Source: Flavobacteriales bacterium
GTDB lineage: Bacteria > Bacteroidota > Bacteroidia > Flavobacteriales_D > Sanyastnellaceae
Length of the DNA: 56,441 nucleotides
Assembly (NCBI GenBank): GCA_947442505.1
Contig: CANEVR010000010.1
Coordinates: 1-56,441, forward strand
Reading direction: 5' to 3'
The notes below the pieces were generated by a model. That model did not search any database. It was not told the origin of the DNA and worked only from the letters and a program-made list of their open reading frames with translations. Position numbers and translations under genes: made by a program. This document shows, one piece after another, positions 1 to 56,441 of this stretch. Every line of letters starts with the position of its first letter. Position 1 is the first letter of the stretch.

Positions 1-348
1 CTGCTCGGTAATTTTCCCCAATAAAACACTGCGCTTCATCATGGGAAATTCATTCTGCAAAAAATATTGCTTCAACAAACTATCCTGAGGAATGGCTGGT
101 GTATAACAAACCCAAATTTTTTCTACTGGGGTCAATCGAATCAAGGATGGGAGATGCAACAAATCATCTTCATAAGTGACATCAATGCCTTCCTGCTCCA
201 ATTGCTGCGTCAGTGGGGTACTTGTTTTATCATATCCCAATACAATATGCCCCTTGGCATGAAAGAATCTAGCCAAAGCAGACATACCAATTCCTCCAAT
301 GCCGAGAAAATAAAAAATGGTATCCTTACTCCAATGTTTATTCTGCAT
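1..348 (-). CDS. murC: UDP-N-acetylmuramate--L-alanine ligase, N-terminal part (cut by window edge)
   Basis: This is the first 116 codons of MurC, which adds L-alanine to UDP-MurNAc in the cytoplasm as the first step of the peptidoglycan stem peptide. I translated it from the minus strand: residues 15-24 read GIGGIGMSAL, the Rossmann-type nucleotide-binding loop diagnostic of MurC, followed by LGYDKTSTPLTQQLEQEG (residues 37-54), the usual start of the UMAF-binding domain. The ATG lies inside the last codons of murG, an 11-base overlap, which fits the overlapping style of the rest of this dcw operon. The frame stays open to base 1, so the ATPase and C-terminal domains lie outside the window. 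Identity is secure; only completeness is unknown. Confidence 0.93.
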   Translation of the reverse strand, partial: MQNKHWSKDTIFYFLGIGGIGMSALARFFHAKGHIVLGYDKTSTPLTQQLEQEGIDVTYEDDLLHLPSLIRLTPVEKIWVCYTPAIPQDSLLKQYFLQNEFPMMKRSVLLGKITEQ

Positions 349-1429
349 GACAATCTTTCTTCAGCTGGTTAACAATATCAGTACTTGCATTTGGTCGAGA
401 CCATAGTTGCATGTTCTTGGTCATCGTTGCAACATCCACTTTACCATCCAACAAATCCTTCAAGGTTGACATCCACATTTCTGACAATGATTTCTCACGT
501 ATCATCAATGCTGCTTGAGCTTCCACCAATGCCATGGCATTGTGAGTCTGATGATCCTCGGCTACATATGGTGAGGGTACAAAAATGGTTGGCTTGGCCA
601 CCAAGCACAATTCCGAAACAGACATTGCACCTGCCCTGCTGACAATAATATCTGCTGCAGCATATGCGTGATGCATCTCATGTATAAATGGCCCCACCCA
701 CAATCCCGGCGTTTCTTTCCATTTGCTTTGAGGCAAATAATTTTTTCCTGTCTGCCAAATCACTTGCACGTTCAATTCTAGTAACGCGTCTAAATTGGCC
801 TCCATGGTCCGGTTCATGGCACGCGCGCCCAAACTACCACCCACCATCAATATGGTTCTCTTTCCCGGTTGCAATCCAAAGTGAGACAAAGCTTCTAACT
901 TGGGATACCTTTCATTGTCCCAGACAAAACGAATGGGATTTCCCGTTTGCATGATTTTTTCTTTGGAAAAAAATCGCTCCATTCCAGGATACGCTGTGAA
1001 AATCCGTGTTGCCTTTTTTGACAATATTTTATTTGTAACTCCTGCAAATGAATTTTGCTCTTGAATAAAAATCTTCTTACCCAAAGCATGGGCTGCCCAC
1101 AATGTGGGGCCGCTGGCATATCCACCCACTCCAATGACTGCATCGGGCTTGAATTGCCAAATCAACTTGATGGCCAAAATCAAACTCCATAAAATTTTAA
1201 AGGGAAGCAATAAATTCTTCCAATTCAATTTGCGCTGAATACCTGCAATGGGCAGTCCAACAATGTTGTAACCAAACTGTGGAACCTTCTCCATTTCCAT
1301 CCTACCCTTGGCACCAACAAACAAAATCTGAATATTGGGATACTGCCTTTCCAATTCCTGCGCAATGGCGATGGCCGGGAAAATATGCCCGCCAGTTCCA
1401 CCTCCTGATATCACCACTTTATTGAGCAT
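338..1429 (-). CDS. murG: UDP-N-acetylglucosamine--N-acetylmuramyl-(pentapeptide) pyrophosphoryl-undecaprenol GlcNAc transferase
   Basis: MurG (363 aa) transfers GlcNAc onto lipid I to make lipid II on the inner face of the cytoplasmic membrane. The N-terminal glycine-rich loop GGGTGGHIFPA (residues 9-19) with the family histidine, the second-domain loop GGSLGARAMN, and the nucleotide-sugar motif SRAGAMSVSEL near residues 265-275 are all present. Length is typical for the family (about 355-370 aa). It overlaps ftsW by 11 bases upstream and murC by 11 bases downstream, so translation is probably coupled. Nothing appears missing or inserted. Confidence 0.97.
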   Translation of the reverse strand: MLNKVVISGGGTGGHIFPAIAIAQELERQYPNIQILFVGAKGRMEMEKVPQFGYNIVGLPIAGIQRKLNWKNLLLPFKILWSLILAIKLIWQFKPDAVIGVGGYASGPTLWAAHALGKKIFIQEQNSFAGVTNKILSKKATRIFTAYPGMERFFSKEKIMQTGNPIRFVWDNERYPKLEALSHFGLQPGKRTILMVGGSLGARAMNRTMEANLDALLELNVQVIWQTGKNYLPQSKWKETPGLWVGPFIHEMHHAYAAADIIVSRAGAMSVSELCLVAKPTIFVPSPYVAEDHQTHNAMALVEAQAALMIREKSLSEMWMSTLKDLLDGKVDVATMTKNMQLWSRPNASTDIVNQLKKDCHAE

Positions 1430-2591
1430 GCTGAACCTCCGTTGTTGGTTGTTCTTCTAAAAATTGATCTTCATCTACTTCGCCCTTGCCTCTTGTCACA
1501 CTAATGATCATAGCGATGGACAAACATGTAAATAAGGTGGAGGTACCTCCCAAACTAATGAGCGGCAAAGGCTGTCCTGTTGTTGGAAAAAGACTTACCG
1601 ACACCGACATATTGATCAATGCCTGTATGACGATAATGGAGGACAGTCCAAATACCATCAACTGTCCAAATCGAGAGGGACAAGTCAAAGCTGTCCGCAC
1701 CGCTCTAAAATAAAAACTCAAATAAAGCAAAATCAAGGACAAACCACCAGCAATCAATCCGTACTCCTCAATGATAAAAGCATAAATCATATCCGAATAA
1801 GGATGGGGCATAAAATTCCGAGAGGATCCAGTTCCGGGTCCTTTGGGAATCAATCCCCCAGAGTAAATGGCATATTTGGCCAAATCTGCTTGATAGTTTC
1901 CTTCCGCATCTCCTTCCACTTTGTTCAAAATCCTGTTCTTCCATGTACCATAACGAGGTAAAACTTTTTCAGGGCCATATTCACCCACGACAATCACCAA
2001 GGACAAAATCAAGCCGACTCCACCAATGATGGTCAACAAAAATTTCCATGGATAACCAGAAACCAGTAACATTAAGAAACAAACCAATCCCAACATTGCA
2101 CTGGTAGAAAAATTAGCAGGAAAAATCAACCCACATACCAATGCTATCGGAAGGACAATGGGCCAGAAGGTTCTGCTCCAATCTCCAAACTCAGACTGCC
2201 GCAGCGTGAGCATTCTCGCCAAATAAACCAACAATACCACTTTGGCCAAATCACTGGTTTGAAAAGAAATGCCCAAGCCCGGAATCTTTAGCCATCGGTC
2301 TGCATTGTTGATATTGGCTCCATACAAAAGTGTCACAGCCAACAGGCCTACAGTAATCCAAATCAATAGTTGAGAGAACTTAGAAAAATAACGGTAGTCG
2401 ATGCGGTGCACCACAAGCATAATGGCCCATCCACCCAGCAGCATCTCCATGTGTCTTCTCAGCACACCAAAACTACCTTCTGCATTTTTCCCTAACGTAG
2501 AAATTCCACTATATACCGCGAGAATAGATACCACAGTCAGCACCAATGCCACCATCCAGATAACCTTATCTCCTTTTAAATAGCGAAACAT
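1419..2591 (-). CDS. ftsW: SEDS-family peptidoglycan glycosyltransferase / cell-division protein
   Basis: This is a 390-aa polytopic membrane protein of the SEDS family. Hydrophobic segments run through its length, and the C-terminal block with SLFPTTGQPLPLISLGGTS (about residues 330-348) is the hallmark of FtsW/RodA proteins. Position between murD and murG in the dcw operon points to FtsW, the septal transglycosylase that works with the FtsI-type PBP encoded upstream, and not to RodA. It starts 9 bases after the murD stop. The C-terminal tail is short, acidic and hydrophilic (KGEVDEDQFLEEQ). FtsW is confident from synteny; SEDS membership is certain. Confidence 0.95.
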   Translation of the reverse strand: MFRYLKGDKVIWMVALVLTVVSILAVYSGISTLGKNAEGSFGVLRRHMEMLLGGWAIMLVVHRIDYRYFSKFSQLLIWITVGLLAVTLLYGANINNADRWLKIPGLGISFQTSDLAKVVLLVYLARMLTLRQSEFGDWSRTFWPIVLPIALVCGLIFPANFSTSAMLGLVCFLMLLVSGYPWKFLLTIIGGVGLILSLVIVVGEYGPEKVLPRYGTWKNRILNKVEGDAEGNYQADLAKYAIYSGGLIPKGPGTGSSRNFMPHPYSDMIYAFIIEEYGLIAGGLSLILLYLSFYFRAVRTALTCPSRFGQLMVFGLSSIIVIQALINMSVSVSLFPTTGQPLPLISLGGTSTLFTCLSIAMIISVTRGKGEVDEDQFLEEQPTTEVQHAQ

Positions 2592-2600
2592 AAAAAAAGC

Positions 2601-3950
2601 TTATAAACCTTTTACAGCCTTTTTGAACTGACGACCTCTGTCTTCATAGTTGTCAAACAAGTCAAAACTCGCGCAGGCAGGAGACAATAAAACAGTATCT
2701 CCTTCTTTGGCCAATTCATAAGCCACACGAACTGTATGCTCTGCATCAGTAGAGTCTACAATAGTATCTACTACTTTCTCAAAAGCCTTTCTGATCTTGC
2801 TGCTGTCCTTGGTCAAACAAATAATGGCCTTAACACGTTTAGAAACCAAAGGCAACAATTCATTGTAATCATTTCCTTTGTCCTGACCACCTGCAACCCA
2901 AATGATTGGGGTGTTGATGCTCTCCAAAGCATACCAGGCTGAATTGACATTGGTGGCCTTGCTGTCATTGATAAAGCTCACGCCGTGAACCTTTGCAACA
3001 AACTCCAAACGGTGTTCGACATTTTCAAAATTCTCTAAACTTTCACGAACAACCTCCTTGCGCAAGTCAAGAATTCTAGCCGCTACTCCCGCTGCCATTG
3101 AGTTGTTCAAATTGTGCTTTCCTTTTAAAGCTAATGAAGTGATTTTCATAATTACTGGGTTTTTATGGATGTTGATGTTGATGTTTTCATTTTGAACAAA
3201 GGCACCTTCAAATTCATTTCCTTCTTGAACATCATTCAAGGTGAAAGGAATCATTGTAGCACCGATTGTATTTTGAGACAAATACTTTTTGGTCTCTGGA
3301 TCGTCTTGACTATAGATGAAATAATCAGATGATGTCTGGTTTTGGGCTATTCTAAATTTGGAGGCCACATAATTCTCCATATTGTAATCATACCTATCCA
3401 AGTGATCGGGTGTGATGTTGGTCAAAATGGCAATGTCCGCCTTGAACTGAAACATGCCATCCAACTGAAAGCTGCTCAGTTCAAGCACAAACCAATCAGG
3501 TTGTTCACCGATTAACTGTCGAGCAAAACTCTTTCCAACGTTACCTCCCAATCCCACTTTCACTCCAGCACTTTTTAATATGTGATAAGTGAGCAAGGTT
3601 GTTGTGGTTTTTCCGTTGGAACCAGTGATGCAAATGGTCTTGGCATTGTTGTATGGAAAAGCAAATTCCATTTCTGAAACAACCGGAATTCCTTTGGTCA
3701 ATAGCGATTGAACAATGGCTACTTTTTCTGGAATACCAGGACTCTTCACCACCACGTCAGCATTTAGAATCAACTCCTCAGTATGCTGACCTTGCTCGTA
3801 GGCTATGCCATTGGCATCCATCTCGGCCGCATACTCTTGCTTGATCATTCCCTTATCCGAAACAAAAACGTCATAGCCGTGGTGCAAGCCCAAGAGCGCA
3901 GTGCCTGTTCCGCTCTCACCTCCACCCAATATGACCAAACGCTTTTTCAT
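2601..3950 (-). CDS. murD: UDP-N-acetylmuramoyl-L-alanine--D-glutamate ligase
   Basis: MurD (449 aa) adds D-glutamate to UDP-MurNAc-L-Ala in the cytoplasm. The N-terminal loop ILGGGESGTG (residues 7-16) and the ATP-binding P-loop GSNGKTTTT (110-118) are clear, with NITPDHLDRY and the central-domain HNLNN motif following. A longer reading would add 19 residues inside the end of mraY; I prefer the ATG of [11 protein letters not shown] because its A overlaps the mraY stop by one base (TAATG), the usual coupling in this operon, and because the family starts a few residues before the glycine-rich loop. Confidence 0.96.
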   Translation of the reverse strand: MKKRLVILGGGESGTGTALLGLHHGYDVFVSDKGMIKQEYAAEMDANGIAYEQGQHTEELILNADVVVKSPGIPEKVAIVQSLLTKGIPVVSEMEFAFPYNNAKTICITGSNGKTTTTLLTYHILKSAGVKVGLGGNVGKSFARQLIGEQPDWFVLELSSFQLDGMFQFKADIAILTNITPDHLDRYDYNMENYVASKFRIAQNQTSSDYFIYSQDDPETKKYLSQNTIGATMIPFTLNDVQEGNEFEGAFVQNENININIHKNPVIMKITSLALKGKHNLNNSMAAGVAARILDLRKEVVRESLENFENVEHRLEFVAKVHGVSFINDSKATNVNSAWYALESINTPIIWVAGGQDKGNDYNELLPLVSKRVKAIICLTKDSSKIRKAFEKVVDTIVDSTDAEHTVRVAYELAKEGDTVLLSPACASFDLFDNYEDRGRQFKKAVKGL

Positions 3951-5188
3951 TATCTGGTCTTTAAAGTGATGATGGTAACTACAGCCAAAATGATTCCGAC
4001 AATCCAAAAACGAGATACGATTTTGGCCTCATGCATTCCCTTCTTTTGAAAGTGATGATGCAAGGGAGACATCAAGAAAACTCTTCTTCCCTCTCCATAC
4101 TTTTTCTTGGTATACTTGAAATAAGCAACCTGAATAATGACAGATAAGTTCTCAATTAAAAAGATGCCACACAACACAGGAATCAGCAGCTCTTTTCTGA
4201 TAGCAATAGAAAACGTTGCGATGATTCCACCCAAGGCCAAACTTCCAGTATCACCCATGAAAACTTGTGCGGGATAAGAATTGTACCACAAGAAACCAAC
4301 ACATGACCCCACAAATGCCGCAATAAAAATGGTCAACTCACCACTGCGCGGGATGTACATGATGTTCAAGTAATCCGCAAAAATGTAGTTACCTGAAACG
4401 TAGGCCAAGATGGCCAATGTCACTCCAATGATTGCGCTTGAACCAGCCGCCAATCCATCTATACCATCTGTGATGTTGGCACCATTCGAAACGGCGGTCA
4501 CAATCAGAATCACCACCAATGTAAAAACAATCCAAAGTGACCAAGCATTGCGCCATGAAGCAGGCAACAACCAACTATAATCAAACTCATTGTCCTTGAT
4601 AAATGGAATGGTGGTCTTAATGTTTTTATTCTCCTCCCAATTGGCCACTGTACTTGATTGGCCAGTCTGCTCAACTGTTTCAGTTGTCGTAGCTTGGTGA
4701 TCCGTCCTTTCTTTGATGGTCACTGTTGGATTCCAGTACAACATGGAAGCCACAATGACACCTGCACCTATCTGACCAATAATCTTAAACTTCCCTGCCA
4801 ATCCTTCTTTATCCTTTTTGAAAACCTTGATGTAATCATCCATGAATCCAATCATCCCCAACCAAACTGTTGCAATCAACAAAGTTTGGATGTACACATT
4901 GGTCAAATCAGCAAACAACAATGTTGGAATAATGATGGACATGAGAATGATAATCCCACCCATTGTAGGCGTTCCTGTCTTCTGCATTTGCCCATCCAAT
5001 CCCAAATCACGAATGGTTTCCCCCACCTGCTTTCTGCGCAACCATCCAATCAAGTGCTTACCCATTACCATGGATATCACCAAAGAGACGATCACTGCTG
5101 CAGCCGCTCTAAAACTGAGGTACTGAATCAATCTTGCTCCCGCAAAATCAAAATGCACATCCAAATATTTGATCAAATGATAAATCAT
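3950..5188 (-). CDS. mraY: Phospho-N-acetylmuramoyl-pentapeptide-transferase
   Basis: MraY (412 aa) makes lipid I from UDP-MurNAc-pentapeptide and undecaprenyl phosphate in the cytoplasmic membrane. The family motifs are visible: GFMDDYIK with the catalytic aspartates, [24 protein letters not shown], and the histidine-rich [14 protein letters not shown] near the C terminus. It is about 50 residues longer than the E. coli enzyme; the extra length falls around residues 150-210, a hydrophilic, threonine- and glutamate-rich stretch between transmembrane segments that I believe is common in Bacteroidota MraY. Start and stop overlap murE (4 bases) and murD (1 base). Confidence 0.97.
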
Positions 5189-6648
5189 TGCGCCTGCTGT
5201 TTAAGTATTTCTTGTACCATTTGATAATCGTCAAATGGATGCTTTACCCCTTGTATTTCTTGGTATTTCTCGTGGCCCTTACCTGCAATCAAAACAATAT
5301 CTCCAGGTTGTGCTAAAGAACAAGCTGCAGCAATGGCTTCATCGCGATTAACCATGGTCAATACTTTCCTTTTCTCAATAGGATCCAAGCCATTGACTAT
5401 CTCTTGGATAATTTCCTTGGGCTCTTCACTTCTGGGATTGTCACTGGTGACAATTACTTTGTTGGCCTTGGTACAAGCAATCTGTCCCATGATGGGGCGT
5501 TTGGCAGCGTCCCTATCTCCACCGCAACCCATCACACAAATCAATTGCTCGTTCCCACCTCGAATAGCATTTATAGTATCCAACACATTGGACAATGCAT
5601 CTGGTGTATGCGCATAGTCCACTATGGCAATGACCCCTGTTTGAGATCGGAAATATTGAAATCTTCCCTCTGGTGCCTTTAGGGTGCTCAAAACAGTAAG
5701 TACGCTCATCTCATCCCATCCCAATTGCATAGCAATTCCATATACTGCCAATAAATTGTAGGCATTAAACTCTCCAATCAATTGGGTATACACTTCATGG
5801 TGCTGTATGGTCAAGGACAATCCTGAAAGCGCATTCTCGATGATGCGCGCGCGATAATTCGCCATGGACTGCAAAGCATAGGTGTACACCTTACCCTTGC
5901 AATTTTGGACAATCACTTCTGCATGCCGATCATCCGCATTGACAACAGCAAAGGCTTTGCTTCCCAATCCATCAAACAACATTTTCTTGGCGTGGATATA
6001 AGCATTAAAAGTCCCGTGGTAATCCAAATGATCATGCGTAATGTTGGTAAATGCTGCTCCTCTAAACTGAAGACCTGAGGTTCGTCTTTGATCCAACGCA
6101 TGTGACGACACTTCCATAAAAACATGGGTGCAACCGGCTTCAACCATTTGTCCCAATAACTTTTGCAACTCCACTGCATTGGGTGTCGTGTGTGTTGCTG
6201 GAATCAATTGTGAATTGACTTTATTGACAACCGTCGACAACAATCCCGTCTTATTTCCCAATGCCATGGACAGCTCGTAACACAACGTCGCAACGGTTGT
6301 TTTTCCATTGGTTCCGGTAATACCAATCACCGCAAGCTTCTCCGATGGATTATCATAATAATTAGCTGCCAATATTCCCAATGACTCAGCAGAGTCACTA
6401 ACCTTCACGTAAGTAATTTCCGGACGCAGGTCGGCAGGCAATTGCTCACAAAGAATACAATTCGCTCCCTTCTCTATGGCTTTTTCTATAAACAAATGCC
6501 CATCAGAAACACTACCCTTTATCGCAACAAAAAGGAAGAATGGTCGCACCTCCCTGGAGTCCATGGTAATGCCTTCAGTGGCAATGTGTGTGCTTCCCAC
6601 CACTTCATCAATGCGCACTTTGTACAATATGTCTTTCAACAATTTCAT
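5185..6648 (-). CDS. murE: UDP-N-acetylmuramoyl-L-alanyl-D-glutamate--2,6-diaminopimelate ligase
   Basis: MurE (487 aa) adds the third stem-peptide residue to UDP-MurNAc-L-Ala-D-Glu. It shows the substrate-binding N-terminal domain ([18 protein letters not shown], residues 28-45), the P-loop GTNGKTT (112-118) and the central [10 protein letters not shown] motif. The C-terminal domain carries [10 protein letters not shown]; the DNPR signature is the accepted marker of enzymes that use meso-diaminopimelate, not lysine, so this organism probably has mDAP-type peptidoglycan. It overlaps ftsI and mraY by 4 bases each. Confidence 0.96.
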
Positions 6649-8741
6649 TGCAATTGAAGATGTATGGTTGAACCTTTTTTTACTGCGGTACCAGGCTGTA
6701 CACCCTGACTCACTACCCTTCCTTTTCCTGAGACTTTATAATGATATCCTGCTTGATGCAAGGCTTGCAAAGCATCTCTCATACCCATACCCAAACAGTT
6801 GGGCACTATACCTTCTCTCACATGCATCGTTGTCAACGATGCGCTGTGATCATCTCTGGTCAAATAACTCCAATCAGAACCGTTGTCTTTTGGGATAACC
6901 GGCAATCCAAACGCGGTCATTAAAGCATGTGAATTTTTCACCATGCCTGGTCTTAGATTAGGCATGATCGATGGACCAGTGGCTACCCAATTGTTGCCAT
7001 GAATGTCCAATGTGGTGGCATAAATTTTATCCGCCAATTCTCTAAATACGGGAGCAGCAACCTTAGAGGCATAATAAACACCCCTAGGATCTTCAATCAC
7101 AACAATGCAAGAATATCTAGGCTTATCTGCTGGAAAATACCCAACAAAAGATGCACGGTAACGGTTCAACTGATAATGTCCATTCTTCCACAACCAACTG
7201 GTTCCGGTTTTACCAGCTACCTTATAAGGTGACTGTTTAAAGGCCTCATAGGCAGTTCCGCCTGGCTCACCAACACCTTCCATCATCTTGCGGCATTGCT
7301 CGATGGTATGGGCAGATGCAATATTGTCTCGTAAAACAACAGCATCAAGGTTTGCGATTTTTCCGTTGGATTGCTTGACTCCCTGAACAAATGATGGCCT
7401 AACCATCTTACCTCCATTGGCAACTGCATTGTAAAAGGCCAAAATCTGTATGGGCGCAAAAGCAACTTCGTAACCAATAGACATTTGAGTCAAACTATTG
7501 GCACTCCATTTCTCGTCCTTCACTGAGGCATACACACTGGGTCTGCCTTCTCCTTTTAGATCAATACCCAACGTACTTCCCAATCCAAATCCATTCAAGT
7601 AATCCAAGAATTTTTGAGGCTTGGACGCAAATGATTTCCTAACACCTAATGCAGTTCCCACGTTGGACGATTTGGCAAATACATCCTTAATGGATATGCT
7701 TCCATACCCACCTTGGTGACTATCGTGAAGAACCACTCCGTTAAAATTTCGCTCTCCATTCCCAGTATTAACTGTATCATCAATGGAGATACTTCCCTCT
7801 TCCAAAGCAGCCATCAAGCTCATCAATTTCATGGTAGATCCTGGTTCTACAGATTGACTGATCGCATAGTTCATCAACTCAGAATAAGTGCTGTCCTTGG
7901 TTCGACCCAAATTGGCGATTGCCCTGACATAACCGGTCTCCACTTCCATCAATATGGCACATCCCCACTCTCCATTCAATGAGTCCAATTGCTTGCGCAA
8001 TGCATGTTCTGCAACATCCTGCAAATGCACATCAATGGTTGCTACGATATCCAAACCAGGAATGGGCTCCTGAATGAACTCATCCGTCATTGGTTTCCAA
8101 ACGCTTCCTGGAATCAACTCTTGTAATTGTTTACCTGGTCGCCCAGATAAAATTGAATCATAAGACAACTCCAATCCAACATTATCAGATTCCCTGAACA
8201 ACCCAATGGTTCTGGATGCCAAACTTCCATATGGCTTCACGCGCTTCTTGGTTTCTTCAAAAACAAATCCGGTGCGATTCCTTCCCTTCTTCACATAACT
8301 CAATCGCTTAAATGAATTCAACTCCTGAAAAGTCATATTCTTGACCAACAACTCATATCTTGACTTCTTGCGAATTGCACTTTCTAGCAAACGCACAAAA
8401 TCTCGCTTGGAACGTTTTGGATCTATGCCATGCAACACAACAGCCAATGAATCTTTGGCATCATCAAAAGCCTCCTTGTCTTGCATGGCCTGGGTGTCCC
8501 AACGCAATGCATATTCAGAAACAGTAGTCGCTAACAAGCTGCCATCAGACGACCATATTTGACCACGTGTAGGCTCTATTGACCTGACTTTACTGGTGAA
8601 TGAAGAAGCCAATGCTGTTGCATTTTCATCTGGTATAAACTGCAACATAGCGGCCTTTCCCAAAATGGATGCTCCCACCAATATCAACAACACAAAAATG
8701 ACATAGGTCCACGTGCTATTTATTTTCACCGCGCTGCTCAT
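6645..8741 (-). CDS. ftsI: Division-specific transpeptidase (PBP2/PBP3, FtsI-like) with C-terminal PASTA domain
   Basis: A 698-aa class B penicillin-binding protein that cross-links septal peptidoglycan in the periplasm. There is one N-terminal membrane anchor (about residues 11-35), a dimerisation/pedestal region (50-220), then the transpeptidase domain with the active-site motif STMK (302-305), SSN (358-360) and KTGT (511-514). The last 65 or so residues (VPNCLGMGMRDALQALHQAG onward, ending LQLQ) form a single PASTA module, as in Spo VD-type and Bacteroidota FtsI proteins. It follows ftsL with a 4-base overlap. Family is certain; division role is inferred from dcw context. Confidence 0.95.
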   Translation of the reverse strand: MSSAVKINSTWTYVIFVLLILVGASILGKAAMLQFIPDENATALASSFTSKVRSIEPTRGQIWSSDGSLLATTVSEYALRWDTQAMQDKEAFDDAKDSLAVVLHGIDPKRSKRDFVRLLESAIRKKSRYELLVKNMTFQELNSFKRLSYVKKGRNRTGFVFEETKKRVKPYGSLASRTIGLFRESDNVGLELSYDSILSGRPGKQLQELIPGSVWKPMTDEFIQEPIPGLDIVATIDVHLQDVAEHALRKQLDSLNGEWGCAILMEVETGYVRAIANLGRTKDSTYSELMNYAISQSVEPGSTMKLMSLMAALEEGSISIDDTVNTGNGERNFNGVVLHDSHQGGYGSISIKDVFAKSSNVGTALGVRKSFASKPQKFLDYLNGFGLGSTLGIDLKGEGRPSVYASVKDEKWSANSLTQMSIGYEVAFAPIQILAFYNAVANGGKMVRPSFVQGVKQSNGKIANLDAVVLRDNIASAHTIEQCRKMMEGVGEPGGTAYEAFKQSPYKVAGKTGTSWLWKNGHYQLNRYRASFVGYFPADKPRYSCIVVIEDPRGVYYASKVAAPVFRELADKIYATTLDIHGNNWVATGPSIMPNLRPGMVKNSHALMTAFGLPVIPKDNGSDWSYLTRDDHSASLTTMHVREGIVPNCLGMGMRDALQALHQAGYHYKVSGKGRVVSQGVQPGTAVKKGSTIHLQLQ

Positions 8742-9130
8742 TTCTTCTGTGTGGTATCGATGTATTCCAAAACAATAGGCGGCTTAGACAATTCCTTCAA
8801 ACCGATATTCTCAATATCCTTGGCCACCTCACTCTGTCTTCTTTTGGTCTCTAAGGCGCTCATTTGCTCATTGTAGATGGTGCGCTGCTCATTGAGCTCT
8901 TTCTCATGCTTGATAATGAGCTTATGATAATCCTCAAATTTGTATTGTAAAGCAATATCCAAAATCAGCAATACAGCTATAAATCCAATCAAACCCAGGT
9001 GCTTTTGAACCCATTCACTGGTCAAAATATCCCCTCCAAAAACAGCAGCAACAAATCCCTTCTTGGACTTTACGTCAGAGGCATTATTCACTTGAGTCGG
9101 AGTTTCTATATGTTCTGAATTTTGACTCAT
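8738..9130 (-). CDS. ftsL: FtsL-like bitopic cell-division protein
   Basis: A 130-aa bitopic protein: a hydrophilic N-terminal part of about 45 residues, one transmembrane helix (LGLIGFIAVLLILDIALQY, about residues 46-64), then a charged helix with heptad character (YHKLIIKHEKELNEQRTIYNEQMSALE) that looks like a short coiled coil. FtsL proteins share this plan, with little sequence conservation, and recruit the FtsW/FtsI synthase. Its slot between rsmH and ftsI is the conserved ftsL position, and it overlaps both by 4 bases. The name rests on position and topology more than on sequence similarity. Confidence 0.82.
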   Translation of the reverse strand: MSQNSEHIETPTQVNNASDVKSKKGFVAAVFGGDILTSEWVQKHLGLIGFIAVLLILDIALQYKFEDYHKLIIKHEKELNEQRTIYNEQMSALETKRRQSEVAKDIENIGLKELSKPPIVLEYIDTTQKK

Positions 9131-10041
9131 GCTAACTTTTCCGCGATGCGCATTTTGGCGCTTCTAGCGCGCGAATTATCATTGATCTCCTCTGCTGAAG
9201 GCAGAATGGGCTTGGCATTCAATGGCTTGAACGGTCTAATAATGTTGCCAAAAAAATCTTTCTCCAATTGATCTTCCACATTCCCACTTCTGAAGAATGA
9301 TTTTACCATTCTATCTTCCAAGCTGTGGTAAGAAATAACAACAACACGACCACCCACTTCTACATAATCTTTCAATTGTGATAGAAAAGTCTCGAGCACT
9401 TCCATTTCTTGATTGACCTCAATGCGCAATGCCTGAAAAACCTGAGCCAAGTATTGATGATGAAACTTCCAATCTTCATCACCAATCAATACATGAATCA
9501 ATTCATGCGTGGTGCGAATGGGACGCGCATTGACCATTTTGTGCGCCGCAACATGCGGACGATCAACCTCACCATACACACGTAAAATTCGTATTAAATC
9601 CTCTACGGGATAAGTATTCACCACTGTGCTGGCATTCAATTCAGCATGCTGATTCATGCGCATATCCAATGGGGCGTCAAAACGAAAACTAAAACCGCGA
9701 TCAGCAGTATCAAACTGATGACTGCTCACGCCTAGATCTGCTAAAATCCCGTTGACTTTTTTTACACCGTTAAAACGCAACCAATTTTTGGCATCGCGAA
9801 AATTCTCTTTGATTAATGTAAACTGAGCGCTCTGCGGAGCATTTGCCCATGCATCGCTGTCTTGATCAAAAGAAAATAATTTACCCGTTGTTAAATGTGA
9901 CAAAATCTCTTGGGTGTGACCTGCAGCACCCATGGTGACATCCACATACGTTCCTGTTGGATCAATTTGCAAAGCTTCGATACTTTCTTGGAGCAAAACA
10001 GCCCGATGATAAGAAGACTGGTTCATCTCGCTCGTCTCCAT
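9127..10041 (-). CDS. rsmH: 16S rRNA (cytosine(1402)-N(4))-methyltransferase
   Basis: RsmH (MraW) methylates N4 of C1402 in 16S rRNA. Visible motifs are YHRAVLLQESIEAL near the N terminus, the SAM-binding segment YVDVTMGAAGHTQEIL, ILADLGVSSHQFD, GFSFRFDAPLDMRMN and the late VISYHSLEDRMVKSFF, the full set for this family. Start choice is open: an ATG at 10068 would overlap mraZ by 26 bases, the ATG used here (METSEMNQ) lies one base past the mraZ stop, and a third at 10026 (MNQSSYHRAVL) is closest to the usual family N terminus. Second gene of the dcw operon. Confidence 0.94.
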   Translation of the reverse strand: METSEMNQSSYHRAVLLQESIEALQIDPTGTYVDVTMGAAGHTQEILSHLTTGKLFSFDQDSDAWANAPQSAQFTLIKENFRDAKNWLRFNGVKKVNGILADLGVSSHQFDTADRGFSFRFDAPLDMRMNQHAELNASTVVNTYPVEDLIRILRVYGEVDRPHVAAHKMVNARPIRTTHELIHVLIGDEDWKFHHQYLAQVFQALRIEVNQEMEVLETFLSQLKDYVEVGGRVVVISYHSLEDRMVKSFFRSGNVEDQLEKDFFGNIIRPFKPLNAKPILPSAEEINDNSRARSAKMRIAEKLA

Positions 10042-10042
10042 T

Positions 10043-10525
10043 TTATTGGTTTTGGGCGTTACGTTCAATATCCTTTCTAACGTCTTCTGCTAATGAGCCA
10101 AAATCAAAATCCTCATCCAAAATCACTTCGTCGTGATTCTTGGAACTCCACAATTCCATCTTCTCTCCAAGACCTGTGATGACGCACTCGTTGTTTTCAT
10201 CGATATCAATTTCCGCATATTCCAACAAAGCAGAAGGCAGTAAAAGCCTTCCATTGGAATCCAACTCGATAAGAGTTGCACCCTTCATGAATTTGCGTTG
10301 AAACAATTGATGCTTTTGATTATAACGACTGAGACGACTCATCTCTTCATTCACCTTATCCCATTCAGGTTTCGGGTATATCACCAAGCACTTTGAAAAG
10401 ATGTCGCGATTCACTACCAACCCATGATGAACATGGTGCTCCAATTGCTTGCGCAACTTCCCTGGAAAGAGCAATCGCCCTTTGGGATCTAGTTTGCAAT
10501 GATGTTCGCCGAGCAGGTTAAGCAT
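10043..10525 (-). CDS. mraZ: Transcriptional regulator / division-locus repressor MraZ
   Basis: MraZ (160 aa) is a DNA-binding protein of the AbrB/SpoVT-like swapped-hairpin fold that forms a multimeric ring and regulates its own dcw operon. Both tandem half-domains are seen: CKLDPKGRLLFPGKLRKQL near residues 10-28 and IELDSNGRLLLPSALLEYAEI in the second half, each with the conserved D-x3-GR core. It is the first gene of the operon and has a run of TGG repeats with 10-11 bp spacing just upstream (10564-10599), matching the known MraZ target architecture. Confidence 0.96.
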   Translation of the reverse strand: MLNLLGEHHCKLDPKGRLLFPGKLRKQLEHHVHHGLVVNRDIFSKCLVIYPKPEWDKVNEEMSRLSRYNQKHQLFQRKFMKGATLIELDSNGRLLLPSALLEYAEIDIDENNECVITGLGEKMELWSSKNHDEVILDEDFDFGSLAEDVRKDIERNAQNQ

Positions 10526-10545
10526 GTGAGGTAATGTGTTGGGTA

Positions 10546-10553
10546 CGAAATTA
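10546..10553 (-). promoter_or_regulatory. Possible -7 element of the mraZ/dcw promoter
   Basis: On the minus strand this reads TAATTTCG, one mismatch from the Bacteroidota -7 consensus TAnnTTTG. It would put the transcript start about 16 bases before the mraZ ATG. No TTG stands at the expected -33 distance; that zone is instead taken by the TGG repeats of the operator. Tentative. Confidence 0.38.
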
Positions 10554-10563
10554 AAACAAATTT

Positions 10564-10599
10564 CCCACTTTTTACCACAGACTTACCAAAAATCACCAC
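10564..10599 (-). promoter_or_regulatory. Probable MraZ operator: four TGG repeats spaced by 10, 11 and 10 bp
   Basis: Read on the minus strand upstream of mraZ, the core TGG occurs four times, at plus-strand complements 10565-10567, 10575-10577, 10586-10588 and 10596-10598, in contexts GTGGG, GTGGT, TTGGT and GTGGT. Characterised MraZ proteins bind tandem TGGG-type repeats separated by about one helical turn, and this block matches that in spacing and place, lying across the expected -33 region. Repression of the operon by its own first product is inferred. Confidence 0.72.
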
Positions 10600-10677
10600 T
10601 TTTTAATAAAGATCAATAGGCTATAAAATCCCCAATAAACCAAAAAAGCCTTATTTTACAAGGTTTTAGAACCCCTA

Positions 10678-10713
10678 TTTACCACCAAATCAAGCGGTGG
10701 TAAAAAGTGGGAA
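10678..10713. repeat. Palindrome and inverted second copy of the MraZ-box sequence
   Basis: TTTACCACC (10678-10686) and GGTGGTAAA (10696-10704) form a perfect 9-bp inverted repeat around a 9-base spacer. In addition, GTGGTAAAAAGTGGGAA at 10697-10713 is an exact 17-bp inverted copy of the promoter-proximal operator (10562-10578). It carries two TGG cores 10 bp apart on the opposite strand. It has no T-tract, so it does not look like a terminator for the upstream gene; a distal operator for looping or a reverse-strand MraZ site is the most natural reading. Confidence 0.55.
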
Positions 10714-10756
10714 TGTTAACAACTTTAGGTGAAAAACTTCTGAAATGAAGCCGAGC

Positions 10757-11695
10757 TTAGTGAAGTGGGCGTCTTTTAATCAATCCTCCCTTGGTATCCT
10801 TGATGGGATGCTGAATAATAAAGGCATTGGGATCGACACGCTCGACCAAGGCTATTAAATTGGAAACTTCCAACCGAGTAATGGCGCAAAAAATAATGCG
10901 CTTGTTCTCATGACTGGGAGACACATCCCTAAAACCAAACTCCCCTTTGTAGATGGTCAATCCTCCAAGCAGCTGTTTGCGAATCACTTTCTCGATGATG
11001 GTGGAATGGTGTGAAATAATGGTAACTCCGATGTACTCCTCCCAACCGTTGATGATAAAGTCAACTGTTTTGGAGGCCGCGAAATAGGTTAGCGTCGAAT
11101 ACATGGCCCTTTCAATTCCAAACACCCAAGCTGCAGCAAAGAACAATAGAATATTGAAGGTCGCAATAAAATCACCTACGGTTAATGTGGACTTTCTGCT
11201 AATGGTCACAGCCAAAACTTCTGTTCCGTCAATCACTCCGCCACCACGCATGGCAAAACCAATTCCTCCTCCAAGAAAAACACCACCAAAAACTGAAATC
11301 AACAATTTGTCATTGGTAACAACAGGAATTTGAATAAAATGAACCAATACAGCCAACCCTATGATGGCCAACGCTGACTTAATGGCAAAAATGAGATTGA
11401 CTTGTCTGTAGCCCAGATAAACAAATGGAATGTTTAAAACCAAAATCAATACGGACAAATCCCACCCCCATTTGGCTTGAACCAACAAAGAAATTCCCGT
11501 CACCCCGCCATCAAGAAACTGATTGGGCAGCAGAAACCCCTTGAGTCCGATACTGGCCAATACAACTGCAATGCTGAGCAATAGAGCGTCTTTTAAATAA
11601 TTTCCCCACGATACTTTCGACAATTGTTTGCGCATGTACAAATTTTTGTTCAATTCAAATTCAGCCTTTCTGGAAATGAAATTGTTGTGAGCCAT
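10757..11695 (-). CDS. YitT-family membrane protein (DUF161 + DUF2179)
   Basis: A 312-aa membrane protein of the YitT family, whose biochemical role is not settled. About five to six hydrophobic segments lie between residues 30 and 200, with the family blocks FLLPNQFLDGGVTGISLL, GGVFLGGGIGFAMRGGGVIDGTEVLA and STLTYFAASKTVDFIINGWEE. The C-terminal part (about 215-305, VTIISHHSTIIEKVIRKQLLGGLT) is the soluble DUF2179 domain. It is read toward the dcw operon, ending about 230 bases before mraZ, but the MraZ operator between them suggests separate control. I see no start problem; an internal ATG at residue 21 is possible. Confidence 0.88.
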   Translation of the reverse strand: MAHNNFISRKAEFELNKNLYMRKQLSKVSWGNYLKDALLLSIAVVLASIGLKGFLLPNQFLDGGVTGISLLVQAKWGWDLSVLILVLNIPFVYLGYRQVNLIFAIKSALAIIGLAVLVHFIQIPVVTNDKLLISVFGGVFLGGGIGFAMRGGGVIDGTEVLAVTISRKSTLTVGDFIATFNILLFFAAAWVFGIERAMYSTLTYFAASKTVDFIINGWEEYIGVTIISHHSTIIEKVIRKQLLGGLTIYKGEFGFRDVSPSHENKRIIFCAITRLEVSNLIALVERVDPNAFIIQHPIKDTKGGLIKRRPLH

Positions 11696-11720
11696 GGAAT
11701 GTTAAAAGCTAGCCATTGAC

Positions 11721-11754
11721 TTGAAGTGTTGCTCCAAAAAAATAGATACCTTCG
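11721..11754 (+). promoter_or_regulatory. Probable promoter of the alpha/beta hydrolase-engB-aroB run
   Basis: TTG at 11721-11723, a 23-base spacer and TACCTTCG at 11747-11754 match the Bacteroidota form TTG-N(17-23)-TAnnTTTG with one mismatch. It would start RNA roughly a dozen bases before the ATG at 11776, which supports that start over the upstream TTG at 11758. Confidence 0.48.
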
Positions 11755-11775
11755 CTGTTGATTCAAATCCGAAGT

Positions 11776-12537
11776 ATGGAAGAGTATTTAAAAACAGAAG
11801 GAGAATTTCAATTCATAGACAAGGGACAAGGAAAACCGCTTATCCTACTGCATGGGCTTTTTGGAGCTTTGAGCAATTTCAAAGAGGTACTCGATGAATT
11901 TTCTCAAACCCATCGGGTATTGATCCCGATGCTTCCGTTGTACACCATGCCTGTGCTATCCACTGGTGTAAAGTCACTGGCTGAATTCTTGCACCGTTTT
12001 ATGGATCACCATCAATTCCCAAAGGCATTGTTATTGGGAAATAGTTTGGGAGGGCATGTGGCGTTGGTTTATACCAAAATGCACTTGGACCGTGTGGAAG
12101 GATTAATTCTCACAGCCAGCAGCGGATTGTACGAAAATGCATTTGGATCCAGCTTTCCCAGAAGAGAAGACAAAGAATTCATCAGACAAAAAGTAGCTTT
12201 GACGTTTTATGATCCCAAGCATGCCGATGACGCATTGGTAGATGAATGTTTTGAAGTGGTGAATGACCGCAATCGCGTGCTGCGTATTCTGGCATTGGCC
12301 AAGAGTGCTATTCGACACAACATGGCCGATGACTTGGTGAATATGAAGGTTCCCGCTTGTTTGATTTGGGGGAAAAATGACACCATCACTCCTCCTGAGG
12401 TGGCCGATGAATTTCATCACCTTTTGCCCCATTCTGAGCTTTATTGGATAGACCAATGCGGACACGCGCCAATGATGGAACACCCCGCCCTCTTCAATAC
12501 CCATTTGCGTCAATGGCTCACACTAAATAATCTCTGA
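11776..12537 (+). CDS. Alpha/beta-fold hydrolase
   Basis: A 253-aa cytosolic alpha/beta hydrolase. The oxyanion block PLILLHGLFGALSNF, the nucleophile elbow LLGNSLGGHVAL (GNSLGG, serine nucleophile), a late aspartate in CLIWGKNDTITPPEVADEF and the catalytic histidine in DQCGHAPMMEHP complete the triad. The substrate cannot be told from sequence; the family includes esterases, lipases and C-C hydrolases. I use the ATG at 11776, because the upstream in-frame start is a TTG lying over the promoter. engB begins one base after its stop, so the genes are probably co-transcribed. Confidence 0.88.
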   Translation: MEEYLKTEGEFQFIDKGQGKPLILLHGLFGALSNFKEVLDEFSQTHRVLIPMLPLYTMPVLSTGVKSLAEFLHRFMDHHQFPKALLLGNSLGGHVALVYTKMHLDRVEGLILTASSGLYENAFGSSFPRREDKEFIRQKVALTFYDPKHADDALVDECFEVVNDRNRVLRILALAKSAIRHNMADDLVNMKVPACLIWGKNDTITPPEVADEFHHLLPHSELYWIDQCGHAPMMEHPALFNTHLRQWLTLNNL

Positions 12538-12538
12538 T

Positions 12539-13150
12539 ATGCATATACTGGACGCTGTATTCTTGATGTCCAACACCAATGTGACGGGTTGCCCGCCAGC
12601 CAACCTTCCTGAGGTTGCTTTCATCGGCCGATCCAATGTTGGAAAAAGCAGTTTGATCAACATGTTGGTCAACAAAAAAGGATTGGCCAAAACATCTGGC
12701 ACGCCGGGTAAAACGCAAACCATCAATCACTTTGAAGTTCAAGTAAAAAAAGGAACAAATTGGTATCTAGTTGATTTACCTGGTTATGGATATGCCAAAA
12801 CTTCAAAGACTTCGCGCGGGGATTGGAAAAACATGACCCGTCATTATCTGAAAGAACGTGAGAATTTGAAATGTCTTTTTGTGCTTGTAGACATCCGTCA
12901 CGAAGCACAAAAATTGGATATTGACTTCATGGAACAATTAATCAATGATGAGTTCCCCTTTTGTCTTGTACTCACCAAAGCCGATAAACTAAAGGAAAAG
13001 GCGGTGGTACAGGCATACGCGGATTATGAAAACAAACTCATCGAAAGATGGGGAGATGCTCCTACGATGCTGGTCTCTTCTGCAGAAAGCCAACTGGGAA
13101 AAGACCAAATATTGAATTTAATTACAACACTCTTCGAAGAGGAAAAATGA
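12539..13150 (+). CDS. engB: Ribosome biogenesis GTP-binding protein YsxC/EngB
   Basis: A 203-aa TRAFAC-class GTPase that acts in late assembly of the 50S ribosomal subunit. The G1 loop GRSNVGKSSLIN, a switch-I region with GTPGKTQTINHF, G3 DLPGYGYA, G4 TKADK and G5 SSAE are all present and correctly spaced. Length is usual for EngB. It sits between an alpha/beta hydrolase and aroB; its TGA overlaps the aroB ATG (ATGA), pointing to coupled translation. Confidence 0.95.
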   Translation: MHILDAVFLMSNTNVTGCPPANLPEVAFIGRSNVGKSSLINMLVNKKGLAKTSGTPGKTQTINHFEVQVKKGTNWYLVDLPGYGYAKTSKTSRGDWKNMTRHYLKERENLKCLFVLVDIRHEAQKLDIDFMEQLINDEFPFCLVLTKADKLKEKAVVQAYADYENKLIERWGDAPTMLVSSAESQLGKDQILNLITTLFEEEK

Positions 13151-14229
13151 ACCACCCTTCCATTCATTGGGCTGAGGATTTGACTGGACTTTTCACTCCA
13201 TTTGCCCAATCCATGTCTGAATATTCAAAGATTTACTTAATCATTGATGAGCAAGTGAGTACCATTTGGCTCAATGATTTATTGGAGCAATGTCCAGAAA
13301 TACACCAAGCCAATGTGATGGAGATTCCCAATGGTGAGGAGGGCAAAGATTGGGACATCCTCAAGCACCTATTGGATCAATGGGTTGATGATGCCGCAGA
13401 CCGACAAAGCCTCATCATCAATATTGGAGGAGGAGCCACCACGGACTTGGGTGGATTTGCTGCATCCATTTTCAAAAGAGGTTTGGACTTCTTTCATGTT
13501 CCAACCACATTAATGGCCATGGTGGATGCTTCATTGGGTGGTAAAAACGGAATCAATTTTCACGGAGTAAAAAACATTATTGGAACCTTTGAAGCACCCA
13601 ATGAGCTCATCATTTGCCCCACATTCTTAACATCTCTCCCAGATGAAGCGTTGCTCTCAGGTATGGCAGAAATGCTCAAACACGGATTAATCAAAGACCA
13701 AGCCCTGTGGGAAGCCTTGACATCATTGGATGAAATAACAGCTGAGTCATTAACACCTTTCATTCAGAGAAACATCCAAATCAAATTACAAATTGTCGAG
13801 GACGATCCTTTTGAGCAAGGAGAACGCAAACTATTGAACTTTGGGCATACCATTGGACATGCCATTGAATCCCATTTTCTTCAGACCGATCAACCCAAAA
13901 GCCATGGACAATGTGTCGCTCTAGGAATGGCCTTTGCATCATTCGTTTCTTTTCATCAAAAGATGCTGAAGTTAGAACTCATGGATGAGATTGTTGAAAA
14001 TTTAGAGGACTTGTATCAACTATCCGATATGTCGCTTCCTACTTGGAATGAAATTCATTTTTATTTACTTCAAGACAAAAAGAACAAAAGTGGGAACATT
14101 CAAATGGTCTTACTCAAACAAATGGGCAAATCACTATTCAACCAGTCTTTTTCTTTTCAAGAAATAGCGTTGTTGTATCAGGATTTCATTCCATTTATTC
14201 AAACGAAGAAAATACCAGATAGTAATTAA
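13147..14229 (+). CDS. aroB: 3-dehydroquinate synthase
   Basis: AroB (360 aa) converts DAHP to 3-dehydroquinate, the second shikimate-pathway step, using NAD+ and a divalent metal. Diagnostic segments are INIGGGATTDLGGFAASIFKRG (NAD site, about residues 91-112), VPTTLMAMVDASLGGKNGIN, the metal-ligand glutamate in GMAEMLKHGLIKD (E175), and the metal-binding FGHTIGHAIE and SHGQCVALGM. A longer reading from 13048 would lie inside engB and is rejected; the ATG here overlaps the engB stop. The last 96 bases overlap the oppositely transcribed PHP-domain gene. Confidence 0.95.
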   Translation: MNHPSIHWAEDLTGLFTPFAQSMSEYSKIYLIIDEQVSTIWLNDLLEQCPEIHQANVMEIPNGEEGKDWDILKHLLDQWVDDAADRQSLIINIGGGATTDLGGFAASIFKRGLDFFHVPTTLMAMVDASLGGKNGINFHGVKNIIGTFEAPNELIICPTFLTSLPDEALLSGMAEMLKHGLIKDQALWEALTSLDEITAESLTPFIQRNIQIKLQIVEDDPFEQGERKLLNFGHTIGHAIESHFLQTDQPKSHGQCVALGMAFASFVSFHQKMLKLELMDEIVENLEDLYQLSDMSLPTWNEIHFYLLQDKKNKSGNIQMVLLKQMGKSLFNQSFSFQEIALLYQDFIPFIQTKKIPDSN

Positions 14230-15342
14230 AATAACCAATAAGGGTGGCAATCGATAAGCCACCGTTTTCAAGTAATCTATTTTTGAGGAAGCTTGAATTG
14301 GAGCCAAACCATTCTGCGGATTATACCTAATGATTGGATTCAAATATACTTTCACATCCCACTTGTCTTTTAGTTCAACTCTTACATAGTGATGAATTCC
14401 TGAAAGATTGGTTACCCAGTCCCCTTGATGAATGGCCTCCCATTTTCCGGATTTTCCGTCAGACACCAACCTCACTGAATCCATACTTGAGGTTGTCAAG
14501 ATCAATTGATTGTCCTTTACCACTAAATTATCAAGGGGGCAACCATGTGTTTGGTGGTATTGTAGAATAGAAGATTTTGTCTCATATGGCAATATAATCC
14601 CCATTGACCGGCCTTTCTTAAGACCCGACACAAGGTCTGCCAAACTATCTGACCAAATCCAAGTCCAAGCCCTGCCAACCTCTTCTTCTTCAAAAACATT
14701 GTGACAATCATCCGAGCCTAAGAGATAAACGGGATTACCCGACATCAAGGATGAATCCCAAACTTCCGTACTCACCCGAAATCTGCTGACTACTTCAATC
14801 AAATCATAACCGGACAATTCACGCATCTCATCAGGTAAATAACCATTCCTAAGTTTTGGATGCGCAAGAACGACCAAAGATTGAGGATTATCCGTCTTTA
14901 TACGGTGAAGCATATCATTCTTATGCCCCGTCCATTGGTACAAAGGAAACTCCATCCAATTCACTGCTTGGGCATTAAAAACCAATTGATGCACTTTGTT
15001 CAATCCAAATCCATGTTCATATACTGAAATGTCATTGCTACCATTCAATAAATTGTACTCAGAAGTTTGGGCAACATGATAACCCAATTGTGCATACTCT
15101 TTTTGCATATCCGAGTGATCCCCGTGTCCGCTGGTTATACCCATCCATTGATGTGTATGTGAATGAAAGTTTGCCTTGTATGCTTTATCCTCACTTAAAT
15201 TCTCATAAGGGTTGTGCCAATAGTCCCCATGAAATGCAGCTCTCTCTACAGGCTGATAGACCACCACTCTAAAGTACAATGAAGCCACAACCAAGATAAC
15301 AACCCCAAAAAGGATTTTCAATGCCAGCAAACAAGCTCTCAT
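14134..15342 (-). CDS. Membrane-anchored PHP-domain (putative phosphoesterase) protein
   Basis: A 402-aa protein with an N-terminal transmembrane helix (residues 8-27) and a second hydrophobic segment near the C terminus (about 368-388), followed by a basic tail. Between them is a PHP-like metal-binding core: NFHSHTHQW (H60, H62, H64), TSEYN, LVVLAHPKLRNG (H161) and LLGSDDCHN (D211, D212, H214). PHP proteins are usually phosphoesterases; no substrate can be assigned. The usual TDH motif is replaced by TSEY, so metal geometry may differ. The gene is convergent with aroB and overlaps it by 96 bases, and is divergent from the LpxH-like gene across a 211-bp gap. Confidence 0.78.
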   Translation of the reverse strand: MRACLLALKILFGVVILVVASLYFRVVVYQPVERAAFHGDYWHNPYENLSEDKAYKANFHSHTHQWMGITSGHGDHSDMQKEYAQLGYHVAQTSEYNLLNGSNDISVYEHGFGLNKVHQLVFNAQAVNWMEFPLYQWTGHKNDMLHRIKTDNPQSLVVLAHPKLRNGYLPDEMRELSGYDLIEVVSRFRVSTEVWDSSLMSGNPVYLLGSDDCHNVFEEEEVGRAWTWIWSDSLADLVSGLKKGRSMGIILPYETKSSILQYHQTHGCPLDNLVVKDNQLILTTSSMDSVRLVSDGKSGKWEAIHQGDWVTNLSGIHHYVRVELKDKWDVKVYLNPIIRYNPQNGLAPIQASSKIDYLKTVAYRLPPLLVILITIWYFLRLNKWNEILIQQRYFLKRKRLVE

Positions 15343-15553
15343 GAATCAAAATAAAAAAAATCACTTTATTCTGAAGTGGTCGGAATTTTACCAAACCATT
15401 GCCTTTTCAACAATCCCATGTTCAACTTAAACATTCCGTAATGCATGAAAAATATTCATGGCGCAATGTTAACGGAAGAAGTAAAATTTGTGCGCTAATG
15501 AAATAATTATTTGAAATCGGATTAATAATAAGAACACATTTCAGCACGCAACT
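15343..15553. other. Intergenic region between divergent PHP and LpxH-like genes
   Basis: 211 bases with no credible ORF. It holds a small perfect inverted repeat, CATGAA-N5-TTCATG at 15444-15460, which could be an operator, and AT-rich sequence with near matches to the -7 promoter consensus such as AAAATTTG at 15483-15490. No clear TTG/TAnnTTTG pair was found. Confidence 0.4.
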
Positions 15554-16402
15554 TTGAAAAAAAACTTGAAAAGAAAAATAGACCTTTTGGTTTTATCAGA
15601 TATCCATCTGGGAACCTACGGCTGCCACGCAGAAGAATTGATCAAATATCTTCAGAGTGTAAAACCCAAGACCATTGTTCTAAACGGAGACATCATAGAT
15701 GGCTGGAATTTTTCCAAAAACTATTTCCCACCTTCTCATTTGCAAGTTATTTCTGAGCTGATGAATTTCTTAACCAACGGTACCAAGATCATTTATCTCC
15801 CTGGAAACCATGATGAGTTTGCAAGAAAATTCTCAGGTAGAAAAATGGGGAATCTCATCATAGACAATAAGGCTGTGCTTGATTTGAATGGAGAAAAAGT
15901 TTGGATTTTTCACGGGGATGTTTTCGATATTTCAATGAAACAATCCAAATGGTTGGCTAAGATTGGAGGTGTTGGATACGATTGGCTGATTCTTACCAAT
16001 CGACTCATCAACAAGCTCCTTGTGAAATTTGGAAAAGAACGCATTTCCATTTCAAAAAAGATAAAAAGTAGCGTCAAATCCGCCATCCGTTATATCTCAG
16101 ATTTTGAAGACACTGCCATCAACTTGGCCATTCAACAGAATTACGATGTGGTTATCTGTGGTCATATTCACCAACCATGCGATCGCATGGTTGAGAATCA
16201 ATTGGGAAAAATAAGATACCTCAATAGTGGTGACTGGATTGAGAACTTAACATCGCTCGAGTACAATGAAGGAGCATGGCATCTGTATCATTTTCATCAG
16301 GATCAAGTGCTACACAATCAACAATTGATTATCGAGAAATTGCCCTTCTTGAAAAACAAAGAGATTTTCCATAACCTAACCCAAGAATTTCAACTGCAAT
16401 AA
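15554..16402 (+). CDS. LpxH-like calcineurin-type metallophosphoesterase (TTG start)
   Basis: A 282-aa (or 278-aa) metallophosphoesterase with the full motif set: LSDIHLG, NGDIIDGW, PGNHDE, FHGDVFD and CGHIHQP. Similarity in motif layout and length is to UDP-2,3-diacylglucosamine pyrophosphatases of the LpxH type, which cleave UDP from the lipid A precursor at the membrane surface; a different phosphate ester is possible. No in-frame ATG exists upstream before the stop codon at 15512, and starting at an internal ATG would remove the first metal motif, so the start must be non-ATG: TTG at 15554 or TTG at 15566 (MKRKIDLLVLSD). The glycosyltransferase follows after one base. Confidence 0.86.
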   Translation: MKKNLKRKIDLLVLSDIHLGTYGCHAEELIKYLQSVKPKTIVLNGDIIDGWNFSKNYFPPSHLQVISELMNFLTNGTKIIYLPGNHDEFARKFSGRKMGNLIIDNKAVLDLNGEKVWIFHGDVFDISMKQSKWLAKIGGVGYDWLILTNRLINKLLVKFGKERISISKKIKSSVKSAIRYISDFEDTAINLAIQQNYDVVICGHIHQPCDRMVENQLGKIRYLNSGDWIENLTSLEYNEGAWHLYHFHQDQVLHNQQLIIEKLPFLKNKEIFHNLTQEFQLQ

Positions 16403-16403
16403 T

Positions 16404-17462
16404 ATGAAGATATTATACGCCATTCAGGGAGTTGGCAATGGGCACATTACACGTGCAATTGAGTTGATCCCGGTATTTGAAAAATTTGCTGAGGTGGATG
16501 TCCTTATCAGCGGAAGAAGCCAACAAGGACTATCACTTCCCTTTCATGTGCAATACTGGTACCACGGCATCACCATGATTTTGGACAATGATGGCGGAAT
16601 AGATTTCACAGAGACATTTAAAAAAAATAAACTGAAAAGATTTTTTGATGAAATCAAATCACTCCCCATTGATGAGTATGATTTTGTTGTCAGTGATTTT
16701 GAGCCGATAGCCGCATGGGCAGCGCACATGTTCAATATTCCTTGCTATTGCATCGGCAACCAATTTGCTTTACTTGACAACAAAACACCTATTATCAATC
16801 GTGGAGATATCATTAGTAAGTTCTTCATTCAGAAATATGCTCCGTGCACAAAATCGTTCCCTATACACTTTCAACGCTACAGTAGCAACATCGAATTCCC
16901 AATCATAAGAAAATCCATAAGACAACTGAAACCCACCAATGACGGACATTACACTGTTTACTTACCTTCTTACTCAGATGAAGCGTTGATTAGCATGTTC
17001 AATCATTTTACAGATATCCAATGGAAAATATTTTCGTTTAATCAAAAAGAGACAAAGAAAATTGGACATTTAACTTTTCACCCAATTGACAATGAACTTT
17101 TCTCCTACAGCCTCGCCAGTTGTGCAGGAGTTATTACAAATGCAGGCTTCGGCACTACATCGGAGGCCATTTACTTCGGTAAAAAACTGTGCATTATTCC
17201 AATAAAAAAACAGTTTGAACAACTGTGCAATGCCAAGGCATTGTCAACCATGGGAGCACTTCAAATAAAAACATTGAATGAAAAATCGATTGATGCATTG
17301 CGTGATTGGTTGATTAATGGACAAACCCTCCACATTGACTATCCGGATAACACTGAACTTCTGGTAAATAAAATTTTCCACTACCATTTGGCCCATAAGG
17401 AACCCAATGATCGAGCAAAACTTTTACTACAACTCCAACAAAAAAGAATCTCCATCTCGTAA
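16404..17462 (+). CDS. Glycosyltransferase of the PF13528 / MurG-like (GT-B) type
   Basis: A 352-aa protein starting MKILYAIQGVGNGHITRAIEL, the N-terminal signature of the Glyco_trans_1_3 group, in which GxGxGHxxRA resembles the acceptor loop of MurG. The C-terminal domain contains SYSLASCAGVITNAGFGTTSEAIYFGKKLCIIP, a GT28-like nucleotide-sugar site. Donor and acceptor are unknown. It follows the LpxH-like gene by one base, so the two probably act in one envelope or glycolipid pathway (inference). Its 3' end overlaps the convergent amidase gene by 36 bases. Confidence 0.84.
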   Translation: MKILYAIQGVGNGHITRAIELIPVFEKFAEVDVLISGRSQQGLSLPFHVQYWYHGITMILDNDGGIDFTETFKKNKLKRFFDEIKSLPIDEYDFVVSDFEPIAAWAAHMFNIPCYCIGNQFALLDNKTPIINRGDIISKFFIQKYAPCTKSFPIHFQRYSSNIEFPIIRKSIRQLKPTNDGHYTVYLPSYSDEALISMFNHFTDIQWKIFSFNQKETKKIGHLTFHPIDNELFSYSLASCAGVITNAGFGTTSEAIYFGKKLCIIPIKKQFEQLCNAKALSTMGALQIKTLNEKSIDALRDWLINGQTLHIDYPDNTELLVNKIFHYHLAHKEPNDRAKLLLQLQQKRISIS

Positions 17463-18209
17463 AACAGGAAACTGCGCCCTATAACTGTCTAGTTCTTCTT
17501 TGTTCACAAGAATTGTGCACACACCTGCTACATCTGATTTTGTCCACATTACAGACCCTTTTGGATCGATCAATGCACTATCGCCAGTGTAAATATTTTC
17601 CTTTTGATCCGTTCCTACCCGATTCACCCCCGCCACGTAACATTGGTTTTCAATGGCCCTGGCCTTAAGCAATGTCGACCACGCTTCACGGCGCGCACTG
17701 GGCCAATTGGCAACATAAATCAAAACATCATAATCGGGTGCGCCATGCTGATGGCGATTTCTGCTCCATACCGGAAAACGCAAATCATAACAAACGAGCG
17801 GACAAATGTTCCACCCCTTCCAATGCTCAATGATTCTCTCGGAACCCTTTAAATACGTTTTTTCTTCCCCAGCATAGGTAAACAAATGCCGCTTATCATA
17901 ATGGGAAAATGTTCCATCTGGTCTTACCCAAAGCAATCTGTTGTACAAACCCATATTGTCTTTAAAAGCTACGCTTCCACAAACCACTGCATTCAAATCC
18001 TTTGACCACTTTCGCATCCAATTCAATGTCTCCGATGATTCTGAAAAAAATTCAGCTGCATTGGGATTCATCGTAAATCCAGTAGTGAACATTTCTGGTA
18101 AAACAATCAAATCCGTTGCTTCCAATGTTTGCAATACACCATCGAATCGCAAAAAATTCTTAGCAGGAGACTCCCAACTCAATACGCTTTGTATCAAACT
18201 AATTTTCAT
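17427..18209 (-). CDS. Nitrilase-superfamily omega-amidase (YafV-like)
   Basis: A 260-aa carbon-nitrogen hydrolase. The catalytic triad is readable: E39 in VLPEMFTTGF, K106 in HYDKRHLF and C140 in PLVCYDLRFP. The FTTGFTMN and GEEKTYLKG segments are typical of YafV/omega-amidases, which hydrolyse alpha-ketoglutaramate or similar omega-amides in metabolite repair and methionine salvage. Start at MKISLIQSVLSW fits the family. It lies 19 bases after the nuclease gene upstream, probably in one transcript, and overlaps the convergent glycosyltransferase by 36 bases. Confidence 0.88.
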   Translation of the reverse strand: MKISLIQSVLSWESPAKNFLRFDGVLQTLEATDLIVLPEMFTTGFTMNPNAAEFFSESSETLNWMRKWSKDLNAVVCGSVAFKDNMGLYNRLLWVRPDGTFSHYDKRHLFTYAGEEKTYLKGSERIIEHWKGWNICPLVCYDLRFPVWSRNRHQHGAPDYDVLIYVANWPSARREAWSTLLKARAIENQCYVAGVNRVGTDQKENIYTGDSALIDPKGSVMWTKSDVAGVCTILVNKEELDSYRAQFPVLRDGDSFLLEL

Positions 18210-18228
18210 GATACAAGATTAAAACATT

Positions 18229-19104
18229 TTATCGTTGGCATAATTCTCGGAACTCACAAAAGCGACAAGCATGCAAATTCTCCGTGCATGTGAACTCTTC
18301 CTTGGGCTTTGGTGTATTCTTAAATACATCTTGATTCAATGACTTTAACTCCAAAGTCTCAGTCTTCATGGTATCAATGAAATCAGTAATGTCCTCAGTT
18401 GTAATCTCTGGGCGAACTTCTTCAAATCCATCCCGAACATAACAAACGATGGGAATGACTTCATCAAAGTCATGATTAAAATGATAGCGGGCAAACAATG
18501 CGTAACCAATCAGCTGCTTTCGGTGTTTCACCAAATCTTGCTTGCCTGTTTTCCAATCCAAAATATAAATCACCCGTTCATGGGGCAGCATGAAATCCAC
18601 TTTACAATAAGCTTTGATATTTTCAATGCGCGTCTCTCCATAGCCTGGAGGTTCTATGATCCATCTATCCTTGGAAGACTGAGGTAAATTTCTAATCCAC
18701 TCAAAACGATCAGAAGTAACGATATTCTTCACCGATTGAAAAGCCCTTTGTCCCAATTCATGAGCGTCGATCTTCTCCAACTCCTTGTAATGAATCTCAG
18801 AAAATTCTTTACTGCTCACATACTCTTGCGTCCGAGCAAAAACAAACTGTTCCAACTTTTCCAATTGCACAGGTGAACTAGACTTCTGCAAGCGATGCAA
18901 TATACTCTCTACCACATCGTGCACAATATTCCCAATCTCAAGAGGAATAGTGGTCATGCTCTTCAACCGAGCGATGCGCTTGATATCAAACTCTTGATCA
19001 TATTTATCATAATACCTGTAAAAATATTTTCTCTTACACGTGTGGTAAATCTCAAAACGACTCACTGACCAACCCAACTCTGAGGTAAATGGAAATGTTT
19101 TCAT
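18229..19104 (-). CDS. Stand-alone PD-(D/E)XK nuclease with Cas4/AddB-type Fe-S cysteines
   Basis: A 291-aa RecB-family nuclease. Active-site elements are GNIVHDVVE (H63), CKVDFML (D170), ILDWKTGK (D183, K185) and QLIGYALF (Q197, Y201). One cysteine upstream (C23 in HTCKRKYFYRYY) and three at the end (C280-x2-C283-x5-C289) match the 4Fe-4S layout of Cas4 and AddB. No helicase domain or neighbouring cas/add gene is present, so the role is probably general DNA processing, not CRISPR adaptation (inference). I use the ATG at 19104; a longer form would add 17 residues. A promoter-like pair lies just upstream. Confidence 0.86.
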   Translation of the reverse strand: MKTFPFTSELGWSVSRFEIYHTCKRKYFYRYYDKYDQEFDIKRIARLKSMTTIPLEIGNIVHDVVESILHRLQKSSSPVQLEKLEQFVFARTQEYVSSKEFSEIHYKELEKIDAHELGQRAFQSVKNIVTSDRFEWIRNLPQSSKDRWIIEPPGYGETRIENIKAYCKVDFMLPHERVIYILDWKTGKQDLVKHRKQLIGYALFARYHFNHDFDEVIPIVCYVRDGFEEVRPEITTEDITDFIDTMKTETLELKSLNQDVFKNTPKPKEEFTCTENLHACRFCEFRELCQR

Positions 19105-19119
19105 GACACAAATTTCTAT

Positions 19120-19151
19120 CGAACTTAAAGGTTTTTTGTCTACCCAAACAA
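19120..19151 (-). promoter_or_regulatory. Possible promoter of the PD-(D/E)XK nuclease gene
   Basis: Minus strand: TAAGTTCG (plus 19120-19127), one mismatch from TAnnTTTG, with TTG triplets 17 and 21 bases upstream (plus 19145-19147 and 19149-19151). RNA would start about 10 bases before the ATG at 19104. Confidence 0.45.
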
Positions 19152-19193
19152 ACATAAATTATGCACATATCCCATTTCTCCTTATTTTAGGGG

Positions 19194-20885
19194 ATGTTCC
19201 GAATTATAATTTTATTCACATTGTTCCCCATCATATCCATGGGACAGCATTTCGACGTGACACGACGAAAAGGAGGAACATACTTTTTCAGTCAATACTT
19301 TGACCAATACAATCGTCCTCTTCATGGCACGTTTGCAAACATCGAAGACAGTGTGGTGGTTACCCGATCATTTGATTATGGGATATTGACAAAAGAAACC
19401 AGGGATAAAAATGGATTTTCCAGCCACCTGTACCTCAGAGAAAATCCTCAAAGTCCGGTCGCATCTTACCGCATTTGGCACAACCCCAAACAACTCAATG
19501 AATTCTGGCAATTTACATTGGACAAAAACAATCACATTAGAATTGAAATCTCTGTTTTCCAAGAAAATGGATTCCCATTGATTCATCAAAATTTTTATCC
19601 GCTAACTGCCACAGAACACATCACTTATCATGGTATCCCTGAAAAAGAAGAAAAGATAGACCCATTGGGATACACCAATACTTGGCTGCCCATTGGCGTG
19701 TATGAAGAATGGAATGAAAAAGGCTTTTTAACACTGAGAAAGGAATACCAAGACACCGTCATCAACGTCGAAGAACAACAAAGAAGAAAAGGAAAATACA
19801 TTGAGAACTATGCAGATGGTTCTGTCAAAATATTGGGACAATATGATGAATACGGTCATCCCATTGATAACTGGCTCAGCTTTCATGAGAACGGAAAAAT
19901 CGCCAAAACCATTACCTATGAATATCCCAATTCCTATTACCTCATAGAAAGGATGGTTGAATTTAATGACAACACAATAAAAATACATGAAATCATCCTA
20001 GACGGAAATGGCGGAGGTTATGAAACGCGCTGGAATGACAATGGCAAACTATCCTATGAAAGAAAGATAAGAAATTACAATTGGGACAATAAAACGAGTT
20101 GGGAAAAATGGTATTACGAAAATGGCCTACTACAGCGTTATGTCAATATTGATCACCCCAAAGACACTGCAGAATCCAAATACTATTCAAACGGAAGTGA
20201 ATGGTATATTCATTTGGAAAAAGAGAACGTCAGTTATCAAACAGAGTACTATTTCAATCACAAAAAGAAATGGGAAATGATTCAATACAGAAACGAACAG
20301 AGAGGTGAATATACGGAATGGACAGACCAAGGGGACACCATCAAAAAGGAGAACAGATGGATCAATGACAGGCACATACAGGAATTTGAAAAAGGTGAAA
20401 TAAAAAGGAAGTATACCCGGAATCAAAATGGCATCAATGGGGATTTTTTTGAACGCATACAAGATGGGTGGATTGTACATCCATACAACAACGGAATTAG
20501 AACCATTGAGACACTTCCCATAGCCATTTCTTATCCAGATGCAGACGAGGAATTCAAGAAGATCATTCTTCCATACCTTGAGGAAAACACATTGAACCAT
20601 CCCATAAAACACCAAAAGGAATTAAACAATAAAGACAAAAGCTTCATGGTTGCCCATTTCAACCGGTTCAAAGTGCTATTGAACGCCCACGAACTGAAAA
20701 TAGAAGGCCTACAGATAAGCATGGGAAGAGGCGAACAATGGACCATTTTCGAGATAAAAACATTCATTGGCAGTCCAATCCACATCGTATTTTATGACAA
20801 CGACTATTATGAATTCTTGAATAGAACTTCAGATTGGTTGGCTATTCCAACGTGGCAAGAAGGCGCCAGCTTCAAATGGAATTGA
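19194..20885 (+). CDS. Secreted YwqK/MORN-like repeat protein
   Basis: A 563-aa protein with an N-terminal signal peptide (MFRIIILFTLFPIISMGQ). The body, about residues 90-420, is built from repeats of the kind GKYIENYADGSVKILGQYDEYG ... NWLSFHENGKIAKT, EWNEKGFLTLRKEY, RWNDNGKLSYERK and KWYYENGLLQRY, the aromatic-rich beta-strand units of the YwqK/MORN family. Databases often call such proteins toxin-antitoxin YwqK antitoxins, but nothing here supports that role. It is probably exported. The C-terminal 140 residues do not show the repeat. The TrmH gene overlaps its 3' end by 14 bases on the other strand. Confidence 0.78.
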   Translation: MFRIIILFTLFPIISMGQHFDVTRRKGGTYFFSQYFDQYNRPLHGTFANIEDSVVVTRSFDYGILTKETRDKNGFSSHLYLRENPQSPVASYRIWHNPKQLNEFWQFTLDKNNHIRIEISVFQENGFPLIHQNFYPLTATEHITYHGIPEKEEKIDPLGYTNTWLPIGVYEEWNEKGFLTLRKEYQDTVINVEEQQRRKGKYIENYADGSVKILGQYDEYGHPIDNWLSFHENGKIAKTITYEYPNSYYLIERMVEFNDNTIKIHEIILDGNGGGYETRWNDNGKLSYERKIRNYNWDNKTSWEKWYYENGLLQRYVNIDHPKDTAESKYYSNGSEWYIHLEKENVSYQTEYYFNHKKKWEMIQYRNEQRGEYTEWTDQGDTIKKENRWINDRHIQEFEKGEIKRKYTRNQNGINGDFFERIQDGWIVHPYNNGIRTIETLPIAISYPDADEEFKKIILPYLEENTLNHPIKHQKELNNKDKSFMVAHFNRFKVLLNAHELKIEGLQISMGRGEQWTIFEIKTFIGSPIHIVFYDNDYYEFLNRTSDWLAIPTWQEGASFKWN

Positions 20886-21552
20886 TTTGATTTTCTAATA
20901 AGAAATCGCGCAGAATCTGATCACTCCAATAAATGGCATTTTTGGACCAGAGATTAAGCGCATCCAAACGCTCTTCTTCAGAGGGATGGAATACGCTCTT
21001 TAAGTGCATTGTCTTTCGGGACAACTGGGAAATAGCAATTCCCGTGGCCACGGAAACATTTAAACTTTGAGAAAACCCCGACATGGGAATAACAACTGAC
21101 AAATCAGCCAACTCTCTGGCAACATCTGAAATACCTGTAAGTTCAGTTCCCATCACCAAAGCCACTGGACGTTTTGGGTGGTAATCTTCAATATCAATGG
21201 CAGTGGGGGAAAAATCAGTCACCACCAACTCAAAACCTTTTGACTTTAAGGACAACATCATTTCTCTTGGATCTTTACTTCTTTGAATGTCCATCCAATC
21301 CATGGCTCCCTTAGAAATTTTCCTATTCATCTCCCAGGGATGCTCGTCCTCCAAAACATGCAAGTATTGAACACCCATGGCATCGGCTGTACGCACAATG
21401 GCACTGGCATTTAGGGATTGATAAATGTTTTCCAATACAAGATGCAAACAGGTATTGCGCTGATTCCAGACCTGCTCAAACTTCTGCTGACGCTCAGGAG
21501 TAAGAACAGAACAAAACCTTTGATACAATGCTTTTTTTTGATCGAGTGTCAT
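20872..21552 (-). CDS. trmH: tRNA/rRNA 2'-O-ribose methyltransferase, TrmH-like (SPOUT)
   Basis: A 226-aa SPOUT methyltransferase. Motif 1 LENIYQSLNASAIVRTADAMGV, motif 2 VALVMGTELTGISD and motif 3 VVIPMSGFSQSLNVSVATGIAI give the deep trefoil-knot SAM site. The overall length and the C-terminal extension after the knot resemble TrmH, which methylates G18 of tRNAs; another 2'-O target is possible. It is downstream of hup on the same strand, but a strong terminator separates them, so it may have its own promoter or depend on read-through. Confidence 0.87.
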   Translation of the reverse strand: MTLDQKKALYQRFCSVLTPERQQKFEQVWNQRNTCLHLVLENIYQSLNASAIVRTADAMGVQYLHVLEDEHPWEMNRKISKGAMDWMDIQRSKDPREMMLSLKSKGFELVVTDFSPTAIDIEDYHPKRPVALVMGTELTGISDVARELADLSVVIPMSGFSQSLNVSVATGIAISQLSRKTMHLKSVFHPSEEERLDALNLWSKNAIYWSDQILRDFLLENQINSI

Positions 21553-21563
21553 CGTGCTGGTAT

Positions 21564-21596
21564 AAAAAAAAAGCCGCTCCTGACGGAACGGCTTTT
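21564..21596 (-). terminator. Rho-independent terminator of the HU gene
   Basis: On the minus strand AAAAGCCGTTCC-GTCA-GGAGCGGCTTTT forms a 12-bp stem with one G-U pair and a 4-base loop, followed by an uninterrupted T run (nine Ts counting those in the stem). It lies about 15 bases past the hup stop and ends just before the trmH start. Confidence 0.9.
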
Positions 21597-21611
21597 CGGC
21601 TTTTTAAAGAA

Positions 21612-21881
21612 TTAAACTTTAGCAGCCAATTCAGAACCAGCTTTGAAACGTACAACGTTCTTAGCTTTGATTTTGATTTCTTTACCAGTCTGTGGGTTAC
21701 GGCCAAGACGAGCAGCACGCTTAGTAACGCTGAAAGAACCGAAACCTACTAAACCGATACGGTCACCTTTTTTCAAAGCTTTAGTAGTTACTTCGATGAA
21801 ACCTTCCAATGCTTTCTTAGCATCAGCTTTTGACAACTTCGCTGAACCAGCGATAGCGTCGATTAATTCTGCTTTGTTCAT
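21612..21881 (-). CDS. hup: HU-family DNA-binding protein
   Basis: An 89-aa HU protein, a nucleoid-associated dimer that bends DNA. It begins MNKAELIDAIAGSAKLSKAD and has the classic GFGSFSVTKRAARLGRNP segment before the beta arm, with the intercalating RNPQTG turn and VVRFKAGSELAAKV at the end. Full length, no anomaly. A strong promoter match precedes it and a strong terminator follows, so it is a monocistronic, probably highly expressed gene. Confidence 0.97.
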   Translation of the reverse strand: MNKAELIDAIAGSAKLSKADAKKALEGFIEVTTKALKKGDRIGLVGFGSFSVTKRAARLGRNPQTGKEIKIKAKNVVRFKAGSELAAKV

Positions 21882-21919
21882 TTTAATTTGTTTTTATAGG
21901 TTAATAATGTTGAACGAGA

Positions 21920-21951
21920 CAAATGTAAAAGCAGAAAATCCTGAATCGCAA
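21920..21951 (-). promoter_or_regulatory. Promoter of the HU gene
   Basis: Minus strand: TTG (plus 21949-21951), 21-base spacer, TACATTTG (plus 21920-21927), an exact match to the Bacteroidota -33/-7 pattern. The leader before the ATG would be about 33 bases. Confidence 0.75.
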
Positions 21952-22091
21952 GTATATCAAGCCTTTTGGGATGATTTTGTTGAAAAATGTCTGTTTTTGT
22001 TCATAACCACACCGGGCAATCACTCAAAAGCCTTGATTTTAGTGCATTTCAAAGCCTCCGTTTATTGTTAACTTCTAAAAAGGATAAGCCT

Positions 22092-22099
22092 TTACTTTG
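22092..22099 (+). promoter_or_regulatory. Possible -7 element directly before the MATE gene
   Basis: TTACTTTG differs from TAnnTTTG at one position and ends only 4 bases before the ATG at 22104, with a TTG 24 bases upstream (22065-22067). If used, the message would be nearly or fully leaderless. Confidence 0.35.
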
Positions 22100-22103
22100 C
22101 AAA

Positions 22104-23435
22104 ATGCAAGAAAAAGGACTCTCCATCAGCTACCAAGACCTATTGAAAGTATCACTTCCTATGAGTCTAGGAGCATTTGTCCAATTCTTTGTTGTATTTA
22201 CAGACAACTACTACGCTGCGCAACTGGATGGAAAAGCGATGAGCGGTGTCTCTTATATCGGTCTTGCCTACATCACGCTAGCCATGATTACAACAGGTAT
22301 TGCGAGTTCCATACAAATCATAGTTGCAAGAAGAATGGGAGAGCAACAATGGTCAGTCATTCCTTCTATTGTGAACAATGGAATTTTTCTGGGTATCATC
22401 ATTGCCCTTATTCAATTCATAGCCCTTTACTTTTTTGGACCACTATTCATTGATTCCTTTATCATTGATGCGGACATAAAAAATTACATGTTGGAATTCT
22501 CCTCCATCCGCTCATGGGGATTTTGGATTTATACCCCAACAATGCTCTTGCAAGCCTATTGGACTGGAGTGGCAAAAACCAAAGTCGTATTTAGCACCAT
22601 GCTCATTACTTCCATCAGCAACATGATATTGGCTTATATGCTCATTTTTGGCAAAGGTCCATTTTCCGCCATGGGGGTAAGTGGCGCTGCATGGGCAACA
22701 CTCAGTGCGGAATGCCTCGCTTTTGTTTTTCTTTATGGATACACGTTTTTAAAAAATCCTGCCATCATTAGATGTTTAACCAAACCAGTCTTGACCTTCA
22801 CGCGATCCATCTTGCAATTGGGAACACCCATTGTTTTGCAGTTGCTCATTGCATTGGGTGTTTGGCTGGCTTTCTATACAATGGTTGAGTCAAGAGGGCC
22901 ACAGTCTTTGCAATCAGCCTTCATTGTTCGGAACATGTACATGCTTGCTTGGGTGAGTGTTATGGGATTCTCTTCAGCGATGAGAACTTACAGCAGTGCT
23001 TTAATTGCCGAAAACAGGATACACGACTTAAAAAAACTTTTTTTTAGAATAGCCTCATTCAATTTTATTGGGGTGTTGATTTTGAGTCATGGTCTTTGGA
23101 TCTATCCTGAGTGGATCAGCACACAATTCACCCAAGACGCCACCACGATAAGATATACCGTGGACACCATGAAACTCATTGTTCCAGCCATGTTGATTTA
23201 TAGTTTTACCTCTATCCTGCTGGCTTGGGTAGAAGGCAGTGGAGCTACTGTTGCCGGCTTTTGGATTGAAGTGATTACCTCATGCATTTACATCATCAGC
23301 ATTTACATCATGGTGCATTTTACGGAGTGGGAAGTTAGCCTGCTCTGGCTTTCAGATTATGTGTACTTCATTGTGATGGGAATATGCTCTGGACTGTATC
23401 TGATTTACGGCAATTGGCGCCTGAATAAGTTATAA
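22104..23435 (+). CDS. MATE-family efflux transporter
   Basis: A 443-aa inner-membrane protein with twelve predicted hydrophobic segments, in two halves, of the multidrug and toxic compound extrusion family. The first helix region LPMSLGAFVQFFVVFTDNYYAAQLDG and the segment ASSIQIIVARRMGEQQW match the NorM-like layout; a second VQF-like block (LGTPIVLQLLIALGVWLAF) opens the second half. Export is probably driven by a Na+ or H+ gradient, substrate unknown. I use MQEKGLSISYQDLLKVSLPM, since a longer reading from 21987 adds 39 non-conserved residues upstream of a promoter-like element. Confidence 0.86.
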   Translation: MQEKGLSISYQDLLKVSLPMSLGAFVQFFVVFTDNYYAAQLDGKAMSGVSYIGLAYITLAMITTGIASSIQIIVARRMGEQQWSVIPSIVNNGIFLGIIIALIQFIALYFFGPLFIDSFIIDADIKNYMLEFSSIRSWGFWIYTPTMLLQAYWTGVAKTKVVFSTMLITSISNMILAYMLIFGKGPFSAMGVSGAAWATLSAECLAFVFLYGYTFLKNPAIIRCLTKPVLTFTRSILQLGTPIVLQLLIALGVWLAFYTMVESRGPQSLQSAFIVRNMYMLAWVSVMGFSSAMRTYSSALIAENRIHDLKKLFFRIASFNFIGVLILSHGLWIYPEWISTQFTQDATTIRYTVDTMKLIVPAMLIYSFTSILLAWVEGSGATVAGFWIEVITSCIYIISIYIMVHFTEWEVSLLWLSDYVYFIVMGICSGLYLIYGNWRLNKL

Positions 23436-23449
23436 ACATCAACACAAAG

Positions 23450-23483
23450 TTGAAAAAACTCCAATGCGCAAGACTTAAATTTG
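23450..23483 (+). promoter_or_regulatory. Promoter of dnaE
   Basis: TTG at 23450-23452, a 23-base spacer and TAAATTTG at 23476-23483 match the Bacteroidota promoter exactly, giving a leader of about 18 bases before the ATG at 23506. The following genes (M15 peptidase, TonB receptor) overlap and could share this transcript. Confidence 0.65.
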
Positions 23484-23505
23484 TTGGAGACATTATTACC
23501 AAGGC

Positions 23506-26500
23506 ATGTACATTATTTTCGATACGGAGACCACTGGTCTTCCGCAAAACTACAACGCACCCATCAGTGACACCCAGAATTGGCCCCGGGTTGTTCAATT
23601 GGCGTGGCAGCTCCACAGCGATGATGGTGCATTGCTATCCGCTCAAAACATCGTAGTAAAACCAGAGGGCTTTAGCATTCCGTTCAATGCTGTCAAGGTT
23701 CATGGAATCACCACTGAAAAGGCCAATGAGATTGGGATTCCTCTTCATGATGCATTGAGTCGTTTTTTGGAAGATGTTCAACGCGCAAAATACCTGGTTG
23801 GACACAACATCGATTTTGACATCAAGGTTGTTGGCTGCGAATTTTTTCGTCTAAACAATGACTTTGACATTTTATCTATTTTGTCTTTGGATACAAAGGA
23901 GAAAGGGACTGAATTTTGCGCGTTACCAGGAGGGAAAGGCGGAAAATTCAAATGGCCAACATTGGGGGAATTGTATTTCAAGCTTTTTGGCTCTAACATG
24001 ATAGAAGCCCACGATGCGGCATATGATGTAGAAGCAACCACGCGCGCCTTTTTTGAAATGCTAAAAAGACGCATCATTCAAACCCCTGAATCAGCGTCAA
24101 TCCAGGAATTTCATTATGAGGCCCCTGTGTTGGAAGCGAGTAATTTTAGTCAACCTGCAGAAACACACTCCGCTGTTATACCCACCGCTTCACCTGAAGA
24201 CGCTGAACCCATAGAACAAACTACTTTTGTTCATCTTCATGTGCATTCTCAATTCAGTGTGCTTCAAAGCACCTCAGAGATTGGATCAATTGTCAAAAAA
24301 GCCATAGAACAAAAATCCCCTGCCATTGCCATCACAGAGCATGGCAACATGATGTCAGCCTTTGTTTTCAATCAAGAAGTTGAGAAGTACAACAAGAAAA
24401 ATGGAACAGAACTCAAGGCCATAGTTGGATGCGAACTGAGTATTTGCAAAAACAGATTGAACAGAGAAACCAAAGATGATGGTTTTCCCGTTGTACTATT
24501 GGCCAAAAACAAAAAAGGCTACCACAATCTCGCAAAGCTTTCCAGCATAGCTTATACAGAAGGTTTTTACTATCTCCCTAGAATAGACAAAGAGACTTTA
24601 GAGCAATACAGGGATGATCTCATTGCCACAACAGGTGGACTTTGGGGAGAAGTCCCCTACCTCATTTTAAATGTTGGTGAAGAGCGTGCAGAGGAAGCTT
24701 TTATTTGGTGGAAAGATTTATTTGGAGAAGACTTCTATGCAGAATTGCTCAGACATGGATTAGAGGAAGAAAATGTGGTCAATGAAACACTCCTGAGATT
24801 CTGTAAAAAACACGACGTCAAATATTTCGCGGCCAACAACACCTACTATACCGAAAAGAAAGAGGCACAGGCGCAAGATGCGCTGCTCTGCGTCAAGGAT
24901 GGAGAGTCTTTGGACAAACCCAAGAAGTACATTGGTAAGCGAGGAAGAGAATTTAGATTTGGATTTCCCAATGACGAATTCTACATCAAGTCGCCGCAAG
25001 AGATGGCCAAGATGTTTGCAGACCTTCCTGAGGCCATAGAAGAGACTGTTCGCATTGCAGATAAATGTGAACAGTATTCGTTGGGACGCAGCATCCTACT
25101 TCCCAAGTTTGATATACCCGCTGAATTCATAGACCTCCAAGATGACATTGATGGGGAGAAAAGAGGGGAAAATGCTTTTCTCAGACACCTCACTTATGAG
25201 GGGGCCGTTAAACGTTACGGAGAAATAACACCCGCCATTACTGAGCGATTGGATTTTGAATTAAAAACCATTGCACACACAGGTTACCCCGGATACTTTT
25301 TGATCGTACAAGATTTTTGCAATAAGGCACGTGAGATGGGCGTAAGTGTTGGCCCCGGACGCGGATCCGCCGCAGGATCGGCTGTTGCCTATTGTATTGG
25401 AATAACCAATGTGGATCCCATCAAATATGATTTGCTTTTTGAGCGTTTTCTTAATCCGGAACGTGTGAGCATGCCCGATATTGATATTGACTTTGACGAT
25501 GAAGGAAGAGGCAAAGTCATTGAATATGTTCGGAACAAATATTCCAAAAATGCAGTAGCGCAAATCATCACCTACGGTTCTATGGCTGCAAAGTCAGCTG
25601 TTCGAGATTCAGGCCGTGTGATGGGTTTACCACTCGGTGACACAGACCGCATTGCAAAACTGATCCCTGACAATTCTAAGTTAAGGGACATTGTATCAAA
25701 GGACAACAAAGAGTTGGAAAAAGCCTTTGCCCGGGATGTTGTAGAAAATGCCAAAGCTCTGCATGCGATTTCACAAGCCAATTCCGAAGAAGGCAAAGTT
25801 GTTCAAATGGCTTCTCTTTTGGAGGGTTCTGTCAGGAACACCGGTATCCACGCATGCGGAGTTATCATTACGCCAGGCCCTATAGATCAATTTGTACCTG
25901 TGGCCACTGCGAAAGACAGTGACATGTGGTGCACCCAATTTGATAACGATGTTGTAGAAAAAGCGGGTTTATTGAAAATGGACTTTTTGGGGTTGAAAAC
26001 CCTCACCATCATCAAGAATGCGCTAAAAATTATCAAGCAAAGACACGGCATTGACATTGACATTGATCAAATTCCTTTGGATGACCCCAAGACTTTTGAA
26101 TTGTTCCAACGCGGAGATACAGTCAGCATATTCCAATATGAAAGTCCTGGTATGCAAAAGCATCTCAAAGATTTAAAACCAACCGTTTTTGAAGACTTGA
26201 TTGCCATGAATGCATTGTATAGACCGGGTCCTATGGAATACATTCCATCATTCATCAAGAGGAAGCATGGACTTGAACCCATTCAGTATGACTTACCCGA
26301 AATGGAAGAATACTTGAAGGACACTTATGGTATTACCGTCTATCAAGAACAGGTAATGTTGCTTTCTCAGAAATTGGCCAACTTCACCAAAGGCCAAGCG
26401 GATAGTTTGAGAAAAGCCATGGGTAAAAAGTTGAAAGAAGAGTTGGACAAGATGAAAGGTCAATTCATGGAAGGTGCACAAAGCAATGGACACCCTAAAG

Positions 26501-27801
26501 ACAAATTGGAAAAAATTTGGACCGACTGGGAAGCCTTTGCCAGCTATGCATTCAACAAATCTCACTCTACCTGCTACGCCTGGATTGCTTTTCAAACAGG
26601 ATATTTGAAGGCCAACTATCCAGCAGAATACATGGCCGCTGCGATGACAGGATCATTGAGTGATTTAAAACAAGTAACATTTTTTATTCAAGACTGCAAG
26701 AAAAACAAATTGCCTGTTCTTGGTCCAGATGTCAATGAATCAGATGCGTTTTTCAATGTCAATAAAAACGGGGATATTCGTTTTGGATTGGCCGCTGTGA
26801 AAGGTGTTGGAGAAAGCGCGGTAGAGAGTATCGTGGAGGAGCGGATGAAAGGACCTTTCAAAAGTCCATTTGATTTCATCAAACGTGTTGATGCTAGAAC
26901 CAGCAACAAACGCGTCATTGAAGGACTCGTTTACAGCGGAGGCATGGACAGTTTTGGCATTGCTCGATCAGCCTATTTCACACCAGATGGAAAGAACAGC
27001 ACCTTTATCGAAACCCTTATCAAATATGGCAATGCGACAAAGGACACTTCTCAAAACGGGATGGCAACTTTATTCGGAGAGTCTGAGGATATAGATATTC
27101 CTGAACCTGCTATTCCAAGCCATCAACCATGGGATACATTCACACAATTGGCCCATGAGAAAGAAGTAGCTGGTATCTTCCTGAGTGGTCATCCGCTGGA
27201 TGACTACCGCATGGAAATTGACAACTTCTGTAGCCGGGGTGGCTTGGAATTGTTGTCCGATATGCCAACAGTGAAAGGACGCGATTTGAAAATACCCGGG
27301 CTCATCAAAAGCGTGCAGCACAAGATCAGCAAGGTTGGAAAACCATACGGATCTTTTGTACTTGAAGACTACACGGGAACCCGGGAGTTCAGTTTGTTTG
27401 GAGAGGAGTACATCAAATTCAAATCTTTCTTGGACAACAATTACCCAGTGGTTTTGATTGGAAAGGTATCAGCAAGATGGCAAAGACAAGATCAGAAAGG
27501 TCCAGAGGAATTGGAGTTCAAATTGCAACGCATTGACCTACTCAGTGAAGTAAGACAGAAACAGGGTAAATTCCTAAACATCACGGTGGACAGGAGATAC
27601 GTGACCCCTGAGCTGATCAATATTCTTGAGTCTCAATTGTTGCCCGGACAAGGCGCCACGCAATTGCGCATGAAAATTTTTGACGATGAATCCATGCTTA
27701 CTACATTGTCTGGAAATAAATTTCAATTGGACATCAGTGATGATGTTTTGGAAAGTTTAAAAAGGATTCCCAACATCGACTTCAATATCTCAGAGAACTA
27801 A
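23506..27801 (+). CDS. dnaE: DNA polymerase III subunit alpha with N-terminal DnaQ-like 3'-5' exonuclease domain
   Basis: A 1431-aa replicative polymerase. Residues 1-190 form a DEDDh exonuclease: FDTETTG (D6, E8), VGHNIDFD (D103/D105) and EAHDAAYDVEA (H169, D174). A linker of about 50 residues leads to the PHP domain, which opens FVHLHVHSQFS (241-251), then the polymerase palm with the catalytic PDIDIDF (D658, D660, D662), GPGRGSAAGSAVAYC, fingers, helix-hairpin-helix and OB regions. The protein is about 270 residues longer than E. coli DnaE, accounted for by the exonuclease. Proofreading in cis is therefore likely. Downstream gene starts on the last base of its stop codon. Confidence 0.95.
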   Translation: MYIIFDTETTGLPQNYNAPISDTQNWPRVVQLAWQLHSDDGALLSAQNIVVKPEGFSIPFNAVKVHGITTEKANEIGIPLHDALSRFLEDVQRAKYLVGHNIDFDIKVVGCEFFRLNNDFDILSILSLDTKEKGTEFCALPGGKGGKFKWPTLGELYFKLFGSNMIEAHDAAYDVEATTRAFFEMLKRRIIQTPESASIQEFHYEAPVLEASNFSQPAETHSAVIPTASPEDAEPIEQTTFVHLHVHSQFSVLQSTSEIGSIVKKAIEQKSPAIAITEHGNMMSAFVFNQEVEKYNKKNGTELKAIVGCELSICKNRLNRETKDDGFPVVLLAKNKKGYHNLAKLSSIAYTEGFYYLPRIDKETLEQYRDDLIATTGGLWGEVPYLILNVGEERAEEAFIWWKDLFGEDFYAELLRHGLEEENVVNETLLRFCKKHDVKYFAANNTYYTEKKEAQAQDALLCVKDGESLDKPKKYIGKRGREFRFGFPNDEFYIKSPQEMAKMFADLPEAIEETVRIADKCEQYSLGRSILLPKFDIPAEFIDLQDDIDGEKRGENAFLRHLTYEGAVKRYGEITPAITERLDFELKTIAHTGYPGYFLIVQDFCNKAREMGVSVGPGRGSAAGSAVAYCIGITNVDPIKYDLLFERFLNPERVSMPDIDIDFDDEGRGKVIEYVRNKYSKNAVAQIITYGSMAAKSAVRDSGRVMGLPLGDTDRIAKLIPDNSKLRDIVSKDNKELEKAFARDVVENAKALHAISQANSEEGKVVQMASLLEGSVRNTGIHACGVIITPGPIDQFVPVATAKDSDMWCTQFDNDVVEKAGLLKMDFLGLKTLTIIKNALKIIKQRHGIDIDIDQIPLDDPKTFELFQRGDTVSIFQYESPGMQKHLKDLKPTVFEDLIAMNALYRPGPMEYIPSFIKRKHGLEPIQYDLPEMEEYLKDTYGITVYQEQVMLLSQKLANFTKGQADSLRKAMGKKLKEELDKMKGQFMEGAQSNGHPKDKLEKIWTDWEAFASYAFNKSHSTCYAWIAFQTGYLKANYPAEYMAAAMTGSLSDLKQVTFFIQDCKKNKLPVLGPDVNESDAFFNVNKNGDIRFGLAAVKGVGESAVESIVEERMKGPFKSPFDFIKRVDARTSNKRVIEGLVYSGGMDSFGIARSAYFTPDGKNSTFIETLIKYGNATKDTSQNGMATLFGESEDIDIPEPAIPSHQPWDTFTQLAHEKEVAGIFLSGHPLDDYRMEIDNFCSRGGLELLSDMPTVKGRDLKIPGLIKSVQHKISKVGKPYGSFVLEDYTGTREFSLFGEEYIKFKSFLDNNYPVVLIGKVSARWQRQDQKGPEELEFKLQRIDLLSEVRQKQGKFLNITVDRRYVTPELINILESQLLPGQGATQLRMKIFDDESMLTTLSGNKFQLDISDDVLESLKRIPNIDFNISEN

Positions 27802-28514
27802 TGCAACGATATACTGCTGCAATCCTTTCGCTACTGATTACCCTTGTCTCGTTGGGACAGTCGAGCCAATGGGAAGAGGTAGAAAAAGATTTTTTATTGG
27901 GCAAGGTCAATTATGCCGCCGACGTTCGATTTAAAAAACTATCTACCTCCATTTGCACAAAAGAGAATGCGTATCTCCTGACAACGGTTTGTGACTCATT
28001 GGAAAAGATGATAAGCGCTGCAAAAGAATCGGAAATCAATTTCAAAGTCATTAGCGCCTCACGAAACTTTGAGCAGCAAAAAGGAATTTGGGAGAAGAAA
28101 TGGTTCGCAAGGAAAAGTCAATACCCCAAGGGATTGGATCGGGCTAAAAACATTTTGTTGTACAGTTCAATGCCGGGAACTTCCAGACACCATTGGGGAA
28201 CTGATTTTGATCTCAATTCATTGTCCCCACAATACTTTGAACAAGAAAAAGGAAAAAAGGAATATGAATGGTTGTGCAATAATGCCCAAAGGTTCGGTTT
28301 CTACCAACCCTACAACGCTGACCCGCTAAGAACTGGATATCAAGAAGAGAAATGGCATTGGTCCTTTTTTCCTATTGGTGCGCTGCTCACCCAAAACTAT
28401 TTGAAACAGATACAATATGAAGACATTGGACCTTTTTCAGGATCTTCATTTGCCAAAGAAATCAATGTCATACAACAATACGTCAATGGAATTCAGATTC
28501 CTCCCATTCAATAA
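27801..28514 (+). CDS. M15-family metallopeptidase (VanY-type D,D-carboxypeptidase), exported
   Basis: A 237-aa protein with a signal peptide (MQRYTAAILSLLITLVSLGQ). The zinc site of the VanY/DacB group is plain: SRHHWGTDFD (H-x-x-G-x3-D type) around residues 133-142 and EKWHWSF (about 186-192), plus the SASRNFEQQKGIW block. Such enzymes trim the terminal D-alanine from stem peptides, or act as endopeptidases, in the periplasm. The ATG overlaps the dnaE stop by one base (TAATG), an odd functional partnership that probably reflects compaction. The TonB receptor gene begins inside its 3' end. Confidence 0.88.
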   Translation: MQRYTAAILSLLITLVSLGQSSQWEEVEKDFLLGKVNYAADVRFKKLSTSICTKENAYLLTTVCDSLEKMISAAKESEINFKVISASRNFEQQKGIWEKKWFARKSQYPKGLDRAKNILLYSSMPGTSRHHWGTDFDLNSLSPQYFEQEKGKKEYEWLCNNAQRFGFYQPYNADPLRTGYQEEKWHWSFFPIGALLTQNYLKQIQYEDIGPFSGSSFAKEINVIQQYVNGIQIPPIQ

Positions 28515-30702
28515 AGTTCATTCAATCGCTGCACTAATCTGCCTATTGTATTTAAAGTCAACAGCACAAGTAGATAGCCTACCACAGCAATGGATGAAAC
28601 CATTGATCTATGTTGGCCTGGAGAAAGATCATTTACAATCCGATGAATCTTTGTTTATGGTTGACATCAAACAAAAAGAAATATTGCGATTGAATCCACG
28701 CACAACGGCAGATTTACTGAGCAAGAACGGAAATGTGTTTGTCCAAAAAAGCCAATTTGGTGGCGGCAGTCCTATACTACGCGGATTTGAAGCCAATAGG
28801 ATATTATTGATTGTAGATGGCATTAGAATGAACAATTTGATTTATCGCGGCGGGCATTTGCAAAACATCATCTCATGCGATGTCAATCAATTGGAAAAAA
28901 TGGAAGTGATTTTTGGTCCAAGTTCCTGTCTATTCGGAAGTGATGCCTTGGGAGGTGTCATTGAGATGGAGACCATTTCACCTAAATATAAATCCAATAG
29001 ACAATGGCGAACCATTTTGCAAAATCGCTATGAGACGGTGACAAACGGATGGATGCAACACTTCGAAACCCACTTTGGAAAAAGAAATTTTGCTTCGCTC
29101 ACATCCTTTACCATGCAGCAGCACCAGCGCTTCATGACTGGCAAAAGAAAAAATTCATTCTTCAAAGAAAATTTTGGAACCCAAACTTTTCACGGAGTAT
29201 GGAATGGGCAAGAAGACATCATGGTTATGAACGATGATGAGCATGAAATAAAGAACACTGCTTACACCCAAACCGACTTTTTACAAAAGTTGAAATGGAG
29301 AAAGGGAAAGCAAAAAAATGTAGAACACAACATTCAACTTCAATATTCAAATACCACCAATATTCACAGAAATGATAGACTTTCAGAATGGAGTGGAGAT
29401 CACCTCAAATTTGGAGAATGGTATTATGGTCCTCAAAAAAGATCGCTATTGAGTTACCATAGAATACAACAAAAATCCTTTCAGCTTTTTCAGAGAAACG
29501 ATTTAATTGTTTCACTTCAACAAATAGAAGAAAGCAGACAAAGCCGAAAGTGGGGAAACCCTTGGCTGGAGTCAAGAAAAGAAAATGTTGGTGTTTTTTC
29601 CATCACTCAAAACCTATACAGCATTACAGAACATCATGAATGGCAGATGGGATGGGACTATCAATACAATGAGCTCACCTCCACAGCGCATTCAACAAAT
29701 AAAATCACCCAAGAACACAAGCAAATTGGCGCACGTTATCCTACTGGAAAAAACAACATGCAATCCATTTCAGTATATAGCGTGCACACCTACCGTCCCA
29801 ACCAGAAATGGACTTTCCATGACGGACTCCGCGGTGGCTATTCATCGTTATTTTCCGCATTTGATGATCGCTATTCCTGGCTTTCTGCCGCAAATGATAT
29901 TCAACAGAAAATGCCGTACTACTCGGGTTCTTTTGGAATGCAATATCATCTCACTCAGCATCAATCTTTAACAGCGCAATTGTCCTCTGGTTACCGCGTA
30001 CCCAACATTGATGACTTGAGCAGAATTTTTGAAACAACGCAGGGAAATGTTATTGTACCCAATGCCAATCTCAAACCAGAGCAATCCATGAATATTGACT
30101 TTGGATACAAATGGGTTGGCGAGAAAATTCAATACCACTTCATGTATTATCAAGCATGGATAGACAACATCATAGCACTTTCGCCCTTCACGCTAAACGG
30201 AAATAGCTCGCTGATTTGGGATGGCGTATCAAGTACCATTCTTGCCAATCAAAACTTTGATAGCGCTGTCATCAAAGGCATTCAAGGTCAATGTTCTGGC
30301 TCCATTGGCAACAAAACCCAATGGAAATTGCAAGGGCAGTGGACAGACGGTTCCATCAACAATGACAAAAACCAACCTTTGGATCACATTCCACCAGGAA
30401 TGATGGGAGGTAGTCTACAGCAAGAGTGGCGGAAATTTCATTTCCTGTTACAAAGCCAATATAACGGCTGGAAAAGAATAGCAGATTATCGACTCAATGC
30501 CGAAGACAATGAAAATTATGCAACGACAGAAGGAACTCCAGCTTATTTCTTAATGGATATCCGGGTTGAATTCTTATTGAATTACAAGCTGACTATCCAT
30601 TCAGGAATAGACAATTTAATGGACACCCAATACCGGCCTTTTGCCAGCGGAATCAATGGATCCGGAAGGAATTTCTATTTTTCCATTCGATGGAATCCAT
30701 AA
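28486..30702 (+). CDS. TonB-dependent outer-membrane receptor, haem-receptor-like
   Basis: A 738-aa outer-membrane protein: signal peptide (FNKVHSIAALICLLYLKSTAQ), plug domain from about residue 50 to 170 with GGGSPILRGFEANRILLIVDG and GPSSCLFGSDALGGVIEM, then a long beta-barrel with alternating aromatic strands, closing with DNLMDTQY and a C-terminal aromatic-rich strand (RNFYFSIRWNP). The FEANRILLIVDGIRMNN block resembles receptors of the haem/haemoglobin group, but ligand is not proven. Start is chosen among three in-frame ATGs (28417, 28465, 28486) because the last gives a clean signal peptide; it overlaps the peptidase gene by 29 bases. Confidence 0.86.
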   Translation: MEFRFLPFNKVHSIAALICLLYLKSTAQVDSLPQQWMKPLIYVGLEKDHLQSDESLFMVDIKQKEILRLNPRTTADLLSKNGNVFVQKSQFGGGSPILRGFEANRILLIVDGIRMNNLIYRGGHLQNIISCDVNQLEKMEVIFGPSSCLFGSDALGGVIEMETISPKYKSNRQWRTILQNRYETVTNGWMQHFETHFGKRNFASLTSFTMQQHQRFMTGKRKNSFFKENFGTQTFHGVWNGQEDIMVMNDDEHEIKNTAYTQTDFLQKLKWRKGKQKNVEHNIQLQYSNTTNIHRNDRLSEWSGDHLKFGEWYYGPQKRSLLSYHRIQQKSFQLFQRNDLIVSLQQIEESRQSRKWGNPWLESRKENVGVFSITQNLYSITEHHEWQMGWDYQYNELTSTAHSTNKITQEHKQIGARYPTGKNNMQSISVYSVHTYRPNQKWTFHDGLRGGYSSLFSAFDDRYSWLSAANDIQQKMPYYSGSFGMQYHLTQHQSLTAQLSSGYRVPNIDDLSRIFETTQGNVIVPNANLKPEQSMNIDFGYKWVGEKIQYHFMYYQAWIDNIIALSPFTLNGNSSLIWDGVSSTILANQNFDSAVIKGIQGQCSGSIGNKTQWKLQGQWTDGSINNDKNQPLDHIPPGMMGGSLQQEWRKFHFLLQSQYNGWKRIADYRLNAEDNENYATTEGTPAYFLMDIRVEFLLNYKLTIHSGIDNLMDTQYRPFASGINGSGRNFYFSIRWNP

Positions 30703-30726
30703 AAAAAGGCCATGAAACCATGGCCT
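30701..30726 (-). terminator. Rho-independent terminator of the ferredoxin gene
   Basis: On the minus strand AGGCCATG-GTTT-CATGGCCT is a perfect 8-bp stem followed by a seven-T run (complement of 30701-30707). It lies about 20 bases past the ferredoxin stop, and its T run begins at the stop codon of the convergent TonB receptor. The stem may also help end plus-strand transcripts, but without a T run there. Confidence 0.85.
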
Positions 30727-30748
30727 AAATTCAATGCAAATTTGAATA

Positions 30749-31099
30749 TTACAAATGCATAAATGCCTTTTTTTGCAACAAGGCTTCTTTGCTTTCTCTA
30801 TAATCTGGATCATCCACGCAGCAATCTACTGGACAAACAGCTGCGCATTGAGGCTCATCGTGAAAACCCACACACTCTGTGCACTTGTCATGAACAATGT
30901 AATAAACGTCCATGCTCTTGGGTTCCATCAAACCATCTGAATCAACTTCAGCCCCTCCTGTAATGGGAGAAATAATCCCTTTTAATCCGGTTCCATCAGA
31001 ATATTTCCATTCTGCACCACCCTCGTAAATGGCGTGGTTGGGACACTCGGGTTCACAAGCTCCGCAATTGATGCACGCATCGGTAATCATGATTGCCAT
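30749..31099 (-). CDS. 2[4Fe-4S] ferredoxin, Alvin-type
   Basis: A 116-aa cytosolic electron carrier. The first cluster motif is CINCGACEPECP (C-x2-C-x2-C-x3-CP). The second is CTECVGFHDEPQCAAVCP, a C-x2-C-x8-C-x3-CP form with the enlarged loop known from the Allochromatium vinosum type of ferredoxin. About 40 residues separate the two motifs, longer than in clostridial ferredoxins, and a C-terminal extension follows. It is divergent from an acyl-CoA reductase gene with only 57 bases between starts, suggesting related expression; no direct partner can be proven. Confidence 0.92.
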   Translation of the reverse strand: MAIMITDACINCGACEPECPNHAIYEGGAEWKYSDGTGLKGIISPITGGAEVDSDGLMEPKSMDVYYIVHDKCTECVGFHDEPQCAAVCPVDCCVDDPDYRESKEALLQKKAFMHL

Positions 31100-31125
31100 A
31101 TCTGTATCGCTTTAATGTAATTTTG
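31093..31125 (+). promoter_or_regulatory. Promoter of the acyl-CoA reductase gene
   Basis: TTG at 31093-31095, a 22-base spacer and TAATTTTG at 31118-31125 fit TTG-N(17-23)-TAnnTTTG exactly. The -33 element lies inside the first codons of the divergent ferredoxin gene. Confidence 0.7.
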
Positions 31126-31130
31126 CGGCG

Positions 31131-31138
31131 CAAATGTA
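31131..31138 (-). promoter_or_regulatory. Probable -7 element of the ferredoxin promoter
   Basis: On the minus strand this is TACATTTG, an exact -7 match, with a leader of about 27 bases. No clear TTG lies at -33 (a TTC is present at about the right distance). It is 5 bases from the divergent -7 element, so the two promoters overlap almost completely. Confidence 0.5.
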
Positions 31139-31156
31139 CGCCATAACGTTTTAACT

Positions 31157-32212
31157 ATGAATACTACCCTAGAACAACGAGTCAAAGCTTTTGTTCAGCT
31201 CTCCAAACTCATGGAAAGTCTTTCCCAGCAATCCAACTGGCCTGGTTTTGATTGTGGTCTTACCGAAGATGAATACCAAAGCGCCAACGAAGTGGTTACC
31301 ACCCAAGTATCCTACAATGGATGGTTCACAGAGGAGAATACACGAAAGGCCATTGGTGAGTGGGCAGTAAATCTGAATGAAAGTCAACTATTGAATTGGA
31401 TCAATTCTTATTCAATCCCAGACTATCAGGAGCAACCGCAAACTGTTGCCATCATTTGCGCTGGCAACATTCCTATGGTGGGTTTTCACGATATCCTTTG
31501 CGTCTTATTGAGTGGACACAAGGCTTTGATTAAATTGTCCAGCGATGATGCACGTCTTATACCCTTGTTTGTATACCTACTTATGAAGTGGGAACCATCG
31601 TTCAAAAATCAAATCATTTGGGCGGAAGGGAAACTTGAAAATTTCCACAGAATCATCGCTACAGGCAGTGATAACACCTCTAGATATTTTCATGCATACT
31701 TTGACAAGTACCCCAACATCATTCGCCATTCTAGAACCAGTGTTGCCATTTTAGACGGCAGTGAGTCTGAGGAAGAGCTCAATGGTTTGGCCCATGATGT
31801 CTTTGACTATTTTGGAATGGGCTGCAGAAATGTATGCAAGGTTTTCATTCCTCTAGGGTATGATTTGAACACCATCATCAAAGCCCTACTTCCATTTCAG
31901 GAGGTCATTAAGCACAACAAATACGCCAACAACTATGACTACAATAAAGCCGTTTGGCTTTTAAATCAGGTAGATTTATTGGAAAATGGGTTCATGCTTT
32001 TCAAGGAGGACCAAGGTTGGGTGGCCCCTACAGGAAGTCTTTTTTATGAATATTATTCTGACATTCAAGAAGTTCAATCCCGAATTGCTGAGCACCAACT
32101 ACATCTTCAGTGTGTTGTAGGCAAAGGATTTATTCCATTTGGTCAAGCACAATGTCCCAAACTCAGTGATTACCCGGATAATGTGGATGTAATGAAGTTT
32201 CTACTTTCCTAA
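31157..32212 (+). CDS. Acyl-CoA reductase (LuxC-like aldehyde-dehydrogenase fold)
   Basis: A 351-aa protein of the acyl-CoA reductase (LuxC, PF05893-type) group, which reduces acyl-CoA or acyl thioesters to aldehydes with NADPH. Supporting segments are VAIICAGNIPMVGFHDILCVLLSG (nucleotide-binding loop), ALIKLSSDDARLIPL, SVAILDGSESEEELNGLAHDVFDYFGMGCRNVCKVFIP with the likely catalytic cysteine in GMGCRNV, and the C-terminal LQCVVG. It is shorter than LuxC (about 480 aa). No luciferase genes are nearby; a role in fatty aldehyde or alkyl-lipid formation is only inference. Confidence 0.85.
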   Translation: MNTTLEQRVKAFVQLSKLMESLSQQSNWPGFDCGLTEDEYQSANEVVTTQVSYNGWFTEENTRKAIGEWAVNLNESQLLNWINSYSIPDYQEQPQTVAIICAGNIPMVGFHDILCVLLSGHKALIKLSSDDARLIPLFVYLLMKWEPSFKNQIIWAEGKLENFHRIIATGSDNTSRYFHAYFDKYPNIIRHSRTSVAILDGSESEEELNGLAHDVFDYFGMGCRNVCKVFIPLGYDLNTIIKALLPFQEVIKHNKYANNYDYNKAVWLLNQVDLLENGFMLFKEDQGWVAPTGSLFYEYYSDIQEVQSRIAEHQLHLQCVVGKGFIPFGQAQCPKLSDYPDNVDVMKFLLS

Positions 32213-32213
32213 C

Positions 32214-32221
32214 TATATTTG
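32214..32221 (+). promoter_or_regulatory. Possible -7 element touching the lipoprotein start
   Basis: TATATTTG is an exact match to TAnnTTTG and ends 3 bases before the ATG at 32225. It starts within 2 bases of the preceding stop. No TTG stands at the right distance, so it may be chance; if real, the message is leaderless. Confidence 0.33.
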
Positions 32222-32224
32222 GCC

Positions 32225-33358
32225 ATGCGTAAATTAGGAATCGGTTTTTTTGGTATACTACTGGTGGTGGTTATGTTTCATGCTTGCACCACGGAGGTTG
32301 AACTCAATGCACCCTACAAAAGCACAACTGTGGTTTTTGGTTTATTGGATCCAAAACTCGACACCCAGTATATTAAAATCAATAAAACATTTCTTGGCGA
32401 TGGCAACAACTATGACTTTGCCCTGATCCGCGACAGCAGTGAATACAAGTGGGAAGAATTTAAGCGTTTGGTCATTGAAAAATACGTCAACAACACCAAA
32501 GTAGACGAGTGGGATTTGCAAGCCGTTGAAGTTTCCAAAGATCCTTACGGTTTGTTTTATGCTCCACTTCAGACAGTATACATGTTGCCAACACCAGGAG
32601 GATTAAATCCTGATGCCACCTACAAATTGGTTGTCGACTTTCACAACCGTCCCGATGTTTATGCCACCACTGATTTGGTGAAAACCAATGAAGTGTCAAT
32701 TCAAAATCCATTGCCCAATGTAGCGATGATCTTGGCGCAGTTCAACGCTTCAACCCAAGACATCAATTACAAGGACGACGTCACAGTGAAATGGACACCT
32801 GCACCCAATGTATCGTCTTATGACATCACTTTGCACTTCAACTATTTGGAGCAAACCTACGCTGACAACGCCCACACGCAACTCATCAAAACAGACACTT
32901 TGCGATTGGACTACTATATAGGAAATTTTGATAGCGACAATTTGGAAACCAATGGAGGTGCTGTTTCAGCAAGCTTTGCAGGAGAAGGATTTTTCATTTA
33001 TTTGCAAAGCAAATTGGCTGTCAACCCCAAGGTGAGAAGAATTCCGGGACATCAATTCCCTGCTTCTACCGCCAAATGTTTTGAATTGACCATTGGAATG
33101 GCCAACGAAGAATTGGGTACATACTTGTCTGTCAATGCACCTGTCACTGGGGTTATTCAAGAAAGACCCACTTACAGCAATGTCTCCAATGGATTGGGAT
33201 TATTTGCCTCAAGAAGTGCCATCATGCAAAAGGACATTCGATTAGTAGGCCAAAATGGTTTAACTGGCAATCTGTACGCTTTGGTTCAAGGTTCTTACTG
33301 CGCAGCACTCAACTTCTGCGACCCTGATCCTACTTCTGATTTTCCTTGCTCGAACTAA
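32225..33358 (+). CDS. Lipoprotein, DUF4249-like
   Basis: A 377-aa predicted lipoprotein: hydrophobic signal MRKLGIGFFGILLVVVMFHAC with a lipobox-type cysteine at residue 21, followed by TTEVELNAPYKSTTVVFGLLD. The opening after the cysteine (xTEVxLxAPY..xVVxGLLD) and the beta-rich body parallel the DUF4249 protein at 49603, so the two may be distant relatives; function is unknown. I use the ATG at 32225 in place of the TTG at 32219. It lies 12 bases after the acyl-CoA reductase and overlaps the convergent SH3 gene by 29 bases. Confidence 0.75.
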   Translation: MRKLGIGFFGILLVVVMFHACTTEVELNAPYKSTTVVFGLLDPKLDTQYIKINKTFLGDGNNYDFALIRDSSEYKWEEFKRLVIEKYVNNTKVDEWDLQAVEVSKDPYGLFYAPLQTVYMLPTPGGLNPDATYKLVVDFHNRPDVYATTDLVKTNEVSIQNPLPNVAMILAQFNASTQDINYKDDVTVKWTPAPNVSSYDITLHFNYLEQTYADNAHTQLIKTDTLRLDYYIGNFDSDNLETNGGAVSASFAGEGFFIYLQSKLAVNPKVRRIPGHQFPASTAKCFELTIGMANEELGTYLSVNAPVTGVIQERPTYSNVSNGLGLFASRSAIMQKDIRLVGQNGLTGNLYALVQGSYCAALNFCDPDPTSDFPCSN

Positions 33359-34304
33359 TCCACTCCCGGAATTCTTCGGGAAGCTGTTCAGGCAGATACA
33401 GGGTATCTCCATTGTAATCATTGAGCATGTAATACAAGGTTTGTGTTTTAATAGAAGACTTATCCTCTTTCCACTTTCCGTCTTGCCAATACAATTCTCG
33501 TCTTCTTCCTATGCGTTCCGTGATTGCCCTTGGGTATTCAGCATTGGGTTCAAAATAATCGGTGTAATCTTCTCCCGACAAAAGGAGTTTGTCTTTCTGA
33601 CCTTTCATGTCGGATGGAAAAATGGGCGTATCCCAAACGGAAAACTCACCGTCAGCCACTCCTCCAATCACCAATTGATCCAAGAACTGGGTTCCATCCC
33701 AAAACAACCAAACAGCTCCAGAAAAATGTCCACATGACTCTCCACTCTCCTCCACTGCAATAACATCTTTAAACATGGACAAACCACGATTTCCTGTATT
33801 GTTCACATTCCACACAGGCTCCCAAACCTCAAAACGGTACTTGGCAATTTCCTTGTGGTTTCGAACAGCACGTATCTGCATCCAAGTCACCTGTTTACTG
33901 CTGGTGTCATTTGGATTGTATGGGATAAATTGCTCATACCCCACAAGAAACTTAACATCGACATCTGATTGACTACCTGTAAACCAACGTGTCATTAAAC
34001 CTCCCCAAATCCAACCTTGTCCTGAATCTGTTAGTACTTTATACCAAACACTTTGAATTCCATTGATATCCAATGTATCGTGAGACTCTTTCAAAATCTC
34101 ACATCCTGTCCCTATGGGTAATCGGGCAACAGGCCTAGCATCCTTTCCTGGCTTTACTCTGAGTGTAGCATTGTCCACCCAAGTGTATGCATCTACACAT
34201 TCAAAACAGGGAACAGTATCAAAATAATGGGCAACCCAAACGTTTTGAGCCTTTGTTATTGTTGTAAAGAATAACAACAACGAAAAAATTACAATTCTAT
34301 TCAT
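33330..34304 (-). CDS. Exported protein with bacterial SH3 domain
   Basis: A 324-aa protein with a signal peptide (MNRIVIFSLLLFFTTITKAQ). Residues about 42-105 fit a bacterial SH3 domain (NATLRVKPGKDARPVARLPIGTGCEIL ... WYKVLTDSGQGWIWGGLMT), as used to bind peptidoglycan or protein ligands. The rest is tryptophan-rich beta sequence (VWLFWDGTQFLDQLVIGGVADGEFSVWDTPIFP) that I do not recognise. It starts inside the last 8 bases of the T9SS subtilase gene, so it is the third gene of a tightly coupled operon with that protease and a YwqK-like protein. Confidence 0.78.
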   Translation of the reverse strand: MNRIVIFSLLLFFTTITKAQNVWVAHYFDTVPCFECVDAYTWVDNATLRVKPGKDARPVARLPIGTGCEILKESHDTLDINGIQSVWYKVLTDSGQGWIWGGLMTRWFTGSQSDVDVKFLVGYEQFIPYNPNDTSSKQVTWMQIRAVRNHKEIAKYRFEVWEPVWNVNNTGNRGLSMFKDVIAVEESGESCGHFSGAVWLFWDGTQFLDQLVIGGVADGEFSVWDTPIFPSDMKGQKDKLLLSGEDYTDYFEPNAEYPRAITERIGRRRELYWQDGKWKEDKSSIKTQTLYYMLNDYNGDTLYLPEQLPEEFREWISSSKENQK

Positions 34305-35988
34305 TTATCTTCTCAAATGGGGATGTTGAAATCCCTTCTTCAGTTTCAATAGTCAAAAAATAAGTTCCTTGGGGCAAAAGTCCCACGGATAATTGAACAT
34401 AATTTTTATTCCAACTTTGCGTCCAACCAATGCTTGATACCAACTGACCCGATGCGTTTGTAACACGCAATGATTTCACCAAAGCACCCTTGGTCTTCAC
34501 ATTGATAATATCCTTAGCTGGGTTTGGGAAAATACAATCCAATTGTTTATTGGGCAATCCTTCATTTTCAAGCAATAGGTTGTATGCCCACCAAAAATCT
34601 GGAATTCCATATCCCAAATCCGCGTTATGGTTGGGAAAAAGACTTCCTGTCTTCTCGATTGCTCCCCTCACGCTAAATGGAGATGCTTGATCAAAAGCTG
34701 AAAGCAGAGATGCGGTTGAACCGGCTATGATTGGGCCGCTATATGATGTGCCATTGCCCTTTCCAACTTTATCATTTGAAAAAGGATAATAAGTCTTTAC
34801 TCCCATTGCTGAAACATTGGGTTTCACCCTGCCGTCATAGGTAGGTCCATGAGAAGAGAAGCCAGCCACCTTCATGGTACTGTCCACAGCTCCAACGGTC
34901 AATATCCCGTCTGCATCTGCAGGAGATGTAATATAATGCCATGCTCCATTGCCTGAATTGCCAGCACTATTCACAACGATGACACCCTTCTTGGCCAACT
35001 TCTCAGCCGCAATGCTGGCCCTTGAAACTTTACCCGTCATATCTGAATATTGATAATTCATTGTTGTATCATCAAACAACGAGTATCCCAAGGACGAATT
35101 GATAACATCCAATCCCAAAGAATCTGCTAGCTCTGCCGCTGCAACCCAATTGTCTTCCTCAATTCTATATTCTGAATCGACATCTTCAGTTTGAAACAAA
35201 TGATAGTTGGCCAACGGTGCAGCTCCAATAAACTGATCTTGCATAAAACCAGCCATGATACCCCAAACATAAGTACCGTGTGTACTTTTATCAAAGACAT
35301 TGGGCATTTGTGGATTGACAAAATCACGGGTCATGACCAATCTGCCCTCATCCCGAATGGCTGCAAATGCTCTCATTTGATCAGCACCCAACCATCCACT
35401 GTCAAATATGCCAACATCAACGCCTTGACCCTGAAAACCTGCCTCATGCAGACGGGTAGTGTTTACCATATTGAGCTGATGAAATCCCCATCCGTAACCA
35501 TTTTGATTGGGAAGAGACAACTCAATGGGACCCAACTCATCTTCTTGTTTCAATCGTCGCTTTCCTGCCTCTACTTCGTTGATGGAAAAATTTTTCACTT
35601 CTTGAACATAGGGCAAGGAAGCAATTTGTTCTGTGGCCGAAACTTGGGCGGCGCTGTCCAAAAGAGAAAGATTCACCGTCATGCTATTGAACCATTTGGA
35701 TGCATGATGCACAACACCGCCACTGATCTGTAAAACGCCTTGTACATATTGAGGATTGACTGGCAGGTCTTCTTCAATGATCTGAATACCCAATTTTAAT
35801 CTTCGTTCTAATGATTTAGAAGATAAAAAAGCTTGCGGATAATCCAATTGAAATGGCGTTCCCAATTTGTCCTTAAAAACAACATAGTAAAAACCAGGAG
35901 CATTCTGACACCAGCTCACCGAATGGGCTAGCCAAAATGCGATTATCACGAACGCAAATGGCTTGAATTTAATTCTTGGGTTCATCAA
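34297..35988 (-). CDS. Secreted S8 (subtilisin-like) serine protease with T9SS C-terminal sorting domain
   Basis: A 563-aa protease. After a signal peptide (about residues 1-28) comes a propeptide-like region, then the catalytic domain: aspartate in VDVGIFDSGW (about residue 197), histidine in STHGTYVWGIMAG (about 237), oxyanion asparagine in VVNSAGNSGNG and serine in NGTSYSGPIIAGS (about 414). The last 80 residues (IFPNPAKDIINVKTKG ... GQLVSSIG ... LPQGTYFLTIET) are a type A T9SS sorting domain, so the protein is sent across the outer membrane by the type IX system and its tail removed. It overlaps both neighbours by 20 and 8 bases. Confidence 0.93.
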   Translation of the reverse strand: MMNPRIKFKPFAFVIIAFWLAHSVSWCQNAPGFYYVVFKDKLGTPFQLDYPQAFLSSKSLERRLKLGIQIIEEDLPVNPQYVQGVLQISGGVVHHASKWFNSMTVNLSLLDSAAQVSATEQIASLPYVQEVKNFSINEVEAGKRRLKQEDELGPIELSLPNQNGYGWGFHQLNMVNTTRLHEAGFQGQGVDVGIFDSGWLGADQMRAFAAIRDEGRLVMTRDFVNPQMPNVFDKSTHGTYVWGIMAGFMQDQFIGAAPLANYHLFQTEDVDSEYRIEEDNWVAAAELADSLGLDVINSSLGYSLFDDTTMNYQYSDMTGKVSRASIAAEKLAKKGVIVVNSAGNSGNGAWHYITSPADADGILTVGAVDSTMKVAGFSSHGPTYDGRVKPNVSAMGVKTYYPFSNDKVGKGNGTSYSGPIIAGSTASLLSAFDQASPFSVRGAIEKTGSLFPNHNADLGYGIPDFWWAYNLLLENEGLPNKQLDCIFPNPAKDIINVKTKGALVKSLRVTNASGQLVSSIGWTQSWNKNYVQLSVGLLPQGTYFLTIETEEGISTSPFEKINE

Positions 35989-37051
35989 TCAGCTTACCAT
36001 TTTCCCAATGCTCAATTTTTTCAATATCACCATTGGGTTTTCTAAAAATAATTTTTCCCTCGTACACATCATGCAAGTACTCACCCTCCACTTTGGCTAT
36101 TGTACCAGACAATTTTTCTCTTTGATAAATACCGATTTTCTTATCCTCTTCCGAACCAGGAACCATTTCAAACTTCCCAACATCATAATATTCTTTGAAC
36201 CCACCCTCTTTTTTTCCATCGATATATGTGCACATCAATTTTGGGATTCCACTATCATAGTAATCTTCAACTTCTGCATTGATGTAAATCTTCTTCACGA
36301 CCTTTCCTTTGTCATAATGTACAAAAGCTTCCTGCTTTCCTTGGGCATTCATAAACTTCCACACCTTATCATAGTTGCCATAATAATACTCTCCCTGCAT
36401 TTTGGGTTTTCCATCGTCAAAGTAATACTTGGCCATTCCGTGCATGGAACCCTTCTCATAATTGCATTCTCTAATTTTCTTGCCGGCTTCGTTCCATTCT
36501 ATGTAATCTCCATGCAGTTCGCCGTTGAGATAAAAACAAGACGAGACCTTGGTTCCATTGGCCAAATACAATTCATAATAGCCTTCGCGCTTTCCGGCCT
36601 TTAAGTTCTCAATTGTTGAAATGGCTCCGTTCTGGTGGTACAGTTTCCACAATCCATCCTTGGTTCTTTTCCATTTGCCGTCCTGTAAATTGCCGACATA
36701 ATTACCTTCCGCCATAACTTGGCCATTGGCGTAAAACATTTTGACAAAATTGATGGTGCTGTCCTGAATATGGTCTACTTGAGAAATCAATTGAGCATCC
36801 TGATCATAGAAATTCCAAACCCCAATGGGTGTTCCATGATTGTATTGCCCTTTGTAATAAACGATATCAGGTTTGTTTTTATAAACGCGATACCAATCCC
36901 CATGGCGTTTTCCCGATCCGTCCAACACATTATAATCTTTTCCATAGGAGCCTTGAGGCAATGAAATTTTGGGCTGAGCACAGGCAACCGAGCCGATGAA
37001 AACAAAAAAGACCAGAATAAATCCTTTCAAAACCTTATTCAAATCATTCAT
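35969..37051 (-). CDS. Secreted YwqK/MORN-like repeat protein
   Basis: A 360-aa exported protein: signal peptide MNDLNKVLKGFILVFFVFIGSVACAQ, then eight or so units such as GDWYRVYKNKPDIVYYKGQYNHG, GVWNFYDQDAQLISQV, GLWKLYHQNGAISTIENLKAG, GDYIEWNEAGKKIRECNYEKG and GMAKYYFDDGKPKMQGEY, each about 22-24 residues, of the YwqK/MORN type. A cysteine at residue 24 could be a lipobox (GSVAC), so it may be lipid-anchored. A longer reading would run through the mdh promoter and is rejected. First gene of the operon with the T9SS subtilase; a near-consensus CATATTTG (minus strand, plus 37082-37089) may be its -7 element. Confidence 0.8.
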   Translation of the reverse strand: MNDLNKVLKGFILVFFVFIGSVACAQPKISLPQGSYGKDYNVLDGSGKRHGDWYRVYKNKPDIVYYKGQYNHGTPIGVWNFYDQDAQLISQVDHIQDSTINFVKMFYANGQVMAEGNYVGNLQDGKWKRTKDGLWKLYHQNGAISTIENLKAGKREGYYELYLANGTKVSSCFYLNGELHGDYIEWNEAGKKIRECNYEKGSMHGMAKYYFDDGKPKMQGEYYYGNYDKVWKFMNAQGKQEAFVHYDKGKVVKKIYINAEVEDYYDSGIPKLMCTYIDGKKEGGFKEYYDVGKFEMVPGSEEDKKIGIYQREKLSGTIAKVEGEYLHDVYEGKIIFRKPNGDIEKIEHWENGKLIDEPKN

Positions 37052-37141
37052 AATAAAAATTTTAATGATGATTGTTACGTGCAAATATGGTTCCTTAACG
37101 TAATATTGCCATCGAAAATTTCTCAAGAAAAAATAAAAACC

Positions 37142-38080
37142 ATGAAAGTTACCGTTGTAGGCGCTGGAAATGTTGGAGCAACATGCGCTGATGTGCTCGC
37201 TCACCGCGAGATTGCCAATGAAATTGTATTGGTAGATATCAAACCTGGATTTGCTGAAGGCAAAGCGTTGGATATTTGGCAAACATCTCCCATCAACCTT
37301 TATGATAGCCGCACTGTAGGTTCTACAGGAGATTATGCTAAAACAGCAGGATCTGATGTTGTTGTCATCACAAGTGGACTACCGCGCAAGCCTGGTATGA
37401 GCCGTGATGATTTGATCGCGACCAACGCAGGTATTGTAAAAACTGTAACTGAGAATATCATTCAACATAGCCCCAATGCCATCATTGTTGTGGTTTCAAA
37501 CCCGTTGGATGTTATGACTTATTGCGCTTACTTATCAGCAAAAGTACCGAGCAATCGCGTATTTGGTATGGCTGGTATCTTGGATACTGCTCGCTACCGT
37601 GCATTTTTGGCTGAGGCATTGAATTGTTCACCAAAAGATATCCAAGCTGTTTTAATGGGCGGACATGGAGATACCATGGTTCCACTTCCCCGTTACACCA
37701 CAGTAGGTGGTATACCAGTTACAGAATTGATTGAGAAAGATAAATTGGATGCCATTGTTGAGCGCACCAAAGTAGGCGGTGGAGAAATTGTCAATCTTTT
37801 GGGTACCTCTGCATGGTATGCACCTGGTGCAGCTGCAGCTCAAATGGTAGAAGCCATTGTTCGTGATCAAAAGCGCATCTTCCCATGCTGCGTATGGTTG
37901 CAAGGTGAGTACGGTTTGAAAGATATCTATTTGGGTGTACCTGTTGTCTTGGGTAAAAATGGTATCGAGAAAATCATTGAATTGCAATTGAACGCTGAAG
38001 AGAAAGCGCTTTTGGATTCATCGGCCAAGGCTGTAAAAGAAGTAATGGAAGTATTGGACAAAATGAATGCTCAAGCATAA
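37142..38080 (+). CDS. mdh: Malate dehydrogenase (LDH-like type)
   Basis: A 312-aa NAD-dependent enzyme of the TCA cycle. The Rossmann loop GAGNVGATCADVLA, the substrate-specificity loop SGLPRKPGMSRDDL (two arginines, malate-type), VVSNPLDVMTY and the catalytic GGHGDTMVPLPRY are all clear. The ATG of MKVTVVGAG is used; an upstream in-frame start would add 21 residues with no family counterpart. TAATATTG at 37101-37108 is a possible -7 element. A strong hairpin terminator follows the gene. Confidence 0.95.
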   Translation: MKVTVVGAGNVGATCADVLAHREIANEIVLVDIKPGFAEGKALDIWQTSPINLYDSRTVGSTGDYAKTAGSDVVVITSGLPRKPGMSRDDLIATNAGIVKTVTENIIQHSPNAIIVVVSNPLDVMTYCAYLSAKVPSNRVFGMAGILDTARYRAFLAEALNCSPKDIQAVLMGGHGDTMVPLPRYTTVGGIPVTELIEKDKLDAIVERTKVGGGEIVNLLGTSAWYAPGAAAAQMVEAIVRDQKRIFPCCVWLQGEYGLKDIYLGVPVVLGKNGIEKIIELQLNAEEKALLDSSAKAVKEVMEVLDKMNAQA

Positions 38081-38100
38081 TCTAGTCTTATCAAAATTAG

Positions 38101-38130
38101 AAAGGTTGTTCTTTTGAACAACCTTTTTTT
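38101..38130 (+). terminator. Rho-independent terminator of mdh
   Basis: AAAGGTTGTTC-TTTT-GAACAACCTTT is a perfect 11-bp stem with a 4-base loop, followed by four more Ts (seven in a row at 38124-38130). The convergent DAO oxidoreductase gene ends at its edge; the T run overlaps the last bases of that gene. Confidence 0.92.
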
Positions 38131-39235
38131 ATTTGGTCAATTTACTCAACTCCTTTCCGACCCAAGTACCAATAGCAACGCCCATTCCGCCCATTCGCAC
38201 ACCGACATAAACACCTTCCTTCATCTTTTGAATGATGGGACCTTTGCTTTTGCCCATGCCCATAATTCCGGACCAACTGTAATCAACCACGATATCTCGC
38301 TTGCCCAAAAGTTCACACAAGAAATTTTTGAGATATTCCTGATTATCCAAATTCTCAGCAACAACATCTGTTGACTCTTCCCTCTCAAATAAGTCGCGCC
38401 CCCCGCCTATTAACACTCTTTTCCCAATGCTTCTCAAGTAGACATAGCCCTCTCTGATGTGAAAACTTTGATGCCAAGGTCTCTCTAAAATCTCGTTGGT
38501 TACCAATACCTGATTCCGAGCTGGTATCACATCCAAATCAGGCAACAATTGACGCGCAAATCCATTGGTACAAACAACAATATTTTTTACAGCAACCTCC
38601 TTTCCTCTGATGACCAAACCAGGACCATTTATATCCAAACGATCTATGGTTAAACCATACCTAAATTCCACCCCAATGGCCGCGCATTTCCGTTGCCAGG
38701 CCTGAATCATTTTTCCAGGGTGCAAGATGCCTTCACCCTTTATTCTTACCACTGATTGCACGCCTTGAAATCCCCAATCATTGGTGGTGTATGCGTATGG
38801 CTTAAACTCCAAAAATTCCGCTGCTTGGTCGTTGAGTTGATTCAATGCCCCTTCCACTTCTTGGCTCAAATCATTATTATCCTTTAGAAAAATCTCAAAT
38901 CCATCATTTTGGTAAAAATCCATTTCGTCATCTGAAATATAGGATCTCAGCAATTCCAGACCTCTCCAACGCATGGCCATGGTGGAAAAGACTTGATCAG
39001 CGGGTTGGTTTTTCAAATCAGATAAAATTTCAGACGGGCTGCCAAAGCAGGCAAATCCTGCATTTCGGGTAGATGCTCCAAAAGAAACAAAATCTCTTTC
39101 AAAAACAACAACACGTGCATCGGGGTGTTCCAATTGAATGTGATAAGCCGCACTCAAACCGACAATTCCACCACCTATGATGGCAAAATCAATATTTTTT
39201 AACCAAATTTCGTGTTCCCAATAACTAAAATTCAT
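38129..39235 (-). CDS. FAD-dependent oxidoreductase of the DAO family
   Basis: A 368-aa flavoenzyme. The dinucleotide-binding fold is at the N terminus (DFAIIGGGIVGLSAAYHIQLEHP, with VVVFERDF at the end of the second strand), then the DAO-type ASTRNAGFACFGSPSEIL segment, a substrate-domain beta sheet and a C-terminal WSGIMGMGKSKGPI ... VYVGVRMGGMGVAIGTWVGKEL FAD contact. It resembles amine or glycine/D-amino-acid oxidases; substrate unknown. I use MNFSYWEHEIW; two in-frame ATGs further up (39256, 39277) lie in the 44-base gap to the divergent gene and are less likely. Confidence 0.85.
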   Translation of the reverse strand: MNFSYWEHEIWLKNIDFAIIGGGIVGLSAAYHIQLEHPDARVVVFERDFVSFGASTRNAGFACFGSPSEILSDLKNQPADQVFSTMAMRWRGLELLRSYISDDEMDFYQNDGFEIFLKDNNDLSQEVEGALNQLNDQAAEFLEFKPYAYTTNDWGFQGVQSVVRIKGEGILHPGKMIQAWQRKCAAIGVEFRYGLTIDRLDINGPGLVIRGKEVAVKNIVVCTNGFARQLLPDLDVIPARNQVLVTNEILERPWHQSFHIREGYVYLRSIGKRVLIGGGRDLFEREESTDVVAENLDNQEYLKNFLCELLGKRDIVVDYSWSGIMGMGKSKGPIIQKMKEGVYVGVRMGGMGVAIGTWVGKELSKLTK

Positions 39236-39279
39236 ATTTTTACGTATAGAAATCATGCTAAGATAAAAGCAGGTCATTC

Positions 39280-42042
39280 ATGAATTACACGAGCGCTATC
39301 AAATATTCCTTTTTGGTCATTGCCTTCATTACTTTGAATGCATTGAAAAGCTTGTCACAAAACAACAGTGTGATTACACTGTTGATTACACTCAAAGACG
39401 AAGAAAACGAAACCAAGTTGGGCGGTGCTTCCATGACCATTTACAAGAATGGCGGTCAATTTGAGGCCCTGACCATACCTGAAAGTGGAAAGATCAAAAA
39501 AGAATTGCAGCTTGGTCATACTTACGACATCAAATTTGCCAAAGAGGGTTATGCCCAGAAAATTGCCCGAATAGACACCCGCAATGTGCCTAAAGAAGAG
39601 CAGCCTGGTGGATATGAGTTTACGATGGAGGTGTTTTTATTCAAGCCACCATCCGGTTTCAATACGGATATTTTGAAAGAACCCGCTGCCAAGGCCATCT
39701 ACATGAGCGACATTGATAAAGTGGATTGGGATGAAGAGTACATTCGGAAGCAAAAAGAAAAAATTGATGCGGAGTGGAAGCGTGTTAAAGACGCTCGCAA
39801 AGCAGATGAAGCCAAATACAAAGAATTTGACAAGCTCATAGCAGAAGGTGATGATGAAGTCATTGTGAAGCGCTATGAAACTGCAATTGCCAGGTATGAG
39901 GCTGCTCAAAGACTCTTCCCAGGGGATGCCTTACCCAAGCAAAAAATTGCCAAAGTTCAAGAGCTGATGGGCCAGGCGGATGAAGCCAAAAAAGAGGAGG
40001 CACGATACCGCATGTTATTAATTGATGGTGAAGAAGCCATGAAAAACAGTCAATGGGAAGTTGCTCAGGCCAAATTCAATGAGGCCAAGAAAATGAAGCC
40101 CAAGGAAAAGGAGCCCAATGAGAAATTGGCTGAATTGGACAAACGCATGAAAAACGCAGCCAAGTATGCGCAATATGATGCTGTGATTAAGGATGCCAAT
40201 CGTTTGTTTGATGCAGAAAAATGGGAGGAATGTATGGCCAAATACAAAGAGGCCAGCAACATGATGCCACAAGAAACCTATCCAAAAGAACGATTTGCCC
40301 GAGCCAAAGAATTGTTGGATAAGTCAAAATTGGATGCAGAAGCACAAAACAAAAAAAACAAGCGCTACAGTGAATTGATGGCTTTGGGTCAGAAAGGAAT
40401 CGATAAAAAAGATTATACCACAGCCATTGTGCAATTCCAAGAAGCAGCCAATTTGAAACCTGAGGAGAAATTACCAAAGGATAAGATTGATGAAATCAAT
40501 CGTTTATTAAAGGAGCAAGAGGATGCCATACAAGCAAAGAAAGTCAAGGAAAAAGATGATTTAGAGGCCGCTAGAAAAAGGAAAGAATATGATGCTGTTT
40601 TAAAAAACGCGGATGAAATGTTCAAATCAGCAGCATCCAAAGATTTGGCTAAACTTTCGCAATCGAAGGAATTTTACAACCAGGCATTGGCCATCTTACC
40701 AGCTGAGGCATATCCCAAATCCCAAATTGCAGAAGTAGAATCGCTCATTACCAAGTTAAAAAGCGAAATGAATGCGGCTGAACTTGAAAAACAAATGAAG
40801 GAAGCTGAGCGTCTCAAGAAAGAGGCTGAAATGAAACAGGCTTTAATTGATCAGGAGGAACGCGCATTGGCTGAGCGCAGAAGAAGGGAAGAGGAAGAAG
40901 CTGAGAAGAAAAGAAAGTTAGACGAAGCATTGAACAGCGCTGTCAAAGGTGGCGGAGGTGGAAACATGAGTGGAAGTGCTGCGGAAGATGCGTTGGATGC
41001 TTTTTACAGAGAAGCGCGCAAACAAAGATCACAGTTGCGTGCAGATTCCATAGAGCAAGAGAAAAGAAAATTCCACAACTATGATCGCTATTTCAGCAAG
41101 AAAAATGAAATGCGTCAAGAAGAAACCATCAAAGACTTAAATGAAATTTCTGAGTATTCTACTCGCATTCATATACGCGGAGGTAAAATTCATGAAGTAA
41201 ATGTTCAATCCACCCAAGAACAAAATGCTGCATTTGCGGAAACGAATAAAAAACTACTCCTTTCATCTGTCAAACAAAGGGATGAGCGCATAGAAGATAC
41301 TGAGACATTTAAACAAATGATTTTGAACGTAAAAACCAAGTCGGAAAGCATGCGGGAGAAAAGCAGCCGAATCAGTGTTCAAAAACAAGAGCTTTCCAAT
41401 GAGCAAGCTACCTATCACCAGCGCTCAGTAGACCGAACTAAAATGGCCGTTCGAGATTTAGAACTGCAAAGAAAAGAGGCGGATAAAACATTGACCTTTG
41501 GACAAGAATCCCAACAAGCGCGTGCTGCTGACTTTGTAGAAGCCAATGCCATTCTAAATTCCAACAATGAATATTTGTTATCCGCTGCGGAATCCAAAAG
41601 AGACATGAATATGACCAATGTGTCTAGCCAAAAAGAAAGTTTGATTGCCAATAGTCAAGATAAAAAAGACTTAAGGGATGAAAATCTTATGGCCATTGAT
41701 GATGTCAAGTACAATACTCAGTTGAATCTAAGAGCTAAAAAATCAAGTGCTGAAGAAGAAGGGTTCACCAAACGCGATGATCTTTTCAAATCAGCTGTAT
41801 TGCCCAAGCACCAGACAAGGTCTGAGATTATTGCCAATGTTCAGGAAGAAGAGGATGCCATCACTGAAAGATCATTTGATGTTGGCAATAAAAAAGTACT
41901 TGAAAGAACTGTGAAAACAGAAGGACAAACTTTCGTCTACCGTAAAATTGTTTCTACTGCTGGGGTTTATTATTTCAAAAACGGATTAAGCATTACGGAG
42001 CAAACTTGGAAAGATGAAACAACCGATTTGATGACCAAGTAA
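39280..42042 (+). CDS. Large exported coiled-coil protein with five TPR-like repeats (unrecognised)
   Basis: A 920-aa protein of unknown function. A signal peptide or anchor (residues 1-26) precedes a beta-rich module of carboxypeptidase-regulatory type (30-122, with GASMTIYKNGGQ and GKIKKELQLGHTYDIKFAKEGY). Residues 140-500 hold five degenerate helical repeats of the form ..Y..A..L.P.E.YPK.KI.E...L (about 182-230, 249-290, 305-346, 368-410, 445-490), then a charged coiled coil (500-550), a glycine patch (GGGGGN, 557-562) and a long helical tail. It ends with a compact motif VYYFKNGLSITEQTWKDE. aroQ follows with no gap. I cannot place it in a named family; a structural periplasmic or envelope role is inference. 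Confidence 0.72.
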   Translation: MNYTSAIKYSFLVIAFITLNALKSLSQNNSVITLLITLKDEENETKLGGASMTIYKNGGQFEALTIPESGKIKKELQLGHTYDIKFAKEGYAQKIARIDTRNVPKEEQPGGYEFTMEVFLFKPPSGFNTDILKEPAAKAIYMSDIDKVDWDEEYIRKQKEKIDAEWKRVKDARKADEAKYKEFDKLIAEGDDEVIVKRYETAIARYEAAQRLFPGDALPKQKIAKVQELMGQADEAKKEEARYRMLLIDGEEAMKNSQWEVAQAKFNEAKKMKPKEKEPNEKLAELDKRMKNAAKYAQYDAVIKDANRLFDAEKWEECMAKYKEASNMMPQETYPKERFARAKELLDKSKLDAEAQNKKNKRYSELMALGQKGIDKKDYTTAIVQFQEAANLKPEEKLPKDKIDEINRLLKEQEDAIQAKKVKEKDDLEAARKRKEYDAVLKNADEMFKSAASKDLAKLSQSKEFYNQALAILPAEAYPKSQIAEVESLITKLKSEMNAAELEKQMKEAERLKKEAEMKQALIDQEERALAERRRREEEEAEKKRKLDEALNSAVKGGGGGNMSGSAAEDALDAFYREARKQRSQLRADSIEQEKRKFHNYDRYFSKKNEMRQEETIKDLNEISEYSTRIHIRGGKIHEVNVQSTQEQNAAFAETNKKLLLSSVKQRDERIEDTETFKQMILNVKTKSESMREKSSRISVQKQELSNEQATYHQRSVDRTKMAVRDLELQRKEADKTLTFGQESQQARAADFVEANAILNSNNEYLLSAAESKRDMNMTNVSSQKESLIANSQDKKDLRDENLMAIDDVKYNTQLNLRAKKSSAEEEGFTKRDDLFKSAVLPKHQTRSEIIANVQEEEDAITERSFDVGNKKVLERTVKTEGQTFVYRKIVSTAGVYYFKNGLSITEQTWKDETTDLMTK

Positions 42043-42474
42043 ATGTCCATTAAAATCACAGTCATCAACGGTCCAAATCTAAATCTTCTGCATCTCAGGG
42101 ATAGCCAACTATACGGCAACATAGGATTACCGGAAATTGAATCATCCCTTAAAAACGCCTTTCCGGATATTGCTTTTGATTTTTTCCAATCCAACATAGA
42201 GGGTGAGCTCATTGAGAAAATTCAGAATTGCATTAAAGCACAATCCGCAATCATCATCAATCCTGGTGGATATGCACACACGAGCGTCGCCATTCATGAT
42301 GCATTAGAATTGATTTCATTGCCCAAAATAGAAGTGCATCTATCCAATATTCACAACAGAGAGTCCTACAGACAACACAGCTTAACGGCTGCTGCGTGCC
42401 ACGGCGTCATCGCGGGTCTTAAGGATGAAGGGTATCATTTGGCCGTGCGGGCCATTTTAAACTTAAGCCTTTGA
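42043..42474 (+). CDS. aroQ: Type II 3-dehydroquinate dehydratase
   Basis: A 143-aa enzyme that dehydrates 3-dehydroquinate to 3-dehydroshikimate, acting as a dodecamer. Motifs: INGPNLNLL at the N terminus, R19 and Y24 of the active-site lid (LRDSQLYG), SNIEGELIEKIQ, NPGGYAHTSVAIHDAL and EVHLSNIHNRESYRQHS with the catalytic histidine. The usual SNHEGEL histidine is isoleucine here, a substitution I believe is common in Bacteroidota. It begins on the base after the stop of the 920-aa gene, so it is probably translated from the same message; the PH-like gene overlaps its end by 12 bases. Confidence 0.94.
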   Translation: MSIKITVINGPNLNLLHLRDSQLYGNIGLPEIESSLKNAFPDIAFDFFQSNIEGELIEKIQNCIKAQSAIIINPGGYAHTSVAIHDALELISLPKIEVHLSNIHNRESYRQHSLTAAACHGVIAGLKDEGYHLAVRAILNLSL

Positions 42475-43032
42475 ATAGGCCTTAATGGCACTGTCCATTA
42501 CACGCACTAAATTCTCAGCGGAACGAATGTCCAATTGTTTGCCCACTCGGTAATTCGTCGATCCATGGACAAAGCCAATTCTTTCTCCTCCAATCACCCA
42601 AAAGCTATCATCCAAAAACGCCAAGAAATTACCTGGATCAGATTTGATGATTCCCAATTTTTGAATGGACTTCAATTTCAATTTCTCCTTTTTTCCTTTG
42701 CTTCCAAAAGCGTTTTGAATCTCCATTTCTCCAGGACGAATCCAAATCTTCTCTTTGCCCATTCTTCTCCACAAAAATGCTTTACCAATTCTTACAAAAA
42801 AGTACAACCACAAGGATGTAGATACGATGAAAAAGATCCTATCAGACAACGCCTGTGCGACAACGGCGTAGTAAATAAACACACCGCCACAGTATGCCCA
42901 AGCCAACAACCAACTCAGCAACATACTCAATTTCCATCGCTCTACTTTTTGATCAATCTCAATCTGGATTTCTTGATCTGATGATTTAGTCACCACAATT
43001 CTAGGGGCGATCTGTTGCGTCTGTTTCTTCAT
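42463..43032 (-). CDS. Membrane protein of unknown function with PH-like C-terminal domain
   Basis: A 189-aa protein with two adjacent transmembrane helices (about residues 34-56 and 64-84) and a soluble C-terminal half (95-180) rich in beta strands: IWIRPGEMEIQNAFGSKGKKEKLKLKSIQKLGIIK and FWVIGGERIGFVHGSTNYRVGKQL, closing with a helix. The arrangement resembles bacterial PH-like membrane proteins. No name can be given. It overlaps the end of bshA by 4 bases, so it is co-transcribed with bshA. Confidence 0.68.
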   Translation of the reverse strand: MKKQTQQIAPRIVVTKSSDQEIQIEIDQKVERWKLSMLLSWLLAWAYCGGVFIYYAVVAQALSDRIFFIVSTSLWLYFFVRIGKAFLWRRMGKEKIWIRPGEMEIQNAFGSKGKKEKLKLKSIQKLGIIKSDPGNFLAFLDDSFWVIGGERIGFVHGSTNYRVGKQLDIRSAENLVRVMDSAIKAYSKA

Positions 43033-44165
43033 AATCGGTTCAATGCAATTTGATAAATGGAAAGATATTGATCAGTTATTTTCTGAACATCAAAATGGGC
43101 TGCTATGCTCCTAGCGCCATCTGAAAATTTCTTTTGTTCTTGAAAAATTTTCAAAGCACATTCGGCCATTTGATTGACATCTCCAACAGGACACAAGTAG
43201 CCCGATACGCCCTGAATATTCACCTCAGGAAGACCACCAGTATCAGAAGATACAACTGGCACACCCAAGGCCATGGCTTCCAATGCACTCAATCCAAAAC
43301 TTTCTGATTCAGAGGGCAAAATAAACAAGTCCGCACCTGCTAAAATTTCCTGAGGCTCCTTTACACTTCCCACAAAATAGATTCGCTCGTCCAGACCATT
43401 TTCTCTACTCCACTGTTCTGCCTTGTGTCGATCTGGTCCGTCACCTACCATCACCAAACGGGCAGCTGTCTTCTCCTGTATTCTTTTAAACACCTCTAGG
43501 ACATCAATCACCCTTTTCACCGGTCTAAAGTTGGAAGTATGTACACAGAGTTTTTCGGAACCAGATACAAATTCTCTGCGAACAACCTCTCGCCACTTGT
43601 CACATTCTGGCACAACTTGAATAAAATTAGGAATAACCGCAATCTCCTTTTTAATATTAAAAAATCGAAAGGTATCCGTTCTTAAACTTTCACTGACCGC
43701 TGTTATTGCATCGGAATGATTAATGGCAAACGTAATGACGGGTTTAAAAGAATCATCCTTTCCCAACAACGTAATATCAGTACCATGCAATGTCGTCACT
43801 ACAGGAATATGAATACCTTCATCCATTAAAATCTTTTTGGCCATATAAGCCGCTGATGCATGAGGAATGGCATAATGCACGTGCAGCACATCCAAATGTT
43901 CATACTTGACCACATCAACCATTTTACTGGCCAATACCAATTCATAAGGAGGATAAACAAATAATGGATATTCACTCACATTCACCTCATGAAAGCGAAT
44001 GTTCTTATTCACGCCTGTCAATCTCACCGGTTGAGAATAGGTAATGAAATGTACTTGATGCCCTCTATTGGCTAGTGCAATGCCCAACTCTGTTGCTACT
44101 ACTCCACTGCCGCCATAAGTGGGATATCCCACCATACCAATACGCAAAGGCTCTTCAACTTTCAT
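43029..44165 (-). CDS. bshA: N-acetyl-alpha-D-glucosaminyl L-malate synthase
   Basis: BshA (378 aa) is the GT4 glycosyltransferase that joins GlcNAc from UDP-GlcNAc to L-malate in the first step of bacillithiol synthesis. The start RIGMVGYPTYGGSGVVATELG is the BshA signature, followed by HVHYAIPHASAAYMAK, TTLHGTDITLLG, CVHTSNFRPVKRV and the donor site SESESFGLSALEAMALGVPVV. bshB and bshC are not in the window, as is usual for scattered Bacteroidota bsh genes. It starts 27 bases after the GH3 fusion gene. Confidence 0.93.
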   Translation of the reverse strand: MKVEEPLRIGMVGYPTYGGSGVVATELGIALANRGHQVHFITYSQPVRLTGVNKNIRFHEVNVSEYPLFVYPPYELVLASKMVDVVKYEHLDVLHVHYAIPHASAAYMAKKILMDEGIHIPVVTTLHGTDITLLGKDDSFKPVITFAINHSDAITAVSESLRTDTFRFFNIKKEIAVIPNFIQVVPECDKWREVVRREFVSGSEKLCVHTSNFRPVKRVIDVLEVFKRIQEKTAARLVMVGDGPDRHKAEQWSRENGLDERIYFVGSVKEPQEILAGADLFILPSESESFGLSALEAMALGVPVVSSDTGGLPEVNIQGVSGYLCPVGDVNQMAECALKIFQEQKKFSDGARSIAAHFDVQKITDQYLSIYQIALNRL

Positions 44166-44192
44166 GGAAACAAAGTTACAACACGTCAGCCA

Positions 44193-47100
44193 TCAGCGGA
44201 ACAACTGATTGTACACTTCCGTCTGAATCTTGGTTCTGTAATTCCCTTGAATCAACTTTTTGTTATCCGCGCTTGGATGTATTCTGTTGCTTAAAAAGAC
44301 AAAAACCAAATCATGTTCAGGATCCACCCATCCCATGGTCCCTGTAAATCCTGTATGCCCAAAACTACCATCTGAAACCAATTCAGATGCGCTGCCACCA
44401 GTGGTTCCTTTTAATGGTGGTTTATCCAATACCAATCCACGTCTATTACCTGCCAAGTGCCGTTGATTAAACAAATCCACCGTCTCTGAACGAATGAACT
44501 GTTTACCCCGAAAGTTTCCCTTTCCATTCAACAATTGAAGAACTGCTGCCAGGTCATAGGCGTCTGAAAACAAACCAGCATGTCCTGCCACACCACACAT
44601 AAGGGCTGCCGTCTCATCATGAACATAGCCACGAATCATTTGACGCCTAAAAACAGTATCATTCTCTGTTGGTGCAATTCGACTTAGATCCAATCTTTCC
44701 AATGGAAGGTAGCCTAGTGTGCTCAATCCCATGGGATGATAAAAGTTCTCGTTTAAAAAATCAGTCCAAGACTTACCCGTCTTCGATTCGACAAACTCCT
44801 TTACGAAAAAATAGCCAAGATCACTGTATTCATATTGTGCAGGCAATTTCAGTGGCGTTTCAAGAATCTTCCCTCTGATTGCACCAACGATACAATTATC
44901 AGAGAACAAACTATCGGCCACAACCCTGTCGCTACTGTCTCTTCTATCCTTGTGCCAAACAGCTGAATTAAAAACGCCGGCAAAGGGAATAAAGTTTTTC
45001 AGTCCCGCTTGATGGGAGAGCAAATCCTTCCATTTGATTTTTGCATATGGTGATTTCCTTGGAAAAGTAAGACTTTCCCCAAGTGTTGATTCCATGTTCC
45101 AGTACCCGTGATCATACATCCACATCATGGCCAAGGCCGACGCAGACATTTTTGTAATAGAAGCCAAATCGTAGACGCTGTTCAACTGCACCGGACTTCC
45201 ATGCTGACAATCCAAATAGCCGTAGGCATGATCGTAAACAATTTCACCACCTCGAGCAACCAATAATCGGCAACCTGGAAAGGCCCCTTCCATCAAACCA
45301 GCGTTAACCAAAGAATCAACGCGATTCCATTGGTAACGATATTGGAAACTATTGCTTTCTTGCTCCACTTGAAACATGTTCTCCAAATACTCTTTGTTCT
45401 TGGGCACAACAATATTTCGAGATTTAATCAACCGCAATTGCTCTGGTGAACTATAAACAGATTTTGACAACACATTCCATTTTGGAAGTTGAACACCATC
45501 CCCACATCTCCACATGGAACCTACACTCACAGGTAATTTCCCGGTGAATGATCTTGCACCTGAAATGGCTTCCATCATCACATGTTGGGTCAATTCATCA
45601 TCTTGATATCCCGTGGCAATCAGATCAAAATTCAAAACATCCTTTTCATTTCCTATGGCGTAAGGATTTGAAAAAAGCAAAAGCATTTTGTTCTTTTCAT
45701 TGTTCCAATTTGAAATCCAATTCAACCAATAAGGTGACACACTAAAATTTTTAGATGCTTTGCTCGACGTATTTACAAAGGCAAATCCAACCAAATCATA
45801 TGCATTGAGCAAAGACAATAACACCTGAGCTGTATCTTTCCATGTCGAGTCAATATCACGTGGCCAAAAATGAAAATCAACCTGATTCAAAACCTTCGAA
45901 GAGGCCACCAGTTGACAGGTTGAATCACCGCCAATAATCACGAGAACTTTCTTAGACAATGGGTCTCGCCAAGCTTTCAATGCAGTTGAATCCGTCTTCA
46001 TGAGCGTTAGCGCCCCTGCATTAACGTCCTGATAAATTTGAAGTGCTTGAGGCTGACCCAAATCTTCCATGACGTTGTCTTTTTTCAAATGCACTCCTCC
46101 ACTTAATCCACACCACTCTTTGCTTTGTAGAATTTTATAACAACTTTCATCAATACGATCCATTGACAATTCTCCACTGGCCAATTTGGCTTTGATGGCT
46201 TCTATGGCCTTTGGGATGTTTGATGGGAAAAGTAAAATATCATTTCCTGCTTGGATGGCCATTACTTCCATTTCACCTGGCTTAAAATGCTTGGCTACAC
46301 CCTGCATGTTCAACGCGTCGGTAACAATGAGACCTTTAAAACCCATTTGCTCTTTCAACAAATCTTGAATCAATGCTGAAGAGAGCGATGCCGGAATCCC
46401 TGGTCTATTTTCATAAGCAGGCACATACAAATGACCCGTCATGATACTGGACAATCCTTGCTGAATCAATGGGGGATAGGGATAGAGTTCCAAGCTATCC
46501 AGCCGCTCCTTTGAAAACGGAATCACCGGCATATCTTCATGGCTATCTGTATCCGTATCACCATGACCGGGAAAATGTTTGGCACATGCTAAAATATGAT
46601 TCTCTTGCAAGCCTTCCATAAAAGCCTCACTGGCCTTCAACACACCGACTCTATCCTCCCCAAAAGAGCGATTGCTAATGACAGGATTTCTGGGATTGTT
46701 ATTGATATCCACAACTGGCGAAAAACTAAAATGAACACCCAATCGTTTCAATTGTCTGGCTGTCTCTGCAGCATAGTCTTTGACAATTTTCATATCAGAA
46801 AGGGCGCCCAATGTCATTTGACGCGGATAGAGAATGGTGGAATCCAAGCGCATGCTCAAGCCCCACTCGGCATCCATTCCAATGAGCAAAGGAATGTTGG
46901 ACATGTCTTGGTACCGCTGTGTAAATTTCAATTGATTCTGCGGACCACCTTGAAAGAAAATGATGCCCCCCACTCCGTATTTCGAAATCCAATCCACCAT
47001 CTGCTTGTCATTGAAATACATGTGCTTGGGATCGCTCCATGCGGGAACCATGAAGAGCTGACCAATTTTCTGGTCCAAAGTAAGTGTGCTAAATACCGAA

Positions 47101-47201
47101 TCAGCCCACGGTGTTAAAGCACGCGTAAATACGGGCTGGGCTTTTACTCCTGCACAAATCGCTACAAAAAAATACAATCCTAGAAAAATCCTTCTCATCA
47201 A
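44193..47201 (-). CDS. GH3 beta-N-acetylhexosaminidase fused to a beta-lactamase-fold serine hydrolase
   Basis: A 1002-aa exported two-enzyme protein (signal peptide MMRRIFLGLYFFVAICAGVKAQ). Residues about 30-370 are a NagZ-like GH3 domain, with the catalytic His/Asp-bearing KHFPGHGDTDTDSHEDMP near 207-225 and GLIVTDALNMQGV with the nucleophile aspartate. A GH3 C-terminal sandwich follows (about 380-580). From about 620 there is a class C beta-lactamase/D,D-peptidase fold with the serine motif SITK (about 680), YSDLGYFF for the tyrosine motif and HTGFTG in place of KTG. Both halves fit peptidoglycan turnover or recycling in the periplasm. It is followed by bshA on the same strand. Confidence 0.92.
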   Translation of the reverse strand: MMRRIFLGLYFFVAICAGVKAQPVFTRALTPWADSVFSTLTLDQKIGQLFMVPAWSDPKHMYFNDKQMVDWISKYGVGGIIFFQGGPQNQLKFTQRYQDMSNIPLLIGMDAEWGLSMRLDSTILYPRQMTLGALSDMKIVKDYAAETARQLKRLGVHFSFSPVVDINNNPRNPVISNRSFGEDRVGVLKASEAFMEGLQENHILACAKHFPGHGDTDTDSHEDMPVIPFSKERLDSLELYPYPPLIQQGLSSIMTGHLYVPAYENRPGIPASLSSALIQDLLKEQMGFKGLIVTDALNMQGVAKHFKPGEMEVMAIQAGNDILLFPSNIPKAIEAIKAKLASGELSMDRIDESCYKILQSKEWCGLSGGVHLKKDNVMEDLGQPQALQIYQDVNAGALTLMKTDSTALKAWRDPLSKKVLVIIGGDSTCQLVASSKVLNQVDFHFWPRDIDSTWKDTAQVLLSLLNAYDLVGFAFVNTSSKASKNFSVSPYWLNWISNWNNEKNKMLLLFSNPYAIGNEKDVLNFDLIATGYQDDELTQHVMMEAISGARSFTGKLPVSVGSMWRCGDGVQLPKWNVLSKSVYSSPEQLRLIKSRNIVVPKNKEYLENMFQVEQESNSFQYRYQWNRVDSLVNAGLMEGAFPGCRLLVARGGEIVYDHAYGYLDCQHGSPVQLNSVYDLASITKMSASALAMMWMYDHGYWNMESTLGESLTFPRKSPYAKIKWKDLLSHQAGLKNFIPFAGVFNSAVWHKDRRDSSDRVVADSLFSDNCIVGAIRGKILETPLKLPAQYEYSDLGYFFVKEFVESKTGKSWTDFLNENFYHPMGLSTLGYLPLERLDLSRIAPTENDTVFRRQMIRGYVHDETAALMCGVAGHAGLFSDAYDLAAVLQLLNGKGNFRGKQFIRSETVDLFNQRHLAGNRRGLVLDKPPLKGTTGGSASELVSDGSFGHTGFTGTMGWVDPEHDLVFVFLSNRIHPSADNKKLIQGNYRTKIQTEVYNQLFR

Positions 47202-47273
47202 CCGCCAAGTTAAAGACGAAGAGGATAGCCATAAAAATGGTTATGCAAATATCGCAAACAAAGATTTGTTGAA

Positions 47274-47969
47274 TTACTGTTCGATTCTCTTAACGGCCTG
47301 GGCCATGACAAACTCAAACTGTTCATCAATGGTGAGGTTGGAATTGTCCACTACTACTGCATCTTCAGCTTGACGCAATGGATCAATTTCTCTTGTTGTG
47401 TCAATCAAATCACGGTTGGTGATGTTGCTTTTAATCTCTTCCAATGAAACGTCCAAACCAGCTGCAATCAATTCATCATATCGTCTTTTGGAACGAACAT
47501 CTGCATCAGCCATCATAAAGATCTTCAATTCAGCATCAGGCATCACAACCGTTCCTATATCTCTACCGTCCATCACGACACCTTTGGATTCTGCCAAACG
47601 TTTCTGCAATCGAACCAATTTCACCCTAACTTCCCTTACAGCACTAATCAAAGAAACATGATTGGAAACTTGAATAGACCTAATCTCTCTCTCGACATTC
47701 ACGCCATTCAAATAAATCTCCTGCTCGCCTGAATCGGTGTTGTATTTAAATGAAACCACCACGTGATCCAACAAGCGAATCAACATAGGCTCATCTATGG
47801 TTTGGTCTTTTTTGATGCAATTGTTCTGAAGGGCAAACAAAGTAATCGCCCTATACATTGCACCTGTATCGACATAAAAATAATAGAGAGCCTTGGCAAC
47901 TGCTTTGGCAATGGTACTTTTCCCGCAGGAAGAGTATCCGTCTATGGCTATATTTATCTTCTTTCTCAC
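47274..47969 (-). CDS. cmk: Cytidylate kinase
   Basis: A 231-aa CMP/dCMP kinase that makes CDP from CMP. The P-loop IDGYSSCGKST, YVDTGAMYRAITL (CMP site), SLISAVREVRVKLVRLQKRLAE, VMDGRDIGTVVMPDAELKIFM and DTTREIDPLRQAEDAVVVDNS are all in order. Typical long-type Cmk length. It lies between htrA and the GH3 fusion; a hairpin separates it from htrA, and 72 bases without a clear signal separate it from the GH3 gene. Confidence 0.95.
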   Translation of the reverse strand: MRKKINIAIDGYSSCGKSTIAKAVAKALYYFYVDTGAMYRAITLFALQNNCIKKDQTIDEPMLIRLLDHVVVSFKYNTDSGEQEIYLNGVNVEREIRSIQVSNHVSLISAVREVRVKLVRLQKRLAESKGVVMDGRDIGTVVMPDAELKIFMMADADVRSKRRYDELIAAGLDVSLEEIKSNITNRDLIDTTREIDPLRQAEDAVVVDNSNLTIDEQFEFVMAQAVKRIEQ

Positions 47970-47976
47970 TGGTGTC

Positions 47977-48013
47977 GAAAATACAACAGGTATTTCAAAC
48001 CCGTTGTATTTTC
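47977..48013 (-). terminator. Inverted repeat, probable terminator after htrA
   Basis: GAAAATACAAC (47977-47987) and GTTGTATTTTC (48003-48013) form a perfect 11-bp stem with a 15-base loop. Read on the minus strand, the descending arm ends in TATTTTC and so gives a moderate T-rich end just past the htrA stop. It lies 8 bases before the cmk start and could equally be a cmk leader element. Confidence 0.6.
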
Positions 48014-48029
48014 AAGAAAGAAATTTTAA

Positions 48030-49481
48030 TTACAATCCAAAACCATAATAAGCTCTGGTACCGTTGGGGTAAACGCCCTCAATCATGATACCTTCCCCTT
48101 TGCTCTTGGACCCCAATGCACGATTCAAATCTTCAGGGGTTTCAACCATTTCTTCGTCCACCTTGGTAATGATAAAACCTGGCTGAATACCTGCCGCTTT
48201 CAACTTACCGGGGCTAATCGATTTTATTTTTGCGCCACCTTTGATGCGCAATTTCATTTTCTCTTCGTTAGAAACAGGGCCAAAATCAGCGCCCAGCGAA
48301 CTCACATTGGCTGCTGCTTCTGCTTCAAAATTGCTCAACTCCGCTTTACCGCTTCTGTTCTTGAGGGCAACCGTAATCTCTTGCCACTTGTTGTTTCTCC
48401 ACACACCCAATTTAACTTTATCGCCAGGGCGATATTTGGCTACTTGTTCTTGCAATTGTGGCACATTCTTAACCGGACGGTCTCCCACCTTCAGAATAAC
48501 ATCACCCTCTTTGATTTCAGTATCATTAGCCGTTACTCCATTGACCAAAATTCCGGCTACTTCATTCAATCCTTTGTCCTTGGCAATTTCCTCGGAAACT
48601 TCTGAAATTTTGACCCCAATGAAAGCGCGCTGCACACGACCAAACTCAATGATATCATTCGCCACTTTTCTTGCGATAGTAGTAGGAACGGCAAAAGAAT
48701 AACCCGAGAAAACACCTGTGCGAGAAGCAATGGCGGTATTGATTCCCACCAATTCACCTTTGGCATTGACCAAAGCACCTCCACTATTTCCAGGATTCAC
48801 AGCAGCATCTGTTTGAATAAAAGACTCTACTGGAAAGATTTCCTCCGAACCATTGTTTCGGTTACCTATCAAATTAATATTTCTCGCTTTTGCACTCACG
48901 ATACCCGCAGTTACTGTTGAAGTCAACTCGAATGGATTACCAACGGCCAATACCCACTCGCCTACTTTAACGTCCTCACTATTGCCCCAATTGATGGCTG
49001 GTAAGTTATCCTCATCAATTTTAATCACTGCGATATCGGTACTGGGATCCCGACCAACCAATTCGGCTGTGTAATTCTTGTTGTTATTTAAGGTAACAAT
49101 CAATTTCTGTGCTCCCTCTACCACGTGGTTGTTGGTGATGATGTAACCATCGTTGGAAATAATCACTCCACTTCCCGTGCCTTGCTGCACCTGAGGTTGT
49201 TGTTGGTACCCAAAAAAATCAAACCATGGATTGTACGCTGGACTCACTGTACTTTCCGTCTTGACGTGAACAACGCAATTGACCGAACGATCTGCTGCGC
49301 CAACAAAGTCCGTATTCATATCACCAGGCAAACCGCCAGCATAGGACACCTGATGGGTAGGAAGTGAGCCATTCAAAGCCGATAAATTGGGATTGCTCCA
49401 TTGTATCACTGCACTTCCGATAAGCGCAACGCCCCCTCCGAGCAACGCTGCACTAGACAATAACCACCAATTCTGTTTCAT
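48030..49481 (-). CDS. degP: Periplasmic serine protease/chaperone, HtrA/DegP family
   Basis: A 483-aa HtrA protease with an N-terminal membrane helix or signal (WWLLSSAALLGGGVALIGSAV). The catalytic triad is H119 (TNNHVVEGA), D149 (STDIAVIKID) and S233 (NPGNSGGALVNA). Two PDZ domains follow (about 290-385 with AFIGVKISEVSEEIAKDKGL, and 395-483 with IKSISPGKLKAAGIQPGFIITKV). It acts in periplasmic protein quality control. A longer reading from 49538 adds 19 residues; I use MKQNWWLLSS. The DegP name is used in the broad family sense. Confidence 0.92.
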   Translation of the reverse strand: MKQNWWLLSSAALLGGGVALIGSAVIQWSNPNLSALNGSLPTHQVSYAGGLPGDMNTDFVGAADRSVNCVVHVKTESTVSPAYNPWFDFFGYQQQPQVQQGTGSGVIISNDGYIITNNHVVEGAQKLIVTLNNNKNYTAELVGRDPSTDIAVIKIDEDNLPAINWGNSEDVKVGEWVLAVGNPFELTSTVTAGIVSAKARNINLIGNRNNGSEEIFPVESFIQTDAAVNPGNSGGALVNAKGELVGINTAIASRTGVFSGYSFAVPTTIARKVANDIIEFGRVQRAFIGVKISEVSEEIAKDKGLNEVAGILVNGVTANDTEIKEGDVILKVGDRPVKNVPQLQEQVAKYRPGDKVKLGVWRNNKWQEITVALKNRSGKAELSNFEAEAAANVSSLGADFGPVSNEEKMKLRIKGGAKIKSISPGKLKAAGIQPGFIITKVDEEMVETPEDLNRALGSKSKGEGIMIEGVYPNGTRAYYGFGL

Positions 49482-49569
49482 TTGCAATACAATTTTATGA
49501 TTCAAAATTACAACCGAAAAAGGATAAACTTGTTGCATCGAAAATTTGAAGAAATGTTAATGCGTTCAC

Positions 49570-49598
49570 TTGTTGGAGGTCTCAGCGCCTTACCTTTG
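49570..49598 (+). promoter_or_regulatory. Promoter of the DUF4249 lipoprotein gene
   Basis: TTG at 49570-49572, an 18-base spacer and TACCTTTG at 49591-49598 fit the Bacteroidota consensus exactly. Only 4 bases separate it from the GTG start at 49603, so the transcript probably begins at or next to the start codon. Confidence 0.65.
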
Positions 49599-49602
49599 AA
49601 TC

Positions 49603-50586
49603 GTGAAAAAATTCAGTCTGTTCATTTGCATCCTCGCCAGTTGGTTCCTCATGGCCTGCGAAAAAGAAATCACCGTCGATTTGCCGGAAACAGAAGCCTT
49701 ATTGGTTGTTGAAGGAACCATTGAAAATGGTTTACCGCCCATTATTTTTCTCAGCCAATCACAAGGTTATTTCGACCCTATCAATGCTGAAACACTTCAA
49801 AACTTTTATCTCTGCGATGCCAAAGTCACTTTAACCGTGGATGGAAATACCGATACGCTCATCAACATCAACGCGGCAAGCCTTACTCCTGAGCAATTAG
49901 AGCAAGTAGCTGATTTAATAGGTATTCCAGCTGAACAAATTGCCGCCAATAATTTTTGTGCATACACCTCGCTCAATCCCAACTTTTGGGGACAACCCAA
50001 CAAAGTGTATAACCTTAAAGTAGTGCACCAAGGTAGAACAGTAACAGCAACCACCAAACTCAACACGCCCATCCCTTTGGATAGTCTATGGTTTGACATC
50101 CCTTCCGGAAATCCAGCTGACTCATTGGGCTTTTTGTATGCTAATTTAACGGACCCTGATACTTTAGGCAATTGCTACCGATGGGCCGCCAAGCGCATCA
50201 ATCGATATACCAACGCTCCTGCAGATCAAGCAGATTTGATTGGAAAGCCCAAGGATGCCGATTTTATATATCCTTTTAATTCAGTGACAGACGACGCCTT
50301 CTTCAACGGATTAAATTTTGATTTTTCTTACTACCGTGGGAGAGAATTAAATTCAGAAAAATTCGATGACACCAATGACGAGGCCGGTTACTACAAAGTG
50401 GGTGATACGGTTGTTGTAAAAGGTCAAGTCATTGACTACCCCAGTTTCCAGTTCATTTTTGATTTTGAGAATCAAGGTGGTGGCCCATTTGCATTGCCTT
50501 ACAACTTGAGATCCAATGTCAAAGGTGGTTTGGGCGCATTCATCGCCTACGGTTCATTGCTCGACACAGTGATTTGCGTGAAGTGA
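49603..50586 (+). CDS. DUF4249-family lipoprotein (GTG start)
   Basis: A 327-aa outer-membrane-type lipoprotein. The signal MKKFSLFICILASWFLMAC ends in a lipobox cysteine at residue 19, followed by EKEITVDLPETEALLVVEGTIENG, the DUF4249 opening seen in many Bacteroidota. Such proteins are often encoded beside TonB receptors; none is adjacent here. Body is beta-rich with DAKVTLTVDGNTDTL and a long loop. Function unknown. The GTG is the only start that keeps the signal peptide, since the next ATG is two codons before the cysteine. Confidence 0.88.
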   Translation: MKKFSLFICILASWFLMACEKEITVDLPETEALLVVEGTIENGLPPIIFLSQSQGYFDPINAETLQNFYLCDAKVTLTVDGNTDTLININAASLTPEQLEQVADLIGIPAEQIAANNFCAYTSLNPNFWGQPNKVYNLKVVHQGRTVTATTKLNTPIPLDSLWFDIPSGNPADSLGFLYANLTDPDTLGNCYRWAAKRINRYTNAPADQADLIGKPKDADFIYPFNSVTDDAFFNGLNFDFSYYRGRELNSEKFDDTNDEAGYYKVGDTVVVKGQVIDYPSFQFIFDFENQGGGPFALPYNLRSNVKGGLGAFIAYGSLLDTVICVK

Positions 50587-50619
50587 TTTGAATCACACAG
50601 ATTCGCGCTTCGCACACCC

Positions 50620-50627
50620 TACCTTTG
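50620..50627 (+). promoter_or_regulatory. -7 element of the DUF983 gene
   Basis: TACCTTTG, exact -7 consensus, 20 bases before the ATG at 50648. The -33 region has no TTG at the right distance (ATTCG instead). Confidence 0.52.
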
Positions 50628-50647
50628 CCCCGAAATTCAAATTAAAC

Positions 50648-51037
50648 ATGAACACTTTTATCTCAGCCATTACTTTTAAATGTCCCGCCTGCCACCAGGA
50701 AAGTCTTTACGAAAATCCTGCTTTGTATACTTTAAAAGATTTGAGCAAAAACAAAAAGTGTTGCAATAATTGCGGTGCAGATTTTCAACCTGAGCCAGGT
50801 TTTTATTTCGGTGCGGCTTATGTCTCCTGGGGGTTAACAGTAGCTACTTGGGTAGCAGTATTGGTCGCTTTAAAATGTTTCGATTGGTGGGGATGGATGG
50901 AATTTGGTTTCTTGACTCACCCTGTAACTTTCCTCTTTTCAGGCATTGGCACGAGCTTGGTCCTTTTCCCGTATATGTTTCGATTATCTAGAAGCATTTG
51001 GGCCCATTTTTTCATTGCTGAGAAAACGGAAGAATAA
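50648..51037 (+). CDS. DUF983-family membrane protein with zinc-ribbon N terminus
   Basis: A 129-aa protein of the DUF983 family. The N-terminal half has paired cysteines, CPACHQESLYENPALY and KCCNNCGADFQPEPGFYFGAAYVSWG, likely a zinc ribbon, then two transmembrane helices (about residues 55-75 and 90-115). Function unknown in the family. The upstream TTG-start reading (50588) runs through the promoter and is rejected. Its stop codon abuts the stop codon of the convergent ABC transporter with no bases between. Confidence 0.88.
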   Translation: MNTFISAITFKCPACHQESLYENPALYTLKDLSKNKKCCNNCGADFQPEPGFYFGAAYVSWGLTVATWVAVLVALKCFDWWGWMEFGFLTHPVTFLFSGIGTSLVLFPYMFRLSRSIWAHFFIAEKTEE

Positions 51038-52846
51038 TTATCCCAACTCTTGCAATTCTACCAAGGTTTTGTACAATCCTTCTTGCGCCATCAATTCTTG
51101 GTGGTTGCCTTTTTGTACAATTTCTCCTTGATCAATCACCAATATGCAATCTGCATTTTGTACGGTGCTTAGCCGGTGTGCGATAACAATGCTGGTGCGG
51201 TCTTTCATCATGTTCTGAATGGCATCTTGCACCAATTGCTCGCTCTGCGTATCTAACGCCGATGTGGCTTCATCCAAAATCAATATCGGAGGATTCTTGT
51301 ACAAGGCGCGCGCAATGCAAACGCGTTGTTTTTGTCCACCAGATAACTTGCTTCCCCCATCACCCACATTGAATTCCCATTGACCCTGACATTGTTCAAT
51401 AAAATCAGATGCATTGGCCATCTTGGCCACGGCCTTTACCCTTTCCTGATCCACTTGATCAAATCCCAATGCGATGTTCTTGGAAATGGTATCATTGAAG
51501 AGGATGGAATCCTGCGTAACCACGCCAACGTGATTTCTCCATGAGGACAATGAACGGCTGCGCAATGAAACACCATCCACCAAAATATCGCCCTGATGCG
51601 GATCCATCAATCGCACAACCAACGAGGCAATGGTCGACTTGCCACCTCCCGATGGCCCTACCAAAGCCACTGTCTCGCCCTTCTTCACGGTAAATGAAAT
51701 GTCCTTCAATACCGATTTATCCGCATAGCCAAAAGACACTTTTTGAAATTGAATATCGGATTGAAAATCGCCAACTTCAACAGCACCTGGAACATCTTGA
51801 ACTGACTCCTCAGCGTCCATGATTTCGTTGACGCGATCCAATGACGCAGCCCCTTTGGAAACCTTGAATACCGCCTCTGACAGCGCACGAGCGGGTTGAA
51901 TGACCTGCGAAAAAACCACCAAGTAACCAATCAACAATGCTCCGGACATCTGCTCCTCCAAAACAATCTTCCCACCTACAAAAAGTAAAATCGCTATGAC
52001 GGACATAGAGATGAATTCTGACATCGGAGAGCTCAAATATTCTCTTCTGTACAAGCGGTGCATCAACTTGAAATAAGAATCATTTTCGCTATTGAATTTA
52101 TTGCCAAAATAATGTTCTGCATTGAACACCTTGACCACACGCATGCCTGTCAATGTCTCTTCTATAACGGAAATCAATTCGCCCAAACTTCCCTTACCGC
52201 GTTTGGCTGCATTTTTTAAACTCTTGGCGATGCGGGAAATCAAAATACCACTGATGGGAAGGAACAACAAAGCAAAGAGTGTCAACTGCCAAGAGATGAC
52301 AAACAAGGTCACAATGGAAATCGTCAACATGATGGGCGCCTTGAGCAAAGCCTCGAGTGCACCAATGACAGAAAACTCAATTTCCATCAAGTCATTGGTC
52401 ATTCTGGAAATCAAATCTCCTTTTTTCTCGTGGGTATAAAAGGCAACAGACAAACGCAACACTTTGGCATACAATTTCGCGCGAAGATCACGTGAAATGG
52501 CGGTTCGTACCTTGGCAATACTCAACAAGGAAAGGTAATTGGTCAAATTCTTTAAAAGCGCTAAAAGCACGATCACCCCGCACATCAGCATCAATGCATT
52601 GATTTCACCATGACGCTCCACATAACCATTAAGCGCCTGTTCTGCAATCTGCCACCACTTATTGCCATTGGCACTGGGGCCAGCAGTCTGCTGAACCTTG
52701 AACAGAATGTACAGGAAGGGGACAACACTTAAAAAAGTAAACAATGAAAACACCGAGTTCACCACATTCAAAAGAAAATTGGAAATCAACTCTTTCTTGT
52801 AAGGTGCACAAAGTGCAATGATATCTTTAAAGGCCTTTGATTTCAT
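51038..52846 (-). CDS. ABC transporter, fused permease and ATPase (MsbA/lipid-exporter type)
   Basis: A 602-aa half-transporter: six-helix transmembrane domain (about residues 15-330) followed by an ATPase domain with Walker A VGPSGGGKST, signature KLSGGQKQR, Walker B ILILDEATSALD and H-loop IVIAHRLST. It works as a homodimer; MsbA-like lipid or drug export is likely. The ATG overlaps the purB stop by one base (TGATG); a TTG three bases earlier is rejected. It lies directly downstream of purB in one message. Confidence 0.9.
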   Translation of the reverse strand: MKSKAFKDIIALCAPYKKELISNFLLNVVNSVFSLFTFLSVVPFLYILFKVQQTAGPSANGNKWWQIAEQALNGYVERHGEINALMLMCGVIVLLALLKNLTNYLSLLSIAKVRTAISRDLRAKLYAKVLRLSVAFYTHEKKGDLISRMTNDLMEIEFSVIGALEALLKAPIMLTISIVTLFVISWQLTLFALLFLPISGILISRIAKSLKNAAKRGKGSLGELISVIEETLTGMRVVKVFNAEHYFGNKFNSENDSYFKLMHRLYRREYLSSPMSEFISMSVIAILLFVGGKIVLEEQMSGALLIGYLVVFSQVIQPARALSEAVFKVSKGAASLDRVNEIMDAEESVQDVPGAVEVGDFQSDIQFQKVSFGYADKSVLKDISFTVKKGETVALVGPSGGGKSTIASLVVRLMDPHQGDILVDGVSLRSRSLSSWRNHVGVVTQDSILFNDTISKNIALGFDQVDQERVKAVAKMANASDFIEQCQGQWEFNVGDGGSKLSGGQKQRVCIARALYKNPPILILDEATSALDTQSEQLVQDAIQNMMKDRTSIVIAHRLSTVQNADCILVIDQGEIVQKGNHQELMAQEGLYKTLVELQELG

Positions 52847-54207
52847 CAATCTACCAAATCCATCAAATGAATACCTGTGTAATTGTGCGGTGTTATTTTA
52901 CGCATCTCATTTTTCACCGAATCTGAAACTTCTAATTCATCGATAAACTGAGCAATAGAAGCTTGGTTGATTTCATTCCCTCTGGTCAATTTCTTCAAAG
53001 CCTCATAAGGAGCAGGATAATTCTCTCTGCGCAAAATGGTTTGAATGGCCTCTGCAACTACTGCCCAATTCTTATCTAAATCTTGCTGCAATGCCGCTTC
53101 GTTCAGCAACAATTTGGACCATCCTTTCTGAATGCTCTTCATGGCCAATAAAGTATGCGCAAAAGGAACACCAATGTTTCTCAACACTGTGCTATCCGTC
53201 AAATCGCGTTGCAAACGAGATACAGGTAACTTAGCCGACAAATGCTCAAACAGCGCGTTCGCGATGCCCAAGTTTCCCTCTGCATTTTCGAAATCAATTG
53301 GATTAACCTTGTGCGGCATAGCCGACGAACCAATTTCTCCCTCTTTGGTCTTTTGCTTAAAATACTCCATGCTGACATAGGACCACATGTCGCGGCACAA
53401 GTCCAACAGAATCACATTCATTCTTTTGATGACATCAAAAGTTGCCGCCAAGTTGTCATAATGTTCAATTTGCGTGGTGTATTGAGAACGGTGCAATTCC
53501 AATTTGTCTTCCAAAAAATCATTGGCAAATTCTATCCAATCCATATCCGGATAAGCGACCGCATGTGCATTGAAATTCCCTGTTGCACCACCAAATTTGG
53601 CTGAAGCAGGAATCTCTTCTAACTGATCCAACTGGGCCTCCAATCGCTCTACAAAAACACAAATCTCTTTACCCAATCGAGTTGGAGACGCCGGCTGACC
53701 GTGGGTCCTGGCCAACATGGCCACATCCTTCCACTCTTTTGCACTGGACAAAATTTGATCAATCAAAACCTCCATCTCCGGGAGATATACATCGTCCAAA
53801 GCATCACGCAAACTGGCTGGAACGGCTGTATTGTTGATGTCTTGAGAGGTCAATCCAAAATGCACAAATTCTTTCACGGCACCCATGCCCATCGATTCCA
53901 ATTGATCTTTCACTGCATACTCCACCGCTTTCACATCGTGGTTGGTGGTCTTTTCATATTCCTTAATCTTCAGGGCATCAGCTTCCGAAAAATTCTCGAC
54001 CCAATTGCGCAATTGCTCGCCATGTGCAGGCTTGAAAGCGCGAAGCTGAGGCAAAGGAATTTCTGATAAGGCGATGAGGTATTCCACCTCCACCCAAACA
54101 CGGTACTTGATTAAGGCGAATTCAGAAAAATACTGATTCAATGCATTTGTCGAAGAATGGTACCGGCCATCAACAGGTGAAATGGCCATCAAAGGGTTAT
54201 TGCTCAT
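52846..54207 (-). CDS. purB: Adenylosuccinate lyase
   Basis: A 453-aa enzyme of the fumarase/aspartase superfamily that acts twice in purine synthesis, cleaving SAICAR and adenylosuccinate. The signature loop SSAMPHKVNPIDFENAEGN is complete, with SPVDGRYH, TTNHDVKAVEY, HFGLTSQDINNTA and RTHGQPASPTRLGKE upstream. Size matches the E. coli-type PurB. It is divergent from the MBL-fold gene with a 70-base gap; TACCTTAG on the minus strand (plus 54225-54232) is a possible -7 element. Confidence 0.96.
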   Translation of the reverse strand: MSNNPLMAISPVDGRYHSSTNALNQYFSEFALIKYRVWVEVEYLIALSEIPLPQLRAFKPAHGEQLRNWVENFSEADALKIKEYEKTTNHDVKAVEYAVKDQLESMGMGAVKEFVHFGLTSQDINNTAVPASLRDALDDVYLPEMEVLIDQILSSAKEWKDVAMLARTHGQPASPTRLGKEICVFVERLEAQLDQLEEIPASAKFGGATGNFNAHAVAYPDMDWIEFANDFLEDKLELHRSQYTTQIEHYDNLAATFDVIKRMNVILLDLCRDMWSYVSMEYFKQKTKEGEIGSSAMPHKVNPIDFENAEGNLGIANALFEHLSAKLPVSRLQRDLTDSTVLRNIGVPFAHTLLAMKSIQKGWSKLLLNEAALQQDLDKNWAVVAEAIQTILRRENYPAPYEALKKLTRGNEINQASIAQFIDELEVSDSVKNEMRKITPHNYTGIHLMDLVD

Positions 54208-54255
54208 GATCTAATTTCAAAGCGCTAAGGTAAGCCATAAAATGTTTGGGTTAAC

Positions 54256-54263
54256 TACCTTTG
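54256..54263 (+). promoter_or_regulatory. -7 element of the MBL-fold hydrolase gene
   Basis: TACCTTTG, exact consensus, ending 14 bases before the ATG at 54278, which supports that start over the ATG at 54242. No TTG is seen at -33. Confidence 0.52.
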
Positions 54264-54277
54264 CCCAAACGAAAACG

Positions 54278-55126
54278 ATGAAGATTCACCCAATAGATAC
54301 CGGTTTTTTCAAGCTCGATGGTGGCGCCATGTTTGGTGTTGTCCCCAAAATCATTTGGAGCAAAACCAATCCAGCTGACGACAACAATTTGTGCACGTGG
54401 GCCATGCGCTGCATGCTCATTGAAGAAGGGAACCGTCTCATTTTGATTGATACAGGAATCGGACAAAAGCAAAGCGATTTGTTTTTTGGTCACTACCACC
54501 TTCATGGTGAGGGTGAATTGCACAAGAGCATTCAAGCGGCCGGTTTTCACTCCGATGAAATCACTGATGTTTTTTTAACCCATCTTCACTTCGACCATTG
54601 CGGAGGCGCCATCCAGCGCGACGCACAATCAGAGCGTTTGGTCCCTGCTTTCAAAAACGCGCATTATTGGAGCAATGCCCAACATTGGCAATGGGCCACA
54701 GAACCCAACCCCAGAGAAAAAGCCAGTTTTTTAAAGGAAAACATTCTACCAATTCAAGAAAGCGGTCAATTGAAATTCATTGAGCGCACAGGACAATTTC
54801 AATCCACCGACTTGGGTTTTGAGGTGTTCTTTGTCGACGGACATACCGAGAGCATGATGATTCCGGTGATGCAATACAAGGGAAAAAAAGTAGCTTTTAT
54901 GGCGGACTTGTTGCCCAGTGTTGGACACTTGCCATTGCCATATGTCATGGGTTACGACACCCGACCTTTGATCACTTTGGCAGAAAAAGAAGTCTTCTTG
55001 CAAAAAGCATTGGATGAACAATGGGTGTTGTTCTTTGAGCACGACGCACAAAACGAGTGTTGTACTTTAAAACAAACCGAAAGAGGCATTCGTGCCGAAC
55101 GCGTTTTTGCTTTTGGGGAACTCTAA
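54278..55126 (+). CDS. MBL-fold metallohydrolase (lactonase-like)
   Basis: A 282-aa metallo-beta-lactamase-fold protein. The zinc motif is FLTHLHFDHCGG (H102, H104, D106, H107), with LIDTGIG before it, VDGHTESMMIPV for the third histidine, ADLLPSVGHLPL for the bridging aspartate and FFEHDAQ for the last histidine. The layout resembles AHL-lactonase and related hydrolases, but the substrate is unknown; glyoxalase II and RNase Z types lack this length and spacing. The start is set by the promoter match. It converges on the partial gene at the right edge with 5 bases between. Confidence 0.84.
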   Translation: MKIHPIDTGFFKLDGGAMFGVVPKIIWSKTNPADDNNLCTWAMRCMLIEEGNRLILIDTGIGQKQSDLFFGHYHLHGEGELHKSIQAAGFHSDEITDVFLTHLHFDHCGGAIQRDAQSERLVPAFKNAHYWSNAQHWQWATEPNPREKASFLKENILPIQESGQLKFIERTGQFQSTDLGFEVFFVDGHTESMMIPVMQYKGKKVAFMADLLPSVGHLPLPYVMGYDTRPLITLAEKEVFLQKALDEQWVLFFEHDAQNECCTLKQTERGIRAERVFAFGEL

Positions 55127-55131
55127 ATGGT

Positions 55132-56441
55132 TTAAGACTTCGATTCCAATTGATTTTGCAGATACTTCTGCACCCTGTCTGGTGGCTGATAACTAGGATC
55201 TTTCTCGATATTGGGAAGGTAACCAAACAATTGATAATCTTTGATGATGGTATCTACGTAGGTAGGCACCATTCTTTCCCATCCAGGATATCCAGCTTTG
55301 ATCATGGCCAACACATCTCGTGAGAAAATATCCAAGATATCTGGGTTGTAATCTTCGATGTCTTTCAGACGCTTGTTGAAAACCAAGTAATCATACAACG
55401 GTTTAATACGCGGATGGATGTCGGCATTTTCCACTGTCTCCAATAGACCTGTATCCTGCTCACGCCAGGGGTAGACGTACATTTTGAGATCGCGAGAGAA
55501 CATCACACCAAACACTTCCAAGATGCCACCATTGACATCACGGTAATACTTCTCATCAAACAATTGATACAACATGTTGGCGCCCAAGATGATGCCCATG
55601 CGCTTGGAAGTATGGGTAGAGAAATACTCCACCAACTTGTAATACTGAGAGAAATTAGACACCAAAACTGTTTGTCCTAAAGAACAAAGAATGTCTGCGC
55701 GATCCAAAAAGTCTTGCTCATCCACCTCACCTGCTACGGAAAGATTGTTGAGGGTAATTTCAAACAGAACTTGAATCTGCTCTGGATCTACTTTGGGATC
55801 CTCTTGGAAGTGTTTCATTCCTTTGAGAATCATATCAATATTCACTTTGGTCACCGGACGGAATGAACCCCTAATGGCCAAAATGTTCTTCTTGTACAAC
55901 ACATCAGCAGCTTGCAAATTGGCTCCGTCTGGTGAGAAAATCACAGCCTCTGTCATACCGTTTTTCACCAATTGAAGGGAAAGCAGGCGATTGTCCACCT
56001 CAGCAAAGTCAGGACCGATCATTTCGATCATGTCAATCTCCACTTGGTCGCGGTGAAGGTTATCGTACAAGGACAACAAAAGTTCTTTTGGATTTTGGTA
56101 AAGGTTGAAGCAGCCATAAATCAAGTTCACACCTAAGATACCCGTTGTGGCTTGTTGCAGCAAAGCGTCTTGCTCGTGAAAGCGGGCGTGCAGGATGATT
56201 TCATTGGGTTCTTTGGAAGGATCAGTTTGAAACTTCACCCCCATCCATCCATGGCCTTGCACGGTCTTGGAGAAGTTGATGGTGGCAATGGTATTGGCGT
56301 AAGAGAAAAACGTTTTGGTGGGGTGATCAGTGCGCTTCAGACGCTCTTCAATCAAGCGGTATTCATGATTGATCATGTTGATCAAACGGGGCTTGCACAC
56401 ATAACGACCCTTTGCTTCCTTGCCATAGATGGCATCAGAGA
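55132..56441 (-). CDS. Conserved protein of unknown function, 5' end cut by window edge
   Basis: An open frame of at least 435 codons, continuing past base 56441 (I read SDAIYGKEAKGRYVCKP upstream of the first GTG at 56400, so that GTG is probably not the start). The visible part has no signal peptide or transmembrane segment and mixes alpha and beta blocks: ILGVNLIYGCFNLYQNPKEL, EIDMIEMIGPDFAEVD, EAVIFSPDGANLQAADVLYKK, ILAIRGSFRPVTKVNIDMI and GGILEVFGVMFSRDLKMYVYPW. The charged, well-structured sequence suggests a soluble cytoplasmic enzyme. I do not recognise a family with confidence. Confidence 0.7.
   Translation of the reverse strand, partial: SDAIYGKEAKGRYVCKPRLINMINHEYRLIEERLKRTDHPTKTFFSYANTIATINFSKTVQGHGWMGVKFQTDPSKEPNEIILHARFHEQDALLQQATTGILGVNLIYGCFNLYQNPKELLLSLYDNLHRDQVEIDMIEMIGPDFAEVDNRLLSLQLVKNGMTEAVIFSPDGANLQAADVLYKKNILAIRGSFRPVTKVNIDMILKGMKHFQEDPKVDPEQIQVLFEITLNNLSVAGEVDEQDFLDRADILCSLGQTVLVSNFSQYYKLVEYFSTHTSKRMGIILGANMLYQLFDEKYYRDVNGGILEVFGVMFSRDLKMYVYPWREQDTGLLETVENADIHPRIKPLYDYLVFNKRLKDIEDYNPDILDIFSRDVLAMIKAGYPGWERMVPTYVDTIIKDYQLFGYLPNIEKDPSYQPPDRVQKYLQNQLESKS

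Follow-up and report, generated by a model that had tools for sequence, protein, structure and literature searches.

The window, the 56,441-nucleotide stretch of DNA analysed here, makes up an entire contig (C10) of a Flavobacteriales genome of 2.64 Mb (96.7% complete, 106 contigs). A gene at 39280–42042 (+ strand) runs from an ATG start to a TAA stop codon at 42040–42042 and encodes a protein of 920 amino acids. The adjoining gene, aroQ (42043..42474, + strand), annotated as a type II 3-dehydroquinate dehydratase, has its ATG at 42043, directly adjoining the stop codon. Head to head with the protein gene lies a gene for a DAO-type FAD-dependent oxidoreductase (38129..39235, − strand), whose start was set at Met15 of the longest open reading frame (38129–39277) because homologues begin there; the divergent intergenic region (39236..39279) measures 44 bases with this start and 2 bases with the longest reading frame. 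From the N to the C terminus, the protein comprises a signal-like start, a beta domain, five repeats, a coiled coil, a run of five glycines, a helical stretch and a C-terminal domain. The initial annotation had described the reading frame, its parts and the abutting aroQ from the sequence, and this outline held overall. A full-length AlphaFold model, computed from a 5-row alignment (mean pLDDT 67.6, pTM 0.26), places in order a seven-strand domain, an array of helical hairpins joined via long helices, the coiled coil, helices of low confidence (residues 556–850) and a C-terminal beta-meander followed by a helix.

The N terminus (residues 1–27; 39280..39360, + strand) resembles a signal peptide, with K8, a hydrophobic run and an SLSQ-N junction. 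Of 92 homologues beginning with methionine, 83 fit a custom pattern that consists of a hydrophobic run followed by x-x-Q. No lipobox is present in the window protein, in which the sole cysteine is residue 318, and a lipobox-like motif occurs in two of 96 collected domain-bearing proteins. The following domain (residues 28–135; 39361..39684, + strand) is a predicted beta-sandwich of the CarboxypepD_reg-like kind, assigned from the model, from the PF13620 scores of relatives and from profile A2. Its seven strands span residues 31–120, with ten-residue pLDDT means of 75–87 and one exception at 55, in agreement with the single beta module noted earlier. PF13620 is not among the Pfam matches of the window protein itself; the cut-off of 32.3 bits is passed by relatives L160 (41.9 bits) and L158 (33.7 bits), both of which also match profile A2 over the N-terminal domain. 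Profile A2 matches a chain of serine-aspartate repeat protein D (E 1.4e-05), and Foldseek returned a 99-column match (rmsd 3.0) in a Gram-positive protein, probably to the N-terminal domain. Searched with this domain, the genome of origin yielded 12 matching places at E ≤ 1, including a second one within the window protein; stand-alone proteins of 172 and 193 amino acids rank directly behind the window protein. Among the matches, L080, L083 and L084 appear by eye to include two TonB-receptor-like proteins and one OmpA-type-like protein.

The repeats occupy residues 181–233 (39820..39978), 241–293 (40000..40158), 297–349 (40168..40326), 361–413 (40360..40518) and 441–493 (40600..40758), all on the + strand and all identified from the model and the repeat profile, the fifth being 6 residues longer than in most rows of family f1, the family to which the window belongs. 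Their cores lie at residues 218, 278, 334, 398 and 478 and are modelled as helical hairpins, so that the count of five in the initial annotation is right; the repeats are nevertheless not of an unrecognised kind. Foldseek with the full model places TPR chains first (E 1.2e-05), with query-normalised TM-scores of 0.09 or less and mostly large rmsd. TPR_2 scores 110.6 bits in relative L063 (cut-off 27), and TPR_11 reaches 22.2 bits in the window protein, below its cut-off of 26.8. The window repeats thus belong to the TPR repeat proteins, with cores 56–80 residues apart, beyond the classical 34-residue TPR. The weak Foldseek TPR matches, together with the pTM of 0.26 and the low confidence over residues 556–850, give no support for an overall straight rod or TPR superhelix. 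The charged coiled coil (residues 497–556; 40768..40947, + strand) was recovered from both sequence and model, as was the glycine patch GGGGG from the sequence (residues 557–561; 40948..40962, + strand). In the alignment, five consecutive glycines are restricted to the window protein and its two nearest relatives, GGG occurs in two more members of the genus, and the patch is absent from a fifth relative and elsewhere. The poorly conserved helical stretch that follows (residues 562–846; 40963..41817, + strand; model and alignment) contains the long helical tail of the earlier description at residues 567–826, modelled with low confidence (ten-residue pLDDT means of 27–69).

The C-terminal domain (residues 851–920; 41830..42039, + strand) is predicted to fold as a beta-meander plus helix. 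The distinct terminal motif pointed out previously, VYYFKNGLSITEQTW at residues 896–910, lies inside this folded domain, which spans about 855–918. Modelled alone, the C-terminal 70 residues reached a mean pLDDT of 85.8, with core blocks at 91–96. Pfam contains no family matching the window domain, and a scan of 34 such domains gave scattered matches only, none convincing: the best was to a plant-virus family (0.0017, 3 members), and DUF6922 was matched in 5 of the 34 (best 0.024). A profile search of the PDB found no convincing chain (best E 0.62). Structure comparison gave a best E of 0.11 with Foldseek and, with VIA-align, a best Z of 6.7 (rmsd 2.5, 62 aligned residues) to a cohesin SMC head; because a Z under 8 is the level of common arrangements, fold kinship with SMC heads or PUR repeats was not accepted, and the absence of a better VIA-align row does not imply a novel fold. 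By sequence, the domain appears to constitute a new family, with no convincing Pfam or PDB match.

For the window protein as a whole, no Pfam or NCBIfam model exceeded its cut-off, NCBIfam having been scanned with whole proteins only, and PHROGs gave no match; a search of a plasmid collection with L069, the one order homologue queried, was also negative. The claim that no named family covers the protein is therefore true of its full length, and no strong full-length match to a characterised family emerged. The wider suggestion of an undescribed protein holds for the C-terminal domain and not for the remainder: with a CarboxypepD_reg-like beta module and TPR repeats, two of the three folded parts are of known kinds, and a family is lacking only for the C-terminal domain. 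Through the scores of relatives, the N-terminal domain and the repeats are of the same broad kinds as the CarboxypepD_reg (PF13620) and TPR families, whereas the window protein itself falls below the cut-offs and the libraries searched contain no family for its C-terminal domain. Literature searches, covering few subscription journals, revealed no paper that we recognised as dealing with this protein family; the accessible text of Gupta and Lorenzini (2007) describes 38 Flavobacteriales-specific proteins, several of them "secreted" (PMC1887533), and that of PMC12611786 does not mention TPR. We file the protein as a periplasmic TPR scaffold, a known kind, with the addition of a common domain lacking a convincing match.

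Conservation along the protein was compared in 24 proteins of family f1. Mean pairwise identity is highest in the C-terminal domain (0.53), the best-conserved part of the protein, followed by the N-terminal domain at 0.43; values for the TPR array (0.35) and the coil (0.32) are lower, and the variable helical stretch is lowest (0.23, over residues 556–848). This gradient indicates that the ends are kept while the middle drifts. The protein is under purifying selection: for its two nearest relatives, dN/dS is 0.046 against the 96% identical one and 0.025 against the 94% identical one, for which dS is 1.2 and near saturation. Within the C-terminal domain, the comparison with the 94% relative comprises 0 nonsynonymous and 28 synonymous changes.

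Neither the protein nor its terminal domain is a lone oddity missing from related genomes. With the window protein as query, matches were found in 251 of 299 genomes of the order, many over part of the length, and the C-terminal domain profile was detected in 263 of the 299, including 190 of 203 good-quality genomes and 62 of 65 genera. A single domain match was counted from the table in 247 of the 263 positive order genomes and two matches in 16; outside the order, up to eight occur per genome. The suggested check for recurrence of the terminal motif gave a mixed answer: it occurs once in its own genome, and a second, short protein carries it in other genera. In a class-level sample searched with the broader profile A6, 172 of 345 genomes were positive at E ≤ 0.05, 12 of them members of the order; dropping seven marginal rows (0.0079–0.049) leaves about 165 at ≤ 1e-3. 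A phylum-level sample searched with profile A1 had given 3 positives in 395 genomes, all 3 in the order; the order-restricted family that this count implied was ruled out by the 172 of 345 class genomes, the two samples covering largely different families with different profiles. The C-terminal domain is thus widespread but patchy in the class Bacteroidia and, given that about half of the class sample is without a match, not generally essential there. In named records, the nearest relatives are metagenome bins, four of which are titled Flavobacteriales bacterium; besides these, the record of L031, whose protein is 96% identical to that of the window, is titled Chryseobacterium gleum, a bin that may be misnamed.

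The 96 collected domain-bearing proteins range from 199 amino acids (a contig-edge fragment) to 2233 amino acids and contain 0–24 repeat units according to the repeat profile, with a correlation with length of 0.73; repeat number varies while both ends stay. With this profile, which was built from family f1, no unit was found in 16 of 87 proteins over 310 amino acids, including examples of 1737, 1900 and 2233 amino acids, in which diverged repeats or other helices may fill the length. A short second form was found at seven loci (L116–L122) in order families f2, f4 and f8, one of them cut by a contig end. At about 250–300 amino acids, it consists of a signal peptide, one repeat, the coil and the same C-terminal domain. 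At L116–L120, inspection by eye placed the short form near genes for a LysR-type regulator and a small Cys-rich, zinc-ribbon-like protein.

Several further neighbours were recorded. Within the window, these are a protein that fuses a glycoside hydrolase family 3 domain to a beta-lactamase-type domain (44193–47201, −) and that several f1 loci retain close to bshA and aroQ; a 189-residue protein without a Pfam family (42463–43032, −), which likewise adjoins aroQ and bshA at several f1 loci; and a MORN-variant repeat protein (35969–37282, −) that matches an LIC20035 adhesin model below cut-off. At other loci, an Mpl/MurC-like ligase gene recognised by eye adjoins the homologue or lies within 3 genes of it at L123, L157 and L160, representing three families. 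Genes of a homology cluster designated c7, lying near DAO at L045:4314-6452 (−) and at 11 other f1 loci, encode proteins of about 460–740 amino acids; the scanned member contains thrombospondin type 3-like repeats and a PorG match of 1.2e-12 (48.1 bits, below the 130-bit cut-off).

Taken together, the conserved ends, the drifting middle of variable length and the signal-like start are best explained by an adaptor or tether that is exported. From this anatomy, we infer that the protein is soluble, exported and most likely periplasmic, a reading to which we give about an even chance. The polypeptide would leave the cytoplasm through its cleaved signal peptide; the N-terminal CarboxypepD_reg-like domain would hold one partner or surface and the C-terminal beta-meander domain another, while the TPR array and coiled coil would set the distance between the two ends, with length tuned by repeat number. 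Seven short relatives of 243–303 amino acids, in which one repeat unit and the C-terminal domain are kept, support the tether reading. The architecture likewise suits the structural or scaffolding envelope protein put forward in the initial annotation, the scaffolding itself being presumed. A promoter shared with the DAO gene would be a plausible reason for the gene pair.

Alternative readings that rest on gene neighbourhood were weighed in a census of loci chosen from strong matches and not at random, with near-copies kept (e.g., L036 and L040) and with L060 and L074, whose proteins are cut before the C-terminal domain, left out. The zero-base gap in the window and the direct 3' adjacency of aroQ at 16 of 44 long order proteins in 8 genera, with aroQ one or two genes downstream at a few further f1 loci, could suggest a role connected with aroQ and the shikimate pathway. 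All of these loci belong to family f1, however, and direct adjacency was seen at none of the 43 long proteins from outside the order, nor in the other order families sampled; such a lineage-limited arrangement looks like compaction, as originally supposed, and makes a shared function extremely improbable. The more telling neighbour in this synteny comparison is one that had gone unremarked: a head-to-head DAO gene accompanies 33 of the 44 long order proteins (families f1, f2, f4, f7 and f9). Outside the order, 11 such pairs in nine families were counted among the 43 long proteins, and the 9 short proteins yielded none; the contig ends before the 5' neighbour for 3 of these 43 long proteins and for 1 of the 9 short ones. 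On a tree of 77 of the 96 rows (39 DAO-linked, 38 not), from which near-copies L036, L038, L040, L050, L053 and L055 and proteins without a strong N-terminal match were left out, the DAO label requires 16 changes, compared with a mean of 26.0 over 500 shuffles, none of which was as low; it is present on either side of the midpoint split of this weakly resolved tree, which together with the few changes fits an old pair with many losses. Possibly, the exported protein and the cytoplasmic oxidoreductase form a functional pair serving one process under shared regulation, and the ApbE-type flavin transferase gene, another flavin gene, found directly 3' of the homologue at six of seven sampled f9 loci (L063–L066, L068 and L070; Pfam-checked in L063 only) would suit such a pair, an Mpl-like ligase gene taking its place at the seventh. 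Nevertheless, the linkage is frequently missing, conserved adjacency can be purely regulatory, and no substrate is indicated for the DAO protein, which has no PDB sequence relative at 1e-3 and no NCBIfam model over cut-off. The flavin-acceptor motif [ST]G[AT][ST] is absent from all seven f9 proteins checked; flavinylation of the exported protein by the neighbouring ApbE was rejected on this ground, and we regard the functional pair as unlikely.

The remaining alternatives place the protein in known envelope machineries. It could be an accessory of type IX secretion or gliding, working, in the manner of PorE or SprE/PorW, as a periplasmic TPR scaffold that anchors outer-membrane parts to the cell wall or links them together. 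PorE (PG1058) is an exported Bacteroidota protein that combines TPR with a carboxypeptidase-regulatory-like fold and is a proposed scaffold (PMC5053529), and SprE/PorW is likewise presented as an extended periplasmic TPR scaffold (PMC10994853); the two show that such scaffolds exist in Bacteroidota. The TPR domain is shared with PorE, and the seven-strand N-terminal domain recalls its carboxypeptidase-regulatory-like fold, although only relatives of the window protein pass PF13620 and the position differs. PorE additionally has a beta-propeller, whereas the window model has no strand of at least 3 residues between 121 and 860; it has an OmpA_C-like peptidoglycan-binding domain, whereas the C-terminal domain of the window protein is a beta-meander plus helix, neither a beta-propeller nor an OmpA_C-like Pfam match being found in the window protein to E 1; and it is a predicted lipoprotein, unlike the window protein with its lone Cys318. 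In SprE, a lipoprotein, the well-defined part comprises 13 TPR units, whereas the window protein is without a lipobox and has beta domains at both ends. Among neighbours, a c7 gene with its sub-cut-off PorG match lies beyond DAO or beside the homologue at 12 of 41 loci, all f1, and at L069 and L072 the gene beyond DAO belongs to cluster c35, the scanned member of which carries a CHU_C type IX signal; yet no por, gld or spr model exceeded its cut-off among the scanned minority of neighbour genes. SprA was detected in 336 of the 345 class-sample genomes and in 0 of 14 control genomes, and this near-universality makes co-occurrence with type IX uninformative. With the C-terminal domain in about 165 of the same 345 genomes, and in two (G742 and G845) of the nine that are SprA-negative, it is not a required type IX part, and we consider an accessory role fairly unlikely. 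A link in TonB/Tol-like force transmission or in attachment of the outer membrane to the wall is suggested by a next same-strand gene of TonB type, with an N-terminal anchor by eye, at five f1 loci (L058, L061 and L125–L127), the L061 gene matching TonB_C over cut-off (8e-08). Of the three that were scanned, though, L126 fell below the cut-off (0.0064) and L058 had no TonB match, and a TonB-type gene was not recognised at other loci, which leaves this link very unlikely. Highly improbable is a type IX cargo on the cell surface with the C-terminal domain as sorting signal, a role that its terminal position, strong conservation and beta structure would suit. Type IX sorting signals are common to many cargoes, against a single domain match in most positive order genomes; with hits to E 1 considered, neither Pfam nor NCBIfam gave a type A or B C-terminal signal model for the window protein, and no type IX signal was among the Pfam families matched by the 34 C-terminal domains.

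Returning to the exported adaptor or tether, we propose, as a tentative extension well short of an even chance, that it may belong to a class-wide and so far undescribed periplasmic system of the Bacteroidia, in which an old pair of DAO oxidoreductase and length-variable TPR tether operates and the new domain docks on a conserved envelope partner. A common domain that is strongly selected, and for which the libraries searched offered no convincing family, indicates an envelope component that annotation has seemingly missed, and the head-to-head flavoenzyme provides a first genetic handle on this envelope protein.
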